Translations under genes and position numbers: made by a program
Assembly (NCBI RefSeq): GCF_015767245.1
Contig: NZ_JADOTV010000001.1
Coordinates: forward strand, 742,896 to 806,895
Direction: 5' to 3'
Length of the DNA stretch: 64,000 nucleotides
DNA from: Aureivirga sp. CE67
GTDB lineage: Bacteria > Bacteroidota > Bacteroidia > Flavobacteriales > Flavobacteriaceae
Shown here: in pieces, positions 1 through 64,000 of the stretch
How the letters are laid out: every line of letters starts with the position of its first letter
Numbering within the stretch: the stretch's first letter is position 1
Notes under the pieces: model-generated
Seen by the model: only the letters and a program-made list of their open reading frames with translations
What the model was told of the DNA's origin: nothing
Databases searched by the model: none

Positions 1-84
1 ATATACATTAAACGCCAAGATCATCACCAAAATAAGTACAGGTAACAATGCCTCGAATATAGAAATCTGTTTATTGTTTGTCAT
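1..84 (-). CDS. N-terminus of a membrane protein, probably NhaC-type Na+/H+ antiporter (partial)
   Basis: The first 28 codons of a minus-strand gene are present; the rest lies outside the window. The start codon is the reverse complement of 82-84. The peptide begins MTNNKQISIFEALLPVLILV and continues as one hydrophobic helix. A polar stretch followed by F-E-A-L-x-P and a long hydrophobic helix resembles the first segment of NhaC family Na+/H+ antiporters. With so few residues this is a family guess; another polytopic transporter is possible. Confidence 0.45.
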   Translation of the reverse strand, partial: MTNNKQISIFEALLPVLILVMILAFNVY

Positions 85-427
85 TTTGTAGTTAAAATTT
101 TTTTGAGAGGTGTAATTATACAGCTTTTTGCAAGAGTACACAAGTAAAAGAAGTTAAAGAAATAAGCGAGTTTTCTTCGTTTTTAACAGAAATATACTGT
201 TAGATATAACACTTTTCATTAATTTAAGTTAAAAATAACACAAAAAACGTATTTATGTTTTTTAGCATTTTAATAAAAAAAACCTATTTAATTTTAACAT
301 ATAGTAAAAACGGAAGTTCTAAAACTCTAAAAATTACCATTCTGAGATTTTATTTATAAAAATATTAGATATTTATATGGTTTATATTCAGAAGATTTAA
401 TGTAATTTTGCAAAAATTTTTTAAACA
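85..427. other. Divergent intergenic region, AT-rich
   Basis: This 343-bp gap separates the minus-strand antiporter start from rluB. It is very AT-rich and holds no ORF of note. The only recognisable signal is the TAATTTTG box at 403-410 for rluB; I see no clear minus-strand promoter or hairpin. Confidence 0.5.
403..410 (+). promoter_or_regulatory. Bacteroidota -7 box (TAATTTTG) for rluB
   Basis: TAATTTTG matches the TAnnTTTG -7 consensus of Bacteroidota housekeeping promoters and lies 17 nt before the rluB ATG. A clean -33 TTTG is not evident. It predicts a very short 5' leader. Confidence 0.5.
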
Positions 428-1336
428 ATGAATGCAAATAGAAACTCGTCGAGAGGACGACACAAAGCAGGAGGAAGAAATTCGAACGATTCAAGAAACT
501 CAAATTCTCGTGGAAGAGGAGGAAATTTTGGTTCTAGAAATCAATCTGGAGGAAGAAAATTTTCTGGTAACAACGAAAGAAAATTTGAAAAAGATGTAAA
601 AAAGACGGTTAAAATCGAAAAGAAAGATGATGGAATCCGTTTAAATAAATACATTTCAAATTCTGGAATTTGTTCTCGTCGTGATGCTGATAAATATATC
701 AATGCTGGAAGTGCAACTGTAAACGGAAAAGTTATTACAGAAATGGGATATAAAGTAAAACCGACGGATGAAGTTCGTTTTGACGGAACTTTATTGAATC
801 CTGAAACAAAACGTTATGTTTTGTTAAACAAGCCTAAGAATTACATCACAAACATGGAGGATGAAAAAGGTAGAAAAACTGTGATGGATTTGGTTAGAAA
901 TGCAGCAAAAGAGCGCATTTACCCAGTTGGAAGATTGGACAGAAACACTACAGGTCTTTTACTTTTCACAAATGATGGTGAAATGGCTAGAAAACTTACA
1001 CATCCAAAACACAAAGTGCGTAAAATCTACCATGTTACTTTGGACAAAAAATTAGCTTTAAAAGATTTGGAAAAAATCGCAGCTGGTATTGATGTTGAAG
1101 GTAGAAAAGTACTTGTTGATGAAATTTCTTTCGTTGAAGGACAAAAGAAAAACGAAATTGGTCTAGAGATTCACTCTGGAAGAAATAAAATTGTTCGTAA
1201 GATTTTTGAACAATTAGGTTACACAGTAACGAAACTTGATCGTGTATCTTTTGCCGGACTTACGAAAAAAGACATCGCGAGAGGTAAATGGAGGCATTTA
1301 TCACAACAAGAATTGAATTATTTAAAAATGATTTAA
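428..1336 (+). CDS. rluB: RsuA/RluB-family pseudouridine synthase with basic N-terminal extension
   Basis: This enzyme isomerises a uridine to pseudouridine in rRNA; by family resemblance the target is probably 23S rRNA (RluB group). Residues 1-60 are a low-complexity Arg/Gly/Asn/Ser tail, likely RNA-binding and common in flavobacterial members. An S4 RNA-binding domain follows at about 69-117 (IRLNKYISNSGICSRRDAD). The catalytic motif GRLDRNTTGLLLFTNDGE carries the nucleophile Asp171. At 302 residues the length fits a synthase plus extension. The gene stands alone, with a -7 box upstream and a hairpin terminator downstream. The exact modified base cannot be told from sequence. Confidence 0.9.
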   Translation: MNANRNSSRGRHKAGGRNSNDSRNSNSRGRGGNFGSRNQSGGRKFSGNNERKFEKDVKKTVKIEKKDDGIRLNKYISNSGICSRRDADKYINAGSATVNGKVITEMGYKVKPTDEVRFDGTLLNPETKRYVLLNKPKNYITNMEDEKGRKTVMDLVRNAAKERIYPVGRLDRNTTGLLLFTNDGEMARKLTHPKHKVRKIYHVTLDKKLALKDLEKIAAGIDVEGRKVLVDEISFVEGQKKNEIGLEIHSGRNKIVRKIFEQLGYTVTKLDRVSFAGLTKKDIARGKWRHLSQQELNYLKMI

Positions 1337-1373
1337 TTCAAAAAATTTAAAGCAAATATCCTTTTATAAAGCC

Positions 1374-1407
1374 AATCCACATTATTCTGTAATGTGGATT
1401 TTTTTAT
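1374..1407 (+). terminator. Intrinsic terminator after rluB
   Basis: A 10-bp perfect stem (AATCCACATT / AATGTGGATT) with a 7-nt loop is followed by a run of six T. It lies 37 bp after the rluB stop. Confidence 0.75.
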
Positions 1408-1484
1408 TTATCTATTTAAACTTTCACTAAAAATTTATTTTGAAAACTTTAAAACTTGTTTTTCTACTTATATTCTAATTTCAT

Positions 1485-1492
1485 TATTTTTG
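1485..1492 (+). promoter_or_regulatory. -7 box (TATTTTTG) for the porin gene
   Basis: TATTTTTG matches TAnnTTTG and ends 16 nt before the ATG at 1509. A TTG at 1456-1458 is somewhat too far upstream for an ideal -33 element. Confidence 0.45.
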
Positions 1493-1508
1493 TGAGATAA
1501 TTTAGATT

Positions 1509-3443
1509 ATGAAAAAACACTTATTAATTATATTTTTTATTCTACTTTCAATGAAAGGATTTTCTCAATTTACAGGAGGAAACGATTTAAATAGTAGAAA
1601 TGTTAAAGATAATGTACGAAAGGGAGAGCTTACGGTAGATTATAGCGGTAAAACTACTTTTAAGGATTATAAAATAATTTCTTATGCAAATGATACTACT
1701 TATATCGATACTACGCTTACCATTCAAAAAGAATATAAATTCAATCCAAGAAGAAAAGATAATTTCGAATTACTGCCATTTAACAATGTTGGACAAACAT
1801 ATACAAAGCTAGGTTATGATTTTCGTGATGAAGGATTATTTCCACAAATGGGAGCTACAGCAAAAACTTATGAATATTTCAATATAAAAGATATCCATTA
1901 TTATTACGTTCCTACTCCTACTTCTGAATTGTTTTATAAATCAACTTTTACACAAGGGCAAGTACTAAATGCTTTTGTGACGATGAATACTTCAAGACAG
2001 TTCAATTTTTCGGTACAATATAACGGGCTGCGTTCTTTAGGAAAATATAGACACCAGTTAAGTAGTCATGGAAATTTCATTGCTACTTTTAATTATCATA
2101 CTAAAAACAAAAAATATTACATTCGAGGACATTATACTTCTCAAGATTTTAGTAATGATGAAAATGGAGGTTTGACTGCAGAGTCATTAGCGAATTTCAA
2201 ATCTGGAGATTCGGAGTTTAACAACAGAGAGCGTTTGGATGTAAATTATACAGATGCAAATAGTTTTTATATTGGAAAAAGATATTATTTCGATCAAAAA
2301 TATAATTTCTTAAGAGTCAAAGATTCTGTTCCAAATCAAAATCAAATTAGTATCGGACATAGATTTGCTTATGAATCTAAACACTATGATTTCTCGCAAG
2401 AAAAAGCAAATGAAATTTATGGCGAATCTTTTAAAACTACTGTTTATAATAGACTTTCAAACAAAACATTTTTTAATCAAGCTTATTTAGATTTTGACTC
2501 TCCATATCTTTTAGGGGAATTAAAAGGAAAGATTGAATATTACACTTATAAACATCAATATGAAAGTCTTGTTTTTATTGATGATCAAAGAATTCCTTCA
2601 CAAATTGACGGAAATTCTGTTTCTGCTGGAGCCGAATGGCATGCAAAAATCAAAAAATTTAATTTGAATGCTGATGTTACTCAAATTGTTTCTGGTGATT
2701 TAACAGGGCATCGATATTATGCAGATGCAAGTATTGGAGAAAAAGACAAATTCTTTTTCAAAGTTGGAGTTTCAGAAACATCAAAATCACCTAATTTCAA
2801 TTTTATTTTAAATCAAAGTCCATATAAATCTTATAATTGGTACAATGATTTTAAAAATGAAATCTACAGAAATGCAAATGCTACTTTAGATACAAAATGG
2901 ATCGATATTTCTGCAGATTATACTTCTATTGATAATTATGCATATTTCAATAGTGCAGAACAAACACAGGCAGCTCAACATTCAGGAACTGTAAATTATC
3001 TAAAACTAAAAGCCGAAAATACTTTTAAACTTGGGAAATTTGCATTGACAAATACTTTGATGTATCAAAAAGTTATCGATGGAGAATCTGTTTTCAGAGC
3101 ACCTGAGTTCACAACAAGAAACTCATTATATTTTACAGATCATCTATTCAAAGGAGATCCTTTATTGTTAAAAACTGGGGTTACTTTTAAATATTTTACA
3201 GAATATTATGCTAATGCTTACAATCCTGTTTTAAATGAATTTTCTATTCAAAATTCGGACAAAATCGGAAATTTCCCAATTTTTGATTTATTCGTAAGTG
3301 GACAAATTAGAAGAACTAGAATTTACTTCATTTTAGAAAATTTCACTGCAAGTTTTACAGGAAGAGATTACTTCAATGCTCCAAACTACCCATATAGAGA
3401 TTTAAGCTTTAGATTTGGATTAGTGTGGAATTTCTTTATCTAA
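1509..3443 (+). CDS. Putative porin (Porin_10-like outer-membrane beta-barrel)
   Basis: This 644-residue protein has a signal peptide (MKKHLLIIFFILLSMKGFSQ) with the usual S-Q cleavage end of Bacteroidota exported proteins. The N-terminal part contains the RNVKDNVRKGELTVDYSGK and DTTYIDTTLTIQKEYKFNPR stretches that recur in flavobacterial 'putative porin' proteins. The rest alternates polar and aromatic residues as expected for a transmembrane barrel, and the last residues (FRFGLVWNFFI) end in the terminal aromatic typical of outer-membrane proteins. Substrate is unknown. It stands alone between two terminators. The family assignment is from recollection of the motif and was not searched. Confidence 0.75.
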   Translation: MKKHLLIIFFILLSMKGFSQFTGGNDLNSRNVKDNVRKGELTVDYSGKTTFKDYKIISYANDTTYIDTTLTIQKEYKFNPRRKDNFELLPFNNVGQTYTKLGYDFRDEGLFPQMGATAKTYEYFNIKDIHYYYVPTPTSELFYKSTFTQGQVLNAFVTMNTSRQFNFSVQYNGLRSLGKYRHQLSSHGNFIATFNYHTKNKKYYIRGHYTSQDFSNDENGGLTAESLANFKSGDSEFNNRERLDVNYTDANSFYIGKRYYFDQKYNFLRVKDSVPNQNQISIGHRFAYESKHYDFSQEKANEIYGESFKTTVYNRLSNKTFFNQAYLDFDSPYLLGELKGKIEYYTYKHQYESLVFIDDQRIPSQIDGNSVSAGAEWHAKIKKFNLNADVTQIVSGDLTGHRYYADASIGEKDKFFFKVGVSETSKSPNFNFILNQSPYKSYNWYNDFKNEIYRNANATLDTKWIDISADYTSIDNYAYFNSAEQTQAAQHSGTVNYLKLKAENTFKLGKFALTNTLMYQKVIDGESVFRAPEFTTRNSLYFTDHLFKGDPLLLKTGVTFKYFTEYYANAYNPVLNEFSIQNSDKIGNFPIFDLFVSGQIRRTRIYFILENFTASFTGRDYFNAPNYPYRDLSFRFGLVWNFFI

Positions 3444-3494
3444 AATTATAATTCTTCAAAAAAAGGAAAGTTTTACTGAAAATATAAAAAATTA

Positions 3495-3537
3495 AGAATC
3501 ACATAATTTATTCATTATTTATGTGATTCTTTTTTTT
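3495..3537 (+). terminator. Intrinsic terminator after the porin gene
   Basis: A 10-bp stem (AGAATCACAT / ATGTGATTCT), with a 16-nt loop, is followed by seven T. Confidence 0.75.
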
Positions 3538-3774
3538 ATTACAAAATCTTTAAAATGTTAATTTTTTATTAATTATTCAATATTAAACTATTTTATTTAT
3601 AAATAATAATTATTAAAAGTTAAAAACAAACACCTAATATAACCAACTGAAAAACAATCCCTCAAAATCTTTTGTATCAAATAAATTTCATCAAAATTTA
3701 ATTCCATTTATTATTTCATCTGTTTTTAATTTTTATGGAAAAACAAATTATTTGAAAAACCTTTACTATCTTCA

Positions 3775-3906
3775 CGACGCAAGTAGATTTTCTTGTAAAA
3801 AAATTAATACTTAAAACTTATTTTATGATTTTTTTTTACTTAAACGGGGAAAGTTAATTGCACATTGAAAAAGAGTATGGAGGTTGTTTGTCAACCTCTT
3901 TTTTTT
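3775..3906 (+). ncRNA. Candidate small RNA ending at an orphan terminator
   Basis: No ORF exists between the porin terminator (3495-3537) and a second strong terminator at 3880-3906. A TTTG at 3751 and a partial -7 match TATCTTCA at 3767-3774 could start a transcript of about 130 nt, but the spacing is short and the match imperfect. I do not recognise it as 6S, tmRNA, SRP RNA or RNase P. The 5' end is a guess; the terminator is the firm part. Confidence 0.25.
3880..3906 (+). terminator. Orphan intrinsic terminator upstream of ruvB
   Basis: Stem GAGGTTG / CAACCTC with a 5-nt loop, then a run of eight T. There is no gene directly upstream, so it must end either a small RNA or residual readthrough. 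Confidence 0.7.
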
Positions 3907-3938
3907 CACTATAATTCTTAAAATATTCCTATTCTCAC

Positions 3939-3946
3939 TATCTTTG
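3939..3946 (+). promoter_or_regulatory. -7 box (TATCTTTG) four bases before the ruvB start
   Basis: TATCTTTG is a full match to TAnnTTTG and ends only 4 nt before the ruvB ATG at 3951. A transcription start a few bases after the box would fall at or next to the ATG, so the ruvB mRNA is probably leaderless or nearly so. Confidence 0.55.
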
Positions 3947-3950
3947 CTCT

Positions 3951-4976
3951 ATGAATGAGAATTTGAATCCGAATAAAGACCATTTTTCTAACGAAGAAAT
4001 GGATGTCGAGAAAAAATTGAGACCTCTTTCGTTCAGTGATTTTACTGGACAAGAACAAGCTCTTGAAAACCTAAAAATTTTCGTACAAGCTGCAAATCTA
4101 CGAGGTGAAGCATTAGATCATACTTTATTTCATGGACCTCCAGGACTAGGAAAAACTACATTGGCTAATATTTTAGCAAACGAACTTGGTGTTGGAATTA
4201 AAATTACTTCAGGTCCAGTTTTGGATAAACCAGGAGATTTAGCTGGTTTATTGACAAATTTAGATAGTCGTGATGTTTTATTTATTGATGAAATCCATCG
4301 ATTGAGTCCTGTTGTAGAAGAATATTTATATTCTGCAATGGAAGATTTCAAGATTGACATCATGATTGAATCGGGACCAAATGCTCGTACAGTTCAAATC
4401 TTTTTAGAACCTTTTACTTTAGTTGGTGCCACTACTCGTTCAGGATTATTAACAGCACCGATGCGTGCTCGTTTTGGAATTAGTAGTAGACTTCAATATT
4501 ATAGCACAGAACTTCTTGCAACAATTCTTCAAAGAAGTGCTATGATTTTAGATACAAAAATTTCATTAGAAGCAGCAATCGAAATTGCTGGAAGAAGTCG
4601 TGGAACACCTCGTATTGCAAATGCTTTACTTAGAAGAGTAAGAGATTTTGCACAAATTAAAGGAAATGGAGCAATCGATATTGAAATTGCAAAATTTGCC
4701 TTAGAAGCATTACATGTGGATGCACACGGATTAGACGAAATGGATAATCGAATTTTGACAACTGTAATTGAAAAATTTGGAGGAGGCCCTGTTGGAATTT
4801 CTACCATTGCAACTGCAGTTGGAGAAAGTGCAGAAACGATCGAAGAGGTTTACGAACCGTTTTTGATTCAAAAAGGATTTATTGTTAGAACACCAAGAGG
4901 AAGGGAGATTACGGCTGCTGCTTATAAGCATTTAGGAAAGACGAAGGAAGGAAGACAAGGTGAATTATTATTCTAA
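3951..4976 (+). CDS. ruvB: Holliday junction branch-migration helicase RuvB
   Basis: RuvB is the ring-shaped AAA+ motor that, with RuvA, drives branch migration of Holliday junctions. The Walker A motif GPPGLGKTT is at 62-70, the Walker B/DExH-like LFIDEIHRL follows, and [18 protein letters not shown] (sensor 1/arginine-finger region) and [17 protein letters not shown] (sensor 2) are all present. The C-terminal winged helix ends [17 protein letters not shown]. At 341 residues it is normal length. The first residues MNENLNP match what I recall of flavobacterial RuvB, supporting the 3951 start despite the promoter box just before it. sulP follows 3 nt downstream, so the two are probably co-transcribed. 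ruvC is at 30.4 kb. Confidence 0.96.
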
Positions 4977-4979
4977 AAA

Positions 4980-6707
4980 ATGAACTTTAAAAAATACATT
5001 CCAATTTTAGAATGGCTACCTAAATATTCCTTGGATATTTTCAAAGGAGATTTAACAGCTGGATTAACCGTAGGAATTATCATGATTCCTCAAGGAATTG
5101 CTTATGCTTTAATTGCAGGAATTCCACCAATTTATGGACTTTATACTGCTTTAGTACCACAATTAGTTTATGCAATTTTCGGATCTTCAAGACAAGTTTC
5201 TACAGGGCCTGTTGCGATGGATTCTTTAATTGTTGCTGCTGGAGTTTCTACAATTGCTGTTGTTGGAACAGAAAATTATCTCGCCATCACGATTTTAATC
5301 GCATTATTGACTGGAGCTGTTCAGTTTTTAATGGGAGTTTTCAAAATGGGATTCATTGTTAATTTCCTTTCCAAACCCGTGATTACTGGTTTTACTTCTG
5401 CTGCGGCTTTAATTATTGGTTTTAATCAGTTTAAAAATCTCTTGGGAATTGATGTACAAAGAAGTAATCAGTTTCATAAACTTACTTTTGATATTTGGAC
5501 AGAATTAGATTCCATTAATTGGTATGCTTTTCTGATTGGAGGAATTGCTATTCTGATTATCAAATTTTTGAAAAAAGTAAATAAACGAATTCCGAGTGCA
5601 ATTTTGGTTGTGATTATCGGAATTTTGATCATGAAATTCGGAGCTTCTTATTTTTCTACTGTAGAAATTGTAGGAGATATTCCGAAAGGATTGCCAACTT
5701 TTTCAGTTCCAGATTTGAAATTGGATATGTTAGGTGAATTACTTCCCATTGCTTTCACATTAGCAATGATTGGTTTTTTAGAAATGATTTCTATTGGAAA
5801 ATCTTTGGAATGTAAACAAAATGAATATCGAATTTATCCGAATCAAGAATTAATCGCACTTGGACTTGGAAATATGTTAGGTTCATTATTTAATTCATAT
5901 CCTTCTACAGCAAGTTTTTCTAGATCTGCTGTAAATCAAGAAATGGGAGCAAGAACAGGAGTTGCCGCATTAATTTCTGCTGGAGTTGTATTAATCACAC
6001 TTCTTTTTCTGACACCTCTTTTTTATTATTTACCAAAAACTGTACTTGCTGCAATTATTATCGTAGCGGTTTTTAACTTAATTAAAGTAAGCGAGTTTAA
6101 ACATCTTTGGAAAAGTGATAAAATTGATTTTGTCATGTTAATCGTAACATTTTTAATGACACTTTTTGTGGGAATTAAAGAAGGAATTGGAGTTGGAGTT
6201 ACACTATCTTTATTAGTTGTAATTTATCGTTCTTCAAGGCCACATATGGCAATTTTAGGTCAAGTAGAAAACACGCAATTTTATCGAAATATTCATCGAT
6301 TCAAAAACTTAAAAGTAGATCCTAGAATTCTAATTGTTCGATTTGATGCAGAATTATATTTTGCAAACACCACTTATTTCAAAGAGAAATTGAAGAAAAT
6401 GGTAAGAGAAAAAGGAGATCAATTAGAAGTAATTATTCTAAATGCAGAAACAATTAGTGCTGTAGATAGTTCTGCAATTGAGATGCTTGGAGAAAGCGTA
6501 AAATTCTACGCTGCCAAAAATATCAAGCTATATTTTACAAATCTGAAAGGTCCTGTACGTGATGCTTTACACCGAAGTGGAATTTTGGATGTTATTGGTA
6601 AAGAGAACTGTTTTTTATCCATTCATAATGCTGTAGAATATTTTGGTAAAAAGAATTCAGATTACCATGAAAAATATGACATATATTTAAATCAATCAAA
6701 TACTTAG
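4980..6707 (+). CDS. SulP-family anion transporter with STAS domain
   Basis: A 575-residue SLC26/SulP permease of the inner membrane. About 10-14 hydrophobic helices fill residues 20-430, including the family signature region GLTVGIIMIPQGIAYALIAG and PPIYGLYTALVPQLVYAIFG. A cytoplasmic STAS domain occupies about 445-555 (ILIVRFDAELYFANTTYFKE, ILNAETISAVDSSAIEMLGE). Substrate is probably sulfate, but SulP proteins also carry bicarbonate or chloride. It begins 3 nt after ruvB. The sulfur-handling genes that follow at 6809-8930 favour a sulfur oxyanion, by context only. Confidence 0.88.
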   Translation: MNFKKYIPILEWLPKYSLDIFKGDLTAGLTVGIIMIPQGIAYALIAGIPPIYGLYTALVPQLVYAIFGSSRQVSTGPVAMDSLIVAAGVSTIAVVGTENYLAITILIALLTGAVQFLMGVFKMGFIVNFLSKPVITGFTSAAALIIGFNQFKNLLGIDVQRSNQFHKLTFDIWTELDSINWYAFLIGGIAILIIKFLKKVNKRIPSAILVVIIGILIMKFGASYFSTVEIVGDIPKGLPTFSVPDLKLDMLGELLPIAFTLAMIGFLEMISIGKSLECKQNEYRIYPNQELIALGLGNMLGSLFNSYPSTASFSRSAVNQEMGARTGVAALISAGVVLITLLFLTPLFYYLPKTVLAAIIIVAVFNLIKVSEFKHLWKSDKIDFVMLIVTFLMTLFVGIKEGIGVGVTLSLLVVIYRSSRPHMAILGQVENTQFYRNIHRFKNLKVDPRILIVRFDAELYFANTTYFKEKLKKMVREKGDQLEVIILNAETISAVDSSAIEMLGESVKFYAAKNIKLYFTNLKGPVRDALHRSGILDVIGKENCFLSIHNAVEYFGKKNSDYHEKYDIYLNQSNT

Positions 6708-6766
6708 CATATTTTTTATAGCTTAAAAAAATGACAAATATTAGTTTTTTAAAGAAAACAATCTCA

Positions 6767-6774
6767 TAACTTTG
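6767..6774 (+). promoter_or_regulatory. -7 box (TAACTTTG) for the sulfur module
   Basis: TAACTTTG is a full TAnnTTTG match, 34 nt before the start at 6809. It suggests that the MBL-rhodanese, rhodanese and HMA genes form their own transcript, separate from ruvB-sulP. Confidence 0.55.
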
Positions 6775-6808
6775 TAAACAAACGCGTATCAATCAAAATT
6801 AAAATTAC

Positions 6809-8221
6809 ATGAAAGTTCAACAAATATTTACAGGATGCCTTGCTGAAATGGCATACTATATAGAATCGAATGGAGAAGCTGCTATTATCGATCCGTTAAG
6901 AGAGACGCAACCATATTTGGAAATGGCGGAGAAAGATGGAGCAAAAATTAAATATATCTTTTTAACGCATTTTCACGCAGACTTTGTTTCAGGACAAGTT
7001 GATTTAGCGAAGAAAACTGGTGCGACTATTGTTTTTGGGCCAAATGCGAATCCTAATTATGAAATTCACCAAGGAAAAGACAATGAAGAATTTTCTATTG
7101 GTAATGGAAAAATAAAATTATTACACACTCCAGGGCACACGATGGAATCATCATCTTATTTATTAATAGATGAAGAAGGAAAAACTCCATGTGTATTTAC
7201 AGGAGATTGTTTATTTATCGGAGATGTAGGAAGACCTGATTTAGCTGTAAAATCTGATTTGACAGAAGCTGATTTGGCTGGTCATTTATATGATTCTTTA
7301 AGAAACAGAATTATGACACTTCCAGATGATATTATCGTTTATCCAAATCATGGAGCTGGTTCTGCTTGTGGAAAAAACATGAGTAAAGAAACTTTTGATA
7401 CTTTAGGAAATCAAAAGAAAACAAACTACGCACTTCGTGAAGATATGTCAAAAGAGGAATTCGTGAAAGAAGTAACAGAAGGATTGACTACTCCACCACA
7501 ATATTTCCCAAACAATGTAAAAATGAACAAGCAAGTAAATACAGAGTTTGACGAAATTGTAAACAAGGGAACTACACCTCTTTCTGCAGAAGAATTTGCA
7601 AAATTAGCAGAGCAAGAAGATGTTTTAGTTATCGACACTCGTTCTAAAAGTGCTTATGCTGAGCAAGGAACTGTTCCAGGTGCTTGGTATTTTGGAATTG
7701 ATGGAGGTTTCGCTCCATGGATTGGTGCTTTGATTCAAGATATCGATCAAAAAATTATTTTCTTAGCAGAAGAAGGAAGAGAAAAAGAAGTTGTAACAAG
7801 ACTTTCAAGAGTTGGTTATGATAATTCTTTAGGATATTTAAAAGGAGGATTACAAGCTTGGATTGATGCAGGATATGAAGTAGATAAAATTGGTTCTATT
7901 TCTGCGGAAGAATTCAAAGCAAATTTAGAGAATGAATCTATGGAAGTTCCTATGGATGTTAGAAAACCAAATGAATATAATTCAGAGCATATCATTGGTG
8001 TTTCTAGTTTCCCATTAGATTTTATTCATACAAATATTGATGATTTAGACAAACACAGAAATTATTTTGTTCACTGCCAAAGTGGATATCGTTCGTTGAT
8101 TGCTTCTTCTATCATGAAATCTAAAGGATTTACGAATGTAACAGATGTTCGTGGAGGATTTAAAGCAATTAAAGAAAGTGGAGCGAAAACTTCGGATTTT
8201 GTTTGTCCATCAACTTTATAA
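6809..8221 (+). CDS. MBL-fold persulfide-dioxygenase-like protein with two rhodanese domains
   Basis: The 470-residue protein combines an ETHE1-like metallo-beta-lactamase domain (1-230) with two rhodanese domains (about 255-360 and 365-465). Such proteins oxidise glutathione- or protein-persulfide sulfur to sulfite and move sulfane sulfur. Metal residues are visible: T53-H-F-H56-A-D58, His110 in HTPGH, and Asp133 in TGD. The position after Asp58 is Phe59 in place of the His of dinuclear enzymes, consistent with the mononuclear iron site of persulfide dioxygenases. The first rhodanese domain lacks an active Cys (FLAEEGRE), while the second has it (VHCQSGYRS). It heads a three-gene sulfur module. 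A role in sulfide detoxification is inferred. Confidence 0.85.
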   Translation: MKVQQIFTGCLAEMAYYIESNGEAAIIDPLRETQPYLEMAEKDGAKIKYIFLTHFHADFVSGQVDLAKKTGATIVFGPNANPNYEIHQGKDNEEFSIGNGKIKLLHTPGHTMESSSYLLIDEEGKTPCVFTGDCLFIGDVGRPDLAVKSDLTEADLAGHLYDSLRNRIMTLPDDIIVYPNHGAGSACGKNMSKETFDTLGNQKKTNYALREDMSKEEFVKEVTEGLTTPPQYFPNNVKMNKQVNTEFDEIVNKGTTPLSAEEFAKLAEQEDVLVIDTRSKSAYAEQGTVPGAWYFGIDGGFAPWIGALIQDIDQKIIFLAEEGREKEVVTRLSRVGYDNSLGYLKGGLQAWIDAGYEVDKIGSISAEEFKANLENESMEVPMDVRKPNEYNSEHIIGVSSFPLDFIHTNIDDLDKHRNYFVHCQSGYRSLIASSIMKSKGFTNVTDVRGGFKAIKESGAKTSDFVCPSTL

Positions 8222-8248
8222 TTTTCAAAATTACTAATACTGACTAAG

Positions 8249-8659
8249 ATGAAAGCCTTAAAATTTATTTGGATTTTTGTAATTAGTATTGCTCTTTTTA
8301 GCTGTAATTCTAATGGAACAAAAGACGAAAACGGTAATGTAATCATTACGGAAATCAGTCCGGAACAATTGAAAAAAGCTCAGGGTGAAAAAGCAGAAAT
8401 TATAGATGTTCGTACACCTGAAGAATATAAAGAAGGACACGTAGCTGGAGCAAAAAACATCAATGTTTTTGATGCTAATTTTGTAAAAAAAATGGAAGCT
8501 TCTTATAAAAAAGATCAGCCAATTTATCTTTATTGTAAAGCTGGCTCTAGAAGTATGAAAGCTTCAAAAATGTTGAAGGAAGCTGGTTATACAAAAATCT
8601 ATAATGTTGATGGAGGTTTTCTAGCTTGGAAGAGTAAAAATTACCAAATAGAAAAGTAA
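8249..8659 (+). CDS. Rhodanese-domain lipoprotein
   Basis: A 136-residue sulfurtransferase-like protein. It has a lipoprotein signal with lipobox L-F-S-C19, so it is probably anchored to a membrane on the periplasmic side. The rhodanese domain spans about 35-135: IIDVRTPEEYKEGHVAGAKN, then the active loop YCKAGSRS with catalytic Cys, then VDGGFLAWK. It starts 27 nt after the MBL-rhodanese gene and ends 1 nt before the HMA gene, so the three are almost surely one operon. Substrate (thiosulfate, polysulfide or protein persulfide) is unknown. Confidence 0.85.
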   Translation: MKALKFIWIFVISIALFSCNSNGTKDENGNVIITEISPEQLKKAQGEKAEIIDVRTPEEYKEGHVAGAKNINVFDANFVKKMEASYKKDQPIYLYCKAGSRSMKASKMLKEAGYTKIYNVDGGFLAWKSKNYQIEK

Positions 8660-8660
8660 A

Positions 8661-8930
8661 ATGACAGAATCAATAAAAATAAATAATTTAAAATGTGGTG
8701 GATGTGCCAATTCTATCACGAAGAAAATTAGCGAATTAGAAGGTGTTCAAAAAGTAGAAGTAAATGTAGAAACTTCAGAGGTTTCTGTAGATATTTCTAA
8801 TGAAGATGTTCTAAATGCTGTAAAAGAGAAATTAGCACAAATCGGATATCCTGCAGAAGGAATGGATAATACTTTGATGCATAAAACAAAATCATTTGTG
8901 AGTTGTGCTGTTGGAAAAGTAAGCAGCTAA
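8661..8930 (+). CDS. Small heavy-metal-associated (HMA) domain protein
   Basis: An 89-residue cytoplasmic HMA-fold protein of the CopZ type. The metal-binding loop is KINNLKCGGCANSITKKI (CxxC at residues 12-15), followed by the usual GVQKVEVNVETSEVSVD strand pair. A 20-residue C-terminal tail with an extra Cys (SFVSCAVG) is unusual for CopZ-like chaperones. It starts 1 nt after the rhodanese lipoprotein gene. In this context it may buffer copper or carry sulfane sulfur on its cysteines. The first is family knowledge, the second speculation. Confidence 0.8.
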   Translation: MTESIKINNLKCGGCANSITKKISELEGVQKVEVNVETSEVSVDISNEDVLNAVKEKLAQIGYPAEGMDNTLMHKTKSFVSCAVGKVSS

Positions 8931-8955
8931 TTTCCAGATAAATATTTTCAATTAT

Positions 8956-8993
8956 AAAATACTATTACTTATCTTAGTGATAGTATTTTTTTA
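8956..8993 (+). terminator. Intrinsic terminator after the sulfur module
   Basis: A 13-bp stem with one mismatch (AAAATACTATTAC / GTGATAGTATTTT) with an 8-nt loop runs into a T tract. Confidence 0.7.
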
Positions 8994-9095
8994 TGCGCTT
9001 AATTTTGAATTGATTAAGTTTTTCTTTATCAATTTTCCTCTCTCATTTCTCTCTAAACGAAAGCCATAAAAACTTTTATTTAAAACTTTTTCGTT

Positions 9096-10430
9096 ATGGA
9101 GGATATGCTTTTTTACGATCGTATGCAATTTGCTTTTACGATTACTTTCCATTATTTGTTTCCGCAGCTGACAATGGGTTTGTCGCTAATTATCGTGTTT
9201 TTTAAGGGGAAATATTTGTTGGCCAAAAAAGAAAATTACAATAAAGCAGCACATTTTTGGATGAAAATTTTCGCTTTGAATTTCGTGATAGGAGTAATCA
9301 CCGGAATTCCGATGGAGTTTCAGTTTGGAACAAATTGGGCGAGATTTTCAGAATTGACAGGGAGTGTCATAGGGCAAACTTTGGCGATGGAAGGAATGTT
9401 TTCCTTCTTTTTGGAATCTTCTTTTCTTGGTTTATTTCTTTTTGGTGAAAAATTGCTCGGACAGAAATTACATTTTTTAACTGGATTTTTGGTTTTTCTA
9501 GGTTCTTGGTTGAGCGGTTGGTTTATCATTGCTACAAATGCTTGGATGCAACATCCGGTTGGCTATGAAATTTTGGAAAATGGAAAGTTTGTTTTGAATA
9601 ATTTTTCTGCGCTTTTTACAAATCCTTGGCTGTTGCCGGCATATCTTCATAATCAAATGGCTTCTTTGGTAACTTCAGCTTTTGTGGTTGCTGGAATTGG
9701 TGCTTTTTATGTTTTGCAGAATAAAAATCATTCTTTGGGACGAATGTTTTTGAGAATGGGAGTTCAGTTTGGAATTGTTGCGACCATTTTGGTGGCAGTG
9801 CCTACTGGAGATTTGGTAGCGAAAAATGTGGTAAAATATCAACCTGTAACTTTTGCTGCAATGGAAGGACTTTTTGAGACGGAACAAAGTGCTTCTATTG
9901 TGTTGATTGGACAGCCAAATATGCAAGAGAAAAAGTTGGATAATGTGATTAAAGTTCCAGGAATTCTGAGTTTTTTGACTTATAAAAGTTTTGAAAAAGA
10001 AGTTATTGGTCTAAATGAGTTTGATGAAAAACTTTGGCCGACAAATGTTCCTGGTTTGTATTATGCTTATCATATTATGGTTGGTCTTGGAACTATTTTT
10101 ATTCTAATTATGTTTCTTTCTTTTTTAAATCTTTGGAAGCGAAAATTACCAAATCGAAAATGGTTGCTTTGGATTTTGATTCTCGCAATGCCGTTTCCAT
10201 ATATCGCAAATACTGCAGGTTGGTACACAGCAGAATTAGGAAGACAACCTTGGTTGGTTTATAATCTGATGGAAACACAACACGGAACTTCACCGACAGT
10301 TTCTTCTGGAAATACACTTTTTACACTTCTTGGCTTTATTGGTCTTTATCTTTTGCTAGGAATGTTGTTTTTAGTTTTGGTTGGGAAAATTGTTTATAAA
10401 GAGATGAAAGAAAAGGAAATTAGTAATTAA
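9096..10430 (+). CDS. cydA: Cytochrome bd ubiquinol/menaquinol oxidase subunit I
   Basis: CydA carries the three haems of the high-affinity bd terminal oxidase in the inner membrane. Expected ligands are visible: His19 in FTITFHYLFPQLTMG, His185 in PAYLHNQMAS, and Met328 in YHIMVGLG. Conserved Glu99 and Glu107 (AMEGMFSFFLESSF) lie on the proton path, and GRQPW is present near the C-terminus. At 444 residues it is the short Q-loop form usual in Bacteroidota. cydB follows after 126 bp that contain a REP-like repeat. The enzyme supports respiration at low oxygen and is insensitive to sulfide, which fits the sulfur genes just upstream. Confidence 0.95.
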   Translation: MEDMLFYDRMQFAFTITFHYLFPQLTMGLSLIIVFFKGKYLLAKKENYNKAAHFWMKIFALNFVIGVITGIPMEFQFGTNWARFSELTGSVIGQTLAMEGMFSFFLESSFLGLFLFGEKLLGQKLHFLTGFLVFLGSWLSGWFIIATNAWMQHPVGYEILENGKFVLNNFSALFTNPWLLPAYLHNQMASLVTSAFVVAGIGAFYVLQNKNHSLGRMFLRMGVQFGIVATILVAVPTGDLVAKNVVKYQPVTFAAMEGLFETEQSASIVLIGQPNMQEKKLDNVIKVPGILSFLTYKSFEKEVIGLNEFDEKLWPTNVPGLYYAYHIMVGLGTIFILIMFLSFLNLWKRKLPNRKWLLWILILAMPFPYIANTAGWYTAELGRQPWLVYNLMETQHGTSPTVSSGNTLFTLLGFIGLYLLLGMLFLVLVGKIVYKEMKEKEISN

Positions 10431-10504
10431 TCTATTGAATTTGTACAACACATTTCTAATTCTTTGACCTAATATTTTTTTTGAAGTGTGTTTCTCAATA
10501 TCTA

Positions 10505-10536
10505 TGTGGACACGAGTTACAAACTCGCGCCAGCAA
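10505..10536. repeat. REP-like 32-bp palindromic repeat, copy 1
   Basis: This 32-bp sequence is identical to 24335-24366. Its core is the palindrome CGAGTT-ACA-AACTCG (10513-10527) followed by CGCCAGCAA. It sits in the cydA-cydB gap just before the true cydB start. An upstream AACACATTTC / GAAGTGTGTT inverted pair may be part of the same element. It resembles Bacteroidota REP sequences mobilised by RAYT transposases. No such transposase is in the window. Confidence 0.75.
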
Positions 10537-10556
10537 AAAAATTAAATCGAATCATT

Positions 10557-11633
10557 ATGGAGTTATTTTGGTACATTGTTTTGCTTAGTATGTTAGCTAT
10601 TTATGTTGTTTTAGATGGTTATGATTTTGGTGTTGGAATTATTCATTTGTTTTTTGCAAAAAAGGAAAAAGACAAGAAAATATTAAAAAATGCAATTGGT
10701 CCTTTTTGGGATGCAAATGAAGTTTGGCTAATTGCTTCAGGAGGTGTTCTATTTTTTGCATTTCCGCTAGTTTATGCTTCTTCTTTCAGTGGATTTTATT
10801 TACCATTAATAATGATTCTTTGGCTGTTAATTTTTAGAGCAATTGGTTTAGAGTTTCGAGGACAATTAAATAATCAACTTTGGTTTAAAATATGGGATAC
10901 TGCTTTTGGAGTTTCTAGTTTTTTATTGGCTTTGTTTTTTGGTTTAGCATTAGGAAATGTTGTTCGTGGTGTAAATTTAGGCGGTGTTGAAAATGGAATT
11001 GCGAAATATGATGAAAGTTATTTTTTCCTTCCGCTTTGGAATAGTTCTTTAAATCCACATGCCGAATCTCTTGGAATTATTGATTGGTTTACACTTTTAC
11101 TTGGTTTGATTTCTCTTTTGATAATTACAATTCATGGAGCGAATTGGTTAATTTTTAAAACAAATTGTTCTTTTAAAGAAAAGCTTAAAAATTATATTCT
11201 TTATTGGAATTCTGGATTAGTTCTTTTGACAATTATTGGAATAATTACTTGGCATTATGTTCGAGAATTTCCTTTTGATAATTTCAATAAAAATCCGATT
11301 CTTTGGATTGTTCCTTTGATTAGTATTTTTAGTATGCTGATGCTTTTTAGAATTAAAAAATTTAAGAAAGAAAGTACAGGTTTTATTTACTCTTCTTTAT
11401 TCATTATTGCTTCCTTTTTTTCTACTGCAATAGCAATGTTTCCAGATATTTTACCTTCTTCTAATAATATGCATGAACCTTTAACTGTTTATAATAGTGC
11501 AGCTCCGCATTATGGTTTGATGATTGGAAGTTATTGGTGGATTTTTGCAATTATTTTGGTGATGGTTTATGTTTTTGTTCAGTATAAAATTTTTAGAGGA
11601 AAACTGGATGGAATCAATTATGGAGAGCATTAG
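10557..11633 (+). CDS. cydB: Cytochrome bd oxidase subunit II
   Basis: CydB is the second large membrane subunit of the bd oxidase. I place the start at 10557 (MELFWYIVLLSMLAIYVVLD), not at an in-frame start 69 bp upstream, because the extra codons would be translated from the REP-like repeat and CydB proteins begin with this helix. The signature LDGYDFGVG and FWDANEVWLIASGG are present, with GLEFRGQ and about nine hydrophobic helices. Length from this start is 358 residues, normal for the short Bacteroidota form. It is expected to be co-transcribed with cydA; the intervening repeat could affect message stability. Confidence 0.94.
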   Translation: MELFWYIVLLSMLAIYVVLDGYDFGVGIIHLFFAKKEKDKKILKNAIGPFWDANEVWLIASGGVLFFAFPLVYASSFSGFYLPLIMILWLLIFRAIGLEFRGQLNNQLWFKIWDTAFGVSSFLLALFFGLALGNVVRGVNLGGVENGIAKYDESYFFLPLWNSSLNPHAESLGIIDWFTLLLGLISLLIITIHGANWLIFKTNCSFKEKLKNYILYWNSGLVLLTIIGIITWHYVREFPFDNFNKNPILWIVPLISIFSMLMLFRIKKFKKESTGFIYSSLFIIASFFSTAIAMFPDILPSSNNMHEPLTVYNSAAPHYGLMIGSYWWIFAIILVMVYVFVQYKIFRGKLDGINYGEH

Positions 11634-11783
11634 GTTGAACTTGATTTCGACTTCACTCAGTCACCAGTTAATTCAATTTTCATCGAATTATTAAAATATT
11701 TATAATATTTCAAACTAATTAATAATCAAAAAGATAATTCTTTAACTTTAAGAAAAGAGATCAACTTTAAACTTTGAAGAATT

Positions 11784-12377
11784 ATGATAAAGGCTTTTAT
11801 TTTTGCTTTTATGGTTTCTATTGTTGTTGGACCAACTGCGATTTTGATTATAAATTATGGTTTGAATGGCGGTGTAAAAAAAGCATTAAAAGGATGTATT
11901 GGTGTTTGGTTTGCAAATTTCACAATGACTTTTGCGGCTTATTCTATTAATTTGGTTTTTGAAGATTCTCTTACTTTTGACGAAGATATTTTAGATATTT
12001 CTAGCTCTATAATTCTAATTGTTTTTGGTTGTATGATTGCATACAAAGCGATAAAAACAAACATTTTAAGTTCAGATGTAAAATGCAAGAAAAGAACTAT
12101 GAATCCTATTTTGGGAGCATATCTTTTGGCTGTGATCAATCCACTTAGTTTTGTTGCTTATATTTCTTTTGCTAAAGATTTAGATGTTATGTCTTACCAA
12201 CAATCTTTTCAACTTGGTTTAGCTTCTTCTATTGCTGCATTAATTGCCATGACAGCTTATGCTGTTTTTAGTGGCCATTATCTTAGTAAAATTAAAAATC
12301 CTGCAATTTTAAAATTTATAAATATAGGAAGTGGAGTTCTAATTATTGGATTTGGAGTTTTTAATTATCTCTATTAA
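11784..12377 (+). CDS. LysE-family exporter, first of a tandem pair
   Basis: A 197-residue inner-membrane protein with about six hydrophobic helices. The N-terminal VGPTAILIINYGLNGGVKKA and mid-protein INPLSFVAYISF match the G-P and N-P motifs of LysE/RhtB amino-acid exporters. Its neighbour 3 nt downstream is a clear paralogue of the same length, so the pair arose by tandem duplication and may act as a heterodimer or differ in substrate. Substrate is unknown; amino acids or small metabolites are the family norm. Confidence 0.75.
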   Translation: MIKAFIFAFMVSIVVGPTAILIINYGLNGGVKKALKGCIGVWFANFTMTFAAYSINLVFEDSLTFDEDILDISSSIILIVFGCMIAYKAIKTNILSSDVKCKKRTMNPILGAYLLAVINPLSFVAYISFAKDLDVMSYQQSFQLGLASSIAALIAMTAYAVFSGHYLSKIKNPAILKFINIGSGVLIIGFGVFNYLY

Positions 12378-12380
12378 AGT

Positions 12381-12980
12381 ATGGATATTTTAAAGGTTTT
12401 TATTTTTTCATTTTCTATTTCAATTATTATTGGTCCGATTGCAATTATTGTTATCAATAATGGATTGAAAGGAGGTTTGAAATCTGCTAGTATTGGAGCT
12501 TTTGGAGTTTTGATTGGAAGTTTTTTCTTAACTCTAATAGCTTTTTTTACAGATTTCTATTTGATGAATCCAATTTCATTAGAAAATAAATACATTAATA
12601 TTTCGGCTTCAGTTGTTCTTATTTTATTTGGAATTTGGATAATCTACCAAGCTCTAACTACAAATATTTTAAAATCCGATCTAAAAAAAACAAAACCAAA
12701 ACGAAGTCGCACCTTTTTAACTCCATTTTTATTAGCACTTTTAAATCCATTTAATTTTGTTGCTTTTCTTACTTTTTCAAGTAAAATAGAAATGAAAACT
12801 AAACCTAGTATTTTTCTATTAGCAATGGTTGCAGCTATCGCAAATTTTATCGCAATAGAATTTTATGCAATTTTAAGTGGTTTTTTGTTTAAATTAAAAA
12901 ATCCTTGTATTCTGAAATATATCAATGTTGGAAGTGGTATTCTTCTAATTGTTTTTGGAATTTTAAACTTTTTCAATTAA
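12381..12980 (+). CDS. LysE-family exporter, second of a tandem pair
   Basis: A 199-residue paralogue of the preceding gene, sharing IIGPIAIIVINNGLKGGLKS, NPFNFVAFLTFSS and the C-terminal KNPCILKYINVGSGILLI, which mirrors KNPAILKFINIGSGVLII in the first copy. Six hydrophobic helices are expected. It overlaps by 4 nt, stop to stop, with the convergent DUF4407 gene, and no terminator hairpin is visible in that overlap. Confidence 0.75.
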   Translation: MDILKVFIFSFSISIIIGPIAIIVINNGLKGGLKSASIGAFGVLIGSFFLTLIAFFTDFYLMNPISLENKYINISASVVLILFGIWIIYQALTTNILKSDLKKTKPKRSRTFLTPFLLALLNPFNFVAFLTFSSKIEMKTKPSIFLLAMVAAIANFIAIEFYAILSGFLFKLKNPCILKYINVGSGILLIVFGILNFFN

Positions 12981-14083
12981 ATCTTAAAAATACTTCCTTG
13001 TTTATGTAAATAAGCTTCTGTTTGCGTTTTCTGAACTTCTATTTCTTTCTCAGTTTTATACTTAATTAAATTTTCATTTTTTCGAACATTTTCATGAACT
13101 ACTTTATTGATATGATCCGCTGATTTTAGCATTTGATCTAATTTAGTTTCTTCTTGTTTTGCCCAATTTTTCACATGAGATTCTTCATTCTGAAAATGAT
13201 AATCATAAATTCCTTTTGGAGTTAGAAATTTTGTGATAATTGGAGCGGTTTCAATGATAATAAAAAGTAACATAATGAAAAATTGAGGTAAAAAATCCAA
13301 TTTCCCCATTGCTTTTATTCTTCTTAAAAGTCCATCTGAATTTTTCAAAACAACGAGAGCAGCGGCTTCTTTTTCAATTTGTAATTGCTTTAAATCTTTA
13401 TTAGCTTCTTCTAATTCCAAGATCTTATCATGATTTGTTGTTTGAAGTAATTGAAGTTCATTAAAAGCAAAATCATGTTTTTCTCTTTTTTCTTTATAAA
13501 CTGGACCTTTTCCAAGTTTTCTTGTTCCAGTTTTTCCTTCTGCTTCTGTAATATAAGTTGTATAAAGTGAATCTACCTCAGCTTTTTTTAGTGCAATTTC
13601 ATCTTTTAGTAAATCAATTTTAGTATTATTAGCTTTAATATCTTCTGCAAACTGCTGCCCTATGACTTCTTTGGATTGTAATACTTTTTGATTTTCTTCC
13701 TCCTGTAAAACTTGATTTATTTCTTTCTCAAATAATTTTAATTCCAAAGGTTTCGCAATTACAACTGCTATGACGATTGCTAAAATAATTCTTGGCAAAA
13801 TTTGCGTAAACTCTTTAAATTTAGAATTCTGTTTTTTTAAAGTTGAAACAATAAATCGATCTAAATTAAAAATCAACAATCCCCAAAGAAAACCAAAACC
13901 TATAGCTACATAAAGATTTTTAAAAACAGTAAAAAGAGCAAAACCTCCTGAAATACTTGCCATAATAGCAGTAAACAAGACTGTTCCACCAATTCCAAAG
14001 TATTTAATTTTCTCTGACTTCGGACATTTTTCTAGCAATTCTGTATCTACTCCAGAACACCACAAGAAGAATTTATTTAGCAT
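12977..14083 (-). CDS. DUF4407-family membrane protein with long coiled coil
   Basis: A 368-residue protein of unknown function. The start MLNKFFLWCSGVDTELLEKC followed by hydrophobic helices at about 30-50, 58-80 and 90-112 fits DUF4407. Residues 135-265 are rich in Glu/Lys/Gln/Leu with heptad character, indicating an extended coiled coil. Another helix follows at about 275-295 (FFIMLLFIIIETAPIITKF), then a charged tail. So two membrane hairpins flank a soluble coiled coil. It is divergent from the T9SS gene at 14456 and convergent with the LysE pair. The molecular role is not known to me. Confidence 0.75.
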   Translation of the reverse strand: MLNKFFLWCSGVDTELLEKCPKSEKIKYFGIGGTVLFTAIMASISGGFALFTVFKNLYVAIGFGFLWGLLIFNLDRFIVSTLKKQNSKFKEFTQILPRIILAIVIAVVIAKPLELKLFEKEINQVLQEEENQKVLQSKEVIGQQFAEDIKANNTKIDLLKDEIALKKAEVDSLYTTYITEAEGKTGTRKLGKGPVYKEKREKHDFAFNELQLLQTTNHDKILELEEANKDLKQLQIEKEAAALVVLKNSDGLLRRIKAMGKLDFLPQFFIMLLFIIIETAPIITKFLTPKGIYDYHFQNEESHVKNWAKQEETKLDQMLKSADHINKVVHENVRKNENLIKYKTEKEIEVQKTQTEAYLHKQGSIFKI

Positions 14084-14455
14084 AACATAGTAGTTTGTTA
14101 TACAAAGTAACGAAAAATTTTAAGAAGTAGTATCTATAAGCGTTAGTTTTTAATTCAAGTTTTTCTTTTAGTACTTTTTATAAAGCAAAAATACAAAATC
14201 TATAAAAACATCTAAAAATGCGTTTTATTTACATTAATTATATTTTTTTAACGTATAAATAACGCAATATTCAAAATATCACTGGTAATCGTGATATTAT
14301 TTTAACAAAAACAATATTATAAAATACTATATTTGAATGTATTAGAAAATACAATTTAAATTTCTTAATAATAAGTTAACATCTACTGATAATTTATAAT
14401 TTTTATTTGCAAACTGTTAATTTTTAAAATTAACCATAATTAATTCAAAGACAAT
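14084..14455. other. Divergent intergenic region with an inverted repeat
   Basis: This 372-bp AT-rich gap lies between the DUF4407 gene and the T9SS adhesin gene. It contains an 8-bp perfect inverted repeat AATATCAC-(8 nt)-GTGATATT at 14275-14298, a possible regulator site. A near-match to the -7 box (TTTATTTG, 14402-14409) lies about 46 nt before the adhesin start. No ORF is seen. Confidence 0.4.
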
Positions 14456-17400
14456 ATGAAACAAAAATTACATTATCTATTATTTTTTTTCTTTCTAATA
14501 TCTGTAAATTTAAAAGGATATTCTACAGAAAAAAATAATGTCAAAACAACTTCATTTTATACTGTAAATAGTGAAACCACAATTCATTATAATGGATTTC
14601 CTTCAGGTACTGGATCCATAACAAATGGTTGGACTAAAAGCTCAAAAGTATATAATGCAGATCCTGGATCTATAGGACAAGGAATTAGATTAGGTAAAAG
14701 TAGTACTACTGGATATATAATCTCTCCAACTCTTGATTGTTCTGCAAATGGTGGAAATTTTACAGTTAGGTTTGATGCTTTAAGATGGAGTAGCTCTGAA
14801 AATAGAATTATTATATCTCATGCTGCCGATGGAAGTAATTTTGATGACTCTATAACACAAGATTTAAATAGTATCTCTTGGGAAACTTTATCATTTGATT
14901 TCACAAATGGTACAGCAAATTCAAAAATTAAAATTGAAACTTTTAGTAGCTCTAAGGAACGTGCAAAAATTGATGAATTCTATGTAATTCAATCTGACCC
15001 AAATGCTCCAAACCTAACAATAAATGAAGATTTAATTGACTTTACATATTTTTTAGGGAATGGACCATCTGCTGAACAATCTTTTACTTTAACAGGTGCT
15101 AATATCACATCTGAAAATGTAAGTATCAGTTTAGAAAATTCTTCTGCTTTTGAAATTTCGACTACTTCAAATGGAACATTTTCTAATTCATTATCTATTG
15201 AGGAAAACATAATTAATGGTCAAACGATTACTATTTATGTAAGACTGAAAAGTAGTTTAACAGCAAACTCATTTAATGAAACATTAACAATAAACTATGA
15301 AGGAGGAAATAGTAAAACTATTACTTTAAATGGGGATGTAGAAGCTCCAAGTATTTCAGTTGATAATGATTATATCTCTGGTTATGATTTTGAATATACT
15401 TTTGGAAAAGGACCTTCAGAAGGGAAATATTTTGAAATAGATAATTTTAATATCTCAGAAAACATTACAGTAACAGGGTCAAATAGTTTTGAAGTTTCTC
15501 TTGATGGAACATCTTACTCTACTTCTGTTGAAATTTTAGCTAGTTCTGTAAATTCATCTACTACTGTAGATATATATGCTCGTCTAAAAGCTGGAATTGC
15601 TGTCGGTGATTATGATGAAAACCTTTCAATTAATTCCTCTGAACTTACCGAAAGTTTTGTGAATTTAAATGGAACTGTAAATACTCCAAGTATCAATTTA
15701 AATAAATATACTTTAGATGAATTTTCATATACTATCCAGCAAGGCCCTTCAGGTTCAAAATACTTTGAAATCAATAATTTTGATGTAAATGAAGATATTA
15801 TTGTTACTGCTCCTGCTAACTTTGAAGTTTCTTTAGGAACTACAAATTTTACTGATCAAATTACGGTTGTATTAGCTGATGTTGTAAATGGTAAAGAAAG
15901 AGTTTATATTCGTCTAAAAGAAGGATTAACACAAGGAAACTATTCAGGAAATGTAATTTTAAACTCTTCAGAATTGGCAAATGTTTCGGTTAGTGTTACT
16001 GGAGTTGTAAATGCTCCTAGTATTTCTATAGATTCATCTAATCTTGATGCTTTATCATATGAAATTAATAATGGCCCTTCTGATTCAGAATATTTTGAAA
16101 TCGAAAACATCAGTATTAATACAGATTTAACTGTTACTGCACCTACTAATTATGAAATTTCTTTTGATTCAAATACTAATTATACTAACATATTAATAAT
16201 AGATACTTCTGAATCTTACAAAAAAGTTTATGTTAGATTAAAAGCTGGATTAGAAACTGGAAGTTATAATGAGACAATCTCTGTAAACTCATCAGAAATT
16301 TCAGAAGAAACGATTTCTTTATTAGGTTCTGTTAATTGTCCTGCTATTTCTACACCAAGTTCATTAAATACATCTGCTGTTGCTTCAAATAGTTTTACAG
16401 CAAACTGGGATTCTGTGAATGGGGCTGATGATTTCTCTTTAACAGTTACAAAAATAATTTCAGAAAATACAATTCTTGAAGAAGGGTTCCCTAATGGAGT
16501 TTCTCCATTTCCAGGTAACTGGTCAAAAAATTCTAGAATTTACACTACTACAAGTGGAAGTTCAGGTAAAGCTATTAGACTTGGGTCTGGTAGCGGATCT
16601 GGAATTATCACTTCACCAACAATTGATTGTTCTACAAACGGTGGTGTTTTCAAGGTAATTTTTGATGCGAAAGCATATGATGGAGATGAATTAAATATGG
16701 GTATTGCTCATGCAGCAGATGGAAGCAACTTTTCGGATGCAAAAATTATAGATGTTAATCTATCTTGGAATACAATTGAAGTTACTTTTACAGGAGGAAC
16801 AGTGAATAGTAAAATTCAATTTGAAAGTCATCAAAGTGGAGGAAAAAGATTTTATTTAGATGAAATCAAAATTATCCAAGAAGAATCTGAAACAATTCAT
16901 AATGACTTAAATATTGGGAACGTTACAACATATGAAGTAACAGGTTTAGATGCTGAAACTACTTACCAATATTATGTAAAAGCAAATACTTCATGTGGAG
17001 GAGGAACTACTTCTGAAGCTTCAAGTACAGTTACAGTTACTACTTTAGTGGATCCAACTTTTATTTGGACGACATCTGGAGATAATAAATGGAACAATGG
17101 AGCAAACTGGAATAAAGGAACAGTTCCTACAGAAAATGATGATGTTAAAATTCCTTTAGCAACTCTAATTGATCCAGTAATAGAAAACTCTGAATCATTC
17201 TCTTGTAATAATATTGAAATTGAAGATGGAATGAAAATTATTTTAAATTCGGATGCTTCTAATAGTGCTTCATTAATCATTAAAGGAAACATTACTGGAA
17301 CTGGAAAAATCAAATATGAAAGACATATCAGCGCTACAGGATGGCATTATATTTCTTCACCTATTTCGGATTTAAATATTCTTGATTTAGTTACAAGTTC

Positions 17401-18598
17401 GACACCTATTTTAAATAAAGCTGTTGGATCAGATACTAAATATGCTTTTGGTCCTTATAATAATAATGCAGCTTCTTATAATCAGAAATGGGAATACTTT
17501 ACAGCAGATGGAATTTCAGGTACTGAAATCATGGAAGCAGCAAAAGGTTATCAAATGAAATTAACTGCTGATGATAAAATTACTTTTGAAGGAAAACCAA
17601 TGTCATCTGCTTCAATTAATGTAAATACAGGAAATTTAAACAACTGGAATTTCTTAGGAAATCCTTTTACTTCTGCTATTTCTGTTTCTACTTTCTTGTC
17701 TGAAAATGATTCAAAATTCTTTGATGGATTTAAAGCTTTATATCTATGGAATGGAGCTAATGGAGAATATGATATTGTAAACTTAGCTTCTAGTCAATCT
17801 ACAATTGCTATCGGACAAGGATTTTTTATCAAAGTTTCTTCAACTAGTCCAGAAGTAATCAACTTTACAAATACTTTAAAAGTTCATGCAAATGACAACT
17901 TCTTAAGAACTTCGAATCAAGAAGAAATAACTCTAAAACTGATTCAAGATTCTAAAGAAAAAACAACAATTGTAAAATTTATCGAAGAAACAACAAATGG
18001 TTTTGATGATGGTTATGATGCTTTAACTTTTGAAGGATTAAATACAGAGTTTGGTATATATACTATGCTTCCTGAAGAAGGAAACACAGATACTTTAGGG
18101 CTACAGTGTTTACCTCCAAATGATTCTGAAACTATTGCAATTCCTGTAGGAATTATAGCAGAAACAAATACTACTTTCTCTATCAAATTAGATGCTGAAA
18201 ATTTTGAATCTGGTAAATATATTTACCTTGAAGATACTTCATTAAATAAATTTGAATTGATGGAAGAGAATACAGAATACATTGTAATTCTTAACTCAGA
18301 AATCGAAAAAACAGAAAGATTTAAATTACATATTATGAATTCTACTTTAAATGTAGAAGATAATATCTTAAATAATATTTCTGTATATTTCGTTGATAAT
18401 TCATTACAAGTTTCAGGAAATATAACTGAAAAAATGAATATTAATATTTATAACACAATCGGTCAAAAAATCACTGGAAAAACAATCCAAACTGAAAGTA
18501 GAATTGATTTACCTTCAAACACATCTGAAGGAATCTACATTATTCAATTAGAAGGAGAAAAATCTAGTAAAACAATCAAATTATTTTTAAACAAATAA
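14456..18598 (+). CDS. Large T9SS-secreted surface protein with repeated Ig-like modules
   Basis: A 1380-residue exported protein. After a signal peptide come a MAM-like/jelly-roll segment (about 45-180, Y-x-G-F-P start and L-D-x-F/I-x-V/I end), four roughly 95-residue Ig-like repeats (about 185-620) of the NGPSAEQSFTLTG / IYVRLKAG type common in Bacteroidota, an FN3-like module interrupted by a second copy of the N-terminal jelly-roll type (about 630-860), and a WTTSGDNKWNNGANW segment near 865. The C-terminus (about 1305-1380, ISVYFVDNSLQVSG to GIYIIQLEGEKSSKTIKLF) is a type A T9SS sorting domain. It is therefore probably a cell-surface adhesin. The 58-residue peptide gene begins 2 nt after its stop, suggesting translational coupling. 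No enzymatic motif seen. Confidence 0.85.
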   Translation: MKQKLHYLLFFFFLISVNLKGYSTEKNNVKTTSFYTVNSETTIHYNGFPSGTGSITNGWTKSSKVYNADPGSIGQGIRLGKSSTTGYIISPTLDCSANGGNFTVRFDALRWSSSENRIIISHAADGSNFDDSITQDLNSISWETLSFDFTNGTANSKIKIETFSSSKERAKIDEFYVIQSDPNAPNLTINEDLIDFTYFLGNGPSAEQSFTLTGANITSENVSISLENSSAFEISTTSNGTFSNSLSIEENIINGQTITIYVRLKSSLTANSFNETLTINYEGGNSKTITLNGDVEAPSISVDNDYISGYDFEYTFGKGPSEGKYFEIDNFNISENITVTGSNSFEVSLDGTSYSTSVEILASSVNSSTTVDIYARLKAGIAVGDYDENLSINSSELTESFVNLNGTVNTPSINLNKYTLDEFSYTIQQGPSGSKYFEINNFDVNEDIIVTAPANFEVSLGTTNFTDQITVVLADVVNGKERVYIRLKEGLTQGNYSGNVILNSSELANVSVSVTGVVNAPSISIDSSNLDALSYEINNGPSDSEYFEIENISINTDLTVTAPTNYEISFDSNTNYTNILIIDTSESYKKVYVRLKAGLETGSYNETISVNSSEISEETISLLGSVNCPAISTPSSLNTSAVASNSFTANWDSVNGADDFSLTVTKIISENTILEEGFPNGVSPFPGNWSKNSRIYTTTSGSSGKAIRLGSGSGSGIITSPTIDCSTNGGVFKVIFDAKAYDGDELNMGIAHAADGSNFSDAKIIDVNLSWNTIEVTFTGGTVNSKIQFESHQSGGKRFYLDEIKIIQEESETIHNDLNIGNVTTYEVTGLDAETTYQYYVKANTSCGGGTTSEASSTVTVTTLVDPTFIWTTSGDNKWNNGANWNKGTVPTENDDVKIPLATLIDPVIENSESFSCNNIEIEDGMKIILNSDASNSASLIIKGNITGTGKIKYERHISATGWHYISSPISDLNILDLVTSSTPILNKAVGSDTKYAFGPYNNNAASYNQKWEYFTADGISGTEIMEAAKGYQMKLTADDKITFEGKPMSSASINVNTGNLNNWNFLGNPFTSAISVSTFLSENDSKFFDGFKALYLWNGANGEYDIVNLASSQSTIAIGQGFFIKVSSTSPEVINFTNTLKVHANDNFLRTSNQEEITLKLIQDSKEKTTIVKFIEETTNGFDDGYDALTFEGLNTEFGIYTMLPEEGNTDTLGLQCLPPNDSETIAIPVGIIAETNTTFSIKLDAENFESGKYIYLEDTSLNKFELMEENTEYIVILNSEIEKTERFKLHIMNSTLNVEDNILNNISVYFVDNSLQVSGNITEKMNINIYNTIGQKITGKTIQTESRIDLPSNTSEGIYIIQLEGEKSSKTIKLFLNK

Positions 18599-18600
18599 TA

Positions 18601-18777
18601 ATGTCAAAAAAGAATATAAAATCAACAGAAAACGAAATCTCAAGAAAAGAGGCTTTAAAGAAAATTGGAAATTTTGGAAAATTTGCAGCTCTTACTGCTA
18701 TTGGTGGAGCAATCTTATTAAATCCTAAAAAAGCACAAGCAACTAGTGACCCAGGTGGAGCTGGTGAAGATTTTTAA
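18601..18777 (+). CDS. 58-residue peptide, candidate precursor of a modified peptide
   Basis: This short gene starts 2 nt after the T9SS gene stop. The product has a polar N-terminus, a twin-arginine-like motif SRKEALKKIG (residues 14-23), a hydrophobic stretch FAALTAIGGAILLN, and an AQA signal-cleavage-like end at 45-47. That leaves an 11-residue tail, TSDPGGAGEDF. The layout (leader, cleavage site, short Gly/acidic core) fits a secreted or RiPP-type precursor. The following genes encode an HprK-like kinase with PqqD-like domain and a nucleotidyltransferase, which could act on Thr48, Ser49 or the acidic tail. A small Tat-exported protein of other function is the alternative. Translation is seen directly; function is inferred. 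Confidence 0.7.
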   Translation: MSKKNIKSTENEISRKEALKKIGNFGKFAALTAIGGAILLNPKKAQATSDPGGAGEDF

Positions 18778-18795
18778 AATAAATTTTTAATTTGA

Positions 18796-18829
18796 AAAAA
18801 TCCTCTAAATTAATTTTTAGAGGATTTTT
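18796..18829 (+). terminator. Strong intrinsic terminator between peptide and kinase genes
   Basis: A 14-bp perfect stem (AAAAATCCTCTAAA / TTTAGAGGATTTTT) with a 6-nt loop, whose 3' arm ends in a T run. It would end most transcripts after the peptide gene and lower expression of the kinase and nucleotidyltransferase relative to the peptide. Confidence 0.75.
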
Positions 18830-18844
18830 ACTATTTTGCCCTCA

Positions 18845-19993
18845 ATGAAAACTACTCCAAAGAATACAGAATTAATCTTCACAGAAATTGATAATCAAAT
18901 TTTAGTTTGGTTTCAAAACTCGAATCGTTATGTCATTTTAGAAAAAAATGTTTTTAAAGTAATTCATAAAATTAAAAAGCAAATTTCAAAAGAAGCTATT
19001 ATTTTATGGATTTCTGAGACTTTTACTGTTGAAAAATTGGATGCTAAAGAAATATTAAAACATTGTACTGATTTACTTCAAGAGATTGAAAGGAAAGAAG
19101 CTTCTGATATTGAAAAAAAAGAAATAATTCCTTCTTTAGAAAGTCAAACATTCTACAGTGAAAAACAGTATAAGATCAATGATAATTTCTTTAAAATTCA
19201 ATATGATTCAGAAAAATCTGAAAATCTGATTCACTCAAAATTAGAACATTTAAATACTGAAAAAAATAAGAAAATCGATTACCATCATTTTCAAATCATT
19301 CAACACCAGAATCGAGTTTATTTATTTGAAAACAAACATTTAATTGACTCATGGAAAAATGGCGATTATCATTATTTTCACGGGAAACTCTCGATGCTAA
19401 TTATCAATCAAATTCATCATAAAAAAGAATCTGATTGGTTAGGTATTTTTCATGCTTCTGCAATTTCTGATGGTGAAAATTCTATGCTATTCATGGGAGA
19501 TTCAGGAAATGGAAAAAGTACACTTTCTGCACTTCTAATGACAGAAAAACTTTATTCGTTTGCAGATGATTTTGTTCCAATTCTTAGAGAAAATCTTCAC
19601 GTTTATAATTTTCCTGTAGGAATTTCTATCAAAGAAAAAAGCATTCCTGTTTTAGAAAACTTCTTTCCAAAATTAGCTACTAAAAAAGCATTTTATATCA
19701 ATTCTAAAAAAACGGTTCGTTATCAAGAGCCTTCTATTTTAACTTCAAAAAATTATCCTTGCAAAGCTTTTGTTTTTGTAAAATATGATGCTAATATCGA
19801 AGAGAATACTTTGGAAGAAATGTCTAAAATTGAAGCTTTTCAAAAAATAGTTCCAGAATCTTGGTTGTATGATTCTGAAGAAAATGCTGAAGTATTTCTA
19901 GATTTTTTTAAAAACACACCTTGTTATAATTTAGTATATTCGGATAATTCTAAAATGATTTCTATCGTAAAAAATTTGTTTCAAAATGCGTAA
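18845..19993 (+). CDS. PqqD-like/HprK-like P-loop kinase
   Basis: I choose the ATG at 18845 (MKTTPKNTELIF) over an upstream in-frame TTG at 18836; the protein is 382 residues. The N-terminal 85 residues have the shape of a PqqD-type peptide-binding domain (short beta strands, RYVILEKNVFKVIHKI, then helices to LLQEIERKE). The C-terminal half is an HprK-like nucleotide-binding domain: His203 in FHASAI, P-loop GDSGNGKST at 218-226, and FADDF with Asp241-Asp242. PqqD domains recognise RiPP leader peptides, and HprK-like enzymes phosphorylate serines, for example on lasso peptide tails. The gene follows the 58-residue peptide gene and overlaps the nucleotidyltransferase gene by 8 nt. Substrate is inferred to be the peptide. 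Confidence 0.75.
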   Translation: MKTTPKNTELIFTEIDNQILVWFQNSNRYVILEKNVFKVIHKIKKQISKEAIILWISETFTVEKLDAKEILKHCTDLLQEIERKEASDIEKKEIIPSLESQTFYSEKQYKINDNFFKIQYDSEKSENLIHSKLEHLNTEKNKKIDYHHFQIIQHQNRVYLFENKHLIDSWKNGDYHYFHGKLSMLIINQIHHKKESDWLGIFHASAISDGENSMLFMGDSGNGKSTLSALLMTEKLYSFADDFVPILRENLHVYNFPVGISIKEKSIPVLENFFPKLATKKAFYINSKKTVRYQEPSILTSKNYPCKAFVFVKYDANIEENTLEEMSKIEAFQKIVPESWLYDSEENAEVFLDFFKNTPCYNLVYSDNSKMISIVKNLFQNA

Positions 19994-21098
19994 TTACGAA
20001 GCTTTAAAATTTATCAGTCTTTGTTTAAGTTTAAAATTTGAAAAGAAAAATATTTCAAGAGTTAAAGAGAAATTACAATCTCTTGAATGGGAAAAGATTA
20101 TTTGTATTAGTGACGCTCATTATGTTTTTCCGAATTTATATATTCAACTTAAAAATACGAATTTATTAGATCTTGTTCCTGATGATTTGGTTGCATATAT
20201 GGAGTTTTTGACCGAAAAAAACAGAGAAAGAAATCAGACTATTTTAGCTCAAATTGAACGAATCACGAAAACTTTAAACCAAGAAAATATTATTCCGATT
20301 TTCACCAAAGGAACTTCTTATTTAGTAGATAATTTATATGAAGATTTAGGCGAAAGAATTATTGGAGACATCGATTTTTTATTACCTGAAAAAGATATTG
20401 AGAAAGCTGCTAAACTTTTATCTGATTTTGGCTATAAAGAACTTTATGATGAAAAAACGGATTTAAGCTTTCATCCTGAAGATCATCGTCATTTGCCTAG
20501 ATTGATTCATAATGATGAGATTGCAGCAATAGAAATTCATCGAGAAATGTTGGTAGAAAATCATGCGAAGAATTTTAATTATGAAACTATAAAAGATTCG
20601 CTAAAAGAAATAAACTTTAGAGGAAATAAACTTTTTGTTCTTTCTACAGAAAATCAATTAATTTTAAATGGATGCTCTTTACAATTAAACGATTCTGGTT
20701 ATTCTTCTGGAAGGATTATTCTCAGAAATTTATATGATGCTTTACTTCTTTCAGAAAAAGTAAATTCATTAGAAACTATAGAAAAACATCCGAAATTATT
20801 TAAGTATTTGAATTGTTATTTAGCTTTGACTAAAAATATTTTCTATGATATTTCTATAATTCGTTATAAAAAAAATATAGCATCAAGATTTTATGTTTCA
20901 AGATGCTTATTGTTCTTTAAAAATCGAAAACTGACTTTAGTAAAAAATAATTTAGAAATATTCTTTAAGATTATTCATAATTCTGTTTTACACCTTACTT
21001 GTCCGAAGCTAAGAGCAAAACTAATTCAAAAATTAACCAGTAAAGAATGGCGAAAAAAGAAAGTGATTATGCTGAAAAATTCTAGTACACGAATCTAA
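19986..21098 (+). CDS. NTP_transf_5-like nucleotidyltransferase
   Basis: A 370-residue protein of the uncharacterised nucleotidyltransferase type often found in RiPP loci. Visible features are FTKGTSYLVDNLYED (about 106-120) and the metal-binding G127-D-I-D130 motif in GERIIGDIDFLLPEKD. EIHREM and the C-terminal helical region with HxxLP follow. The start overlaps the kinase stop (ATGCGTAA), a sign of translational coupling and likely joint action. Family members are presumed to transfer a nucleotide or to bind it; no activity is established for this type as far as I know. It ends directly against a convergent lipoprotein gene. Confidence 0.75.
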   Translation: MRNYEALKFISLCLSLKFEKKNISRVKEKLQSLEWEKIICISDAHYVFPNLYIQLKNTNLLDLVPDDLVAYMEFLTEKNRERNQTILAQIERITKTLNQENIIPIFTKGTSYLVDNLYEDLGERIIGDIDFLLPEKDIEKAAKLLSDFGYKELYDEKTDLSFHPEDHRHLPRLIHNDEIAAIEIHREMLVENHAKNFNYETIKDSLKEINFRGNKLFVLSTENQLILNGCSLQLNDSGYSSGRIILRNLYDALLLSEKVNSLETIEKHPKLFKYLNCYLALTKNIFYDISIIRYKKNIASRFYVSRCLLFFKNRKLTLVKNNLEIFFKIIHNSVLHLTCPKLRAKLIQKLTSKEWRKKKVIMLKNSSTRI

Positions 21099-21689
21099 TT
21101 ATTCAAATTTTAGATTTACATATAAAACTCCTTTGTCTCCGAAATAATCTGTTTCACGAATCCAATCGATGTGATCTAAATGCATCACAATTGTTTTGTC
21201 TTTTATAGAAAATCTATTCTCTGCTCCTTCATTTGATTTATAAAAATCGAAAACATTTTTACCTGATGAATTAGAAGTTTCTCCATAATAAACATAATCT
21301 GGCAATGGATTATCATCATATGGATATTTCAAAGCATTTCCAATCAAAACTTTTGGAGTAATGAAATCTGTATTATCAAGAGTAATCAGAATTTCTCCTC
21401 CATTTTCCATATTTTCTCCCCAAGCATCCAGCGTTTGTGCCAAAAGTCCTTTGACTTTATAAGTAGCTATCAAGGTATCTTTTGTTTGATTATTTATGGT
21501 ATAATCATACAATTCAAATTCTAAATTTGTAGGATAAGTTGGCAAAGAGCTATTTTGCAATCTTAAAGTTTCATTTCCGGTTGGTTTCCCAACAAAATCG
21601 TGTGGTCTAAAGACATTTTTCTTATCATCACAAGACACAAATAGAAAACAAAAGCCAACTAATAACATCATCATTCTTTTCATAATCAC
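21099..21689 (-). CDS. Lipoprotein of unknown function
   Basis: A 196-residue protein with a lipoprotein signal (MKRMMMLLVGFCFLFVSC), lipobox F-V-S-C, so outer-membrane anchored by Bacteroidota rules. Start may be the second Met (MIMKRM). No known motif is recognised; the mature part is rich in beta-prone stretches (NLEFELYDYTINNQTKDTLI, GEILITLDNTDFITPKVLIG). It is convergent with the nucleotidyltransferase gene, their stop codons abutting, so a functional link to the peptide cassette is not implied. Confidence 0.7.
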   Translation of the reverse strand: MIMKRMMMLLVGFCFLFVSCDDKKNVFRPHDFVGKPTGNETLRLQNSSLPTYPTNLEFELYDYTINNQTKDTLIATYKVKGLLAQTLDAWGENMENGGEILITLDNTDFITPKVLIGNALKYPYDDNPLPDYVYYGETSNSSGKNVFDFYKSNEGAENRFSIKDKTIVMHLDHIDWIRETDYFGDKGVLYVNLKFE

Positions 21690-21838
21690 AGACTTTTTAA
21701 TATTTAACTAATAACAATCATATCATAAAGATATTATATATAATTGATTACTTCAACTTACTGTATCGAATAATTTGTTAAAAATCAAGATTTTATGTGT
21801 TAAAATTTAATTTTTTATTAACAACAATTGCTTTGAGT

Positions 21839-22114
21839 TTAATCTACATCTAAAATATTTTGTAAATATTCTCTGTGTTCTTTTTCTCCTTTAAGAAATG
21901 GTGAAACTAAAAGTTTTGTTTCCTCTGGTGCTTTTTTCCCTATTACGTTAGATTTTGGATAGCTTGCATAAAATAGTTTGTAGTTTTCCTCTACTCTTTC
22001 GAAAATTAAAAAATGATTTCCTCCAATTCTTACATAAGAAATTTCTCCTTCAAAAGTATTCGAGGCATCTTTCATAAAATCGCTAAATCCGTAGTATAAT
22101 AATAGTGTTTCCAT
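21839..22114 (-). CDS. Small conserved-looking hypothetical protein
   Basis: A 91-residue soluble protein starting METLLLYYGFSDFMKDASN, with no signal peptide. It has a beta-rich middle (GEISYVRIGGNHFLIFERVE) and a charged C-terminus. I do not recognise a family. It lies between the lipoprotein gene and clpS on the same strand, with the clpS terminator just upstream, so it probably has its own promoter. Confidence 0.6.
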   Translation of the reverse strand: METLLLYYGFSDFMKDASNTFEGEISYVRIGGNHFLIFERVEENYKLFYASYPKSNVIGKKAPEETKLLVSPFLKGEKEHREYLQNILDVD

Positions 22115-22127
22115 GGTCTAAATTTTG

Positions 22128-22169
22128 GCAAAATTAAAAAAACCTTTGCGATAAGTTCACAAAGGTTTT
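22128..22169 (-). terminator. Intrinsic terminator after clpS
   Basis: Read on the minus strand, a 10-bp stem (AAAACCTTTG / CAAAGGTTTT, 22139-22169) with an 11-nt loop is followed by a T run. Confidence 0.7.
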
Positions 22170-22195
22170 CATTTATATTTTCGAAAAGTTTTTGT

Positions 22196-22471
22196 TTAAA
22201 CTATTTCTGCTGATAATCCAAGAGTTAACAACATAGAACAACGAGGCTCTAAGTCTTTATATTCTCCTGTTTTCACAGTACATTTTCCTTTATAATGTAC
22301 TAACATAGCACATTGTTCTGCTTGTTCCCAAGTATGATCACAAACACTTACAAGAGATTCTATTACATGATCAAATGTATTGACATCATCGTTAAATAAT
22401 ACAATCTCATGATCTTTTACAACTTGTTCTAAAACAGATACGTCCTCTTGTGTTTTTTCTATTGTACTCAT
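22196..22471 (-). CDS. clpS: Clp protease adaptor protein ClpS
   Basis: ClpS binds N-degron substrates and hands them to ClpAP or ClpCP. I set the start at 22471 (MSTIEKTQEDVSV); an earlier in-frame Met (MQRQKEKRM) is less likely because family members in this group begin like MST-x-E-K-T-Q-E. The core HEIVLFNDDVNTFDHVIESL, AEQCAMLVHYKGKCTVKTG and the end GLSAEIV are diagnostic. Length from this start is 91 residues, normal. It lies 10 nt downstream of prmA on the same strand (35 nt from this start) and is probably in one operon with it. Confidence 0.93.
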   Translation of the reverse strand: MSTIEKTQEDVSVLEQVVKDHEIVLFNDDVNTFDHVIESLVSVCDHTWEQAEQCAMLVHYKGKCTVKTGEYKDLEPRCSMLLTLGLSAEIV

Positions 22472-22505
22472 TCTTTTTTCTTTTTGACGCTGCAAATTTA
22501 CGAAA

Positions 22506-23339
22506 TTATTTTGTATACTTTAAAGAAACCCAATTATTTAACTCTAAAGTCTTGTCTAATTTCAGTCCTAAACTTGAAGCTTTTTCATCCATAATTGGAA
22601 TATCTTCTGTATAGAATCCGCTCAATAGTAAAACTCCTCCTTCGTTTAAACAATTATTATAAGTTTCGATATCGTTTAAAAGAATATTTCTGTTAATGTT
22701 CGCAATAATCAAATCATATGATTTCCCATCTAAAAGCGAAGCTTCTCCTTCGTAAACAGAAATATGCTTACAATTATTTCTGTCTACATTTTCAACTGAA
22801 TTTACAAAACACCAATTATCAATATCAATCGCATCAATTGGTTGTGCTCCTTTCATTTCGGCAAAAATTGCTAAAATTCCTGTTCCACATCCCATATCCA
22901 AAACTTTTTTGTTTTCTAAATCTAAATCGATTAATTGCTGAATCATCAAATTTGTTGTTTGGTGATGTCCTGTTCCAAAACTCATTTTTGGTTCAATAAC
23001 AATATCGTATTTCAAATTTGGATTTTCATGAAATGGCGCACGAATACTTACTAAATCTGCAACCTGAATTGGCTCGAAATTTTTCTCCCATTCTTCATTC
23101 CAGTTTACTTGCTCAATTTCTTTTACTTCATATGAAATTGTAAACATTTCAGAATTTAAAATCGAGATTTCTTCTAAAATATTTTCATTCCACTCTCTCT
23201 TTTGAATATAAGCTTTGAATCCTTCTTCGTTTTCTACAAAACTCTCAAAACCTACCATTCCAAGTTCAGCAATCAAAATTTCATTTCCAGGAATTATCGG
23301 GTTTACTTTAAAATCGTATTCTATATAAATTTCGTTCAT
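22506..23339 (-). CDS. prmA: Ribosomal protein L11 methyltransferase PrmA
   Basis: PrmA trimethylates lysines of ribosomal protein L11 using S-adenosylmethionine. The 277-residue product has a substrate-recognition N-terminal domain (1-90), the linker region with VSIRAPFHENPN, then FGTGHHQTTNLMIQQL, the SAM motif VLDMGCGTGILAIFA and IIANINRNILL (NxPY-equivalent region). It ends in NNWVSLKYTK. The gene precedes clpS and is divergent from the methyltransferase at 23502. Confidence 0.95.
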   Translation of the reverse strand: MNEIYIEYDFKVNPIIPGNEILIAELGMVGFESFVENEEGFKAYIQKREWNENILEEISILNSEMFTISYEVKEIEQVNWNEEWEKNFEPIQVADLVSIRAPFHENPNLKYDIVIEPKMSFGTGHHQTTNLMIQQLIDLDLENKKVLDMGCGTGILAIFAEMKGAQPIDAIDIDNWCFVNSVENVDRNNCKHISVYEGEASLLDGKSYDLIIANINRNILLNDIETYNNCLNEGGVLLLSGFYTEDIPIMDEKASSLGLKLDKTLELNNWVSLKYTK

Positions 23340-23501
23340 CGGTCTTAATTTTATATCACTCCAAGAGCAACATTTTGTTCCAGTTAAATTAGTCTTTTTA
23401 CTATTTTATTGATATTAAATATATGTTATAAAAGACTTTGCAATATTAGTGTTTTTATTGCTATTAGTATTTCGTAAATTCGCATTTTTAATCCAATTTT
23501 T

Positions 23502-24215
23502 ATGTCAAAAGATCCATTTGGAAAAGCTGTTTTAGATTTTCAGAGCAATAACGAACCAAAAAACATCATTACGCATTCTTCACTTGCTGGCGAAGATGAA
23601 ATTCCTGTTGATTATCTTTTTAGAAATTACAAGGAAATGCCTTCTATAGAGCAAAAAGCTTTGGATTTGTCTAAAGGAAAAATCTTAGATGTTGGTTGTG
23701 GAGCTGGAAGTCATGCGCTTTACCTTCAGAATAAAGGGAAAAATGTAACGGCAATCGATATTTCGGAAGGTGCTGTAGAAGTTTGTAAACTTCGTGGTAT
23801 CGAAAATGCTTCTGTTGAAAATATTTGGGATTATTCTGGTGAAAAATTTGATACAATTCTGATTTTAATGAATGGAACCGGAATTTGTGGAAAACTAAAT
23901 AAATTGGATGCTTTTCTGAAACATTTAAAATCGCTTCTGAAACCTAATGGACAAATTCTGATTGATTCTTCGGATATTATCTACATGTTTGAAGATGAAA
24001 ATGGCGAATATTGGATTGATGCTTCACAAGGTTATTATGGTGAAGTTGTTTTTTCTATGGAATATAAAGATCAAAAATCAGATGAATTTAATTGGTTATA
24101 TGTAGACTTTAATACTTTTCAGAATTGTGCGAACTACAACGGTTTTCTTTGTGAATTGATTGAAGAAGGTGAGCATTATGATTATTTGGCGAGATTAACT
24201 GTTTTGGAGGATTAA
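23502..24215 (+). CDS. Class I SAM-dependent methyltransferase
   Basis: A 237-residue soluble methyltransferase of unknown substrate. The SAM-binding motif KILDVGCGAGSHALYLQNKG is at about 64-83, followed by the acidic motif II in VTAIDISEGAVEVCKLRG, and the motif IV region FDTILILMNGTGICGKLN. Motif IV lacks the NPPY of N-methylases. The context (divergent from prmA, followed by repeats) says little about its target. Confidence 0.8.
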   Translation: MSKDPFGKAVLDFQSNNEPKNIITHSSLAGEDEIPVDYLFRNYKEMPSIEQKALDLSKGKILDVGCGAGSHALYLQNKGKNVTAIDISEGAVEVCKLRGIENASVENIWDYSGEKFDTILILMNGTGICGKLNKLDAFLKHLKSLLKPNGQILIDSSDIIYMFEDENGEYWIDASQGYYGEVVFSMEYKDQKSDEFNWLYVDFNTFQNCANYNGFLCELIEEGEHYDYLARLTVLED

Positions 24216-24231
24216 TGTGTGTGAAGTGAAG

Positions 24232-24274
24232 AACTTCATCCTTCCTTGATATATGTCGTCCTTTCAGGACTTTT
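24232..24274 (+). repeat. 43-bp direct repeat, copy 1
   Basis: It ends in TATGTCGTCCTTTCAGGAC then TTTT, with the palindrome GTCCT-TTC-AGGAC at 24258-24270. The second copy at 24391-24433 differs at only a few positions. The REP-like element lies between the two copies. Confidence 0.75.
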
Positions 24275-24297
24275 AATTTTTATTTGAAAACCTAGCG

Positions 24298-24312
24298 CAC
24301 TTTTGTAAAGTG
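24298..24312. repeat. Short palindrome next to the REP-like element
   Basis: CACTTT-TGT-AAAGTG, a perfect 6-bp inverted repeat 22 bp before REP-like copy 2. A comparable but imperfect AACACATTTC / GAAGTGTGTT pair precedes copy 1 near cydB, so the two palindromes may form one compound element. Confidence 0.5.
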
Positions 24313-24334
24313 TGTCCATTATTTTTAATATTTC

Positions 24335-24366
24335 TGTGGACACGAGTTACAAACTCGCGCCAGCAA
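24335..24366. repeat. REP-like 32-bp palindromic repeat, copy 2
   Basis: Identical over 32 bp to 10505-10536, same strand. Core palindrome CGAGTT-ACA-AACTCG followed by CGCCAGCAA. Perfect identity of a non-coding 32-mer 14 kb apart indicates a mobile or actively homogenised repeat. Confidence 0.75.
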
Positions 24367-24390
24367 TCGATTTCTGTATGAGAATAGAAG

Positions 24391-24433
24391 GACTTCACCC
24401 TTCCTTAATATATGTCGTCCTTTCAGGACTTTT
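24391..24433 (+). repeat. 43-bp direct repeat, copy 2
   Basis: Near-identical to 24232-24274, with the palindrome GTCCT-TTC-AGGAC at 24417-24429. It probably folds as a small hairpin in RNA. It has the same orientation as copy 1, 159 bp apart. Confidence 0.75.
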
Positions 24434-24448
24434 GGATTTTTGTCTTTT

Positions 24449-24588
24449 GCGAAAGGGATTGTAGTGGATAGCTTTTCTTTTTTGCAAAAATTAGTTTTTT
24501 CTTTGAAAACGGAGGCGACCTTAGAAGCCCACGTATTTCTTAGAAAAACTTTTTTGGAAAAAGAAAACTAGGAACGAAAAGCCCGACC
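24449..24588. other. GC-richer element resembling a recurrent flavobacterial intergenic motif
   Basis: The pair GCGAAAGGGATTGTAGTGG (24449-24467) and AACGAAAAGCCCGACC (24573-24588) brackets a stretch with GGAGGCGACC and AGAAGCCCACG. I recall similar GGGATTG...AGCCCGACC sequences downstream of genes in Flavobacterium genomes. It may be a structured RNA or an old repeat. This is recollection, not a search. Confidence 0.3.
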
Positions 24589-24644
24589 TTTTTCTGCGTT
24601 TTTTGGAAACGAAGAAAAATGGTTTCGCCCTAAAAATAATAAAA

Positions 24645-24776
24645 CTATTTTTCTTCCTCTTTCTTTTCTTCCTTCTTCCCTACTCTGTTTGCATTTACTT
24701 TTGCTTCGATGTTCACACGTTTTTTCTTTGGTATGTTTGCTTCTTTTTGTTTTTGAATTAAATTTTTGATCGACAT
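24645..24776 (-). CDS. Possible 43-residue basic small protein
   Basis: A minus-strand ORF of 43 codons beginning MSIKNLIQKQKEANIPKKKR and ending in a K/E-rich tail (VGKKEEKKEEEK). It is an amphipathic, highly charged sequence with no hydrophobic segment. It is more protein-like than the overlapping 71-codon frame that starts further upstream at 24783. No family is recognised, and the region is repeat-rich, so it may not be expressed. Confidence 0.35.
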   Translation of the reverse strand: MSIKNLIQKQKEANIPKKKRVNIEAKVNANRVGKKEEKKEEEK

Positions 24777-24825
24777 TTTTCAAACTTTTAAAATTCTTTA
24801 CAAAGGTAGTGAAGTTTATCTTTAA

Positions 24826-24833
24826 TATATTTG
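24826..24833 (+). promoter_or_regulatory. -7 box (TATATTTG) for mvaD
   Basis: TATATTTG is a full TAnnTTTG match and ends 15 nt before the mvaD ATG at 24849, predicting a short leader. Confidence 0.55.
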
Positions 24834-24848
24834 TACAAAACTTAAGAT

Positions 24849-25928
24849 ATGACGGAATTTATACCAAACGCTATTGATAAAGTAGAAATAAACGAAGGAA
24901 ATGTAACGTGGAGAACGCCAAGTAATATTGCTTTGGTGAAATATTGGGGAAAAGAAGGAGTGCAGATTCCGAAAAATCCTTCGATTAGTTTTACGCTTCA
25001 TAATTGTGCTACGATTACTACTTTGGAATATCAGAAAAAAGAGACTGCTTCTGATGCTTTTGAGTTTGAATTTTATTTTGAAGGAAAAATCAAAGATAGT
25101 TTTAAACCAAAAATCGAAAGTTTTTTTAAGAGAATCGAAGAGTTTTGTCCATATTTGAAAGCATACAAATTTGTGATTAAAAGCGAAAATACTTTCCCAC
25201 ATAGTAGCGGAATTGCTTCTTCTGCAAGTGGAATGGGAGCTTTGGCAATGTGTGTGATGCATTTGGAAAAAGAGATTTATCCTGAAATTTCGGAGGATTA
25301 TTTTTATAAAAAAGCTTCTTTCTTGGCAAGGTTAGGTTCTGGAAGTGCTTCTAGAAGTATCAAAGGAAAATTGGTTGTTTGGGGAGAAAGTGATGCTATT
25401 CCTGAAAGTTCGAATTTATACGGAATTCCTTTCCCATTTGAGGTTCATGATAATTTTAAAGAATATTGTGATACGATTCTTTTGGTGGATAAAGGGCAAA
25501 AGCAAGTGAGTAGCACGGTTGGACATAATTTAATGATTGATCATCCGTATGCGGAAAGAAGATTTCAGCAAGCGAACGAAAACTTGGCAAAAATCTCTGA
25601 AATTCTTCAAAATGGAGATTTAAAATCTTTTATTAAATTGGTAGAAGAAGAGGCTTTGGCACTACATGCTATGATGCTTACAAGTACACCTACTTTTATT
25701 TTGATGAAGCCAAATACGCTAGAAATTATCAATAGAATTTGGAATTATAGAAATGAAACGGATTCGTCTATTTGTTTTACTTTGGATGCTGGAGCAAATG
25801 TGCATGTTTTATATCCGAAATCTGAAGAAGCTTCTGTACAAGCTTTTATTCAGAATGAATTGGCTGCCTTTTGTGAAAAAGAACAATACATTCATGATTT
25901 TGTAGGAAATGGTTCTGAGAAATTATAA
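24849..25928 (+). CDS. mvaD: Diphosphomevalonate decarboxylase
   Basis: MvaD converts mevalonate-5-diphosphate to isopentenyl diphosphate with ATP, the last step of the mevalonate pathway, which Bacteroidota of this group use. The 359-residue GHMP-fold protein shows TWRTPSNIALVKYWGKEG at 18-35, the ATP-binding region FPHSSGIASSASGMGALAMC, SGSASRSIKGKLVVWGE with the catalytic-region residues, and CFTLDAGANVHVLYP near the C-terminus. The next gene, a ThiE/TenI-like protein, begins after a terminator. Confidence 0.93.
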   Translation: MTEFIPNAIDKVEINEGNVTWRTPSNIALVKYWGKEGVQIPKNPSISFTLHNCATITTLEYQKKETASDAFEFEFYFEGKIKDSFKPKIESFFKRIEEFCPYLKAYKFVIKSENTFPHSSGIASSASGMGALAMCVMHLEKEIYPEISEDYFYKKASFLARLGSGSASRSIKGKLVVWGESDAIPESSNLYGIPFPFEVHDNFKEYCDTILLVDKGQKQVSSTVGHNLMIDHPYAERRFQQANENLAKISEILQNGDLKSFIKLVEEEALALHAMMLTSTPTFILMKPNTLEIINRIWNYRNETDSSICFTLDAGANVHVLYPKSEEASVQAFIQNELAAFCEKEQYIHDFVGNGSEKL

Positions 25929-25955
25929 TTTTAGATAAAGAATATTAAAAATAAA

Positions 25956-25987
25956 AGGAATTAGATATCTACTAATTCCTTTTTTTA
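25956..25987 (+). terminator. Intrinsic terminator after mvaD
   Basis: Stem AGGAATTAG / CTAATTCCT (9 bp) with a 7-nt loop, followed by seven T, lying between mvaD and the ThiE/TenI-like gene. Confidence 0.7.
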
Positions 25988-25999
25988 ATTTTAAAAATT

Positions 26000-26596
26000 A
26001 TGTTTGTCGTAATAGCTACTGAAAAAAATAACGCAAAAGAAATTGATATTATTATACAGCTTTTTGAATTGGGCTTGGAAACTTTCCATCTACGAAAGCC
26101 TAATTTCACTAAAGAAATGCTGATTTCTTATCTAAATAAAGTTCCTGAAAAATATCATAAACACATTGTAATCGACTCACATATAGAACTTCTTGAAGAT
26201 TTTCATCTTAAAGGTTTTCATCTTAAAGAATCAAACAGATTAAAGCTTGGAAATGACTTGAAAAATATTCGAAAAAAACTCTTTGATAAGCAACAAACGT
26301 TGAGTTCTTCTTTTCATTCTTTAGAAGCTATTGAAAATAATAATATCGAATTTGATTATGTTTTTCTGAGTCCTGTTTTTCATTCTATTTCTAAAGAAAA
26401 TTATGCTGGAAAAGGTTTTGATGTAAATCACTTGAAACAAAAAACACTTGCTCTTGGCGGGATTAAGCAAGAAAATATTGCAAAAACGAAAGAATTAGGT
26501 TTTCAAGGAATTGCAGTTTTGGGTGCTATTTGGGAAAGTGAAGATCCTATTTTGGAGTTTCAGAGATTGAAAGAAGTTTATGATGGTTGTTTTTGA
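26000..26596 (+). CDS. ThiE/TenI-family protein (thiamine phosphate synthase-like)
   Basis: A 198-residue TIM-barrel protein. Features are ETFHLRKPNFTKEML (in place of the Q-x-R-x-K of ThiE), HIVIDSHIELL, KGFHLKES, YVFLSPVFHSISKENYAGKG (phosphate loop region) and ALGGI. The altered first motif and short length point to TenI or a ThiE-like relative more than to a canonical ThiE, and no other thiamine genes are in the window. It starts 19 nt after the mvaD terminator hairpin. Confidence 0.75.
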   Translation: MFVVIATEKNNAKEIDIIIQLFELGLETFHLRKPNFTKEMLISYLNKVPEKYHKHIVIDSHIELLEDFHLKGFHLKESNRLKLGNDLKNIRKKLFDKQQTLSSSFHSLEAIENNNIEFDYVFLSPVFHSISKENYAGKGFDVNHLKQKTLALGGIKQENIAKTKELGFQGIAVLGAIWESEDPILEFQRLKEVYDGCF

Positions 26597-26607
26597 AATA
26601 AAAAAAG

Positions 26608-26633
26608 GGAAACAATTAAATTGCCTCCCTCTA
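26608..26633. terminator. Probable bidirectional terminator between convergent genes
   Basis: An imperfect inverted repeat, AGGGAAACAATT / AATTGCCTCCCT, flanked by A and T tracts, lies between the ThiE/TenI-like gene and the convergent beta-barrel gene. Two mispairs make it weaker than its neighbours. Confidence 0.5.
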
Positions 26634-26657
26634 TATTTTTTATAATTCTTTTCTAAA

Positions 26658-27230
26658 TTATAGATCTAATGGAATTCTTAATCCAGCATTAACTGAGAAA
26701 GAAAATGGGAAAGTAACTTCTGATTCTTCTCTACTATTATAAGTTTTAGCAGGGATAAGTCCTTTTGCATCTAAGAAAACATATCCAAAACCGATATTCT
26801 TTTCTGCTCCAATTCCTAAGTTTATTGTAATTCCACTAGTACTATCTTCTTCTACTTCATATCCAACAGCATCTTCTGAAGCTTCAATATTACCAACTAT
26901 GATTCCTGCTCCAATAATTGGATATAAACCAAAATCAGCTTCATAATCTCCAACAACATAGTATTTTGCTTCTAAAAACAAATTTAAATAAGAAACTTTG
27001 TCTTTATTTTCTAATTCACTAGGTAAGAAATAACTTACTCCTCCCGTAAATGCCATTTTTTCTGATTTTGCGTATTCTCCTTTAATACCAATACCAATAT
27101 TTGATGTTTTTACATCTCCTAAAACATTTAGATAAGAAACTTGACCTCCAAGACTAACTTGAGAATGCATTTTTGATGTAGAAAATGCGATAAACATTAA
27201 TAAAAATAAAAGTTTAGTAATTTTTTTCAT
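26658..27230 (-). CDS. Small outer-membrane beta-barrel protein
   Basis: A 190-residue exported protein with signal peptide ending SKMHSQ. The mature part starts VSLGGQVSYLNVLGD and alternates aromatic/hydrophobic strands with Gly/Asp turns (YLNLFLEAKYYVVGDYEADF, GYVFLDAKGLIPAKTY). It closes with SVNAGLRIPLDL, a typical outer-membrane strand. This is the outer-membrane beta-barrel domain type seen widely in Bacteroidota. Specific role unknown. Confidence 0.75.
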   Translation of the reverse strand: MKKITKLLFLLMFIAFSTSKMHSQVSLGGQVSYLNVLGDVKTSNIGIGIKGEYAKSEKMAFTGGVSYFLPSELENKDKVSYLNLFLEAKYYVVGDYEADFGLYPIIGAGIIVGNIEASEDAVGYEVEEDSTSGITINLGIGAEKNIGFGYVFLDAKGLIPAKTYNSREESEVTFPFSFSVNAGLRIPLDL

Positions 27231-27552
27231 TTTTAAATTTTTTAGTTTTAATTAAATTGTCTTTTTCAAAAAAAACAACTGTCAGACCTATGCTCCGGAT
27301 ACATAAAACTATGGCTATTTTTTTGGCAAATGTAAATATTTTATCTTAAAATCCTAATAGTTTTTACATTTTATACGTTTTTTTGTTAATTAATTTAAAT
27401 ATCTTTCAATTAAATCTGATTTTAAAATAAAGAATATCAGATAAATAACAATATCATTAAAGTATCTGATTTTCAAAAAACATTCTATGATTTATATATA
27501 TTTTTTATAAAAATGGCTGGTATTAATTAAAACATTATTTTTACTCAAAAAA
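27231..27552. other. Divergent intergenic region, 322 bp
   Basis: AT-rich region between the minus-strand beta-barrel gene and the plus-strand hydrolase lipoprotein gene. It holds a minus-strand -7 box at 27327-27334, giving the barrel gene a leader of about 90 nt with a GC-richer patch (GACCTATGCTCCGGATAC, 27284-27301). Nothing else is recognised. Confidence 0.5.
27327..27334 (-). promoter_or_regulatory. -7 box (TACATTTG) for the beta-barrel gene
   Basis: On the minus strand TACATTTG fully matches TAnnTTTG. It lies about 97 nt before the start codon, so the leader would be around 90 nt, longer than for most genes here. Confidence 0.45.
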
Positions 27553-28572
27553 ATGAAAAAGTATCTTAAGTCTATAATTTTATTGGGAATTTTAATCTTC
27601 ATTATATCTTGCCAAGAAAAAACAAATTTCAGCCAAAAAGAAATTAAATATAAAAATTTAGACAACTCTTCTGTACAACATTTTAGCTTAGAAAAACAAA
27701 AAGATACTATTGATTTTATTGTTGTAGATAGCATATTGACAAAAAAGAAACCTGTTTTACTTTACCTTCAAGGTAGTTTACCAAGACCTTTATTTATTAA
27801 TTTTAAAGATTATGGTAATTGGTTTTTTGGTGGAGGAATTTCAAATTTTGATTTAGAAAAAATTCAAAAAGAATATCACTTAGTGATTATTTCTATGCCA
27901 AAAACTCCTGTTCTTGTTGAAGAAGAAAATCTGAATAACCAATATTCTTATGTTCCAAATCCCGAAAATAAAAATAAACTTTCTGAAGCTTATTTAAAAA
28001 ATGATTATCTAGAAAATTATGTAAATAGAGCAAATTCAGTCTTGAAGTTTTTAGAAAAACAAGATTGGGTAGATTCTTCTAAACTTGTAGTTGTCGGGCA
28101 TTCGCAAGGAACAAAAGTTGGAACTAAATTGGCTTTAAAAAATAATAAAATCACACATCTTGGTTTGCTTTCTCCAAATCCTTTTGGAAGAGAAGATCAA
28201 TTTATTCGAGAATATAGAAAACAAGCTGAAAATGGAGAAATATCTTGGAAAAAAGCGGATGAAGAAATCAAGAAGATTTACGAAATAAGTCAAAATCCTG
28301 AATTAAAAAATCGACTTTCTTTCACTCAAAATTATCTGAATGATTGGTTAGAATTAAATATCCCAATTTATATTGCTTATGGAACAAATGATATAACCTC
28401 TGATTTATGTGATATTGTTCCGCTTTTCTTCTATCAAAAAGGAAAAGAAAATTTAACCCTAAAAAGGCATTTAGAATTAGATCATAGTTTCATGAAATTT
28501 GAGAATCCAAAAGAGCCAGAACAGCATATGAAAGAAGTTATTAATGATTTTATTGATTGGACTTTAAAATAA
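27553..28572 (+). CDS. Alpha/beta-hydrolase lipoprotein
   Basis: A 339-residue putative esterase/peptidase of the cell envelope. The lipoprotein signal ends in I-I-S-C (residue about 20). The nucleophile elbow VVVGHSQGTKVGTK provides Ser, an aspartate may come from AYGTNDITSD, and ELDHSFMKFENP supplies the catalytic His, in the usual S-D-H order. Substrate unknown. It is monocistronic, with a hairpin shared with the convergent rnhB. Confidence 0.8.
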   Translation: MKKYLKSIILLGILIFIISCQEKTNFSQKEIKYKNLDNSSVQHFSLEKQKDTIDFIVVDSILTKKKPVLLYLQGSLPRPLFINFKDYGNWFFGGGISNFDLEKIQKEYHLVIISMPKTPVLVEEENLNNQYSYVPNPENKNKLSEAYLKNDYLENYVNRANSVLKFLEKQDWVDSSKLVVVGHSQGTKVGTKLALKNNKITHLGLLSPNPFGREDQFIREYRKQAENGEISWKKADEEIKKIYEISQNPELKNRLSFTQNYLNDWLELNIPIYIAYGTNDITSDLCDIVPLFFYQKGKENLTLKRHLELDHSFMKFENPKEPEQHMKEVINDFIDWTLK

Positions 28573-28573
28573 A

Positions 28574-28595
28574 AATTCCCTCTCATGAGGGAATT
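28574..28595. terminator. Bidirectional hairpin between hydrolase gene and rnhB
   Basis: Stem AATTCCCTC / GAGGGAATT, 9 bp perfect with a 4-nt loop TCAT, between two convergent genes. The T run is weak on the plus strand and better on the minus strand (reads into AAAA on the plus strand). Confidence 0.55.
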
Positions 28596-28604
28596 CTATC
28601 TATT

Positions 28605-29207
28605 TTATAATTCTAATTTCAACTGCTCTGGTAAAAGCTTGAAAGATTTTCTGTGGTATTTACAAGAACCATTTTCTTGAATTGCTTGACGGTGTTCTTT
28701 CGTAGGATATCCTTTGTTTTTTTTCCAATTATAAGCAGGAAATTCCTCATGGATTTTCTCCATATATTCATCACGATAGGTTTTTGCCAAAACCGAAGCC
28801 GCTGCAATACTTTTATATTTCGCATCTCCTTTTACAATCGTTTCGTGTGGAATTTCTTTATAATCTCTAAACTTATTTCCATCTACGATAATAAAATCTG
28901 GCTCCATCTCCATTTTTTCTATTGCACGATGCATTCCTGTAATCGAAGCTTGTAAAATATTGATTTCGTCAATTTCTTTTGGGTAAATAAAAGAAACTCC
29001 ATAAGCCAAAGCTTCTTTCTCAATAATCGGACGAAGTTTTTGTCTTTGTTTTTCCGTTAATTTCTTTGAATCATTTAATAATTCATGTGAAAAATCATCT
29101 GGTAAAATTACTGCTGCAGCAACCACAGGTCCAGACAAACATCCTCTTCCTGCTTCGTCAGTTCCTACTTCGTATTTATGTTTTGTATGTTTAGATTTTA
29201 ATGTCAT
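28605..29207 (-). CDS. rnhB: Ribonuclease HII
   Basis: RNase HII removes ribonucleotides from DNA. The 200-residue product has [20 protein letters not shown] with catalytic Asp17-Glu18, [11 protein letters not shown] with the next Asp, [17 protein letters not shown], and [13 protein letters not shown] near the end, all family hallmarks. Length is normal. It lies 11 nt downstream of hemW on the same strand, so the two are probably in one transcript. Confidence 0.95.
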
Positions 29208-29218
29208 TTTGGTTTTGT

Positions 29219-30346
29219 TTAAACATAAAAAAGATCACTAGCAATTCCGTCTGCTAGAAATTTTCCTTTTTCCGTGATGAATAGAAAATTATCTTTCAAT
29301 TCTAAAGTTCCTTGTTTCAAAAATGGTTTGATTTCTTTTTCTAAAAATTTTCGCATTTCTAAACCAAAATCATTTTCAATTTTTTCCAAAGAAACTCCAA
29401 AAATTGTTCGCAATCCTGTCATCACATATTCATTATAACAATCTATTTTCGAAAGTTCTTCAATTTCTAATGGAAGCTTTTTTTCTTCAATTTCTTTCAT
29501 ATAAAGCATGTTATTCGCAAGATTCCAAGCTCTATTTTTTCCATCAAAAGAATGTGCTGAAGGCCCAACTCCTAAATATTTTTTCCCTTGCCAATAAGAA
29601 GTATTATGTTTTGAAAAGAAATCTGGTTTTCCAAAATTCGAAATCTCATAATGTACAAAACCATTTTTCTTTGTTTCTTTTACCAAAATCTGAAAATGTT
29701 TGAAAGCCAAATTTTCATCCAAAGGTTTTACTCTTCCTTTTTTGATAAAAGAATCCAATACCGTTTTTTCCTCAACTGTCAAAGCATAACTAGAAATATG
29801 TGGAATATTCAAATCAAAAGCAATTTCAAGATTCTTTCGCCATTTTGCTTCCTCCATATTCGGAACTCCATAAATCAGATCAATCGTGATATTTTCAAAA
29901 CCAACTTTCTGTGCTTCTTCAATACATTTTCTAGCTTCTATAGCAGAATGCGCACGATTCATAAATTGTAAATCTTCCTCAAAAAAAGATTGAATTCCAA
30001 TGCTCAATCGATTGATTGGAGTTTTAGATAAATCCATTAATTTCTCTGTAGACAAATCATCTGGATTTGCTTCTAAAGTAATTTCAGGATTTTCAACTAC
30101 AGAAAAATTCGTATAAATTGTATTTAAAATCTGTTTAATTTCTGCAATAGAAAGCAAAGAAGGCGTTCCTCCACCAAAATAAATGGTTTCGATTGTTTCC
30201 TTTTCTAAAGTCTCTTTTCGTAGCTCAATTTCTGCACAAATTGCATTCACCATTCGCTCCTTATATTTCAAAGAAGTCGAAAAATGAAAATCGCAATAAT
30301 AACAAGCTTGCTTACAAAAAGGGATATGTATATAAATTCCTGCCAA
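29219..30346 (-). CDS. hemW: Radical SAM haem chaperone HemW
   Basis: HemW (formerly HemN-like) is a radical SAM protein that binds haem and is thought to load it into respiratory enzymes. The 375-residue protein starts [19 protein letters not shown] with the CxxxCxxC cluster at Cys11, Cys15 and Cys18 followed by the typical [13 protein letters not shown] and SIGIQSF follow. It lacks the extra N-terminal residues of true coproporphyrinogen oxidase HemN. A repeat (30365-30401) separates it from upstream ruvC. Confidence 0.9.
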
Positions 30347-30364
30347 TGTTTTTTTGATTTTATA

Positions 30365-30401
30365 CTCCCCTACTTTTCAAGGAGGGGTTGGGGGTGGTTT
30401 T
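30365..30401 (+). repeat. CCCCTC-type palindromic repeat, copy A (divergent variant)
   Basis: CTCCCCT-(ACTTTTCA)-AGGAGGGG then TTGGGGGTGG: the same hairpin-plus-GGGTG layout as copies B and E but with several substitutions. It lies between hemW and ruvC and touches the ruvC stop codon. Confidence 0.65.
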
Positions 30402-30954
30402 ATTTCTTTACACGTTTTTCGTTTTGCTTTACAAAAGCTCCCCAACCTGAATAGCTTTTTCCTGTAACGGTTTTTCCTGTATTATAATAATGACAAACTG
30501 CTGCTGCTAAACCATCCGTAGCATCCAGATTTTTTGGAAGTTCTTTAATTTTCAGCATACTTTGCAACATTTTTGCTACTTGCTCTTTACTCGCATTACC
30601 ATTTCCTGTTACTGCCATTTTAATTTTCTTCGGAAGATATTCTGTAATTGGAATTTCTCTCGACAATCCAGCTGCCATCGCAACTCCTTGCGCTCTTCCA
30701 AGCTTCAACATCGATTGTACGTTTTTTCCAAAAAATGGTGCTTCAATCGCTATTTCATCTGGATTATAAGTATCTATCAACTGAATGGTTCTTTCAAAAA
30801 TCAATTTCAGTTTGATATAAGGATCCGTATATTTCTGCAAAAGTAATTCGTTTAATTGTAAAAGTTCCATTTTTTTACCAACAACTTTTATCAATCCAAA
30901 TCCCATAATCGTTGTTCCTGGGTCAATTCCTAATATGATTCTTTCTTTTGTCAA
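30400..30954 (-). CDS. ruvC: Crossover junction endodeoxyribonuclease RuvC
   Basis: RuvC cuts Holliday junctions symmetrically after RuvAB migration. The 184-residue protein has ILGIDPGTTIMGFGLI with catalytic Asp11, the acidic DEIAIEAPFFGKN, and DATDGLAAAVCHY with the C-terminal Asp pair. Length is normal. It is bracketed by two copies of the CCCCTC-type repeat (30365-30401 and 31012-31048). ruvB is far away at 3951. Confidence 0.95.
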   Translation of the reverse strand: MTKERIILGIDPGTTIMGFGLIKVVGKKMELLQLNELLLQKYTDPYIKLKLIFERTIQLIDTYNPDEIAIEAPFFGKNVQSMLKLGRAQGVAMAAGLSREIPITEYLPKKIKMAVTGNGNASKEQVAKMLQSMLKIKELPKNLDATDGLAAAVCHYYNTGKTVTGKSYSGWGAFVKQNEKRVKK

Positions 30955-31011
30955 TGTTTATTTAATTTTTTTCAAATATTACATCTTAATTAATAATCAG
31001 AATGTTTAAAA

Positions 31012-31048
31012 ATTCCCCTCTTGAGAGGGGTTAGGGGTGTGTAAAAAC
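31012..31048 (+). repeat. CCCCTC-type palindromic repeat, copy B
   Basis: Perfect 7-bp palindrome CCCCTCT-TG-AGAGGGG (31014-31030), then TTAGGGGTGTGTAAAA. Same orientation as copies A and E. Confidence 0.8.
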
Positions 31049-31121
31049 ACATCCATCATCCTTTTCAAGAAGAAAAATATTTTTTGCTAATCTAATTCTA
31101 ATATTTTTTCTTTGCGCAAAC

Positions 31122-32066
31122 ATGAAGAATACACTCCGAAAATATCGCAAAACTATCACTAATCTTTTAAAGTTAGTGTTTATTTTTGGTGCGATTCTTT
31201 TTATTGTTCGAAAAATAGGAGAAAATGAAAATTCAATTTCTTTTTTAGAACGAATTTTTGAAAAAACAGATATTTCTATTCTTTTATTTTTTTCCTTACT
31301 CCAAATCACAATGTCAGGTGGAAACTGGTTTTTTGAGTTTAAAAAATGGAAATTCTTAACGAAAAACATTCGAGAAATTTCTTTTTTTGAAAGCATAAAA
31401 CAAAGTTTGGCTTCACTTACAATTTCAATTATTACACCAAATAGAATTGGAGAATATGGAGCAAAAGCACTTTTTTATGAGAAAGAAAATCAGAAACAGA
31501 TTTTGTATTTAAATTTTTTAGGAAATTTTTCTCAATTGGTCATTACTTCCATTTTTGGTTTTTTTGGTTTAGTTTTTCTTTGGAGAAATTTTCCAGAGTT
31601 TTTTGAAATTTTTAATGCAACAATAATTGGAATTCTACTTTGTTTTTTGATTTTAATTATTGGAGTTTTAGTTTGGAAAAAAGATAAGATTCCAGCTTTT
31701 TTAAATTCTAAGAAATTTTATCAAACTTGCGGATTTGCATTCGTTCGTTATTTATTTTTTTCGCATCAATTTTATTTCTTTCTACAATTTTTTCAAGTAG
31801 AAATTAATTATTTCGATGCGATGCTTTCGATTTCTTCCATGTATTTAATTTCTTCTGTAATTCCTTCCATTGCAATTTTCGATTGGGCTTTAAAAGGTTC
31901 TATTGCAGTGTTAATTTTTACACTTTTTGAAGTGAATTCTCTAGTAATCATCACGGTTTCTTTTATGATGTGGTTTTTAAATTTTGCCATTCCAACTTTA
32001 ATTGGTTGTATTTTTGTGTTTTCGATGCCGACAAAATTTCAATTTAAACCAAAAATAAATTCATGA
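31122..32066 (+). CDS. Flippase-like / LPG synthase transmembrane-type protein
   Basis: A 314-residue inner-membrane protein with about eight hydrophobic helices and basic loops. Patches such as SLASLTISIITPNRIGEYGAK and the C-terminal SSVIPSIAIFDWALKGS fit the UPF0104 / lysylphosphatidylglycerol synthase TM domain family. The aminoacyl-transferase domain is missing, so it may act as a lipid flippase. Its end overlaps the glycosyltransferase gene by 4 nt, implying coupling and a joint role in surface glycolipid or glycan synthesis. Confidence 0.75.
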   Translation: MKNTLRKYRKTITNLLKLVFIFGAILFIVRKIGENENSISFLERIFEKTDISILLFFSLLQITMSGGNWFFEFKKWKFLTKNIREISFFESIKQSLASLTISIITPNRIGEYGAKALFYEKENQKQILYLNFLGNFSQLVITSIFGFFGLVFLWRNFPEFFEIFNATIIGILLCFLILIIGVLVWKKDKIPAFLNSKKFYQTCGFAFVRYLFFSHQFYFFLQFFQVEINYFDAMLSISSMYLISSVIPSIAIFDWALKGSIAVLIFTLFEVNSLVIITVSFMMWFLNFAIPTLIGCIFVFSMPTKFQFKPKINS

Positions 32067-33184
32067 TTTATCTAAGTTTTTTCTTTCTGATTTTATATCT
32101 AGGAATCATTGGTTCATTTATTTTCGGTTTTTTTCGTTTGAAAAATTTTAAAGAAAAAGCAAAACCAAAAACTAGATTTTCGATTATTATTCCTTTTCGA
32201 AATGAAGCAGAAAATTTACCTGAGCTTTTAAAAAGTATTTCTAAAATAAATTATGATTTTTCAAAATTTGAAGTCTTTTTGATCAATGACGAATCATCAG
32301 ATTCTTCTGAAAAAATAGTTCAAGATTTTATTCAAAAAAAATCAGAATTAAATCTTTTTCTTCTTCAAAATAATCGAAAAACAAATTCTCCCAAAAAAGA
32401 TGCAATCCAGACTGCTATGGAGAAAACAAATTTCGAATGGATTGTCACTACAGATGCAGATTGTATCGTTTCTAAAAATTGGCTGGAAAGTTTTAATGCT
32501 TTTATTTTAGAAAAAAAAGTAAAAATGATAGCTGCTCCCGTTACTTATTTAAATTGTAAATCATTACATCAAAAATTTCAATTATTAGATTTTTTGAGTT
32601 TGATTGGAAGTACAATTGGAAGTTTTGGAATCGGAAAAGCTTTTATGTGCAATGGAGCAAATCTTTGTTATGAAAAAAAGAGTTTTTTAGCTCTAAATGG
32701 TTTTGAAGGAAATTCGCATTTAGCAAGTGGAGATGATGTTTTTTTAATGGAAAAATTCTTAAAAAAATATCCAGAAAAAGTACATTTTTTAAAAACTAAA
32801 GATGCAATTGTAAAAACATTTCCTCAAAAAACAATTTCAGATTTAATACAACAAAGAATTCGCTGGGCATCAAAGACAAGTTCTTATTCTAATTCTTTTG
32901 GAAAATTTGTTGGAATCATCGTTTTTGGCTTAAATTTCTTATTGGTTTTAGATTTAATTTTATGCTTTTTAAACATTATTACATTAGAAAACCTAGCAAT
33001 TATATTCGGTTTTAAATTTCTTTTTGATTTTATAATTCTTTGGCAAACAACTTCTTTTTTCCAGCAAAAAAAAATCATGATGCATATCATTTGGATGAGC
33101 TTGATTTATCCGTTTTTTTGTACTTATGTTGCTTTTCTTTCTTTTCAAAAAAAATATTCTTGGAAAGGAAGAGCGCTAAGATGA
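32063..33184 (+). CDS. Family 2 glycosyltransferase, membrane-anchored
   Basis: A 373-residue GT-A enzyme. The N-terminal helix (about 1-25) precedes FSIIIPFRNEAENLPELL, the acidic TTDADC motif (about residues 130-135), GDDVFLMEKFLKKYP and the QQRIRWASK motif of processive or polyisoprenyl-linked GT2 enzymes. Two or three C-terminal helices follow (about 285-365). It overlaps the flippase-like gene by 4 nt. Sugar donor and acceptor are unknown. Confidence 0.82.
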   Translation: MIYLSFFFLILYLGIIGSFIFGFFRLKNFKEKAKPKTRFSIIIPFRNEAENLPELLKSISKINYDFSKFEVFLINDESSDSSEKIVQDFIQKKSELNLFLLQNNRKTNSPKKDAIQTAMEKTNFEWIVTTDADCIVSKNWLESFNAFILEKKVKMIAAPVTYLNCKSLHQKFQLLDFLSLIGSTIGSFGIGKAFMCNGANLCYEKKSFLALNGFEGNSHLASGDDVFLMEKFLKKYPEKVHFLKTKDAIVKTFPQKTISDLIQQRIRWASKTSSYSNSFGKFVGIIVFGLNFLLVLDLILCFLNIITLENLAIIFGFKFLFDFIILWQTTSFFQQKKIMMHIIWMSLIYPFFCTYVAFLSFQKKYSWKGRALR

Positions 33185-33219
33185 ATCTTTTATAAAAAAC
33201 TTAAAAGTTACGTCAAAAA

Positions 33220-33227
33220 TAAATTTG
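33220..33227 (+). promoter_or_regulatory. -7 box (TAAATTTG) for the DUF1684 lipoprotein gene
   Basis: A full TAnnTTTG match 31 nt before the ATG at 33259. Confidence 0.45.
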
Positions 33228-33258
33228 TAATTTTAGTAAAAACCAAAATCCAGAAAAT

Positions 33259-33873
33259 ATGAGAAAGCTTATTATGTGTTTAATTGCAATATCATTTCTT
33301 TTTTCTTGTAATACAGAAGAACCACATGGTGATTCTTATTTCAAAAAAATGAAAAAATATCGATATAGAATGAATGTGTCATTTTCGGATAAAACTACTT
33401 CTCCATTAAAACCAGAAGATTTAAGAGATTTTAAAACCTTAGATTTTTTTCCAATAGACTCCAATTATCGAGTAAAAGCGGAATTTAAAAGAGTGAAGAA
33501 TGCTCCTTTTATGGAAATGGAAACGAATACCAATAGCAAAGTACTTTATAAAGTTTATGGAACTGCAACTTTTGAATTGGATGGAAAAAAACATACTTTG
33601 AACCTATATCAAAATCAAAAAATGGATTTTACGGGCGAGTTTAACGATCGATTATTCATTCCTTTTCATGATACTACAAATGGAAAAGAAACTTATGAAG
33701 GTGGAAGATATATGGAGGTTGATGTTCCAAATAAGAAAACATTAATTATAGATTTTAATAAAGCTTTTAATCCATACTGTGTTTACAATGACAAATATGT
33801 TTGTCCTGTAGTACCTCCAGTAAATACTTTGGACATTCCTATTGACGCTGGAGTGAAAAACTTTAAGAAATAA
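33259..33873 (+). CDS. DUF1684 lipoprotein
   Basis: A 204-residue protein with a lipoprotein signal (MRKLIMCLIAISFLFSC). The body matches what I recall of DUF1684: YKVYGTATFELDGKKHTLNL, FIPFHDTTNGKETYEGGRYM, and the Cys/Pro-rich IDFNKAFNPYCVYNDKYVCP followed by PPVNTLDIPI. The conserved F-N-x-x-Y/F-N-P-x-C-x-Y segment suggests a binding or catalytic site, but function is unknown. Monocistronic, with its own promoter and terminator. Confidence 0.8.
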   Translation: MRKLIMCLIAISFLFSCNTEEPHGDSYFKKMKKYRYRMNVSFSDKTTSPLKPEDLRDFKTLDFFPIDSNYRVKAEFKRVKNAPFMEMETNTNSKVLYKVYGTATFELDGKKHTLNLYQNQKMDFTGEFNDRLFIPFHDTTNGKETYEGGRYMEVDVPNKKTLIIDFNKAFNPYCVYNDKYVCPVVPPVNTLDIPIDAGVKNFKK

Positions 33874-33896
33874 TTGAAAATAAATACATTAAATAG

Positions 33897-33928
33897 AAAC
33901 AGTAAGCAGCTTTGTTTACTGTTTTTTT
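33897..33928 (+). terminator. Intrinsic terminator after the DUF1684 gene
   Basis: Stem AAACAGTAA / TTACTGTTT (9 bp) with a 10-nt loop and a seven-T tail. Confidence 0.7.
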
Positions 33929-34077
33929 ACGTTCAAAACTTTTAATTAAAATACTCTTAACTCCTGATTTTCATTTAGTTTACGATGATTTAATATTTAG
34001 TTAACATTCTGTAATTCAAAAAGTTACAATACATCTGTAATATTGTTCACGAATAAAAAAATTCTAAAAGTTTATTT

Positions 34078-37000
34078 ATGAACAAAAATTACCTATTAAT
34101 AATTGCTATTTTTTTAACAGCATTTATATCGCAAGCCCAAACAGCTGTAATTACATCTTATATGGATTCTCCTTGTCCTAGCCAAGATGGAAGAGTTGTT
34201 GAAATATACGTGAATGGAACTGTTGATTTCGCTGGATGGAATTTACAACGTCAATCAAACGGAGATGGATATAATTCAAATATTAATTTATCCAATTTAG
34301 GAACAATTACAGATGCTTTTGCATACATCACAAATGATGCTGCAACTATTACAAGTGAATTTGGAATTTCTACGAATGTTCTTGAAAACGGAAACATTTC
34401 TAGTAATGGAGATGACGCTTTTCAGATTGTAGATAATAACGATACTGTAATTGACAGATTCGGAGAAGATGGTGTTGACGGAACTGGGACTGCTTGGGAG
34501 CATGTGGATACTTATTATAAAAGAAATAATAATGTAGCTCCAAACTATGGAAATTTTGATGTTACAAACTGGACTTTTGGAGAATTAGGATTGTTAGTAG
34601 GAACTGGACTTTGTAATGGTGGAGAAGCTTATAGTAATACTTTTTCATTAGCAACTTATTCTTATACGCCTCCTGTTTCTGCAACATTATCTGTTTCTGC
34701 GCCAACAGCAGATCAGGTTTTTGATCCTTCTACTTCATCTATTGAAATTTCTTTCAACACAGAAAACTTTACTTTTTCTACAGATGAAAATACAGAAGAC
34801 GGAGATGGATATTTAGTTTATTCTTCAAATGGATTTTCAAATAATATTAACCATTTCTCTACAGATGCTATTCTTTTAACAGAATTAACTCCTGGAACTT
34901 ATACTTATTCTTTAAAATTAGTAAACAACGAAGGAGAAACAATTGACGGAACGGAAATGACTATTAGTTTCTCAATTGATACTGTTACAGAAGTTGCTTC
35001 TTTAACAGCATTAAGAGCTGATTTTGATGCAAACGGTGCTGGAACTTATTATGAAATTACTGGTCAAGTTGTTGTTTCAAACACAAACGGATATCAAGGA
35101 AGAAAATGGGTGCAAGATACAGAAGGAACTATTTCTGGAATCTTAATCAAAGATACTTCGGATGCAATTGAAACTACATTTAACACTGGAGATATTTTTA
35201 CAAACATCAAAGGATATACGGTTGAAGAAAATGGTGTTTTAAAATTAATTCCTTTTGATGATGATGCTATTACTTTAGTTTCTTCAGATAACGAAATTAC
35301 AGTTCAAACAATTTCTGTAGAAGAATTTACTACAAATGGAAATGACTATGAGTCGGAGTTAATCAAAATTGAAGGAATCAATTTTGAAGATGCTGACGGT
35401 ACAGCAGTTTACACAAATGGAACAAATTATACAGTAACAGACGGAACAAATACGACAACTTTAAGAACAGATTTCTACGATATGGATTATATCGGAGAAG
35501 TAATTCCAAGTTTAGATGTAAATGTTATTGGAATTGCTGCTGAATACAACGGAAACTATCAATTTACTCCAAGAAACAATGAAGATATCGAAGTGATTTC
35601 TACAAATGTTTCTTTTGAAGAAACTGTAATTTCTATCTCAGAAGCAGATGCAAGTGTGGTGGTAAAATTAATATTAGAAGAAGCAACTACAGCACAGTCT
35701 ACAGTAGATGTTTCTCTATATTTATCAAATAACGATGCTTTTGCTTTTACAACACAAACAATCACTTTTGAAGAAGGAGAATCTGAAAAAGAATTTTCAA
35801 TTGAAATTCCTCAAAACACAGAGAAAAATATAGATTATTTTGTAGCGCTTCAATTAGAAAATACTTCTAATGTAGAACTAGGAGAAGAAACAATGACTAC
35901 AATTTATGTTTCTGACGACGAAATGCACATCGAAGAAGATGCTCCTGATACTTTAGGAATGACTTTCCAAACTAGCTTTGGAGAACTAGGTGGAGCGGAG
36001 ATTTTGGCTCACGATCCTGTTACTGAAAAATTATTTGTTACCAATAGTGAAGACAATACTTTACAAGTTTTAGATTTCTCTGATCCTTCAAATATCACTT
36101 ATGATTCTACAGTTTCTCTTAACGAATTTGGAGCTTCTGTAACAAGTGTTACGGTTTATGAAAATTTAGTTGCTGTTTCTGTAAAAAGTGAAGATTATTC
36201 AAATGGAAAAGTTGTTTTCTTAAACACAAATGGAGAAGTTTTAGCTAATGTTGAAGTTGGAGTTTTACCAGATATGTTGACTTTCACACCAAACGGAACT
36301 TCTATCATTGTTGCAAACGAAGGAGAGCCAAATGATGATTATACAGTAGATCCTGAAGGAAGTATTTCTATCATCACACTTCCAGAAAATATTGCAGAAA
36401 TTACAACTTCTGATGTTACAACTTTAGATTTTAATGCTTTCGATTCTCAATTAGAAGATTTACAAGCAAACGATGTTCGTATTTTTGGATTAAATGCTAC
36501 AGTTTCACAAGATTTAGAGCCAGAATACATTACTATTTCTGAAGATTCTTCTACTGCTTGGGTAGTTTTACAGGAAAATAACGCATATGCTACTGTAGAT
36601 TTAACTTCAAACACAATCACAAGTATCAAGTCTTTCGGATATAAAGATTTTTCTTTAGAAAAAAATGCTTTTGATGCTTCCAATGATATTGATTTTATCT
36701 TCATGTCAACTTGGAATGTAAAAGGTATGTATCAGCCTGATGGAATTGCAAACTTTGAGAAAGACGGCGTAAAATATATCGTTACTGCAAACGAGGGAGA
36801 TGGAAGAGATTATGATGGATATAGTGAAGAAAACAGAGTAAAAGATTTAAATTTAGATGAAACTGCTTTTCCAAATGCAGATTTTATCCAAGAAAAAAGA
36901 AACTTAGGAAGATTAAAGATTACAACTTCTCTTGGAGATACAGATAATGATGGAGATTATGATGAGCTTTATGCTTATGGAGCTCGTTCTTTCTCAATTT

Positions 37001-37665
37001 TTAATGCTGAAACTGGAGAATTAGTTTATGATAGTGCAGACATGATGGAAAGAATCATCAAAGAGCACGAAGTTTTTGGAGAAATGTTTAACACTACAAA
37101 TAGTGACGATAAATTCAAAAACAGATCGGATGATAAAGGACCTGAACCAGAAGGAGTAATCGTGAAAGAAATTGATGAGAAATTCTATGCTTTTGTAGGT
37201 TTAGAAAGAGTTGGAGGAATCATGGTTTTTGATATTACAAACCCAACTGCACCAGTTTTTGAAACTTATGTAAACAACAGAACTTTTGATGAAGTTGAAA
37301 ATGATGATTTAGGACCAGAAGGATTAATTTATGTAGATCCTAATGATAATGGATTAGAAAAAGGATTAATCGTAGTAGCAAACGAAGTAAGTGCTACTGT
37401 AAGTGTTTATTCTTTAGAAAATGTAGATGCAACTATTGGAATTGAAGATTTTTCAAAAAATGAAACAATTACTTTATACCCAAATCCTTCCAATAATTCT
37501 TTTGTTTTCTTAAGTAAACCTTCTTCTTTTGAAGTGTTTGATACTTTAGGAAGAAAAGTTTTAGAAGGGAAAAATGCTTCGAAAATCAATACGAAATCAT
37601 TAACAAAAGGAACTTACATCGTGAAGTTCGAAAAAGGAACTAGTACAAAATTAGTTGTAAACTAG
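34078..37665 (+). CDS. T9SS-secreted lamin-tail / choice-of-anchor I protein
   Basis: A 1195-residue exported protein. Signal peptide ends SQAQ (about 21). Residues 22-175 are a lamin-tail domain (VITSYMDSPCPSQDGRVVEI, VDFAGWNLQRQ). About 215-300 is Ig-like, 305-490 an OB-like DUF5689-type region (YYEITGQVVVSNTNGYQGRK), 510-605 Calx-beta-like, and 620-1110 a propeller of the choice-of-anchor I type (EILAHDPVTEKLFVTNSEDN, SIIVANEGEPNDDYTVDPEG). The C-terminus (about 1120-1195, ITLYPNPSNNSF to TSTKLVVN) is a type A T9SS sorting domain. Such proteins may be surface phosphatase- or esterase-like, but no catalytic residues are assigned. Confidence 0.85.
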   Translation: MNKNYLLIIAIFLTAFISQAQTAVITSYMDSPCPSQDGRVVEIYVNGTVDFAGWNLQRQSNGDGYNSNINLSNLGTITDAFAYITNDAATITSEFGISTNVLENGNISSNGDDAFQIVDNNDTVIDRFGEDGVDGTGTAWEHVDTYYKRNNNVAPNYGNFDVTNWTFGELGLLVGTGLCNGGEAYSNTFSLATYSYTPPVSATLSVSAPTADQVFDPSTSSIEISFNTENFTFSTDENTEDGDGYLVYSSNGFSNNINHFSTDAILLTELTPGTYTYSLKLVNNEGETIDGTEMTISFSIDTVTEVASLTALRADFDANGAGTYYEITGQVVVSNTNGYQGRKWVQDTEGTISGILIKDTSDAIETTFNTGDIFTNIKGYTVEENGVLKLIPFDDDAITLVSSDNEITVQTISVEEFTTNGNDYESELIKIEGINFEDADGTAVYTNGTNYTVTDGTNTTTLRTDFYDMDYIGEVIPSLDVNVIGIAAEYNGNYQFTPRNNEDIEVISTNVSFEETVISISEADASVVVKLILEEATTAQSTVDVSLYLSNNDAFAFTTQTITFEEGESEKEFSIEIPQNTEKNIDYFVALQLENTSNVELGEETMTTIYVSDDEMHIEEDAPDTLGMTFQTSFGELGGAEILAHDPVTEKLFVTNSEDNTLQVLDFSDPSNITYDSTVSLNEFGASVTSVTVYENLVAVSVKSEDYSNGKVVFLNTNGEVLANVEVGVLPDMLTFTPNGTSIIVANEGEPNDDYTVDPEGSISIITLPENIAEITTSDVTTLDFNAFDSQLEDLQANDVRIFGLNATVSQDLEPEYITISEDSSTAWVVLQENNAYATVDLTSNTITSIKSFGYKDFSLEKNAFDASNDIDFIFMSTWNVKGMYQPDGIANFEKDGVKYIVTANEGDGRDYDGYSEENRVKDLNLDETAFPNADFIQEKRNLGRLKITTSLGDTDNDGDYDELYAYGARSFSIFNAETGELVYDSADMMERIIKEHEVFGEMFNTTNSDDKFKNRSDDKGPEPEGVIVKEIDEKFYAFVGLERVGGIMVFDITNPTAPVFETYVNNRTFDEVENDDLGPEGLIYVDPNDNGLEKGLIVVANEVSATVSVYSLENVDATIGIEDFSKNETITLYPNPSNNSFVFLSKPSSFEVFDTLGRKVLEGKNASKINTKSLTKGTYIVKFEKGTSTKLVVN

Positions 37666-37691
37666 TTTGATTCTATATATCCCTATAATTG

Positions 37692-37723
37692 AAAAGCGAG
37701 GTTTTTAGCCTCGCTTTTTTTGT
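37692..37723 (+). terminator. Intrinsic terminator after the choice-of-anchor I gene
   Basis: Stem AAAAGCGAGG / CCTCGCTTTT (10 bp) with a 7-nt loop, continuing into a T run. Confidence 0.8.
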
Positions 37724-37780
37724 TTTTTATTAAAAGTTTCCTGGTTTAAAATCTTAAGAGAAAATTTTGTTTAATCTAAA

Positions 37781-37810
37781 ACACACCCCTAGCCCCTCTC
37801 AAAAGGGGAA
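37781..37810 (-). repeat. CCCCTC-type palindromic repeat, copy C
   Basis: Inverted relative to copies A, B and E: ACACACCCCTAG then CCCCTCTCAAAAGGGG. It lies between the convergent choice-of-anchor I gene and the 1128-residue outer-membrane protein gene. Confidence 0.75.
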
Positions 37811-37869
37811 CTTGATATCTTGTAGATTTTAATACAAAATAAATTGTAATAATAGTTTATTTTTTATGA

Positions 37870-40800
37870 TTAAAAATTAGCTCTCAACTGTACAGTTCCA
37901 GTATGAATTGCTTTATTTTCTTCACTTTTTCTTCCTAAATAATTAATGTTTAAATCTAAATAACTTGTCAGTTTTTTCTGAATGATTGCTCCCCAAGTAA
38001 AGTTTTTTCCAGGTTGTAATCCTTCCAAAATTTGATAAGCAACAGGTGTATTTATATTTCCGTCATAAGTATTCAGAATATAATTGAAATTTCCTTGAAT
38101 AGCATATTTTGAAGCTTTAGAAAAAGCAAAAGTAAAACCTAAATTTTGTTGTTGAAGCTTTTCTTTTTCACCAATTTGATTGTTTTTGTCTTGATATTCA
38201 TAAGAAAAATCTAGATGTGAATTTCTATTTAAAACATAAGAAATCATTGGTTTTACATTTTCTGTTTTGATTAAATAATCTCTATTTGAGAAATTTCTAG
38301 AATGGTTTTCATTTTCTGACATTGTTCCAAGAATATCCAAAACCCAAAACTTCGTCAATGCATGCTGAAACTGTAATTGATGTTGTGTTATCGTACTTTG
38401 TACATCATCAATAGAAAGGAAAATTTTATTTTCAGATTTAATAAAATTATAAGTAGTCGAATAATTTCTTTGCCCTCTGTGGAAAAACAAACTATTTCGG
38501 AAACTGAAATTTAAACCGAGTAAATCTTCTTCTTCAATTGCAAACGGATTAAAATGAAACTCTTCGCCTTCTCTTTCTTTTTTATTATCAATCAACACAA
38601 AAGATTGGTTATGAAAATGCGATAAAAACTTTTTAATTCCTTTTTCTTGACGCCATTGTGTGAAATTAAATTGAAGAGATTGGCTAAATTTTACCTGATT
38701 TGTTTTTGTGTATCGTAAAGAAGGAAGCGTCACTCGCAGATAGGTTGCCTGATCTGGAAATTGCGCAATTTCAAACTCATTCAATTCTTTAATTCCATTT
38801 CCGTTATAATCAATCCAAGTATAAAAACCTTGCCCTGGTTCCACTTCCACATAAGTAAATTCCTGCTCTGGCAACGTACCTGAAAGTGTTTCATAAACTG
38901 TGTTACTCGTAATTAATTGTTTCCAAAAAACTTGACGATAACTCAATCTAGAATTAAAAGATTGTTCATTTTCGATAAACTCATTTTGTACCTTTCGATA
39001 ATTTGCAAAAAGTTTCAAATTGGACGTATTTGTATTTACCAATTGTGATTTTAAAAAATACGTATTTGCATTTTGAGTTCTTTGTAATTTATGTTGGTGT
39101 AAACTGTCCGTAACTCGGTTTCTATACCCAATTTCTGCAAAAATTTTTAAAGAATCTCCAATACCAAAAGAAGCTTCATATTCTACAAATTTTTGACTTA
39201 AATTCGTTAAAAGCTTTGATTCTTTATCTGTTTCTTCATTATTTTCTGTGCTAAACTTTGCACCAATCCATTTATTTTTTAAATCATAAGTAGAATTACT
39301 ATAAAAACGTAAAAAAGTACTTTCTACAGTAGAATTATCGGTTGTCAAATAACTTCCGTTTGAAAACAATTTCCATCTATTAGCATCAATTTTTCCAAGA
39401 ATAGATTGTTTATTTCCTTTATAATCCGAACCAAAATTTAAAAACTCCGATTTGAACTGAAATTTATTTTTTTCATTATAAAAATCTAAAACTCCAGAGA
39501 CCATTTGCTGCTTTCCTTGAATCGTTGGAATGTTCCAATCTCTATTAAATTCTACACTTTGAAAACGTTCGACAGTTTTAAAATTCTCCGAAATATGTTG
39601 AAATTTTCCTACAACATCCAATTTGTACTTTTTCGAAAAAATATTTTGTTTCACATTAAAATCTCCAGCATAACCACGATCTAGGTTTTTATCCAAATCT
39701 GAAAATAAATTTTGATCATTATTACTAAAAGTAAGCTCCGTCTGAATATCTGTTTTTTCAGTAGGTTGTACAAAACTTTGTACACCAAAAATCTGTAATT
39801 TCGTTGGAGCAATCAAACGAACCACAGGAGCATAATCTCCTTGATTTTCTCCAACATATTCGTAGATTTTTCCAATCCCTATAGTAGATTCGATTTCATA
39901 ACTTCCTTGATTTTCTCCTATAAAAGTAAAAGTCACACGATACAATTCATCATCAGGGTTATCTGAAAACTCGAAAACCTCATCAGAACCAACCAGTACT
40001 TTTTTATACAAAATTTTATTCTCAGAATATGCTTCAGGAACCGCAGAAGGTGCAAAAACTTCAGAAGTATTATTTCCTGCATTGGCTAAAATTTCTTTTT
40101 GTTCGTCAGTTAAATTTTGTTGTAAAGGCTGATTTTTCGCATCTGCTTCATGATAAAAATAAGTTTGAATCGAAAAGTCTTTTCTTTTGTGTCCAACTTT
40201 ATTGTAAGAAGCAAAACGCGTATAATTTCTGTCAGAATATTGATATTCTGCGGTAATTCGCATCGAAGAAGTTACTGGGAAAGTTGCTGTAAAAGTTAGT
40301 TCTGCCGTGTTGTAATCGATTACATAATCATTGTTTTCTCCACGTTTTAGCAAACGACCATTCACATAAATTTTTTCACTTCCTGCAACAATAATTAAAT
40401 TCGTTTCATTGAAATTTCCAGCTAATTTATAAGGTCCTTGATTTCCTTCAATTCCATCAAATTTATAGGAAGAAAACTGTCCTTTTACCAAAGCTCCAGA
40501 AGCCAAGAAATCCGTTTCACTTCGATCTCCTTTAATAATTCCATCTACAGAAATTCCAGAAACCCTTTTGGAGAAATTCAAAAACTTACTTTCTCTGTTT
40601 TGTAAATCCACATCTCCTGCTTTGATTTTCCAAGTATCCGTAAAAAGCTCAATAAAAACACGATCAAATTCATTTACCTGTTGCGTGTAACCATTTTCTT
40701 GCAAAGGAATGTTACTATCCGAAATGGAAGCTCGAAGTGTCAATTTATCGGATAATTTTCCAGAAATCTGTAAATCTAAATTAGAATTTACTACCGCATC

Positions 40801-41256
40801 TTGATTATTTCCAACCGTAATTCCTCTAGAAATACTTCCGTTCGTATTTAAACCATCAAAAGGTTGAAAGGTATTTTTCAATTTTCTAGGTTTTAAAACA
40901 TATCTCTGGGTTTCTTGAAAACTAGAATTTGTAATGTATTTTTTATCAAATTTTGCATACTTTTTAGTAAGAAACCTAGGATATTCCTTATAAACTACTT
41001 TGATGTCCTTCGGAATGGAGTCTGTTGTAAATGTTAAAGTTGCTGTCTTAAAATCAATTTGATAAAGAGAAGAATCTATTTTTTTTCCTTGTTCGTTTAA
41101 AACTTCAAAATACACTGGATTAATACTCGTAGAATCCACTTGTATCTTCTTTTGTTTTAAAGAAAATGACTTGGTAGTGTATTGTTTTAAAGTATCAATT
41201 TGGGCAAAGGAAATTTGGCAAACGAATAAGAAAAATATGTAGAAAAAATACTTCAT
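37870..41256 (-). CDS. Large outer-membrane beta-barrel protein with SprA-like N-terminal stretch
   Basis: A 1128-residue protein with signal peptide ending SFAQ (about 19). Residues 135-240 (GSISRGITVGNNQDAVVNSN, LQISGKLSDKLTLRASISD, EFDRVFIELFTDTWKIKAGD) resemble segments I recall from the T9SS translocon barrel SprA, but at half the length of SprA this is not SprA itself. The remaining part is a succession of amphipathic strands ending IHTGTVQLRANF, as in large barrels. IDYNGNGIKELNEFEIAQFP near residue 820 is a conserved-looking insertion with a DxNGNG calcium-type loop. It stands alone between the choice-of-anchor I gene and the P-domain gene. Function unknown. Confidence 0.65.
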   Translation of the reverse strand: MKYFFYIFFLFVCQISFAQIDTLKQYTTKSFSLKQKKIQVDSTSINPVYFEVLNEQGKKIDSSLYQIDFKTATLTFTTDSIPKDIKVVYKEYPRFLTKKYAKFDKKYITNSSFQETQRYVLKPRKLKNTFQPFDGLNTNGSISRGITVGNNQDAVVNSNLDLQISGKLSDKLTLRASISDSNIPLQENGYTQQVNEFDRVFIELFTDTWKIKAGDVDLQNRESKFLNFSKRVSGISVDGIIKGDRSETDFLASGALVKGQFSSYKFDGIEGNQGPYKLAGNFNETNLIIVAGSEKIYVNGRLLKRGENNDYVIDYNTAELTFTATFPVTSSMRITAEYQYSDRNYTRFASYNKVGHKRKDFSIQTYFYHEADAKNQPLQQNLTDEQKEILANAGNNTSEVFAPSAVPEAYSENKILYKKVLVGSDEVFEFSDNPDDELYRVTFTFIGENQGSYEIESTIGIGKIYEYVGENQGDYAPVVRLIAPTKLQIFGVQSFVQPTEKTDIQTELTFSNNDQNLFSDLDKNLDRGYAGDFNVKQNIFSKKYKLDVVGKFQHISENFKTVERFQSVEFNRDWNIPTIQGKQQMVSGVLDFYNEKNKFQFKSEFLNFGSDYKGNKQSILGKIDANRWKLFSNGSYLTTDNSTVESTFLRFYSNSTYDLKNKWIGAKFSTENNEETDKESKLLTNLSQKFVEYEASFGIGDSLKIFAEIGYRNRVTDSLHQHKLQRTQNANTYFLKSQLVNTNTSNLKLFANYRKVQNEFIENEQSFNSRLSYRQVFWKQLITSNTVYETLSGTLPEQEFTYVEVEPGQGFYTWIDYNGNGIKELNEFEIAQFPDQATYLRVTLPSLRYTKTNQVKFSQSLQFNFTQWRQEKGIKKFLSHFHNQSFVLIDNKKEREGEEFHFNPFAIEEEDLLGLNFSFRNSLFFHRGQRNYSTTYNFIKSENKIFLSIDDVQSTITQHQLQFQHALTKFWVLDILGTMSENENHSRNFSNRDYLIKTENVKPMISYVLNRNSHLDFSYEYQDKNNQIGEKEKLQQQNLGFTFAFSKASKYAIQGNFNYILNTYDGNINTPVAYQILEGLQPGKNFTWGAIIQKKLTSYLDLNINYLGRKSEENKAIHTGTVQLRANF

Positions 41257-41722
41257 TGATGCAATAACGAAGAGTTTGGTTTTTTAGTTTGTTTTTTAAC
41301 GATTTGAAATGAAAAAATTTTCTCTACAATGTAGAAATATTAAATGGCTGTAAAAATAGAAAAAAGGAGAAGAAGAAATGTTTAAAAAAATTAGAATTGA
41401 AAAAACATTTCCCAAACATTATCACATTGAAATAGAGCTATTTTTAAGTTTAAATATTAAAAAATTGTTAATATTTTAAATTTAACGTTGCAAAATATGT
41501 TAATAATTATGTATTTAATTCAAAAAATTAAAATAAACCAATCTTCATATTATAGATAAATAATAAGAATGAAAAATCAGAATAAAACATTTTAAACAAT
41601 TAAAATATAGATCTATAAATTAAAATATGTAATTAATTCAAGAATCAAAAAGAGGTTAATATCCACATAATGAGTTGAATATTGTAATTGTAAATTGGTG
41701 CAAAACTAAATTTACTATAAAA
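41257..41722. other. Divergent intergenic region before the first P-domain/TSP3 gene
   Basis: 466 bp of very AT-rich DNA between the minus-strand barrel gene and the first giant P-domain gene. No full TAnnTTTG box, ORF or strong hairpin was found. An in-frame ATG at 41675 lies within it, but the signal peptide starts at 41723. Confidence 0.5.
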
Positions 41723-44700
41723 ATGAAGAAAAATTACTCGTTTTTCATCTTATTATGTTTCAGTTTTCTAAGTTTATTTTCTCGACCTATCGAAGAGAAA
41801 AGCTTCAAAGAAAATAATGAAATAAATAAAAATGAAGAACACACTGAAAAAAAATCGGATGAAGGGGTATCATCCTATTTTGAAAACACTTGTTCAACGG
41901 AAAGTCTTGATGGTTTAAGTTTAGCTTTACCAGCTTACCAGACTAAAGAATCAGTTATTACTTTTACTGAAGATTTACAAATTACAGATGTAAATGTAAC
42001 TGTAAATATTCAACATACATGGAATAGCGATCTTGAGTTTAAACTTGTTGGTCCGGACGGAACTGAAGTTGATTTATCTAGTTATAACGGAGGAAGTAGT
42101 GATCATTATACAAACACTGTTTTCGATGATTCTGCAGCTACAAGTGTCACTACAGGTACAGGTCCTTTCACAGGATCATTCCAACCTGAAGGTTCTCTTG
42201 CTAGTTTTAATGGAAAATTCTCTTTAGGAGATTGGAAATTAGTTTTTTACGACAACCTGAGTAGTTTTGATGGAACTCTTAATTCATGGTCTTTAGAGAT
42301 TTGTGGTGAAAACGATGTTGATGCAGATACTATTTTAAACATTGATGATAACTGTAAAGATACAGCAAATACAGATCAAACAGATGCTGATTCTGATGGT
42401 GTTGGAGATGCTTGTGACAACTGTATTGATTTTGCAAACGCAGATCAATTGGATACAGATGGAGATGGAATTGGAGATGCATGTGATACGGATGATGATG
42501 AAGATGGAATTGTGGATTCAGAAGATAACTGTCCTACAGTTGCAAATGCAGATCAAGCAGATAATGATGGTGATGGAATTGGAGATGCTTGTGATGAAGA
42601 TGATGATAATGATGGAGTTTTAGATGTAAATGATAACTGTCCATTAGTAGCAAATGTTGATCAAGCTGATAATGATGGAGATGGTATCGGAGATATTTGT
42701 GACGAAGATGATGATAATGATACTATTTTAGATGAAGAGGATAACTGTCAGTTTACTGCAAATACAGACCAAGCAGATATGAATTCGAATGGAATTGGAG
42801 ATGTTTGTGATGATATAGATGAAGATGGAATATTTGATTCAGAAGATAACTGTCCATTAACTGCAAATACAGACCAAGCAGATAATGATGGAGATGGTAT
42901 GGGAGATATCTGTGATGAAGATGATGATAATGATACTATTTTAGATGAAGAGGATAACTGTCCGTTTACTGCAAATACAGATCAAGCAGATATGAATTCG
43001 AATGGTATTGGAGATACTTGTGACGATATGGATGAAGATGGAGTTTTTGACTCTGAAGATAACTGTCCTGAAACAGCTAATCCTGATCAATTAGATACAG
43101 ACGGAGATGGAATCGGAAATGCTTGTGAAGAGGATGATGATAATGATGGAGTTTTAGATGTAGATGATAACTGTCCATTAGTAGCAAATGCAGATCAAGC
43201 AGATAATGATGAAGATGGAATCGGTGATGTTTGTGATGAGGATGATGATAATGATACTATTTTAGATACAGATGATAATTGTCCATTTGTAGCAAACGTA
43301 GACCAAGTAGATAATGATGGTGATGGTATGGGAGATATTTGTGATGAGGATGATGATAATGATACTATTTTAGATGAAGATGATAACTGTCCATTTATAG
43401 CAAATACAGATCAAGCAGATATGGATTCAAATGGTATTGGAGATGTTTGTGATGATATAGATGAAGATGGAGTTAATGACTCTGAAGATAATTGTCCAAT
43501 GATTGCAAATGAAGACCAATTAGATACTGATAATGATGGTATGGGTAATATTTGTGATGAAGATGATGATAATGACGGAATTTTGGATGAAGATGACGAA
43601 TGTCCTCTTGTTTATAATTTTGCTATAGATGAAGCTCCTGTTGTTTTATCAAGTCCAATCAATCATGCGGATGCTTTAGCTGGATCTATAGATTTTTCAT
43701 GGGAAGCTCTTACTGTTGCAGAAGAATACATTTTTGAAATTGCTACAGATGAAGAATTTACTTCGATTCTTGAAACAGCTACAATTTCAGAAGCAAATTA
43801 TACAGTAGCAGATCTTTTAGTAAATACATATTATTGGAGAATAAAAGCTAAAAATTCTTGTTCAGAGTCACTTTTCTCTGAAGCTTGGAAACTAAATATC
43901 AAAGATTCTTCTTGTTCAACAACTGATTCGGGAGACATCTCAGTAATATTTGGTGCTAATCCTATTACAAATGAAACTGTAATTAACATTGATGAAAACG
44001 TTGTAATTACAGATATTAATGTAACTGTAAATATTACACACGCATGGAATGGAGATATAAGTATAAAATTAGTTTCTCCAGAAGGAACTGAAGTTGATTT
44101 ATCTTCAGGAAATGGAGGAAGTTCTTCTAATTATGTTAATACAGTATTTGATGATGAAGCTTCTACTTCAATTTATTCTGGTTCAGGTCCTTTTACAGGA
44201 GAATATACACCTGAAGGTTCTTTAGCAAATTTTAACGGTCAATATTCAATAGGAGAATGGAAAATTGTTGCTCAAGATCTAGTTCCAAGTGTAGATGATG
44301 GAGAGTTAACATCATGGTCTATTGAGATATGTGGTGTTGAAGTATCAGATGCTGATATGGATGATATTCCTGATACTACTGACAACTGTATTGATGTTGC
44401 AAATGCAGATCAATTAGATACAGATGGAGATGGTATGGGAGATATTTGTGATGAAGATGATGATAATGATGGAATTTTAGATATGGATGATAACTGTCCA
44501 TTAACTGTTAACGAAGACCAAGCAGATAATGACGGAGATGGTATAGGAGATATTTGTGATGAAGACGATGATAATGACGGAATTTTAGATACGGAAGATA
44601 ACTGTCCATTTACAGCTAACGAAGATCAACTAGATACGGACGAAGATGGAATGGGAGATGTTTGTGATGAAGATGATGATAATGATACTATTTTAGATGA

Positions 44701-46228
44701 AGATGATAATTGTCCATTAATTGCGAACGAAGACCAAGCAGATAACGACGAAGATGGAATGGGAGATGTTTGTGATGAGGATGATGATAATGATGGAATC
44801 TTAGATACGGAGGATAACTGTCCTTTAACTGCAAATGAAGATCAATTAGATACTGACGAAGATGGAATTGGAAATGCTTGTGATGAGGACGATGATAATG
44901 ATGGAATTTTAGATATAGATGACAACTGTCCTACAACACCAAATGCAGATCAAGCAGATTTAGACGGAAATGGTATTGGAGATGTTTGTGAAGATGATGA
45001 AGATGAGGATGGAATTGTAGATTCAGAAGATAACTGTCCTACAGTTGCAAATGCAGATCAATTAGATACAGATGGAGATGGTATGGGAGATGTTTGTGAT
45101 GAAGATGATGACAATGACGGAATCTTAGATACGGAAGATAACTGTCCATTAACTGCAAACGAAGACCAAGCTGATAACGACGAAGACGGTATCGGAGATG
45201 TTTGTGATGAAGATGATGACAATGACGGAATCCTAGATATGGAAGATAACTGTCCTTTAACTGCGAACGAAGATCAATTAGATACGGATGAAGACGGAAT
45301 GGGAGATGTTTGTGATGAAGATGATGATAATGATGGAATCTTAGATACAGAAGATAACTGTCCATTAACTGCGAACGAAGACCAAGCTGACAATGATGAA
45401 GATGGTATGGGAGATATTTGTGATGAAGATGATGATAATGACGGAATCTTAGATACAGAAGATAACTGTCCATTAACTGCAAACGAAGACCAAGCTGATA
45501 ACGATGAAGACGGTATGGGAGATGTTTGTGATGAAGATGATGACAATGATGGAATCCTAGATGAAAACGATAACTGTCCATTAACTGCAAATGAAGACCA
45601 AGCAGATAACGATGAAGATGGTATGGGAGATGTTTGTGATGAAGATGATGATAATGATGGAATCTTAGATACGGAAGATAACTGTCCATTAACTGCAAAT
45701 GAAGATCAATTAGATACGGATGAAGACGGTATGGGAGATGTTTGTGATGAAGATGATGACAATGACGGAATCTTAGATACGGAAGATAACTGTCCTTTAA
45801 CTGCGAATGAAGATCAATTAGATACGGATGAAGACGGTATGGGAGATGTTTGTGATGAAGATGATGATAATGACGGAATCTTAGATACGGAAGATAACTG
45901 TCCTTTAACTGCAAACGAAGATCAAGCTGATGCTGATGGAGACGGAATTGGTGATGTTTGTGACGATGATCCAGGGTTAAGTATTGAAGATTCTGAAAAT
46001 GTTAGAATTTCATTATATCCAAATCCAGCAACTGATGTTGTGTTTATCAAATCTTCGGTAAACGGAATTGTAAAAGTTTATAATACTTTAGGAGTTTTAG
46101 TTTTAGAAAAAGAAATCTCTAAGGATAGTGACAATGAATTAAATACTTCAATTTTACAATCAGGAATGTATACATTCGAAATACAATCTGATAATAAATC
46201 TAGTATTCATAAATTGATAATCAAGTAA
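41723..46228 (+). CDS. Giant T9SS protein with two P-domains and thrombospondin type 3 repeats (paralogue 1)
   Basis: From the signal-peptide Met at 41723 (MKKNYSFFILLCFSFLSLFS) the protein has 1501 residues. Domain order: proprotein-convertase P-domain (about 55-195, VNVTVNIQHTWNSDLEFKLV, GDWKLVFYDN), a TSP3 block (about 200-630), an FN3-like module (about 640-730), a second P-domain (about 735-875), a second TSP3 block (about 880-1415) and a T9SS type A tail. TSP3 units are 36 residues (108 bp), DNCPLTANEDQADNDEDGMG type, each binding calcium through Asp-rich loops. There are roughly 12 units in block one and 15 in block two. The protein is extremely acidic and probably forms a calcium-stiffened surface stalk. 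There is no protease domain, so the P-domains are adhesive modules here. Confidence 0.9.
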   Translation: MKKNYSFFILLCFSFLSLFSRPIEEKSFKENNEINKNEEHTEKKSDEGVSSYFENTCSTESLDGLSLALPAYQTKESVITFTEDLQITDVNVTVNIQHTWNSDLEFKLVGPDGTEVDLSSYNGGSSDHYTNTVFDDSAATSVTTGTGPFTGSFQPEGSLASFNGKFSLGDWKLVFYDNLSSFDGTLNSWSLEICGENDVDADTILNIDDNCKDTANTDQTDADSDGVGDACDNCIDFANADQLDTDGDGIGDACDTDDDEDGIVDSEDNCPTVANADQADNDGDGIGDACDEDDDNDGVLDVNDNCPLVANVDQADNDGDGIGDICDEDDDNDTILDEEDNCQFTANTDQADMNSNGIGDVCDDIDEDGIFDSEDNCPLTANTDQADNDGDGMGDICDEDDDNDTILDEEDNCPFTANTDQADMNSNGIGDTCDDMDEDGVFDSEDNCPETANPDQLDTDGDGIGNACEEDDDNDGVLDVDDNCPLVANADQADNDEDGIGDVCDEDDDNDTILDTDDNCPFVANVDQVDNDGDGMGDICDEDDDNDTILDEDDNCPFIANTDQADMDSNGIGDVCDDIDEDGVNDSEDNCPMIANEDQLDTDNDGMGNICDEDDDNDGILDEDDECPLVYNFAIDEAPVVLSSPINHADALAGSIDFSWEALTVAEEYIFEIATDEEFTSILETATISEANYTVADLLVNTYYWRIKAKNSCSESLFSEAWKLNIKDSSCSTTDSGDISVIFGANPITNETVINIDENVVITDINVTVNITHAWNGDISIKLVSPEGTEVDLSSGNGGSSSNYVNTVFDDEASTSIYSGSGPFTGEYTPEGSLANFNGQYSIGEWKIVAQDLVPSVDDGELTSWSIEICGVEVSDADMDDIPDTTDNCIDVANADQLDTDGDGMGDICDEDDDNDGILDMDDNCPLTVNEDQADNDGDGIGDICDEDDDNDGILDTEDNCPFTANEDQLDTDEDGMGDVCDEDDDNDTILDEDDNCPLIANEDQADNDEDGMGDVCDEDDDNDGILDTEDNCPLTANEDQLDTDEDGIGNACDEDDDNDGILDIDDNCPTTPNADQADLDGNGIGDVCEDDEDEDGIVDSEDNCPTVANADQLDTDGDGMGDVCDEDDDNDGILDTEDNCPLTANEDQADNDEDGIGDVCDEDDDNDGILDMEDNCPLTANEDQLDTDEDGMGDVCDEDDDNDGILDTEDNCPLTANEDQADNDEDGMGDICDEDDDNDGILDTEDNCPLTANEDQADNDEDGMGDVCDEDDDNDGILDENDNCPLTANEDQADNDEDGMGDVCDEDDDNDGILDTEDNCPLTANEDQLDTDEDGMGDVCDEDDDNDGILDTEDNCPLTANEDQLDTDEDGMGDVCDEDDDNDGILDTEDNCPLTANEDQADADGDGIGDVCDDDPGLSIEDSENVRISLYPNPATDVVFIKSSVNGIVKVYNTLGVLVLEKEISKDSDNELNTSILQSGMYTFEIQSDNKSSIHKLIIK
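42310..43610 (+). repeat. 108-bp coding tandem repeats (TSP3 block 1, paralogue 1)
   Basis: About twelve units of 108 bp, encoding Asp-rich 36-residue TSP3 repeats. These units are more diverged (several read DTILDEEDNCPFTANTDQAD) than those of the later blocks. Confidence 0.8.
44350..45960 (+). repeat. 108-bp coding tandem repeats (TSP3 block 2, paralogue 1)
   Basis: About fifteen 108-bp units, the last nine or so nearly uniform (DTEDNCPLTANEDQ repeated). Uniformity rises toward the 3' end, the usual sign of recent slippage or unequal exchange. Confidence 0.85.
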
Positions 46229-46289
46229 AATATTACAAGTTAAAACAATAAAAAAGACCGATTCAATAATGAATCGGTCTTTTCTTTTT
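45961..46289 (+). repeat. 329-bp duplicated 3' end (copy 1)
   Basis: This stretch, covering the T9SS tail, stop codon and terminator of paralogue 1, is nearly identical to 51548-51876 in paralogue 2, with no indels. I see two differences, both synonymous Ile codon changes (ATC/ATT and ATA/ATT). Confidence 0.8.
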
Positions 46290-46634
46290 GTCATAAAATC
46301 TAAATATTTAAATCAAATATATTTTGAGTAAAATCAACAATAAATATCTTCAATCTACAATAACATTTGATTTAAAATTCAAACAAATGTTATAAAACTT
46401 AAAAATCAAAAGGCTTTTACAATAACATGTATTATTATTTTTTAATTTATTAATAATAAAAAAAAGGCGCTTACAAGTTTAAATTTAAAAACCAAACCTT
46501 CTTAACAAATTACACATAACAACTTAAAAAAAAAGCACTTAGTCGGTAATTTTAAATAATTTTTTTAAGGCGTTTTCTCTTAAATTCGACATCTAATGTC
46601 AAAAAATTATTTATAAACGAAAGATTAAGCTATT
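46229..46634. other. Intergenic region between the two P-domain/TSP3 genes
   Basis: 406 bp. It begins with the paralogue-1 terminator (46253-46290), then runs AT-rich. A perfect palindrome GACAT-CTA-ATGTC at 46588-46600 lies 34 bp before the paralogue-2 start and could be a regulator site. No ORF or full -7 box was seen. Confidence 0.5.
46253..46290 (+). terminator. Intrinsic terminator after TSP3 paralogue 1
   Basis: A 13-bp perfect stem (AAAGACCGATTCA / TGAATCGGTCTTT) with a 4-nt loop and a T-rich tail. Identical hairpin at 51840-51877. Confidence 0.85.
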
Positions 46635-49600
46635 ATGAAGAAAAATTATTTTTTAATTATTCTATTTTCGCTAACCTTTTTTAACTCCTACCCTTATAAG
46701 GGATTGGAAAAAAGCGAAAAATTGAAAAAAAACTATGAGAATGAATATACATTCGATGAAGATTGTAATACAAATTCAAATACAAATTCACTATCTATCT
46801 CAGACAATACCACAAAAACTTCCACAATAGATTTTGAACAAGAGTTTTTGATAACGGATGTAAATGTGACCATAAATATTACACATTCACATACAGGTGA
46901 TTTAGATATTTCTCTTGAAGCTCCTGATGGTACTACTATAGAATTAACTAGTGATAATGGTGGTGGCGGTGATAATTTCTCGAATACTGTTTTTGATGAT
47001 GCTGCCGAAAATTTAATAACAGAAGGATCTGCTCCTTTCTCAGGTTCTTATAAACCAGAGGAATCTTTATCAACTTTCAATAATTTAAGTTCTATTGGTT
47101 CTTGGAAATTAATTGTAAAAGATGATGCTAATGGAGATACAGGGACTTTACATTCTTGGTCTATTGCTATTTGCGGTGTATTAATTGATATGGATGAAGA
47201 TGGAATTTCTGATTCCTACGATAACTGTGTAGAAACTCCAAATACTGATCAAGCGAATAATGATGAAGATACACTTGGTGATGCTTGTGATGAAGATGAT
47301 GATAATGATGGTATCTTAGACACCCAAGATGAATGTCCTTTTATTTTCAATTTAGAAACAACAGGAAATACTCCTAACCAACAATCTCCTAATAATCAAA
47401 TCTTAGATGAAAATGTAACATTTATTTGGGAGGATTTTGAACATGCTACAAGTTATATAATTCAAATTAGTACTGATGAAACTTTTAATTCTACTATTTT
47501 AACAGAAGAAATAACTGAAACTTCATTTACTGAAACAACTTTAAATTATAACTCTTATTTCTGGAGAGTAAAAGCAAAAAACTCATGTTCTGAAACAGAG
47601 TTTTCTAATGCTTTTATATTTGAAAAAGATGATATTGATTGTAATACATCTTCAAATACAAATTCACTATCTATCTCAGACAGTACCACAAAAATTTCCA
47701 CAATAGATTTTGAACAAGAGTTTTTGATAACGGATGTAAATGTGACCATAAATATTACACATTCACATACAGGTGATTTAGATATTTCTCTTGAAGCTCC
47801 TAATGGTACTACTATAGACTTAACTAGTGATAATGGTGGTGGCGGAGATAATTTCTCGAATACTGTTTTTGATGATGCTGCCGAAAATTTAATAACAGAA
47901 GGATCTGCTCCTTTCTCAGGTTCTTATAAACCAGAGCAATCTTTATCAACTTTCAATAATTTAAATTCTATCGGTTCTTGGAAATTAATTGTAAAAGATG
48001 ATGCTAATGGAGATACAGGGACTTTACATTCTTGGTCTATTGCTATTTGCGGTGTATTAATTGATATAGATGAAGATGGAATTTCTGATTCCTACGATAA
48101 CTGTGTAGAAACTCCAAATACTGATCAAGCGAATAATGATGAAGATACACTTGGTGATGCTTGTGATGAAGATGATGATAATGATGGTATCTTAGACACC
48201 CAAGATGAATGTCCTTTTATTTTCAATTTAGAAACAACAGGAAATACTCCTAACCAACAATCTCCTAATAATCAAATCTTAGATGAAAATGTAACATTTA
48301 TTTGGGAGGATTTTGAACATGCTACAAGTTATATAATTCAAATTAGTACTGATGAAACTTTTAATTCTACTATTTTAACAGAAGAAATAACTGAAACTTC
48401 ATTTACTGAAACAACTTTAAATTATAACTCTTATTTCTGGAGAGTAAAAGCAAAAAACTCATGTTCTGAAACAGAGTTTTCTAATGCTTTTATATTTGAA
48501 AAAGATGATATTGATTGTAATACATCTTCAAATACAAATTCACTATCTATCTCAGACAGTACCACAAAAATTTCCACAATAGATTTTGAACAAGAGTTTT
48601 TGATAACGGATGTAAATGTGACCATAAATATTACACATTCACATACAGGTGATTTAGATATTTCTCTTGAAGCTCCTAATGGTACTACTATAGACTTAAC
48701 TAGTGATAATGGTGGTGGCGGAGATAATTTCTCGAATACTGTTTTTGATGATGCTGCCGAAAATTTAATAACAGAAGGATCTGCTCCTTTCTCAGGTTCT
48801 TATAAACCAGAGCAATCTTTATCAACTTTCAATAATTTAAATTCTATCGGTTCTTGGAAATTAATTGTAAAAGATGATGCTAATGGAGATACAGGGACTT
48901 TACATTCTTGGTCTATTGCTATTTGCGGTGTATTAATTGATATAGATGAAGATGGAATTTCTGATTCCTACGATAACTGTGTAGAAACTCCAAATACTGA
49001 TCAAGCGAATAATGATGAAGACGCACTTGGTGATGCTTGTGATGAAGATGATGATAATGATGGTATCTTAGACACCCAAGATGAATGTCCTTTAATATAT
49101 AATTTAGAAGTAAATTCTGAAGCTGTTGAATTATTAAGTCCAGCAAATGAAGGTTTCGCAAATCCAGACTCACCTATTAGTTTTAATTGGTCTGAATATG
49201 AACATGCTGAGCAGTATCAAATAGAAATATCTAAGAATAATTTATTTACAGTTATAGTTGAAAATCAAATAATTTCTGAAACTAATTTTACTTTAACAAT
49301 TTCAGAATTAGGAAAATATTTCTGGAGAGTAAAAGCAATAAACTCTTGCTCTGAGTCAATCTACTCTGAAATTCAAACTATTAATATCTTCAATACGGAT
49401 TGTTCAGAACAATCAAACACTTCTAATTTCTCAATATCAGATAATAGTACTTTTTATTCTGATATAACTATTAATGAAGATGTTAAAATTACGGATGTAA
49501 ATGTAGCTATAGATATTATTCATACATATACTGGTGATTTAGATATCTATCTTGAATCTCCTGATGGAACTACAATAGATCTAACCAGTGATAATGGAGG

Positions 49601-51815
49601 TAGCGGAGATAATTTCTCTAACACTGTTTTTGATGATACTGCTGAAAATTTAATAACAGAAGGTTCTGCTCCTTTTTCAGGTTCGTATAAACCTGAAGAA
49701 CCACTTTCTACTTTTAACAATTTAAATTCATTAGGTACATGGCGATTAAAAGTTAGAGATGATGCTGGTGCTGATACTGGGTATTTGAACAGCTGGACGT
49801 TATATATTTGTGGGGTTTCTTTAACAGATATAGATGAAGACGGTATCATTGATTTTGAAGATAACTGTCCACAAACAGCAAATACAGATCAAGCTGATAT
49901 GGATAATGATGGTCTTGGAGATGTTTGTGATAATGATGGTGATAACGATACTATTATTGACTCTGAAGATAATTGTCCTTCAATTGCAAACGAAGACCAA
50001 GCCGATAATGATGAAGATGGATTAGGAGATATTTGTGATGAAGATGATGACAATGACGGAATCTTAGATACGGAAGATAACTGTCCTTTAACTGTAAATT
50101 CTGATCAACTAGACACAGATGGAGACGGAACGGGAGATGTTTGTGACGAAGATGATGATAATGACGGAATTTTAGATATAGAAGATAACTGTCCTCTAGT
50201 TGTAAATGAAGACCAAGCAGATAACGACGAAGATGGAATTGGAGATATTTGTGATGAAGATGATGATAATGATGGAATCTTAGATACGGTAGATAACTGT
50301 CCTTTAACTGCGAATGAAAATCAATTAGATACGGACGAAGATGGTATAGGAGATGTTTGTGATGAAGATGATGACAATGACGGAATCTTAGATACGGAAG
50401 ATAACTGTCCTTTAACGGCAAATGAAGACCAAGCGGATAACGACGAAGATGGTATAGGAGATGTTTGTGATGAAGATGATGATAATGACGGAATCTTGGA
50501 TACAGAAGATAATTGTCCATTAACTGCAAATGAAGACCAAGCCGACAATGATGAAGATGGTTTAGGAGACATTTGTGATGAAGATGATGACAATGACGGG
50601 ATTTTAGATACAGAAGATAATTGTCCATTAACTGCAAATGAAGACCAATTAGATACGGATGAAGACGGTATGGGAGATGTTTGTGATGAAGATGATGATA
50701 ATGATGGAATCTTAGATGAAGACGATAACTGTCCACTAACTGTAAATGAAGACCAAGCTGATAATGACGAAGATGGAATGGGAGATGTTTGTGATGAAGA
50801 TGATGATAATGATGGAATTTTAGATACAGAAGATAATTGTCCATTAACTGCGAATGAAGACCAAGCAGATAACGACGAAGACGGAATGGGAGATGTTTGT
50901 GATGAAGATGATGACAATGACGGAATCCTAGATACGGAAGATAACTGTCCTTTAACTGCGAATGAAGATCAAGCAGATAACGACGAGGATGGAATGGGTG
51001 ACATTTGTGATGAAGATGATGACAATGACGGAATCCTAGATACGGAAGATAACTGTCCTTTAACTGCGAATGAAGATCAAGCAGATAACGACGAGGATGG
51101 AATGGGAGATGTTTGTGATGAAGATGATGATAATGACGGAATCTTAGATACAGAAGATAACTGTCCTTTAACTGCGAATGAAGATCAAGCAGATAACGAC
51201 GAGGATGGAATGGGAGATGTTTGTGATGAAGATGATGATAATGACGGAATCTTAGATACAGAAGATAACTGTCCTTTAACTGCAAACGAAGATCAAGCTG
51301 ATAACGACGAAGACGGTATGGGAGATGTTTGTGATGAAGATGATGACAATGATGGAATCTTAGATGAAGATGACAACTGTCCATTAACTGCAAATGAAGA
51401 CCAAGCTGATAATGACGAAGATGGAATGGGAGATGTTTGTGATGAAGATGATGATAATGACGGAATCTTGGATGAGGACGATAACTGTCCATTGACGCCA
51501 AACGAAGATCAAGCAGATGCTGATGAAGATGGAATCGGAGATGTTTGTGACGATGATCCAGGGTTAAGTATTGAAGATTCTGAAAATGTTAGAATTTCAT
51601 TATATCCAAATCCAGCAACTGATGTTGTGTTTATCAAATCTTCGGTAAACGGAATTGTAAAAGTTTATAATACTTTAGGAGTTTTAGTTTTAGAAAAAGA
51701 AATTTCTAAGGATAGTGACAATGAATTAAATACTTCAATTTTACAATCAGGAATGTATACATTCGAAATACAATCTGATAATAAATCTAGTATTCATAAA
51801 TTGATTATCAAGTAA
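46635..51815 (+). CDS. Giant T9SS protein with four P-domains and thrombospondin type 3 repeats (paralogue 2)
   Basis: A 1726-residue relative of the preceding gene. After the signal peptide come P-domains at about 44-180, 336-472, 628-764 and 921-1060. Each of the first three is followed by one short TSP3 unit and an FN3-like module (VTFIWEDFEHATSYIIQIST). Then come about 16 TSP3 units (about 1065-1640) and a T9SS type A tail identical in sequence to that of paralogue 1. The first three modules are an 876-bp near-identical tandem repeat. The start at 46635 gives a good signal peptide (MKKNYFLIILFSLTFFNSYP). A calcium-dependent surface adhesin or stalk is inferred. Confidence 0.9.
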   Translation: MKKNYFLIILFSLTFFNSYPYKGLEKSEKLKKNYENEYTFDEDCNTNSNTNSLSISDNTTKTSTIDFEQEFLITDVNVTINITHSHTGDLDISLEAPDGTTIELTSDNGGGGDNFSNTVFDDAAENLITEGSAPFSGSYKPEESLSTFNNLSSIGSWKLIVKDDANGDTGTLHSWSIAICGVLIDMDEDGISDSYDNCVETPNTDQANNDEDTLGDACDEDDDNDGILDTQDECPFIFNLETTGNTPNQQSPNNQILDENVTFIWEDFEHATSYIIQISTDETFNSTILTEEITETSFTETTLNYNSYFWRVKAKNSCSETEFSNAFIFEKDDIDCNTSSNTNSLSISDSTTKISTIDFEQEFLITDVNVTINITHSHTGDLDISLEAPNGTTIDLTSDNGGGGDNFSNTVFDDAAENLITEGSAPFSGSYKPEQSLSTFNNLNSIGSWKLIVKDDANGDTGTLHSWSIAICGVLIDIDEDGISDSYDNCVETPNTDQANNDEDTLGDACDEDDDNDGILDTQDECPFIFNLETTGNTPNQQSPNNQILDENVTFIWEDFEHATSYIIQISTDETFNSTILTEEITETSFTETTLNYNSYFWRVKAKNSCSETEFSNAFIFEKDDIDCNTSSNTNSLSISDSTTKISTIDFEQEFLITDVNVTINITHSHTGDLDISLEAPNGTTIDLTSDNGGGGDNFSNTVFDDAAENLITEGSAPFSGSYKPEQSLSTFNNLNSIGSWKLIVKDDANGDTGTLHSWSIAICGVLIDIDEDGISDSYDNCVETPNTDQANNDEDALGDACDEDDDNDGILDTQDECPLIYNLEVNSEAVELLSPANEGFANPDSPISFNWSEYEHAEQYQIEISKNNLFTVIVENQIISETNFTLTISELGKYFWRVKAINSCSESIYSEIQTINIFNTDCSEQSNTSNFSISDNSTFYSDITINEDVKITDVNVAIDIIHTYTGDLDIYLESPDGTTIDLTSDNGGSGDNFSNTVFDDTAENLITEGSAPFSGSYKPEEPLSTFNNLNSLGTWRLKVRDDAGADTGYLNSWTLYICGVSLTDIDEDGIIDFEDNCPQTANTDQADMDNDGLGDVCDNDGDNDTIIDSEDNCPSIANEDQADNDEDGLGDICDEDDDNDGILDTEDNCPLTVNSDQLDTDGDGTGDVCDEDDDNDGILDIEDNCPLVVNEDQADNDEDGIGDICDEDDDNDGILDTVDNCPLTANENQLDTDEDGIGDVCDEDDDNDGILDTEDNCPLTANEDQADNDEDGIGDVCDEDDDNDGILDTEDNCPLTANEDQADNDEDGLGDICDEDDDNDGILDTEDNCPLTANEDQLDTDEDGMGDVCDEDDDNDGILDEDDNCPLTVNEDQADNDEDGMGDVCDEDDDNDGILDTEDNCPLTANEDQADNDEDGMGDVCDEDDDNDGILDTEDNCPLTANEDQADNDEDGMGDICDEDDDNDGILDTEDNCPLTANEDQADNDEDGMGDVCDEDDDNDGILDTEDNCPLTANEDQADNDEDGMGDVCDEDDDNDGILDTEDNCPLTANEDQADNDEDGMGDVCDEDDDNDGILDEDDNCPLTANEDQADNDEDGMGDVCDEDDDNDGILDEDDNCPLTPNEDQADADEDGIGDVCDDDPGLSIEDSENVRISLYPNPATDVVFIKSSVNGIVKVYNTLGVLVLEKEISKDSDNELNTSILQSGMYTFEIQSDNKSSIHKLIIK
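46765..49092 (+). repeat. 876-bp tandem repeat (P-domain + TSP3 + FN3 module)
   Basis: Units at 46765-47640, 47641-48516 and 48517-49092 (third unit truncated, followed by a diverged FN3). The phase is exact: 292 codons. Units 2 and 3 share changes absent from unit 1 (for example GATGGT to AATGGT, GAGGAA to GAGCAA), so the last duplication is between 2 and 3. Confidence 0.9.
49825..51547 (+). repeat. 108-bp coding tandem repeats (TSP3 block, paralogue 2)
   Basis: About sixteen 108-bp units; most read DTEDNCPLTANEDQADNDED with third-position differences only. The same register and period as in paralogue 1. Confidence 0.85.
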
Positions 51816-51876
51816 AATATTACAAGTTAAAACAATAAAAAAGACCGATTCAATAATGAATCGGTCTTTTCTTTTT
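51548..51876 (+). repeat. 329-bp duplicated 3' end (copy 2)
   Basis: Counterpart of 45961-46289 at a constant offset of 5587 bp, including the sorting domain, stop and terminator. Identity stops a few bases after the terminator T tract. Confidence 0.8.
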
Positions 51877-51877
51877 A
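51840..51877 (+). terminator. Intrinsic terminator after TSP3 paralogue 2
   Basis: The same 13-bp stem, 4-nt loop and T-rich tail as at 46253-46290. It faces gldC, which ends 15 nt later on the other strand, so it may serve both directions. Confidence 0.85.
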
Positions 51878-51891
51878 AAGAATATTATAAA

Positions 51892-52230
51892 TTATTGTTT
51901 CTTTAATTCTAATTTTTCAGCAAAATAATCACAGAAATCACGCATTGTAGCACTCATTCTTTGATCATCTGTAGCTCTTTCAAAAGTATTTGCCATAGAA
52001 ACTAAAGTCTGGTGAAAAAACTGTTTCATTTCATCCACAGGCATATCTTTCGTCCAAAGATCCATACGTAAAGTATCTTTTGCTTTATGATCCCATACAG
52101 AAATCATCAATGCTTTTGACTCTGCATCTTTAATTCCTCCATCTTCTGCATTCCATGTGATTTCTTCTGGAACTTTATTTTCGTCTAATCCAATTGTGAA
52201 TTTTATATCTGATTTATGTACAACTCCCAT
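51892..52230 (-). CDS. gldC: Gliding motility protein GldC
   Basis: A 112-residue soluble protein that in Flavobacterium johnsoniae supports gliding motility. The sequence KSDIKFTIGLDENKVPEEI, ITWNAEDGGI and SVWDHKAKDTLRMDLWTKDM is characteristic. It has no signal peptide, so it is cytoplasmic. Start and the gldB stop overlap by one base (52230), indicating translational coupling. Its biochemical role is not established. Confidence 0.93.
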   Translation of the reverse strand: MGVVHKSDIKFTIGLDENKVPEEITWNAEDGGIKDAESKALMISVWDHKAKDTLRMDLWTKDMPVDEMKQFFHQTLVSMANTFERATDDQRMSATMRDFCDYFAEKLELKKQ

Positions 52231-53201
52231 TATTTCTTAGGTTTATATTTCGATTTTTTAAAAATTTCGTCTTCGTCTGTTAAAAATAATTGATGCAAAG
52301 TTACATCATTATTTTTCATATACGAACGAACAATTTGCCAACCAACCCACTCACCTATTCTACCTGGTGATTCTGCATCCGTTTCTAAATAAAATTTTGA
52401 AAAAGGAGCATCATTTAAAAAACGATTTGGTAATTCTGAATCTGTACTATAGATTAAATCATTTTGTACAAAATATTTCCAAATAGGAAGCTCATTTGCT
52501 TCTGTCCAAGCTAATTTCTCTTCAGAATATCCGATTTTTTGTGCATCTGTACTATTTGGAACTAATAATTCTAAAGCATACATTACTTTTCCTTTAGAAA
52601 CCATTTTTTCTATAAAAGTTCTGTTTTTTCGCATTGGATTTAATCTTAAAGCAAATTCCTTTGCAATATCTACAGGCATTCTTGAAGCTTCAAAATTCTC
52701 CACAATATATGGTGGTACTCCTTCATAAACAGGACTACTTTTACCTAAATAAATATCTAGCGAAACAAAAAGTAAACTATCCGCATAAATTACATTAGAA
52801 GTATAATCATAATCAGAAAAAGTTGTGATCACTTTTGGTGCCTTGAATTTTGGATAATAATATTTTACATGTTTAAAAAGCTCAACAATCTCTTTCTTTT
52901 GCTTATCTAAATTTGGAAAAACTCCTTTTACTTCTTTATAAAGTGCTTGATTTTGCTCAAAATTCATTTTCTTGACATAAATAGAATCTGGCATTTGTGG
53001 ATCGAAAAACAAAGGAAATTCCGCTCTTAATTTTGTAATTTTCTCAAGATCTGGAAGTTCACTTTTTCCATACATTTTTTCTTCAAATCGTACAATTTCT
53101 GCATCCATAGCAATATTAGATACGTCTACTTGTTTTTTTTGTTTATCACCACACGAAATCAGTGTTAGTAATAGCGTGATAGCTGCTAATTTTATTCTCA
53201 T
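52230..53201 (-). CDS. gldB: Gliding motility lipoprotein GldB
   Basis: A 323-residue lipoprotein (MRIKLAAITLLLTLISC, lipobox L-I-S-C) needed for gliding and linked to the T9SS-dependent motility apparatus. Features are VDVSNIAMDAEIVRFEEKMY, FPLFFDPQMPDSIYVKKM, DIYLGKSSPVYEGVPPYIV and GRIGEWVGWQIVRSYMKNND. The middle part resembles the DUF2268-like fold. gldC follows at once. The gene is divergent from nadE, the same arrangement as I recall from F. johnsoniae. Confidence 0.92.
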   Translation of the reverse strand: MRIKLAAITLLLTLISCGDKQKKQVDVSNIAMDAEIVRFEEKMYGKSELPDLEKITKLRAEFPLFFDPQMPDSIYVKKMNFEQNQALYKEVKGVFPNLDKQKKEIVELFKHVKYYYPKFKAPKVITTFSDYDYTSNVIYADSLLFVSLDIYLGKSSPVYEGVPPYIVENFEASRMPVDIAKEFALRLNPMRKNRTFIEKMVSKGKVMYALELLVPNSTDAQKIGYSEEKLAWTEANELPIWKYFVQNDLIYSTDSELPNRFLNDAPFSKFYLETDAESPGRIGEWVGWQIVRSYMKNNDVTLHQLFLTDEDEIFKKSKYKPKK

Positions 53202-53220
53202 TATATTTTATATATTTACT

Positions 53221-53236
53221 GCGTTTAGTAAAACGC
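53221..53236. promoter_or_regulatory. Inverted repeat at the gldB/nadE divergent promoter
   Basis: GCGTTT-AGTA-AAACGC is a perfect 6-bp inverted repeat in the 58-bp gap between gldB and nadE. It lies immediately downstream of the gldB -7 box, about where the gldB transcript should begin, so it could be an operator or a 5' hairpin. Confidence 0.4.
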
Positions 53237-53244
53237 CAAAAATA
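53237..53244 (-). promoter_or_regulatory. -7 box (TATTTTTG) for gldB
   Basis: On the minus strand TATTTTTG fully matches TAnnTTTG, 35 nt before the gldB start. Confidence 0.5.
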
Positions 53245-53259
53245 CAAAATTAGTTTAAG

Positions 53260-54048
53260 ATGAATTCTGAAAAAATAGTAGATCATATTGTTTCATGGTT
53301 AAAAAATTATGCTGAAAAAACGGGAGTTAGAGGTTTTGTTGTAGGGATTTCAGGTGGAATTGACTCTGCTGTAACTTCAACACTTTGTGCTCGTACGGGC
53401 TTTGAAACTCTTTGTGTAGAAATGCCAATACACCAAGAATTAAGTCAGGTAAATAGAGCGAAAGAACATATTGAATATTTAAAATCAACATACCCGAATG
53501 TTTCTAGTGTACAAGCTGATTTGACTGAGACTTTTGAAACTTTTAAAAAAGCAATGCCAATAGCAGAAAGTTCTCCTATTTTAGATTTAACTTTAGCAAA
53601 CACACGTGCAAGAATTCGTATGACAACTTTATATTATTTCGCAGGAATGCACAGTTCTTTAGTTGCAGGAACGGGAAATAAAGTGGAAGATTTTGGAGTT
53701 GGTTTTTATACAAAATACGGAGATGGTGGAGTAGATATCAGCCCGATTGCTGATTTGATGAAATCGGAAGTTTTTGCTTTAGCTTCTTTCCTAAATGTTC
53801 CAATGTCTATTCAATCTGCCAAACCTACAGATGGGCTTTTTGGAGATGATCGTTCAGATGAAGATCAGATTGGGGCAACTTATGATGAGCTAGAATGGGC
53901 AATGAAAGCAGATGAAAATGGAAAAACTTTTGAAGATTTTGAAGGAAGAGAAAAAGAAGTTTTCCAGATTTATAAGCAAAGAAACAATGCTAATAAACAT
54001 AAAATGAATCCTATTCCGGTTTGTTTAATTCCTGAAGAATATAAATAA
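53260..54048 (+). CDS. nadE: NH3-dependent NAD+ synthetase
   Basis: NadE amidates deamido-NAD+ to NAD+ in the last step of NAD synthesis. The 262-residue product has the ATP-pyrophosphatase P-loop SGGIDSAVTS at 31-40, ANTRARIRMTTLYYFAG, LVAGTGNKVEDFGVGFYTKYGDGG written here as its two halves LVAGTGNKVEDFGVG and FYTKYGDGG, and KPTDGLFGDDRSDEDQIG. There is no glutaminase domain, so it uses ammonia directly. It is divergent from gldB. Confidence 0.95.
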   Translation: MNSEKIVDHIVSWLKNYAEKTGVRGFVVGISGGIDSAVTSTLCARTGFETLCVEMPIHQELSQVNRAKEHIEYLKSTYPNVSSVQADLTETFETFKKAMPIAESSPILDLTLANTRARIRMTTLYYFAGMHSSLVAGTGNKVEDFGVGFYTKYGDGGVDISPIADLMKSEVFALASFLNVPMSIQSAKPTDGLFGDDRSDEDQIGATYDELEWAMKADENGKTFEDFEGREKEVFQIYKQRNNANKHKMNPIPVCLIPEEYK

Positions 54049-54070
54049 ACTGAAATTAAAAATATTTTGA

Positions 54071-54106
54071 AAATCCCATTTTCCCTTGTGAATTTGGGAT
54101 TTTTTC
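54071..54106 (+). terminator. Intrinsic terminator after nadE
   Basis: Stem AAATCCCA / TGGGATTT (8 bp) with a 16-nt loop and a six-T run. Confidence 0.6.
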
Positions 54107-54120
54107 TTGGTGTTATTTTA

Positions 54121-54154
54121 AAATAAAAAATCCATTCCTTTTCGGAATGGATTT
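54121..54154 (-). terminator. Intrinsic terminator after the DUF4293 gene
   Basis: An 11-bp perfect stem (AAATCCATTCC / GGAATGGATTT) with a 5-nt loop. Read on the minus strand it is followed by a T tract, as needed for the gene ending at 54189. Confidence 0.75.
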
Positions 54155-54188
54155 AAATTGCACTAAATATACACTAAGATGTCTGGTA

Positions 54189-54620
54189 TTATCTAATTCT
54201 ATCTACTGATTTTACAAGATCTTCATCCTTTTTAATCGATCTATTTGCTATGGCTAGCAAAATGATTGTCACTAAAGGAATACCTGATCCAATACCCTTC
54301 TCAGAAATTTCCATTTCTCCGGATAAGTTTAGTACATAGTAACTAAGAATACCTAATATAATAAGGTTCAATATTATGTTAAGTCTTCCTAACATAAATT
54401 GTTGTAGTCTATTTTTAAAATTTATAAAGCTTATAATTGATAAAACACTGCTTAAAATAAAAAACACTGCTAATATCATTAATAAGGTACTTCCGCTAGA
54501 AAAACCGTTGTAAGCTAAATAATAAACATCAGCATTTTTCCAAAGAGGTAAAAATAAAGTCAATACTCCTGAAGAAACTGCTGCTAATAATAAGTATAAT
54601 GATTGTATTCTTTGTATCAT
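54189..54620 (-). CDS. DUF4293 four-helix membrane protein
   Basis: I choose the start at 54620 (MIQRIQSLYLLLAAVSSGVL), which begins the first helix; an in-frame Met ten codons upstream adds a poor leader. The 143-residue protein has four hydrophobic helices, a short loop after the first containing the F-L-P-L motif, and a charged C-terminus (KKDEDLVKSVDRIR). The MIQRIQ(S/T)-(V/I/L)-Y/W-L start is the DUF4293 hallmark. It is divergent from rho, an arrangement I recall as common in this group. Function unknown. Confidence 0.85.
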   Translation of the reverse strand: MIQRIQSLYLLLAAVSSGVLTLFLPLWKNADVYYLAYNGFSSGSTLLMILAVFFILSSVLSIISFINFKNRLQQFMLGRLNIILNLIILGILSYYVLNLSGEMEISEKGIGSGIPLVTIILLAIANRSIKKDEDLVKSVDRIR

Positions 54621-54694
54621 ATTCTTAATTGATGCTCTGCAAATGTACATTTTTCTTTTTTAAAAAATTAATTTTATACTAAAAAAAAATATCC

Positions 54695-54702
54695 TATATT
54701 TG
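54695..54702 (+). promoter_or_regulatory. -7 box (TATATTTG) for rho
   Basis: A full TAnnTTTG match. Transcription would start near 54708, giving rho a leader of about 125-130 nt, much longer than for other genes here. Confidence 0.5.
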
Positions 54703-54707
54703 TAGGG

Positions 54708-54835
54708 TCTTCTTTTGAGGGGCATGCGTGCTTTCTCAAAATCATTCAAATAAAACTTAAACAATTCACTTTAATAAATAAACGATTCTTTAAATAAAGA
54801 ACGATCAACAATTAATTAATTTACCCAATTACACA
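54708..54835 (+). promoter_or_regulatory. Long rho 5' leader with hairpin
   Basis: The leader begins with a GC-richer part holding a 7-bp perfect stem TTTTGAG / CTCAAAA (54713-54741) around GGGGCATGCGTGC, then about 90 nt of A/T-rich, C-containing unstructured sequence before the rho ATG. Rho is autoregulated through its leader in other bacteria, so this may be a control region. No riboswitch family is recognised. Confidence 0.4.
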
Positions 54836-56482
54836 ATGTTTGAAATTTCACAACTCAAGGCTAAAACCCTTGTAGAATTACAAGAGATTGCCAAAACACT
54901 TGGGGTAGCTAAATTCCGACAATTAAAAAAATTAGATTTAGTATACCAAATTCTTGATTACCAAGCATCTAATCCGGGTTCTTCTGATGAAAAGCCAGTT
55001 ATGGAAAAAGAAAAAACTCCAAGAAAAAGAACTGTTAAAGCTAAAAAAACAGAAGAAACAACAGAGAAAAAAGAAGCTACTTCTAAAACATCTAAAAAAG
55101 TATCGGAAACTGCTGAGAAAATTGAAAAAGATGTAACTCCTATTAAAGAAGAATCTGCTCCAAGAAAAAGAACTAGGATTCGTCCAAATCCTGAAACAGA
55201 AAACACATCGGAAAATAAAAAAGTATCTCCAAGAGAAAATGTTGGATCTGATGATAAATCAAATGATTATCAAAAGAAAAGACCAACTATCAGACCAAGA
55301 GTTCAACAAAAAGATACTTCACAACAAAATAAAAAAGGTTCAAGATATAGAGATCCTGATTTCGAATTTGATGGAATCATCGAGAGTGAAGGAGTTCTAG
55401 AAATTATGCCTGATGGATATGGTTTCTTAAGATCTTCTGACTATAACTACCTTTCTTCACCTGACGACATTTACGTTTCTCAATCTCAAATTAAATTATT
55501 TGGAATTAAAACAGGAGATACTGTAAAAGGAATCGTAAGACCGCCAAAAGAAGGTGAAAAATATTTCCCATTAATTCGAATCAAACAAATTAATGGTTTA
55601 AATCCAAATGTGGTTCGTGATAGAGTTTCTTTTGAACACTTAACACCACTTTTCCCAGAAGAAAAATTCAGATTAGCAGATAAAAACAGTACAACATCAT
55701 CTAGAATTATCGATATGTTCTCTCCTATTGGAAAAGGGCAAAGAGGTATGATTGTAGCACAACCAAAAACTGGTAAAACAATGCTACTTAAAGATGTTGC
55801 AAATTCTATTGCTGCAAATCACCCAGAAGTTTATCAAATTATTCTTTTAATTGATGAGCGTCCTGAGGAGGTTACAGATATGCAAAGAAGTGTAAAAGGA
55901 GAAGTTGTTGCTTCTACTTTTGATGAGCCAGCAGATAAACATGTTCGTGTTGCAAATATCGTTTTAGAAAAAGCAAAACGTCTTGTAGAATGTGGACATG
56001 ATGTAGTAATTTTACTAGACTCTATTACTCGTCTTGCAAGAGCTTATAATACTGTTGCTCCAGCTTCAGGAAAAATTCTTTCAGGAGGTATTGATGCAAA
56101 CGCTCTTCACAAACCAAAACGTTTCTTTGGAGCTGCAAGAAATATCGAAAATGGAGGTTCTCTTACAATTATCGCTACTGCACTTACAGAAACTGGTTCG
56201 AAAATGGATGAAGTTATCTTTGAGGAATTCAAAGGAACTGGAAACATGGAACTTCAGTTAGATAGAAATATTTCTAACAGAAGAATTTACCCAGCTATCG
56301 ACTTAGTAAAATCAAGTACGCGTCGTGATGATTTATTATTAGATCCAAAGACAGTACAAAGAATGTGGGTATTACGTCGTTATTTAGCAGATATGAACCC
56401 AATCGAAGCGATGGAATTCATGAGCGACAAAATAAAATATACAAATTCAAACGAAGAATTCTTGATTTCAATGAATCGCTAG
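54836..56482 (+). CDS. rho: Transcription termination factor Rho
   Basis: Rho is a hexameric RNA-dependent ATPase that ends transcription. The 548-residue protein begins with a Rho N-terminal helical domain (1-45, [20 protein letters not shown]). It continues with a 130-residue low-complexity Lys/Glu/Thr insertion (about 50-180, as in many Bacteroidota Rho proteins), the RNA-binding cold-shock-like domain (about 180-255, [20 protein letters not shown]), then the motor: [19 protein letters not shown] (Walker A), [12 protein letters not shown] (Q/R-loop side), [16 protein letters not shown] (Walker B). The insertion makes it longer than E. coli Rho. It has its own promoter and terminator. Confidence 0.96.
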
Positions 56483-56504
56483 TTTTTTGTTTCAATCATA
56501 AAAT

Positions 56505-56543
56505 AAAACCAACTGATTTATTCTATTTCAGTTGGTTTTTTTT
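56505..56543. terminator. Bidirectional terminator between rho and the TPR gene
   Basis: A 12-bp perfect stem (AAAACCAACTGA / TCAGTTGGTTTT) with an 11-nt loop and T runs suited to rho; the A-rich 5' flank would serve the convergent gene too. Confidence 0.8.
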
Positions 56544-56552
56544 ATCTCTTTT

Positions 56553-57383
56553 TTAAAACTTCATTTTCGGCTGTAGTTTTTCATATTCCTCAACCAAATC
56601 TTCATAATAAACTTTGTAACAGTTGTAAGTATTTAAAGAATATATTTCTCTTTTTTGAAATTTATTTAATGCTTGTTCTAAAACTTTTCTGGCTTTTTCT
56701 AATTCTCCTTTTACTTTATAAGCATAAGCCAAATAATAATAAACTCCGTATTTTCCAGAAAAAATGCCTAGTTGTTTTTCAAAAGATTCGATTGCTTTTT
56801 CAAATAAATTATTTTCAAAATACATAATTCCTAAAACATAATAATCTAAATTTCCTAGATCACTTTCTTCAATATTTTTGAAATAATTTTCCATTACTTC
56901 TAAACCTTGTTTTTGCTTTCCAGTTTTTGCATAAGACATCGCTAAAAGTAATCGCATGTCCATATCTCCACCAGAAGTAAAAATAAAAGGAAAAGCATTT
57001 GGCAAAGAATAATAGCGTTCTAAATCTCGAATACACAACTCATAATTATCCCAACAGAAAAACCAAAAAGCACGATAATCCAAATTATCTATCGGATTTG
57101 CTTCTACTGCTTTATCCAAATATCCTAAACCTTCTTTTAGAAATCCTCTTTTCAAAAAAGGAACAGATTTCTCTTTCAGAGCATAATCGTTTTTTGGATT
57201 TAAATCAATTGCTTTATCCAACAATTCTTGAGATTTCTTACTTCCTTGCTTGTAATTCATAGCTTCTTGCGATAATTCACAAGATTTTCTTTCAGCACTA
57301 CCTTCTGGATAAATCAAACAATTTTCTTGTGCAAAAGAAAAAACACTTGATAATAAAAAGATGAATTTTAATAGCTTTTTCAT
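56553..57383 (-). CDS. Exported TPR-repeat protein
   Basis: A 276-residue protein with signal peptide (MKKLLKFIFLLSSVFSFAQ). Mature residues 40-270 form TPR-like helix pairs (SQELLDKAIDLNPKNDYALK, GLGYLDKAVEANPIDNLDYR, KAIESFEKQLGIFSGKYGVY, KARKVLEQALNKFQ), typical of periplasmic protein-protein adaptors. Its start overlaps the upstream lipoprotein gene by 4 nt, implying co-translation. Role unknown. Confidence 0.78.
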   Translation of the reverse strand: MKKLLKFIFLLSSVFSFAQENCLIYPEGSAERKSCELSQEAMNYKQGSKKSQELLDKAIDLNPKNDYALKEKSVPFLKRGFLKEGLGYLDKAVEANPIDNLDYRAFWFFCWDNYELCIRDLERYYSLPNAFPFIFTSGGDMDMRLLLAMSYAKTGKQKQGLEVMENYFKNIEESDLGNLDYYVLGIMYFENNLFEKAIESFEKQLGIFSGKYGVYYYLAYAYKVKGELEKARKVLEQALNKFQKREIYSLNTYNCYKVYYEDLVEEYEKLQPKMKF

Positions 57384-57889
57384 GACAATATTAATTTCCC
57401 TTTTTCAAAATTCAACTTTATATATCCATATCCTTGTGGTTGATTATTATCTATTCTTAAATGTTCCCAACCTTCCAATTTTCTAACAATTGAAATAACA
57501 TGATTTTCCATTTTTTCTGGACAAAAAGTTTCTTTCAATTCTCTGTCCAATATTTCCCAACGAAATCTTCCTGTTTCATAGTTACAATTCAAACCAAAAC
57601 GAATAATAAAACTTCCTGAAAAATCTTGAAATTGTTCTTCAAAAATATAATTGTCTAAAAATTCTCTTTCGATAGCTCTTACTCCTCCTCTATATCCAAT
57701 TTTTGATTTGGAATGATGTACTTCTGAAGAATCACAAAACTTAAAATTCGGATCATCTTTTTTTGGGTTAAAAACTGTATTTCCTATATGTTCTGAATAA
57801 ACTTTGTCAATATTTTTCTCTGTTTTTTTTTCACTACAACTTATCGATAAAATCATCCATAAGCAGAGTGAAATTTTTATTTTTCTCAT
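57380..57889 (-). CDS. Lipoprotein with TonB C-terminal-like segment
   Basis: A 169-residue lipoprotein (lipobox S-I-S-C, residue 18). The C-terminal 90 residues (SGSFIIRFGLNCNYETGRFR, KMENHVISIVRKLEGWE, QPQGYGYIKLNFEKGKLILS) have the strand-helix-strand pattern of TonB C-terminal domains, though no TonB linker or membrane helix is present. It overlaps the TPR gene by 4 nt. The fold is my reading, not a search result. Function unknown. Confidence 0.65.
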   Translation of the reverse strand: MRKIKISLCLWMILSISCSEKKTEKNIDKVYSEHIGNTVFNPKKDDPNFKFCDSSEVHHSKSKIGYRGGVRAIEREFLDNYIFEEQFQDFSGSFIIRFGLNCNYETGRFRWEILDRELKETFCPEKMENHVISIVRKLEGWEHLRIDNNQPQGYGYIKLNFEKGKLILS

Positions 57890-57966
57890 CTTTTCATTTT
57901 TATTAAAAAAAGTAATTCGACAAAAGAAAATACAGCTTTAACCTAAAAAAATCTATTTTCTACAAA

Positions 57967-59415
57967 TTACTTTTCGTTTAAAATTTCTGTTACATAATTA
58001 ATCCACTCATACCTTGGAGTTGATTTGTGAATATAATAATCTGGTTGAATTCCTTTTCCATCTATCGTCATATGAGGAATTCTCAAACTTTTTGAAATAG
58101 AATAAGTCAATAAAATATCTTCACAAGGTGATTTTACATTATATTGATTTGAAATATCTAAAACTCCTAATGTCGAAGTTCCAAAAAGCTTTACTTTTTT
58201 ACTTTGCTTTGCAGCTAACAAGAATTGTTCAGAAGTACTTGCAACATTTTCATTAATGATAATTCCTACATTTTCTGGATACTTATAAACTTTATCAAAA
58301 GTATCGACAACTATTGGTTCGTCTCCAAACCTTACGAATTCTCCTAAATGTTTTGATAGTGTATCATAATCTCTTTGAAAACTTTCTTTTTGTTTCTCAG
58401 AAAAGCCATAATCATTCTCGATATAATCCAAAAGACGACTGTTGTTTAAAGGAGTTGAAAGTAATTCTAGTTTAACGGTTCTAATCGGATTTGTATAAAT
58501 AATAGGTAAAAGTTCTTGAAAGCTACTATCTCCACCACCTCCATTATTTCGGATATCAATTATGAAGTTTGGTGTTTTATGTATCAATTTTTTATTTGCT
58601 TGAATTAGACTATCAATTTTCGCTTTTTGATCAATCGCAAAAGAAGGAATTCTAAGTAAAACTGTTTTATTATCGATTTTTTCAAAATAAGGTTCTTTAG
58701 TAGTCATTGTATGTAGAAATCGTTCTACTTCTGGTTCTGCTTCTATCTCAGGGAATTTTCTTTCTAAAATTACAAATCCTATAGTCAATCGACTTTTCCC
58801 AAATGTATTTATTTTATAGTTTCGTGCAGAATGATCTTTCAGATAATAAGTTACTCTATTTTCTTCCTTTCCTTTCTCAATTTTAAGTTTCACTTGTCCT
58901 TTCTGCCAATACACACCATCTGCTTCTAAAATAATTCCCTCATAAGAATCTCCTACTTTTTTAATTGCAATAGTATAAGGTGGAGAACTCCAAATTCCTT
59001 CATAATCCTGAGTTTTCTTAGAAGAAAGATATTTTTTAAATTCCTTTAAATCTAAATCTCTTTTTTCCCAATCCTTAAACTTTGCGATAATCTCACGATC
59101 AGATTCTTTAACTACTTCAGCTTCTTTATAATTCAACAATTGAATACCTAAATGGAATTTACGAAAGAAATACAGCCATTCGTAAAGTGCCTGCCCACAT
59201 TTATATTCGTCTTCCAAATCAGCAACTTTTTCTCTAAAAATCCGGTTGTGATTTTCGTAAGCTTCTTTTCCTTTTTTTTCTAAAATGTAAGAAAAACCAG
59301 CATCATTTTCTTCAAATGTTTTTTTAACCCATTCAAATTTCGAAGTACAATCACAGTTTTGAGCAAAGGAGAAAAGTGGTAACAATACCACTAATAGTAA
59401 TAAGTTTTTTTTCAT
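57967..59415 (-). CDS. S41-family C-terminal processing peptidase
   Basis: I set the start at 59415 (MKKNLLLLVVLLPLFSFAQ), six codons after an earlier in-frame Met, because it begins the signal peptide; the protein is then 482 residues. The C-terminal half carries the S41 core: IIDIRNNGGGGDSSFQELL, then GIIINENVASTSEQFLLAAK with the catalytic Ser in the S-T-S-E-Q-F-L-L-A-A-K segment, then LFGTSTLGVLDISN. The catalytic Lys likely lies in AAKQSKKVKLFG. The N-terminal half is not recognised. It is a periplasmic or surface protease of unknown substrate. Confidence 0.82.
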   Translation of the reverse strand: MKKNLLLLVVLLPLFSFAQNCDCTSKFEWVKKTFEENDAGFSYILEKKGKEAYENHNRIFREKVADLEDEYKCGQALYEWLYFFRKFHLGIQLLNYKEAEVVKESDREIIAKFKDWEKRDLDLKEFKKYLSSKKTQDYEGIWSSPPYTIAIKKVGDSYEGIILEADGVYWQKGQVKLKIEKGKEENRVTYYLKDHSARNYKINTFGKSRLTIGFVILERKFPEIEAEPEVERFLHTMTTKEPYFEKIDNKTVLLRIPSFAIDQKAKIDSLIQANKKLIHKTPNFIIDIRNNGGGGDSSFQELLPIIYTNPIRTVKLELLSTPLNNSRLLDYIENDYGFSEKQKESFQRDYDTLSKHLGEFVRFGDEPIVVDTFDKVYKYPENVGIIINENVASTSEQFLLAAKQSKKVKLFGTSTLGVLDISNQYNVKSPCEDILLTYSISKSLRIPHMTIDGKGIQPDYYIHKSTPRYEWINYVTEILNEK

Positions 59416-59539
59416 AATTTTGATAAACAGCAATCTTATCTAATAGCAATCAACTCTTTTTAAGCTTCTTTTTTCTATTAAAACAAGAAATTTATATTAA
59501 TAGTTTTCGCTAAAATAGAGTTTTCTATTGAAGATTTCT

Positions 59540-60097
59540 CTACCTATCAAAATTTTCTTCATCATAGATATTATAACTATCTTTCTTAGAAAGAAGCTTA
59601 TAAGTTTCAAAATCCTCTATAACAAAAGTTCCTTTTTTAAACCGAATTTTTAAATCTTCTACCTTAAAGTTTTTGGAGTATTTTTTAAAATTGAGATAAA
59701 CCGTCATTGTCTTATTTTTTTTCTTAAAAACAATTTTCGCTATGTTTTCATTTATCCCATTATACTTATCAAACATTTTAGTTGAAAATTTAAATTCCAT
59801 ACAAACTTTACCAATAGCACCATAATACAAATGTGTTTCAAACATTTTATAAAATGCTTCTTTTAAGCGAATTTGTTCTATATCATTTTTAATTATGGTA
59901 TAAACGGAATAAAATTCCACCCCATATTTCCCACTTTGAAAATGCAAAGAATCATTAGTATGAAAATTTAAAACTTTCCTTCTAGAATCTAAAAATTCAA
60001 TATCTACATCTGCAACTATAGGTGTCATTTCAGGTTGCGCAAAAGAGAAAATAGAATAACTTAAAAAGAAGATCAAATAGATTTTTTTTAAAGACAT
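59540..60097 (-). CDS. Exported protein of unknown function
   Basis: From the Met at 60097 (MSLKKIYLIFFLSYSIFSFA) the protein has 185 residues and a clear signal peptide; an ORF start 66 bp upstream adds a second hydrophobic leader and is not used. The mature part starts QPEMTPIVADVDIEFLDSRR and contains beta-rich segments with many Phe/Tyr/Lys (KIVFKKKNKTMTVYLNFKK). No family is recognised. Neighbours in the same orientation are an S41 peptidase and a thioredoxin/TPR protein. Confidence 0.6.
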   Translation of the reverse strand: MSLKKIYLIFFLSYSIFSFAQPEMTPIVADVDIEFLDSRRKVLNFHTNDSLHFQSGKYGVEFYSVYTIIKNDIEQIRLKEAFYKMFETHLYYGAIGKVCMEFKFSTKMFDKYNGINENIAKIVFKKKNKTMTVYLNFKKYSKNFKVEDLKIRFKKGTFVIEDFETYKLLSKKDSYNIYDEENFDR

Positions 60098-60218
60098 ATA
60101 GCTGTTTTTTATTTTTTTGAAACAAATATTTTTAATGAAATATACAATTAAAAAAACAAACACTTCGTCTAATATAATCCTCCTTACATTTTCTCTTTTG
60201 CCTTGCTACCTTCTCAAT

Positions 60219-61100
60219 TTATTTATTACGCAACTCTTTCAAACCTTCTTTTGCACTCTCATTACTTCTATCTAACAACAATACTTTTTCATAATTTTCT
60301 ATTGCCTCTTCATACTTAGAATCAAGCTCTAAAGCGTAAGCTAAATTAGAATATGCTCTAGGTTCATAAGAATGAATTCTCGAATTAATCCTAAAAATTA
60401 TAATCGCTTTTGACAAGTCTCCAGATTCTGCAAAAACTCGTCCAGCAGTATTTAACTCGCTATAACTGTCCGTATAATATGCTTTTCTGTAGTAATCACT
60501 ATAATTTTCATAAATTTCGTCGATGTTTTTTTCTTGAAATTCTTTCATAAAATAGTTCGCAACTCTATAATTTGGTTTTGATGGACAATCCATAGCAATT
60601 TGTTTGATATCCACTTCCAAACTATTATTTGGTGTCTCTACAATTCTTGCAATTTCTTCCTGATTTCTTTTAAAAATAAAAGTTGGTACTCTATGGATTC
60701 CTTTTCCTTTTTCTTCTCCGTCTGGACTTTGTTTGTAAGTATTTTCTTTTGTAGAATCATAAAGTGCGATAAATTTTAATTGCTCTCTTTTCAATCCTAA
60801 ATCATCCCAAATTTTCACAAATCTTGGCACCCATCTTTTGCTATCTCCACACCAAGTTCCAAGATAAATATCCACTTCTACATCTTTTAGTTTTTTTGCC
60901 CATTTTTGTTTTTCTACTTCTGGAAATTCCTCATAATTTTTGACAAACCATTTCTGAAAATTTTCATCTTCTTCTAAAACTTCCACATTAAATTCTCCAC
61001 ACAAATGACTTACTCCTCTCGAAGATTCAAATCTTTTTACTTCTTGCCCAAAACTAATATTCGACAAACAAATTACGATCAGTATGACTAGTTTTTTCAT
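60219..61100 (-). CDS. Exported thioredoxin-fold protein with TPR tail
   Basis: Start at 61100 (MKKLVILIVICLSNISFGQ) gives 293 residues; the in-frame ATG 78 bp upstream would put a non-signal leader first. Residues 25-170 form a thioredoxin-like fold with VDIYLGTWCGDSKRWVPRF, where W-C-G-D-S has one Cys in place of CxxC, and RVPTFIFKRNQEEIARIVET with the cis-Pro. Residues 200-293 are TPR repeats (DEIYENYSDYYRKAYYTDSY, AIENYEKVLLLDRSNESAKE). The lone Cys argues against oxidoreductase action. It lies in the minus-strand run with the S41 peptidase. Confidence 0.75.
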   Translation of the reverse strand: MKKLVILIVICLSNISFGQEVKRFESSRGVSHLCGEFNVEVLEEDENFQKWFVKNYEEFPEVEKQKWAKKLKDVEVDIYLGTWCGDSKRWVPRFVKIWDDLGLKREQLKFIALYDSTKENTYKQSPDGEEKGKGIHRVPTFIFKRNQEEIARIVETPNNSLEVDIKQIAMDCPSKPNYRVANYFMKEFQEKNIDEIYENYSDYYRKAYYTDSYSELNTAGRVFAESGDLSKAIIIFRINSRIHSYEPRAYSNLAYALELDSKYEEAIENYEKVLLLDRSNESAKEGLKELRNK

Positions 61101-61199
61101 TTTATTCTCTTTTTTAAAATTTGGTAATTCAGTTTCTTTTGGAATTAAAAACAGTTCTTTTTTTGTTTTAAAAATCATATTTAGAAATAGGAATTATTT

Positions 61200-61229
61200 A
61201 CACACCCCTAACGCCTCTCAAGAGGGAAA
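61200..61229 (-). repeat. CCCCTC-type palindromic repeat, copy D
   Basis: ACACACCCCTAACGCCTCTCAAGAGGGA in its middle part (read as ACACACCCCTAAC and CCTCTCAAGAGGG), inverted relative to copies A, B and E. One arm is shortened compared with copy E. It lies upstream of two divergent genes. Confidence 0.7.
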
Positions 61230-61515
61230 TTTTGATCTTTCTAAATAAAATTCAAACCGTTTTAAACATTCATTTTTTTATCAATTTTTCGAAAAATTAT
61301 CTACAGCAAAACTATTAGATATTTAGACTGAAAAATTTCGATTAGGGGAAGATTTATAAATATTCCACGTATTATTCATAAAAATCCAAAACCTTAATCC
61401 CTTTAAATTCAAGGATTCTCACCAAAAAACTATAAAACAGTAAGCAGAATTAAAAAACACGACATAAATCCTATTTTTAATATTAAAAAATTAGTATTTA
61501 TCTATGCTTTTCATT

Positions 61516-61523
61516 TATTTTTG
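61516..61523 (+). promoter_or_regulatory. -7 box (TATTTTTG) for the AraC-type regulator
   Basis: A full TAnnTTTG match. It overlaps the first base of an in-frame GTG at 61523, so a start there would lie inside the promoter. This decides in favour of the ATG at 61553. Confidence 0.5.
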
Positions 61524-61552
61524 TGAAAATTAAATTGTTACTGGCAGACGAA

Positions 61553-63220
61553 ATGGGTTTGAAAATTAGAAATACACTTATCGTTTTTTGTTTAGCTGTC
61601 ACTTCTTTTTTTGGACAAAATCTGGAAGAAGATTTGGCATCTTGTACTTATGAAGAAATTGAAAATAACTTACTAGTTTCGAAAAAGGATTCGATACTTT
61701 ATTTTCAACATTTGGAAATGTATTTGAGTAAAGGAAAACAAGAAAATAATTACGAGAAAATTTCAAATGCTTATTATAATTATGCACTTCTGGACAATGA
61801 GAAAAGTAACACTTACCTGGACAGTATTATTTCTTTGGAAAACAAATTTTCCAATCCATATCTACAAGCAAATGTTTATTATTTAAAAGGGCAAAAACTA
61901 TCAGAAGAAAATGATCAGACTGCTTCTCTAGAAAATTATCTGAAAGCAATAAAATATGCGAAAAAAAGCAAAGACACGCTGATGCATCATATTATTTTAT
62001 TGGATATTGCGGAGAAAAAAGAAGCAATCGGTTTTAAAGAAGAAAGTTTAGAATCGAATCTGGAAATTTTCCATTATATGGAGAAAGACAAGAAGCTGAA
62101 AAAATCGATTTACCACACACGTTCTTTGTCTGCCGTGATTCAAAATCTTTTGGATCTTAAAGAACTCGATTCTTCGTATGCTTATATTCAAAAAGCTTTT
62201 CAGGATTCTGTTTTGAAGAAAAATCCTTTGTTTTATCACCAGCTGAAAGTAAATAAAGGACGTTATTATTTTTATAATGAAAACTACGAAAAAGCGCTAG
62301 ATACTTTACAAAACTCTTTAGATGAAGCTTTAAATAAAAAAGAAATTGAAGCGCAACATCTTATTCCGAATTATTATTATTTGTATCTGACACAGCATAA
62401 AATTCAACCAGAAAAAGCTATTGAAAATCTGATAAAACTAGACAAAATTGTAAGTGAAAATCAGAAAATAACGCCGACGGTTTTAAAAACTTATACAGAG
62501 CTAATCAATTATTACAAATCGAAACAGAACATCAAAAAACAGTTGGAATTCACTTCCAAATTGTTGGAATATGACAGTATTTACGATTATAATGTTTCTT
62601 GTGTAAAAAATTGTCTGAATGATTATGACATCAATGAACTGAAAAAAGATAAAGCTTTACTTCTGGCTCAAAATCAAAATTCTTATAAGTTCAAAACCTT
62701 GTTATTTTCTATCCTGATAGCTTCATTTTTAATAGGAGCCTTGATTTATTTCTTTTGGCGAAAGAAAACACAAAAAATCAAAAATGAATTTGAACAAAAA
62801 ATTAAAGAAAGTCCGAAAAAGACAACAGAAATAGAAACGAACAAAAAGAAAGTTCCGGAAGATATTCGTCTAGAAATCCTGAAAAAACTAGAACAATTTG
62901 AAGTTTCAGAAAAATTCACCAATAAAAAATATACGCTACAAACATTAGCCAAAGAATTTAAAACCAATTCGAGTTATCTTTCTACGGTGATTAATTCTGA
63001 AAAACAATGTAATTTTTCCAATTATATCAACACTCTTCGAATTAATTTTGCCACCAAAAAACTGCAAGAAGATCCGAAATTTAGAAAATATACGATTTCT
63101 GCAATTTCTGAAGAATGTGGTTATTCAAACAAAAAAAGTTTCTCTATTGCTTTTGCCAAAATCCATAATATGACGCCTTCTGCTTTTATTAAGAATTTGG
63201 AAGAGAAAAATGGAGAATAA
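61553..63220 (+). CDS. TPR-TM-AraC-type transcriptional regulator
   Basis: From the ATG at 61553 the protein has 555 residues. A signal or anchor sequence (MGLKIRNTLIVFCLAVTSFF) precedes TPR-like helices at about 60-365 outside the membrane. A transmembrane helix at about 380-400 (TLLFSILIASFLIGALIYFF) is followed by a basic linker and an AraC-type double helix-turn-helix DNA-binding domain at about 440-550 (TLQTLAKEFKTNSSYLSTVI, ISAISEECGYSNKKSFSIAF). It thus links a periplasmic sensor to DNA at the membrane, a Bacteroidota regulator design. It is bracketed by inverted repeat copies D and E. Its target genes are unknown; the adjacent secreted-protein genes are plausible. Confidence 0.85.
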   Translation: MGLKIRNTLIVFCLAVTSFFGQNLEEDLASCTYEEIENNLLVSKKDSILYFQHLEMYLSKGKQENNYEKISNAYYNYALLDNEKSNTYLDSIISLENKFSNPYLQANVYYLKGQKLSEENDQTASLENYLKAIKYAKKSKDTLMHHIILLDIAEKKEAIGFKEESLESNLEIFHYMEKDKKLKKSIYHTRSLSAVIQNLLDLKELDSSYAYIQKAFQDSVLKKNPLFYHQLKVNKGRYYFYNENYEKALDTLQNSLDEALNKKEIEAQHLIPNYYYLYLTQHKIQPEKAIENLIKLDKIVSENQKITPTVLKTYTELINYYKSKQNIKKQLEFTSKLLEYDSIYDYNVSCVKNCLNDYDINELKKDKALLLAQNQNSYKFKTLLFSILIASFLIGALIYFFWRKKTQKIKNEFEQKIKESPKKTTEIETNKKKVPEDIRLEILKKLEQFEVSEKFTNKKYTLQTLAKEFKTNSSYLSTVINSEKQCNFSNYINTLRINFATKKLQEDPKFRKYTISAISEECGYSNKKSFSIAFAKIHNMTPSAFIKNLEEKNGE

Positions 63221-63225
63221 AAAAA

Positions 63226-63260
63226 ATTCCCCTCTCGAGAGGGGCTAGGGGTGTGTAAAA
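63226..63260 (+). repeat. CCCCTC-type palindromic repeat, copy E
   Basis: Perfect 16-bp palindrome CCCCTCTCGAGAGGGG (63229-63244), then CTAGGGGTGTGTAAAA, starting 5 nt after the regulator stop. It is the best-preserved copy, matching copy B closely and in the same orientation. Confidence 0.8.
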
Positions 63261-63276
63261 TAATATTCTAACTATT

Positions 63277-64000
63277 CTACTTCCCAACAAATTTTCTGAA
63301 AGCCTGAATGATTTGGAAATAGAAAATACCTAAAACCAATCTTTGGAAAATATCTAAAATCACAACTCCTGTTGTTATGGAGTTTTTATCTGTAAAACCA
63401 TAAAGTGTAGATAGTTTTCTTGTTGGATTGAGGAGTTGGAAATATAATTTCCATGATTTTGTATTAAAAACTTGATGAAATGATGACTCTAAATCATTCC
63501 AATTTTCAGCGAATGAAAAAGTAAATTCCTTTGAAAAAGGTAGAATTAGAATTGCATAAAATAAAAAATTCACAATCAATAAGATCCATAAAGCTTTCAA
63601 CCAACTTTGCCCATGATTATTTATTGAACCAACCCATAGTATAAATCGATCATCATATTTAGCTTTATTTGATAACTTCAGCTCCTCTTGATATGTTTTC
63701 TTTTCTCTTGATTTGAAAAGTAAACTATCAATTTTATTTCCATTAGATTCTAAAGCTTGTTTTAATTGTTTATAAATTTCTCTTTTGTTTCGTTGTGTTT
63801 TGAATGCATCTTCTGAGTTTGTAGTTAACTGTTCGTCCTCAAACCATTCAACATTTGAAGTTTTAATTTCATTGATAAAAGAATTTTCAATCTGAATTTC
63901 TTTAAAACTCTTGAAAGAAAAATCATTAAATTTTGTATCTCCTAAATCACTATCAATAATTTTTAGAGAACTTTCTTTATAAATAGTTTGACAATTTTGA
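63277..64000 (-). CDS. Membrane protein, pentapeptide-like N-part (partial, 5' end outside window)
   Basis: The reading frame is open on the minus strand from 63277 to the window end; an internal Met at 63600 is not the true start. The 240 residues seen include a repeated-phenylalanine stretch DTKFNDFSFKSFKEIQIENS, as in pentapeptide-repeat proteins, then a charged helix region (KREIYKQLKQALESNGNKID) and hydrophobic helices at the C-terminus (ALWILLIVNFLFYAILILPF, ITTGVVILDIFQRLVLGIFY). It lies directly after repeat copy E and converges on the regulator gene. Function unknown. Confidence 0.7.
   Translation of the reverse strand, partial: QNCQTIYKESSLKIIDSDLGDTKFNDFSFKSFKEIQIENSFINEIKTSNVEWFEDEQLTTNSEDAFKTQRNKREIYKQLKQALESNGNKIDSLLFKSREKKTYQEELKLSNKAKYDDRFILWVGSINNHGQSWLKALWILLIVNFLFYAILILPFSKEFTFSFAENWNDLESSFHQVFNTKSWKLYFQLLNPTRKLSTLYGFTDKNSITTGVVILDIFQRLVLGIFYFQIIQAFRKFVGK

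Follow-up and report, generated by a model that had tools for sequence, protein, structure and literature searches.

A predicted peptide phosphorylation system genetically linked to type IX secretion cargo in Flavobacteriaceae

Introduction

What becomes of a 58-residue peptide whose gene lies just ahead of genes for a kinase and a nucleotidyltransferase, and what does it serve? The question is raised by a locus of Aureivirga sp. CE67, studied here within a 64,000-nucleotide stretch of contig NZ_JADOTV010000001.1 (the window; all features given below with coordinates lie on its forward (+) strand). An earlier note, made from the sequence alone, had read the three genes as a self-contained cassette of an undescribed kind, with phosphorylation and/or nucleotidylation as the main modification of an exported peptide. 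The kind of pathway is, however, already described: in May 2026 Bacillota were reported to produce linear polyphosphorylated peptides (LPPs) by means of an RRE, an HprK-like kinase and an NTP transferase (PMC13381572). In these peptides the core is linear and the kinase puts phosphate on its Ser3; LppN, the counterpart of the nucleotidyltransferase, had no effect in its heterologous host (PMC13381572). LPPs were called restricted to Bacillota, and their role is unknown (PMC13381572). They are the closest precedent for the present locus, which differs from them, among other things, in a link to the type IX secretion system (T9SS).

Results

The precursor peptide gene (58 aa, 18601..18777) begins 2 nt past the stop codon of the gene before it. 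Its coordinates and motifs (SRKEALKKIG, AQA and the tail TSDPGGAGEDF) were confirmed as read earlier, as were the 8-nt overlap between the end of the kinase gene (19993) and the start of the nucleotidyltransferase gene (19986), the kinase P-loop GDSGNGKST and the nucleotidyltransferase motif G-D-I-D. From the peptide alignment, a leader or signal-like region ending in AQA spans 18601..18741, and the predicted core TSDPGGAGEDF (18742..18774) is defined by its placement after the AxA-like site. A search of the organism's own genome with a peptide profile gave a single match at E up to 1, which was the window's peptide (83.3 bits). The small ORF is conserved beside these enzymes in relatives, a point on which the earlier note had staked its reading, and lies directly 5′ of the kinase gene in 55 of 80 named loci. 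Selection on the peptide frame is purifying, with pN below pS in all 4929 pairs compared (non-independent pairs, drawn from 128 of 138 unique peptides), against 2283/4929 and 74/4929 in the other two frames. A chance ORF was rejected on the strength of this selection and of peptide profile matches across family genomes.

The peptide has no match in Pfam or NCBIfam at E up to 1, and a set of 21 such peptides gave scattered weak matches only, the best (E 0.035, for one of the 21) being to a formate dehydrogenase TAT family. The leader consensus of the 21 precursors is ITRKEAIKKMGKYAALTAxGTFxILNPKKAQA, and a hydrophobic stretch is present. The leader had been called Tat-like, and it is no more than that: among the 137 unique peptides with a parsable motif (1 of 138 was unparsable), R-K occurs in 126, the window's own leader among them, and R-R in only one, so canonical Tat export was rejected. 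A Tat-derived leader is possible. The peptide at locus L230, in the genome of a Bacteroidales MAG, reads SRRNALKK.

Predicted cores are short, mostly 10-12 residues, with recurrent variants such as ASPEAPGDGF (n = 8) and QSPEAPGTGF (n = 7) among the unique peptides, and lysine is nearly absent from the short ones (none in 115 of 119). Because position 2 of the core is Ser in 132 of the 133 unique peptides that could be parsed (5 of 138 could not), this residue, Ser49 in the window (18745..18747), is the likely phosphate acceptor as judged by conservation.

The kinase gene as listed begins at a TTG (18836); an ATG at 18845 is the more likely start and gives a protein of 382 aa (18845..19993), an RRE-HprK fusion whose predicted structure has a pLDDT of 92.8. 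By profile it belongs to the same family as HprK-related kinase A (TIGR04352; 65.4 bits, E 4.4e-18), far under the 200-bit equivalog cut-off of that model and differing in its fused RRE. Residues 6-82 (18860..19090) model at a pLDDT of 88.4 as three strands followed by three helices, as in PqqD. The PqqD fold proposed earlier for the N-terminus was thus borne out, the model showing an RRE most similar to the B1 proteins of lasso peptides. The best six Foldseek rows were lasso B1 RREs, with no row under E 0.001, and fold comparison gave Z 9.0 to 6jx3 (2.7 Å over 77 residues), in a comparison whose rows include TbiB1, FusB1 and PqqD and in which an unrelated ribosomal row reached Z 6.7 over 54 residues, equal to the PqqD score. 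Pfam PqqD matched 12 of 49 kinases (best E 0.0016), the window's kinase not being among them. RREs are a class of domains that bind precursor leaders, and this one would be expected to do the same.

Residues 197-382 (19433..19990) form a domain of the HprK/PEPCK fold, with Z 11.9 to HprK 1jb1 (3.1 Å, 125 residues). In the whole-kinase fold comparison PEPCK scores above HprK, whereas by sequence HprK ranks above PEPCK, and HprK chains were the best matches in a profile search of the PDB (E 0.0086). With a threshold of E 1, Hpr_kinase_C matched 47 of 49 kinases, which do not include that of the window. His203 (19451..19453), Lys224 within the P-loop (19496..19522) and Asp241-Asp242 (19565..19570) are invariant in both of two kinase alignments.

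The nucleotidyltransferase-like protein (370 aa, 19986..21098) belongs to NTP_transf_5 (PF14907, 117.6 bits, cut-off 31.2), and in its G-D-I-D motif (20364..20375) Asp128 and Asp130 are invariant in 29 sequences. Its gene lies directly 3′ of the kinase gene in 65 of 80 loci. Where none was nearby (14 loci), 12 of the 14 genomes carry one elsewhere, and none of the PF14907 type was found on searching the other two (those of L144 and L171). The divergent kinase loci L048 and L051 have a different nucleotidyltransferase after the kinase, which in L048, the one tested, is PF00483; both genomes keep a PF14907 copy elsewhere, that of the L051 genome with one in-frame stop.

The unit is not confined to three genes, as had been proposed, since the gene ending 2 nt before the peptide encodes a T9SS cargo. 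This type A cargo (1380 aa, 14456..18598) is adhesin-like, with matches to TIGR04183 (26.5 bits, cut-off 23) and fn3 (29 bits, cut-off 25); PF18962 scored 22.6, below its cut-off of 27. Its sorting tail (TIGR04183, 18398..18583, 30.9 bits) is one of 131 in the genome. A C-terminal module common to peptide-linked cargos spans 17519..18589, and a profile of it, built with the window's genus left out, ranked the window's cargo best in its own genome at 268.5 bits, the next scoring 89.1 and 52.5. Across loci, nothing is more constant than a T9SS cargo directly 5′ of the peptide, and the kinase and nucleotidyltransferase may sit elsewhere in the genome. Counting each ORF once and keeping those that end within 450 nt of the peptide end, 67 of 69 upstream C-termini matched the T9SS tail model at E up to 0.01. 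In genome G319 all six peptides follow T9SS-like tails, by eye, and the kinase is located elsewhere. Among 126 unique peptides with an upstream ORF, 6 had one that was not T9SS-tail-like, by a tail model partly built from the same loci; the remaining 12 of 138 had no ORF of at least 100 aa ending 90-520 nt before the peptide end, a count that includes contig edges and longer gaps. A stand-alone cassette was rejected because a T9SS cargo adjoins even the peptide copies far from the kinase. A chance neighbour was likewise rejected, given the 67 of 69 upstream tails and a cargo profile that singles out the window's cargo among 131 tails. The pairing is not one-to-one, however, since some genomes hold the cargo module and no peptide (8 of 43) and others (G045, G157) have five cargo matches and one peptide.

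A terminator-like hairpin (18796..18829), missed in the earlier reading, lies in the gap between the peptide and kinase genes. Such hairpins occur in 41 of 55 peptide-kinase gaps compared with 75 of 1100 shuffles, for gaps of at least 40 nt and peptides whose end lies within 250 nt of the kinase, with L100 counted twice. The flanks are conserved, with an mpl-like gene in 65 and a TrkH-like gene in 40 of 80 loci (named by eye). This makes the locus look vertically inherited, although most of these loci come from Polaribacter and Tenacibaculum, and a mobile cassette is not favoured given the synteny. By eye, the 14 gene families that recur most often within 8 kb in the 80 loci include no recognised lasso cyclase or B2 protease (nor was one recognised beside the window's cassette), no dedicated peptidase, exporter or immunity gene, and no SpI- or MsbA-like gene. 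The earlier statement that radical SAM genes are missing holds for the cassette, but elsewhere in the window, some 8 kb away, lies a gene that by eye is a HemW-like radical SAM gene.

The system is spread over many marine bacteria, where a single class of large secreted proteins of the cell surface accompanies it. Across 397 family genomes, kinase and peptide occurred together in 34, kinase only in 1 (where the kinase lies close to the start of a contig), peptide only in 5 and neither in 357. For peptide and cargo module the corresponding counts were 35 with both, 4 with peptide only, 8 with cargo only and 350 with neither, and for kinase and cargo module 34, 1 (kinase only), 9 (cargo only) and 353; all three were present in 33. 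Fisher P values ranged from 5.8e-38 to 1.1e-42, which overstates independence because the genomes are related. The cut of 1e-15 was set after the scores were known, and left out weaker matches to the kinase (G002, G141, G249) and the peptide (G005, G182, G354, G371). The nucleotidyltransferase was found in 32 of 35 kinase genomes and in 0 of 45 others, a chosen set of 5 peptide-only, 7 cargo-only and 33 first-listed negatives rather than a random draw. Because the peptide and nucleotidyltransferase profiles derive from kinase loci, for the most part in these very genomes, they are biased towards matches in kinase genomes. Of 25 loci with no adjacent peptide, 23 had searchable genomes; 20 of these carry 1-7 peptide matches elsewhere, and the other three (L111, L117, L171; all MAGs by title) have a kinase and no peptide match. 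In a class-wide sample the peptide profile matched 3 of 395 genomes, all in the window's own family, but some kinase loci with peptides (L128, L150, L169, L175) come from records whose titles name Prolixibacteraceae or Bacteroidia.

Discussion

An RRE fold, invariant HprK residues, a conserved precursor and the lack of a recognised cyclase fit an exported peptide modified mainly by phosphorylation, plus a second step, and that part of the original proposal is supported. The reading we favour, with somewhat better than even confidence, is a RiPP-type system in which an exported peptide is phosphorylated under the guidance of its leader, is then decorated, and acts on T9SS cargo. The peptide would be co-transcribed with the cargo, and a leaky terminator would hold enzyme expression lower. 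The kinase RRE would bind the leader and the HprK-like domain, each with a fold assigned by prediction, would phosphorylate the near-invariant Ser at core position 2. The NTP_transf_5 enzyme would then place a nucleotide, or a sugar by the precedent of PsmN, on that phosphate. We consider this two-step modification by kinase and then nucleotidyltransferase highly probable. The leader would export the modified peptide, with an ordinary signal peptidase cutting after AxA. In the envelope the peptide may act on the linked cargo, most likely by helping it to mature or to attach to the surface, a role to which linkage and co-occurrence point and whose chances we judge to be evenly balanced. A bolder version has the ribosomal peptide, about 10 residues long, as a candidate anchor where Porphyromonas gingivalis, T. 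forsythia and P. intermedia use as linker an aminoacyl sugar, with a seryl, glycyl or alanyl group (PMC11969387). With lysine almost lacking from the short cores, the amine would mainly be that of the N-terminus, but we regard such a linker as improbable.

The product might instead be a free secreted phosphopeptide or phosphoglycopeptide, a signal or an antimicrobial, with the cargo as its receptor, carrier or co-expressed neighbour. Lasso and LPP relatives have been described as natural products (PMC9266682, PMC13381572), and where a genome has several peptides (as many as 7 matches) these might be signal variants. Species-specific signals or arms-race toxins would, however, be expected to vary, whereas the cores vary little; moreover, the recurrent neighbours include no recognised exporter or immunity gene, and the locus keeps its position as in vertical inheritance. 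We hold a free product to be unlikely.

A general envelope role with no direct action on the cargo, such as the biofilm role speculated for LPPs, would suit enzymes that are alike in kind to those of LPP clusters, which are often found within loci for capsular polysaccharide (PMC13381572). It accounts poorly for the presence of the cargo subclass in 35 of 39 peptide genomes and for T9SS-like tails directly 5′ of peptides, also where these lie apart from the kinase, and seems to us a good deal less probable than a free product. Least probable of all is that the small ORF encodes a membrane peptide or cargo chaperone and that the enzymes modify something else. Its hydrophobic stretch might anchor it in the membrane, and 5 of 39 peptide genomes (assemblies 82-92% complete) have no strong kinase match. 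Against this, an RRE, from the leader-binding class of domains, forms part of the kinase, 34 of 35 kinase genomes carry the peptide, and Ser is fixed at core position 2 in 132 of 133.

Should the favoured reading, in which the modified peptide acts on T9SS cargo, be true, a peptide-modification pathway would be tied to type IX secretion of Bacteroidota, and LPP-like chemistry would extend beyond Bacillota. Phosphopeptides would gain a named genetic partner, a definable subclass of surface-secreted proteins, and what they are for would become a direct test in culturable marine bacteria. The peptide-cargo link suggests a previously unknown step in cargo finishing or attachment, and offers a lead on these processes for type A cargo in Flavobacteriaceae.

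The locus resembles LPP systems in its predicted linear core, HprK-like kinase, RRE, NTP transferase beside the kinase (PF14907 in 65 of 80 loci here, with no family kinship to LppN implied) and lack of a recognised cyclase. Cleavage is likewise predicted at a signal-peptidase-like site, and the Ser lies near the core N-terminus (Ser3 in LPP, predicted position 2 here); the core Ser is (poly)phosphorylated in LPPs, and the candidate Ser here is the one conserved in 132 of 133 peptides. It differs in that the RRE is discrete in LPP systems and fused to the kinase here, in a leader lacking YxxPxVLxHQxIxFETxxS, and in belonging to Bacteroidota, with its own precursor family and a linked T9SS cargo. 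LPP clusters encode an archaeal-type signal peptidase (SpI) and an MsbA-like exporter, neither of which was recognised by eye among the recurrent neighbours here. Among lasso peptides, the kinases PadeK (paeninodin) and PsmK (pseudomycoidin, with PsmN) have a His-Lys-Asp-Asp motif, called imperative in the review PMC9266682, and His203-Lys224-Asp241-Asp242 of the window's kinase matches it in kind and order. The same review has PsmN as needed for hexose addition to the phosphorylated Ser (PMC9266682), and an annotated nucleotidyltransferase acting after the kinase would be a further likeness. The acceptor Ser of phosphorylated lasso peptides is, in contrast, C-terminal, the candidate Ser here lies near the core N-terminus, and neither lasso cyclase nor B2 protease was recognised among the recurrent neighbours. 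On the secretion side, PorP/SprF is linked to type B cargo in the T9SS of Flavobacterium johnsoniae (PMC12618676). There too a cargo is genetically tied to its own accessory gene, but here that gene encodes a short and probably modified peptide, and the tail of the cargo is of type A.

Among the literature matches listed, in a search with most subscription papers outside its scope, none was found, judging RiPP matches by title, that joins T9SS to HprK, PqqD or RiPP; names of HprK-like kinases led only to PMC13381572, and PF14907 to no paper. A term search of two RRE mining papers met no mention of kinase, HprK or Bacteroid. By title, the matches listed for phosphorylated RiPPs dealt with LPP, the ocean microbiome and phosphorylated lantibiotics.

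Gene layout and the precursor-like peptide

The cassette and the type IX secretion system (T9SS) type A protein encoded just upstream, here called the cargo, form a real and conserved four-component system, which by analogy is predicted to carry out a variant form of LPP-like (linear polyphosphorylated peptide) phosphorylation tied to type IX secretion. Coordinates proposed in the earlier note for the peptide, kinase and nucleotidyltransferase genes were all confirmed on the window sequence. The cargo gene (14456-18598) has TAA as its stop codon, and 2 bases separate this from the peptide ATG at 18601. The peptide gene extends to 18777, the kinase gene runs from ATG 18845 (or TTG 18836) to 19993 and the nucleotidyltransferase gene from 19986 to 21098. 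In the window, the gap separating peptide from kinase contains a terminator-like hairpin (18796-18829), and such hairpins were found in 41 of 55 peptide-kinase gaps versus 75 of 1100 dinucleotide shuffles. Given this position, cargo and peptide look like a single transcript, with the enzyme genes presumably reached by read-through or from their own promoter. Outside the cassette, the window contains a HemW-like radical SAM gene, named by eye (29219-30346 (-)), and two copies of a palindrome-bearing repeat, GGACACGAGTTACAAACTCGCGCCAGC (10505-10536 and 24335-24366). Allowing up to 2 mismatches, the repeat has 23 occurrences in the own genome (reversed control, 0), and it looks like a REP-type element.

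Across kinase loci, the leader pattern ITRKEAIKKMGKYAALTAxGTFxILNPKKAQA recurs in a small ORF just 5′ of the kinase, followed by a short core, for example SPPDPGGxPF or SPEAPGDGF. The peptide is immediately 5′ of the kinase in 55 of the 80 named loci. For the 25 loci with no adjacent peptide, 23 genomes were searchable; 20 of these contained 1 to 7 peptide matches and three had none. The own genome has a single peptide. Judging from codon comparisons, the peptide frame is under purifying selection: pN was below pS in all 4929 pairs from 128 unique peptides and median dN/dS was 0.14 over 1259 unsaturated pairs, although pairs are not independent. Downstream of an AxA-like site, cores could be parsed for 133 of 138 unique frames, which include some multi-copy sets from single genomes. 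Serine occupies core position 2 in 132 of the 133 and cysteine is found in no parsed core. Core length is 10, 11 or 12 in 99/133, the tail of the distribution reaching 55; among the 119 cores of up to 16 residues, 111 contain PG and 111 an aromatic residue within the last three positions. Six kinase loci (L108, L109, L111, L114, L121, L171) have a TrkH-like gene, named by eye, 5′ of the kinase and no adjoining peptide; four of these genomes carry 3-5 peptide matches elsewhere, and the genome search gave none in those of L111 and L171.

Kinase and nucleotidyltransferase

The kinase search matched 38 of 397 family genomes. The closest named kinase is that of Aureivirga marina (49% identity), which places the window in an Aureivirga-like genome of the Flavobacteriaceae. 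An AlphaFold2 model of the 382-residue kinase, built from the window sequence and 48 locus sequences, reached pLDDT 92.8. Fold comparison ranks PEPCK (1ayl; residues 85-382, Z 14.8, 5.2 Å, 287 residues) over HprK (1jb1; residues 197-382, Z 11.9, 3.1 Å, 125 residues), whereas sequence ranks HprK first (TIGR04352, E 4.4e-18, versus PEPCK_ATP, 0.0016), as does a PDB profile search. His203, Lys224, Asp241 and Asp242 show no variation in either of two sequence sets (31 and 49 members); in residue type and sequential order they agree with the His-Lys-Asp-Asp motif reported for lasso-peptide kinases (PMC9266682). Modelled separately (pLDDT 88.4), the N-terminal 86 residues form three strands, then three helices. 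The top six Foldseek rows were lasso B1 RiPP recognition elements (RREs) whose structures had been determined together with leaders (E 5.9e-3 to 4.5e-2), and a second structural comparison gave 6jx3 (Z 9.0), TbiB1 (8.4-8.5), the sactipeptide enzyme entry 5why (7.7) and PqqD 5sxy (6.7). As no Foldseek row fell below E 0.001, and Z 6.7 was also reached by an unrelated ribosomal row, support for an RRE comes from the agreement among the highest-ranking rows.

The nucleotidyltransferase matches PF14907 at 117.6 bits, and Lys108, Gly109, Asp128, Asp130, His169, Glu183, His185 and Asp251 are invariant in 29 sequences. It lies immediately 3′ of the kinase in 65/80 loci; of 14 loci without a nearby copy, 12 genomes encode one elsewhere and in two it was not found. 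Among 80 selected family genomes, a profile itself derived from kinase loci detected it in 32/35 kinase genomes versus 0/45 kinase-free ones. Two divergent genomes have a sugar-type NTP_transferase 3′ of the kinase (L048, 8586-9476 (-), where PF00483 was tested; L051, 1273-2157 (-)), with a DUF3089 protein preceding the kinase (tested in L048) and the PF14907 enzyme located elsewhere. A cluster of ~190-residue proteins (L037, 7772-8329 (-), and 14 more) occurs in 15/35 contexts, in 14 immediately 3′ of the nucleotidyltransferase; the L038 member weakly matches the outer-membrane beta-barrel family PF13505 (21 bits, below cut-off).

The LPP systems of Bacillota are described as comprising an HprK-like kinase, a discrete RRE, a SpI-like peptidase, an MsbA-like exporter and an NTP transferase; the kinase adds several phosphates to Ser3 of the linear core, and deleting the NTP transferase caused no change in the host used (PMC13381572). 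PsmN is reported to add one or two hexoses to the phosphorylated serine of pseudomycoidin, nucleotidylation followed by a host glycosyltransferase being kept as an alternative (PMC9266682). By analogy with both, the present peptide would be phosphorylated at core Ser2 and then further decorated.

Link to type IX secretion

The ORF preceding the peptide carries a T9SS tail, with TIGR04183 matches (E up to 0.01) in 67 of 69 C-termini. Such tails also lie 5′ of peptide copies remote from the kinase, as in 6/6 cases, judged by eye, in one genome (G319), and in the ORF preceding 120 of the 126 unique peptides that had one in range, a partly circular count because some of the same loci supplied the tail model. 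The N-terminal parts are diverse, the eight scanned including a lamin-tail domain in three and fn3, ice-binding and Ig-like domains in one each. Profile A8, built from the C-terminal 360 residues of 29 cargos linked to peptides in other genera, was searched against the own genome, which has 131 type A tails; the window cargo scored 268.5 bits and the next best 89.1 and 52.5. At E up to 1e-40 A8 matched 43 of the 397 family genomes, including 35/39 peptide and 34/35 kinase genomes (E up to 1e-15, a cut chosen after the scores were seen). In seven genomes (G066, G096, G121, G161, G330, G334, G352) the cargo module is present while both kinase and peptide are missing.

In other Bacteroidota, T9SS cargo is reported to be cleaved and linked to surface sugars via an aminoacyl group (seryl, glycyl or alanyl; PMC11969387), and type B cargo genes in Flavobacterium johnsoniae frequently come with a linked gene encoding a dedicated shuttle protein (PMC12618676). 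Following these precedents, the cargo-linked, probably exported, modified peptide would most plausibly act on cargo maturation or attachment.

Other genes also adjoin cargos. In L105 a gene at 3162-3818, 99 nt 5′ of the peptide-linked cargo, encodes a Phage Tail Collar protein (PF07484, 105.9 bits) whose N-terminus is signal-like; the blastp cluster of this protein is found in 18/80 loci. In another lineage, a Peptidase_S74 (endosialidase chaperone) protein (L060, 8753-9727 (-)) immediately precedes the cargo.
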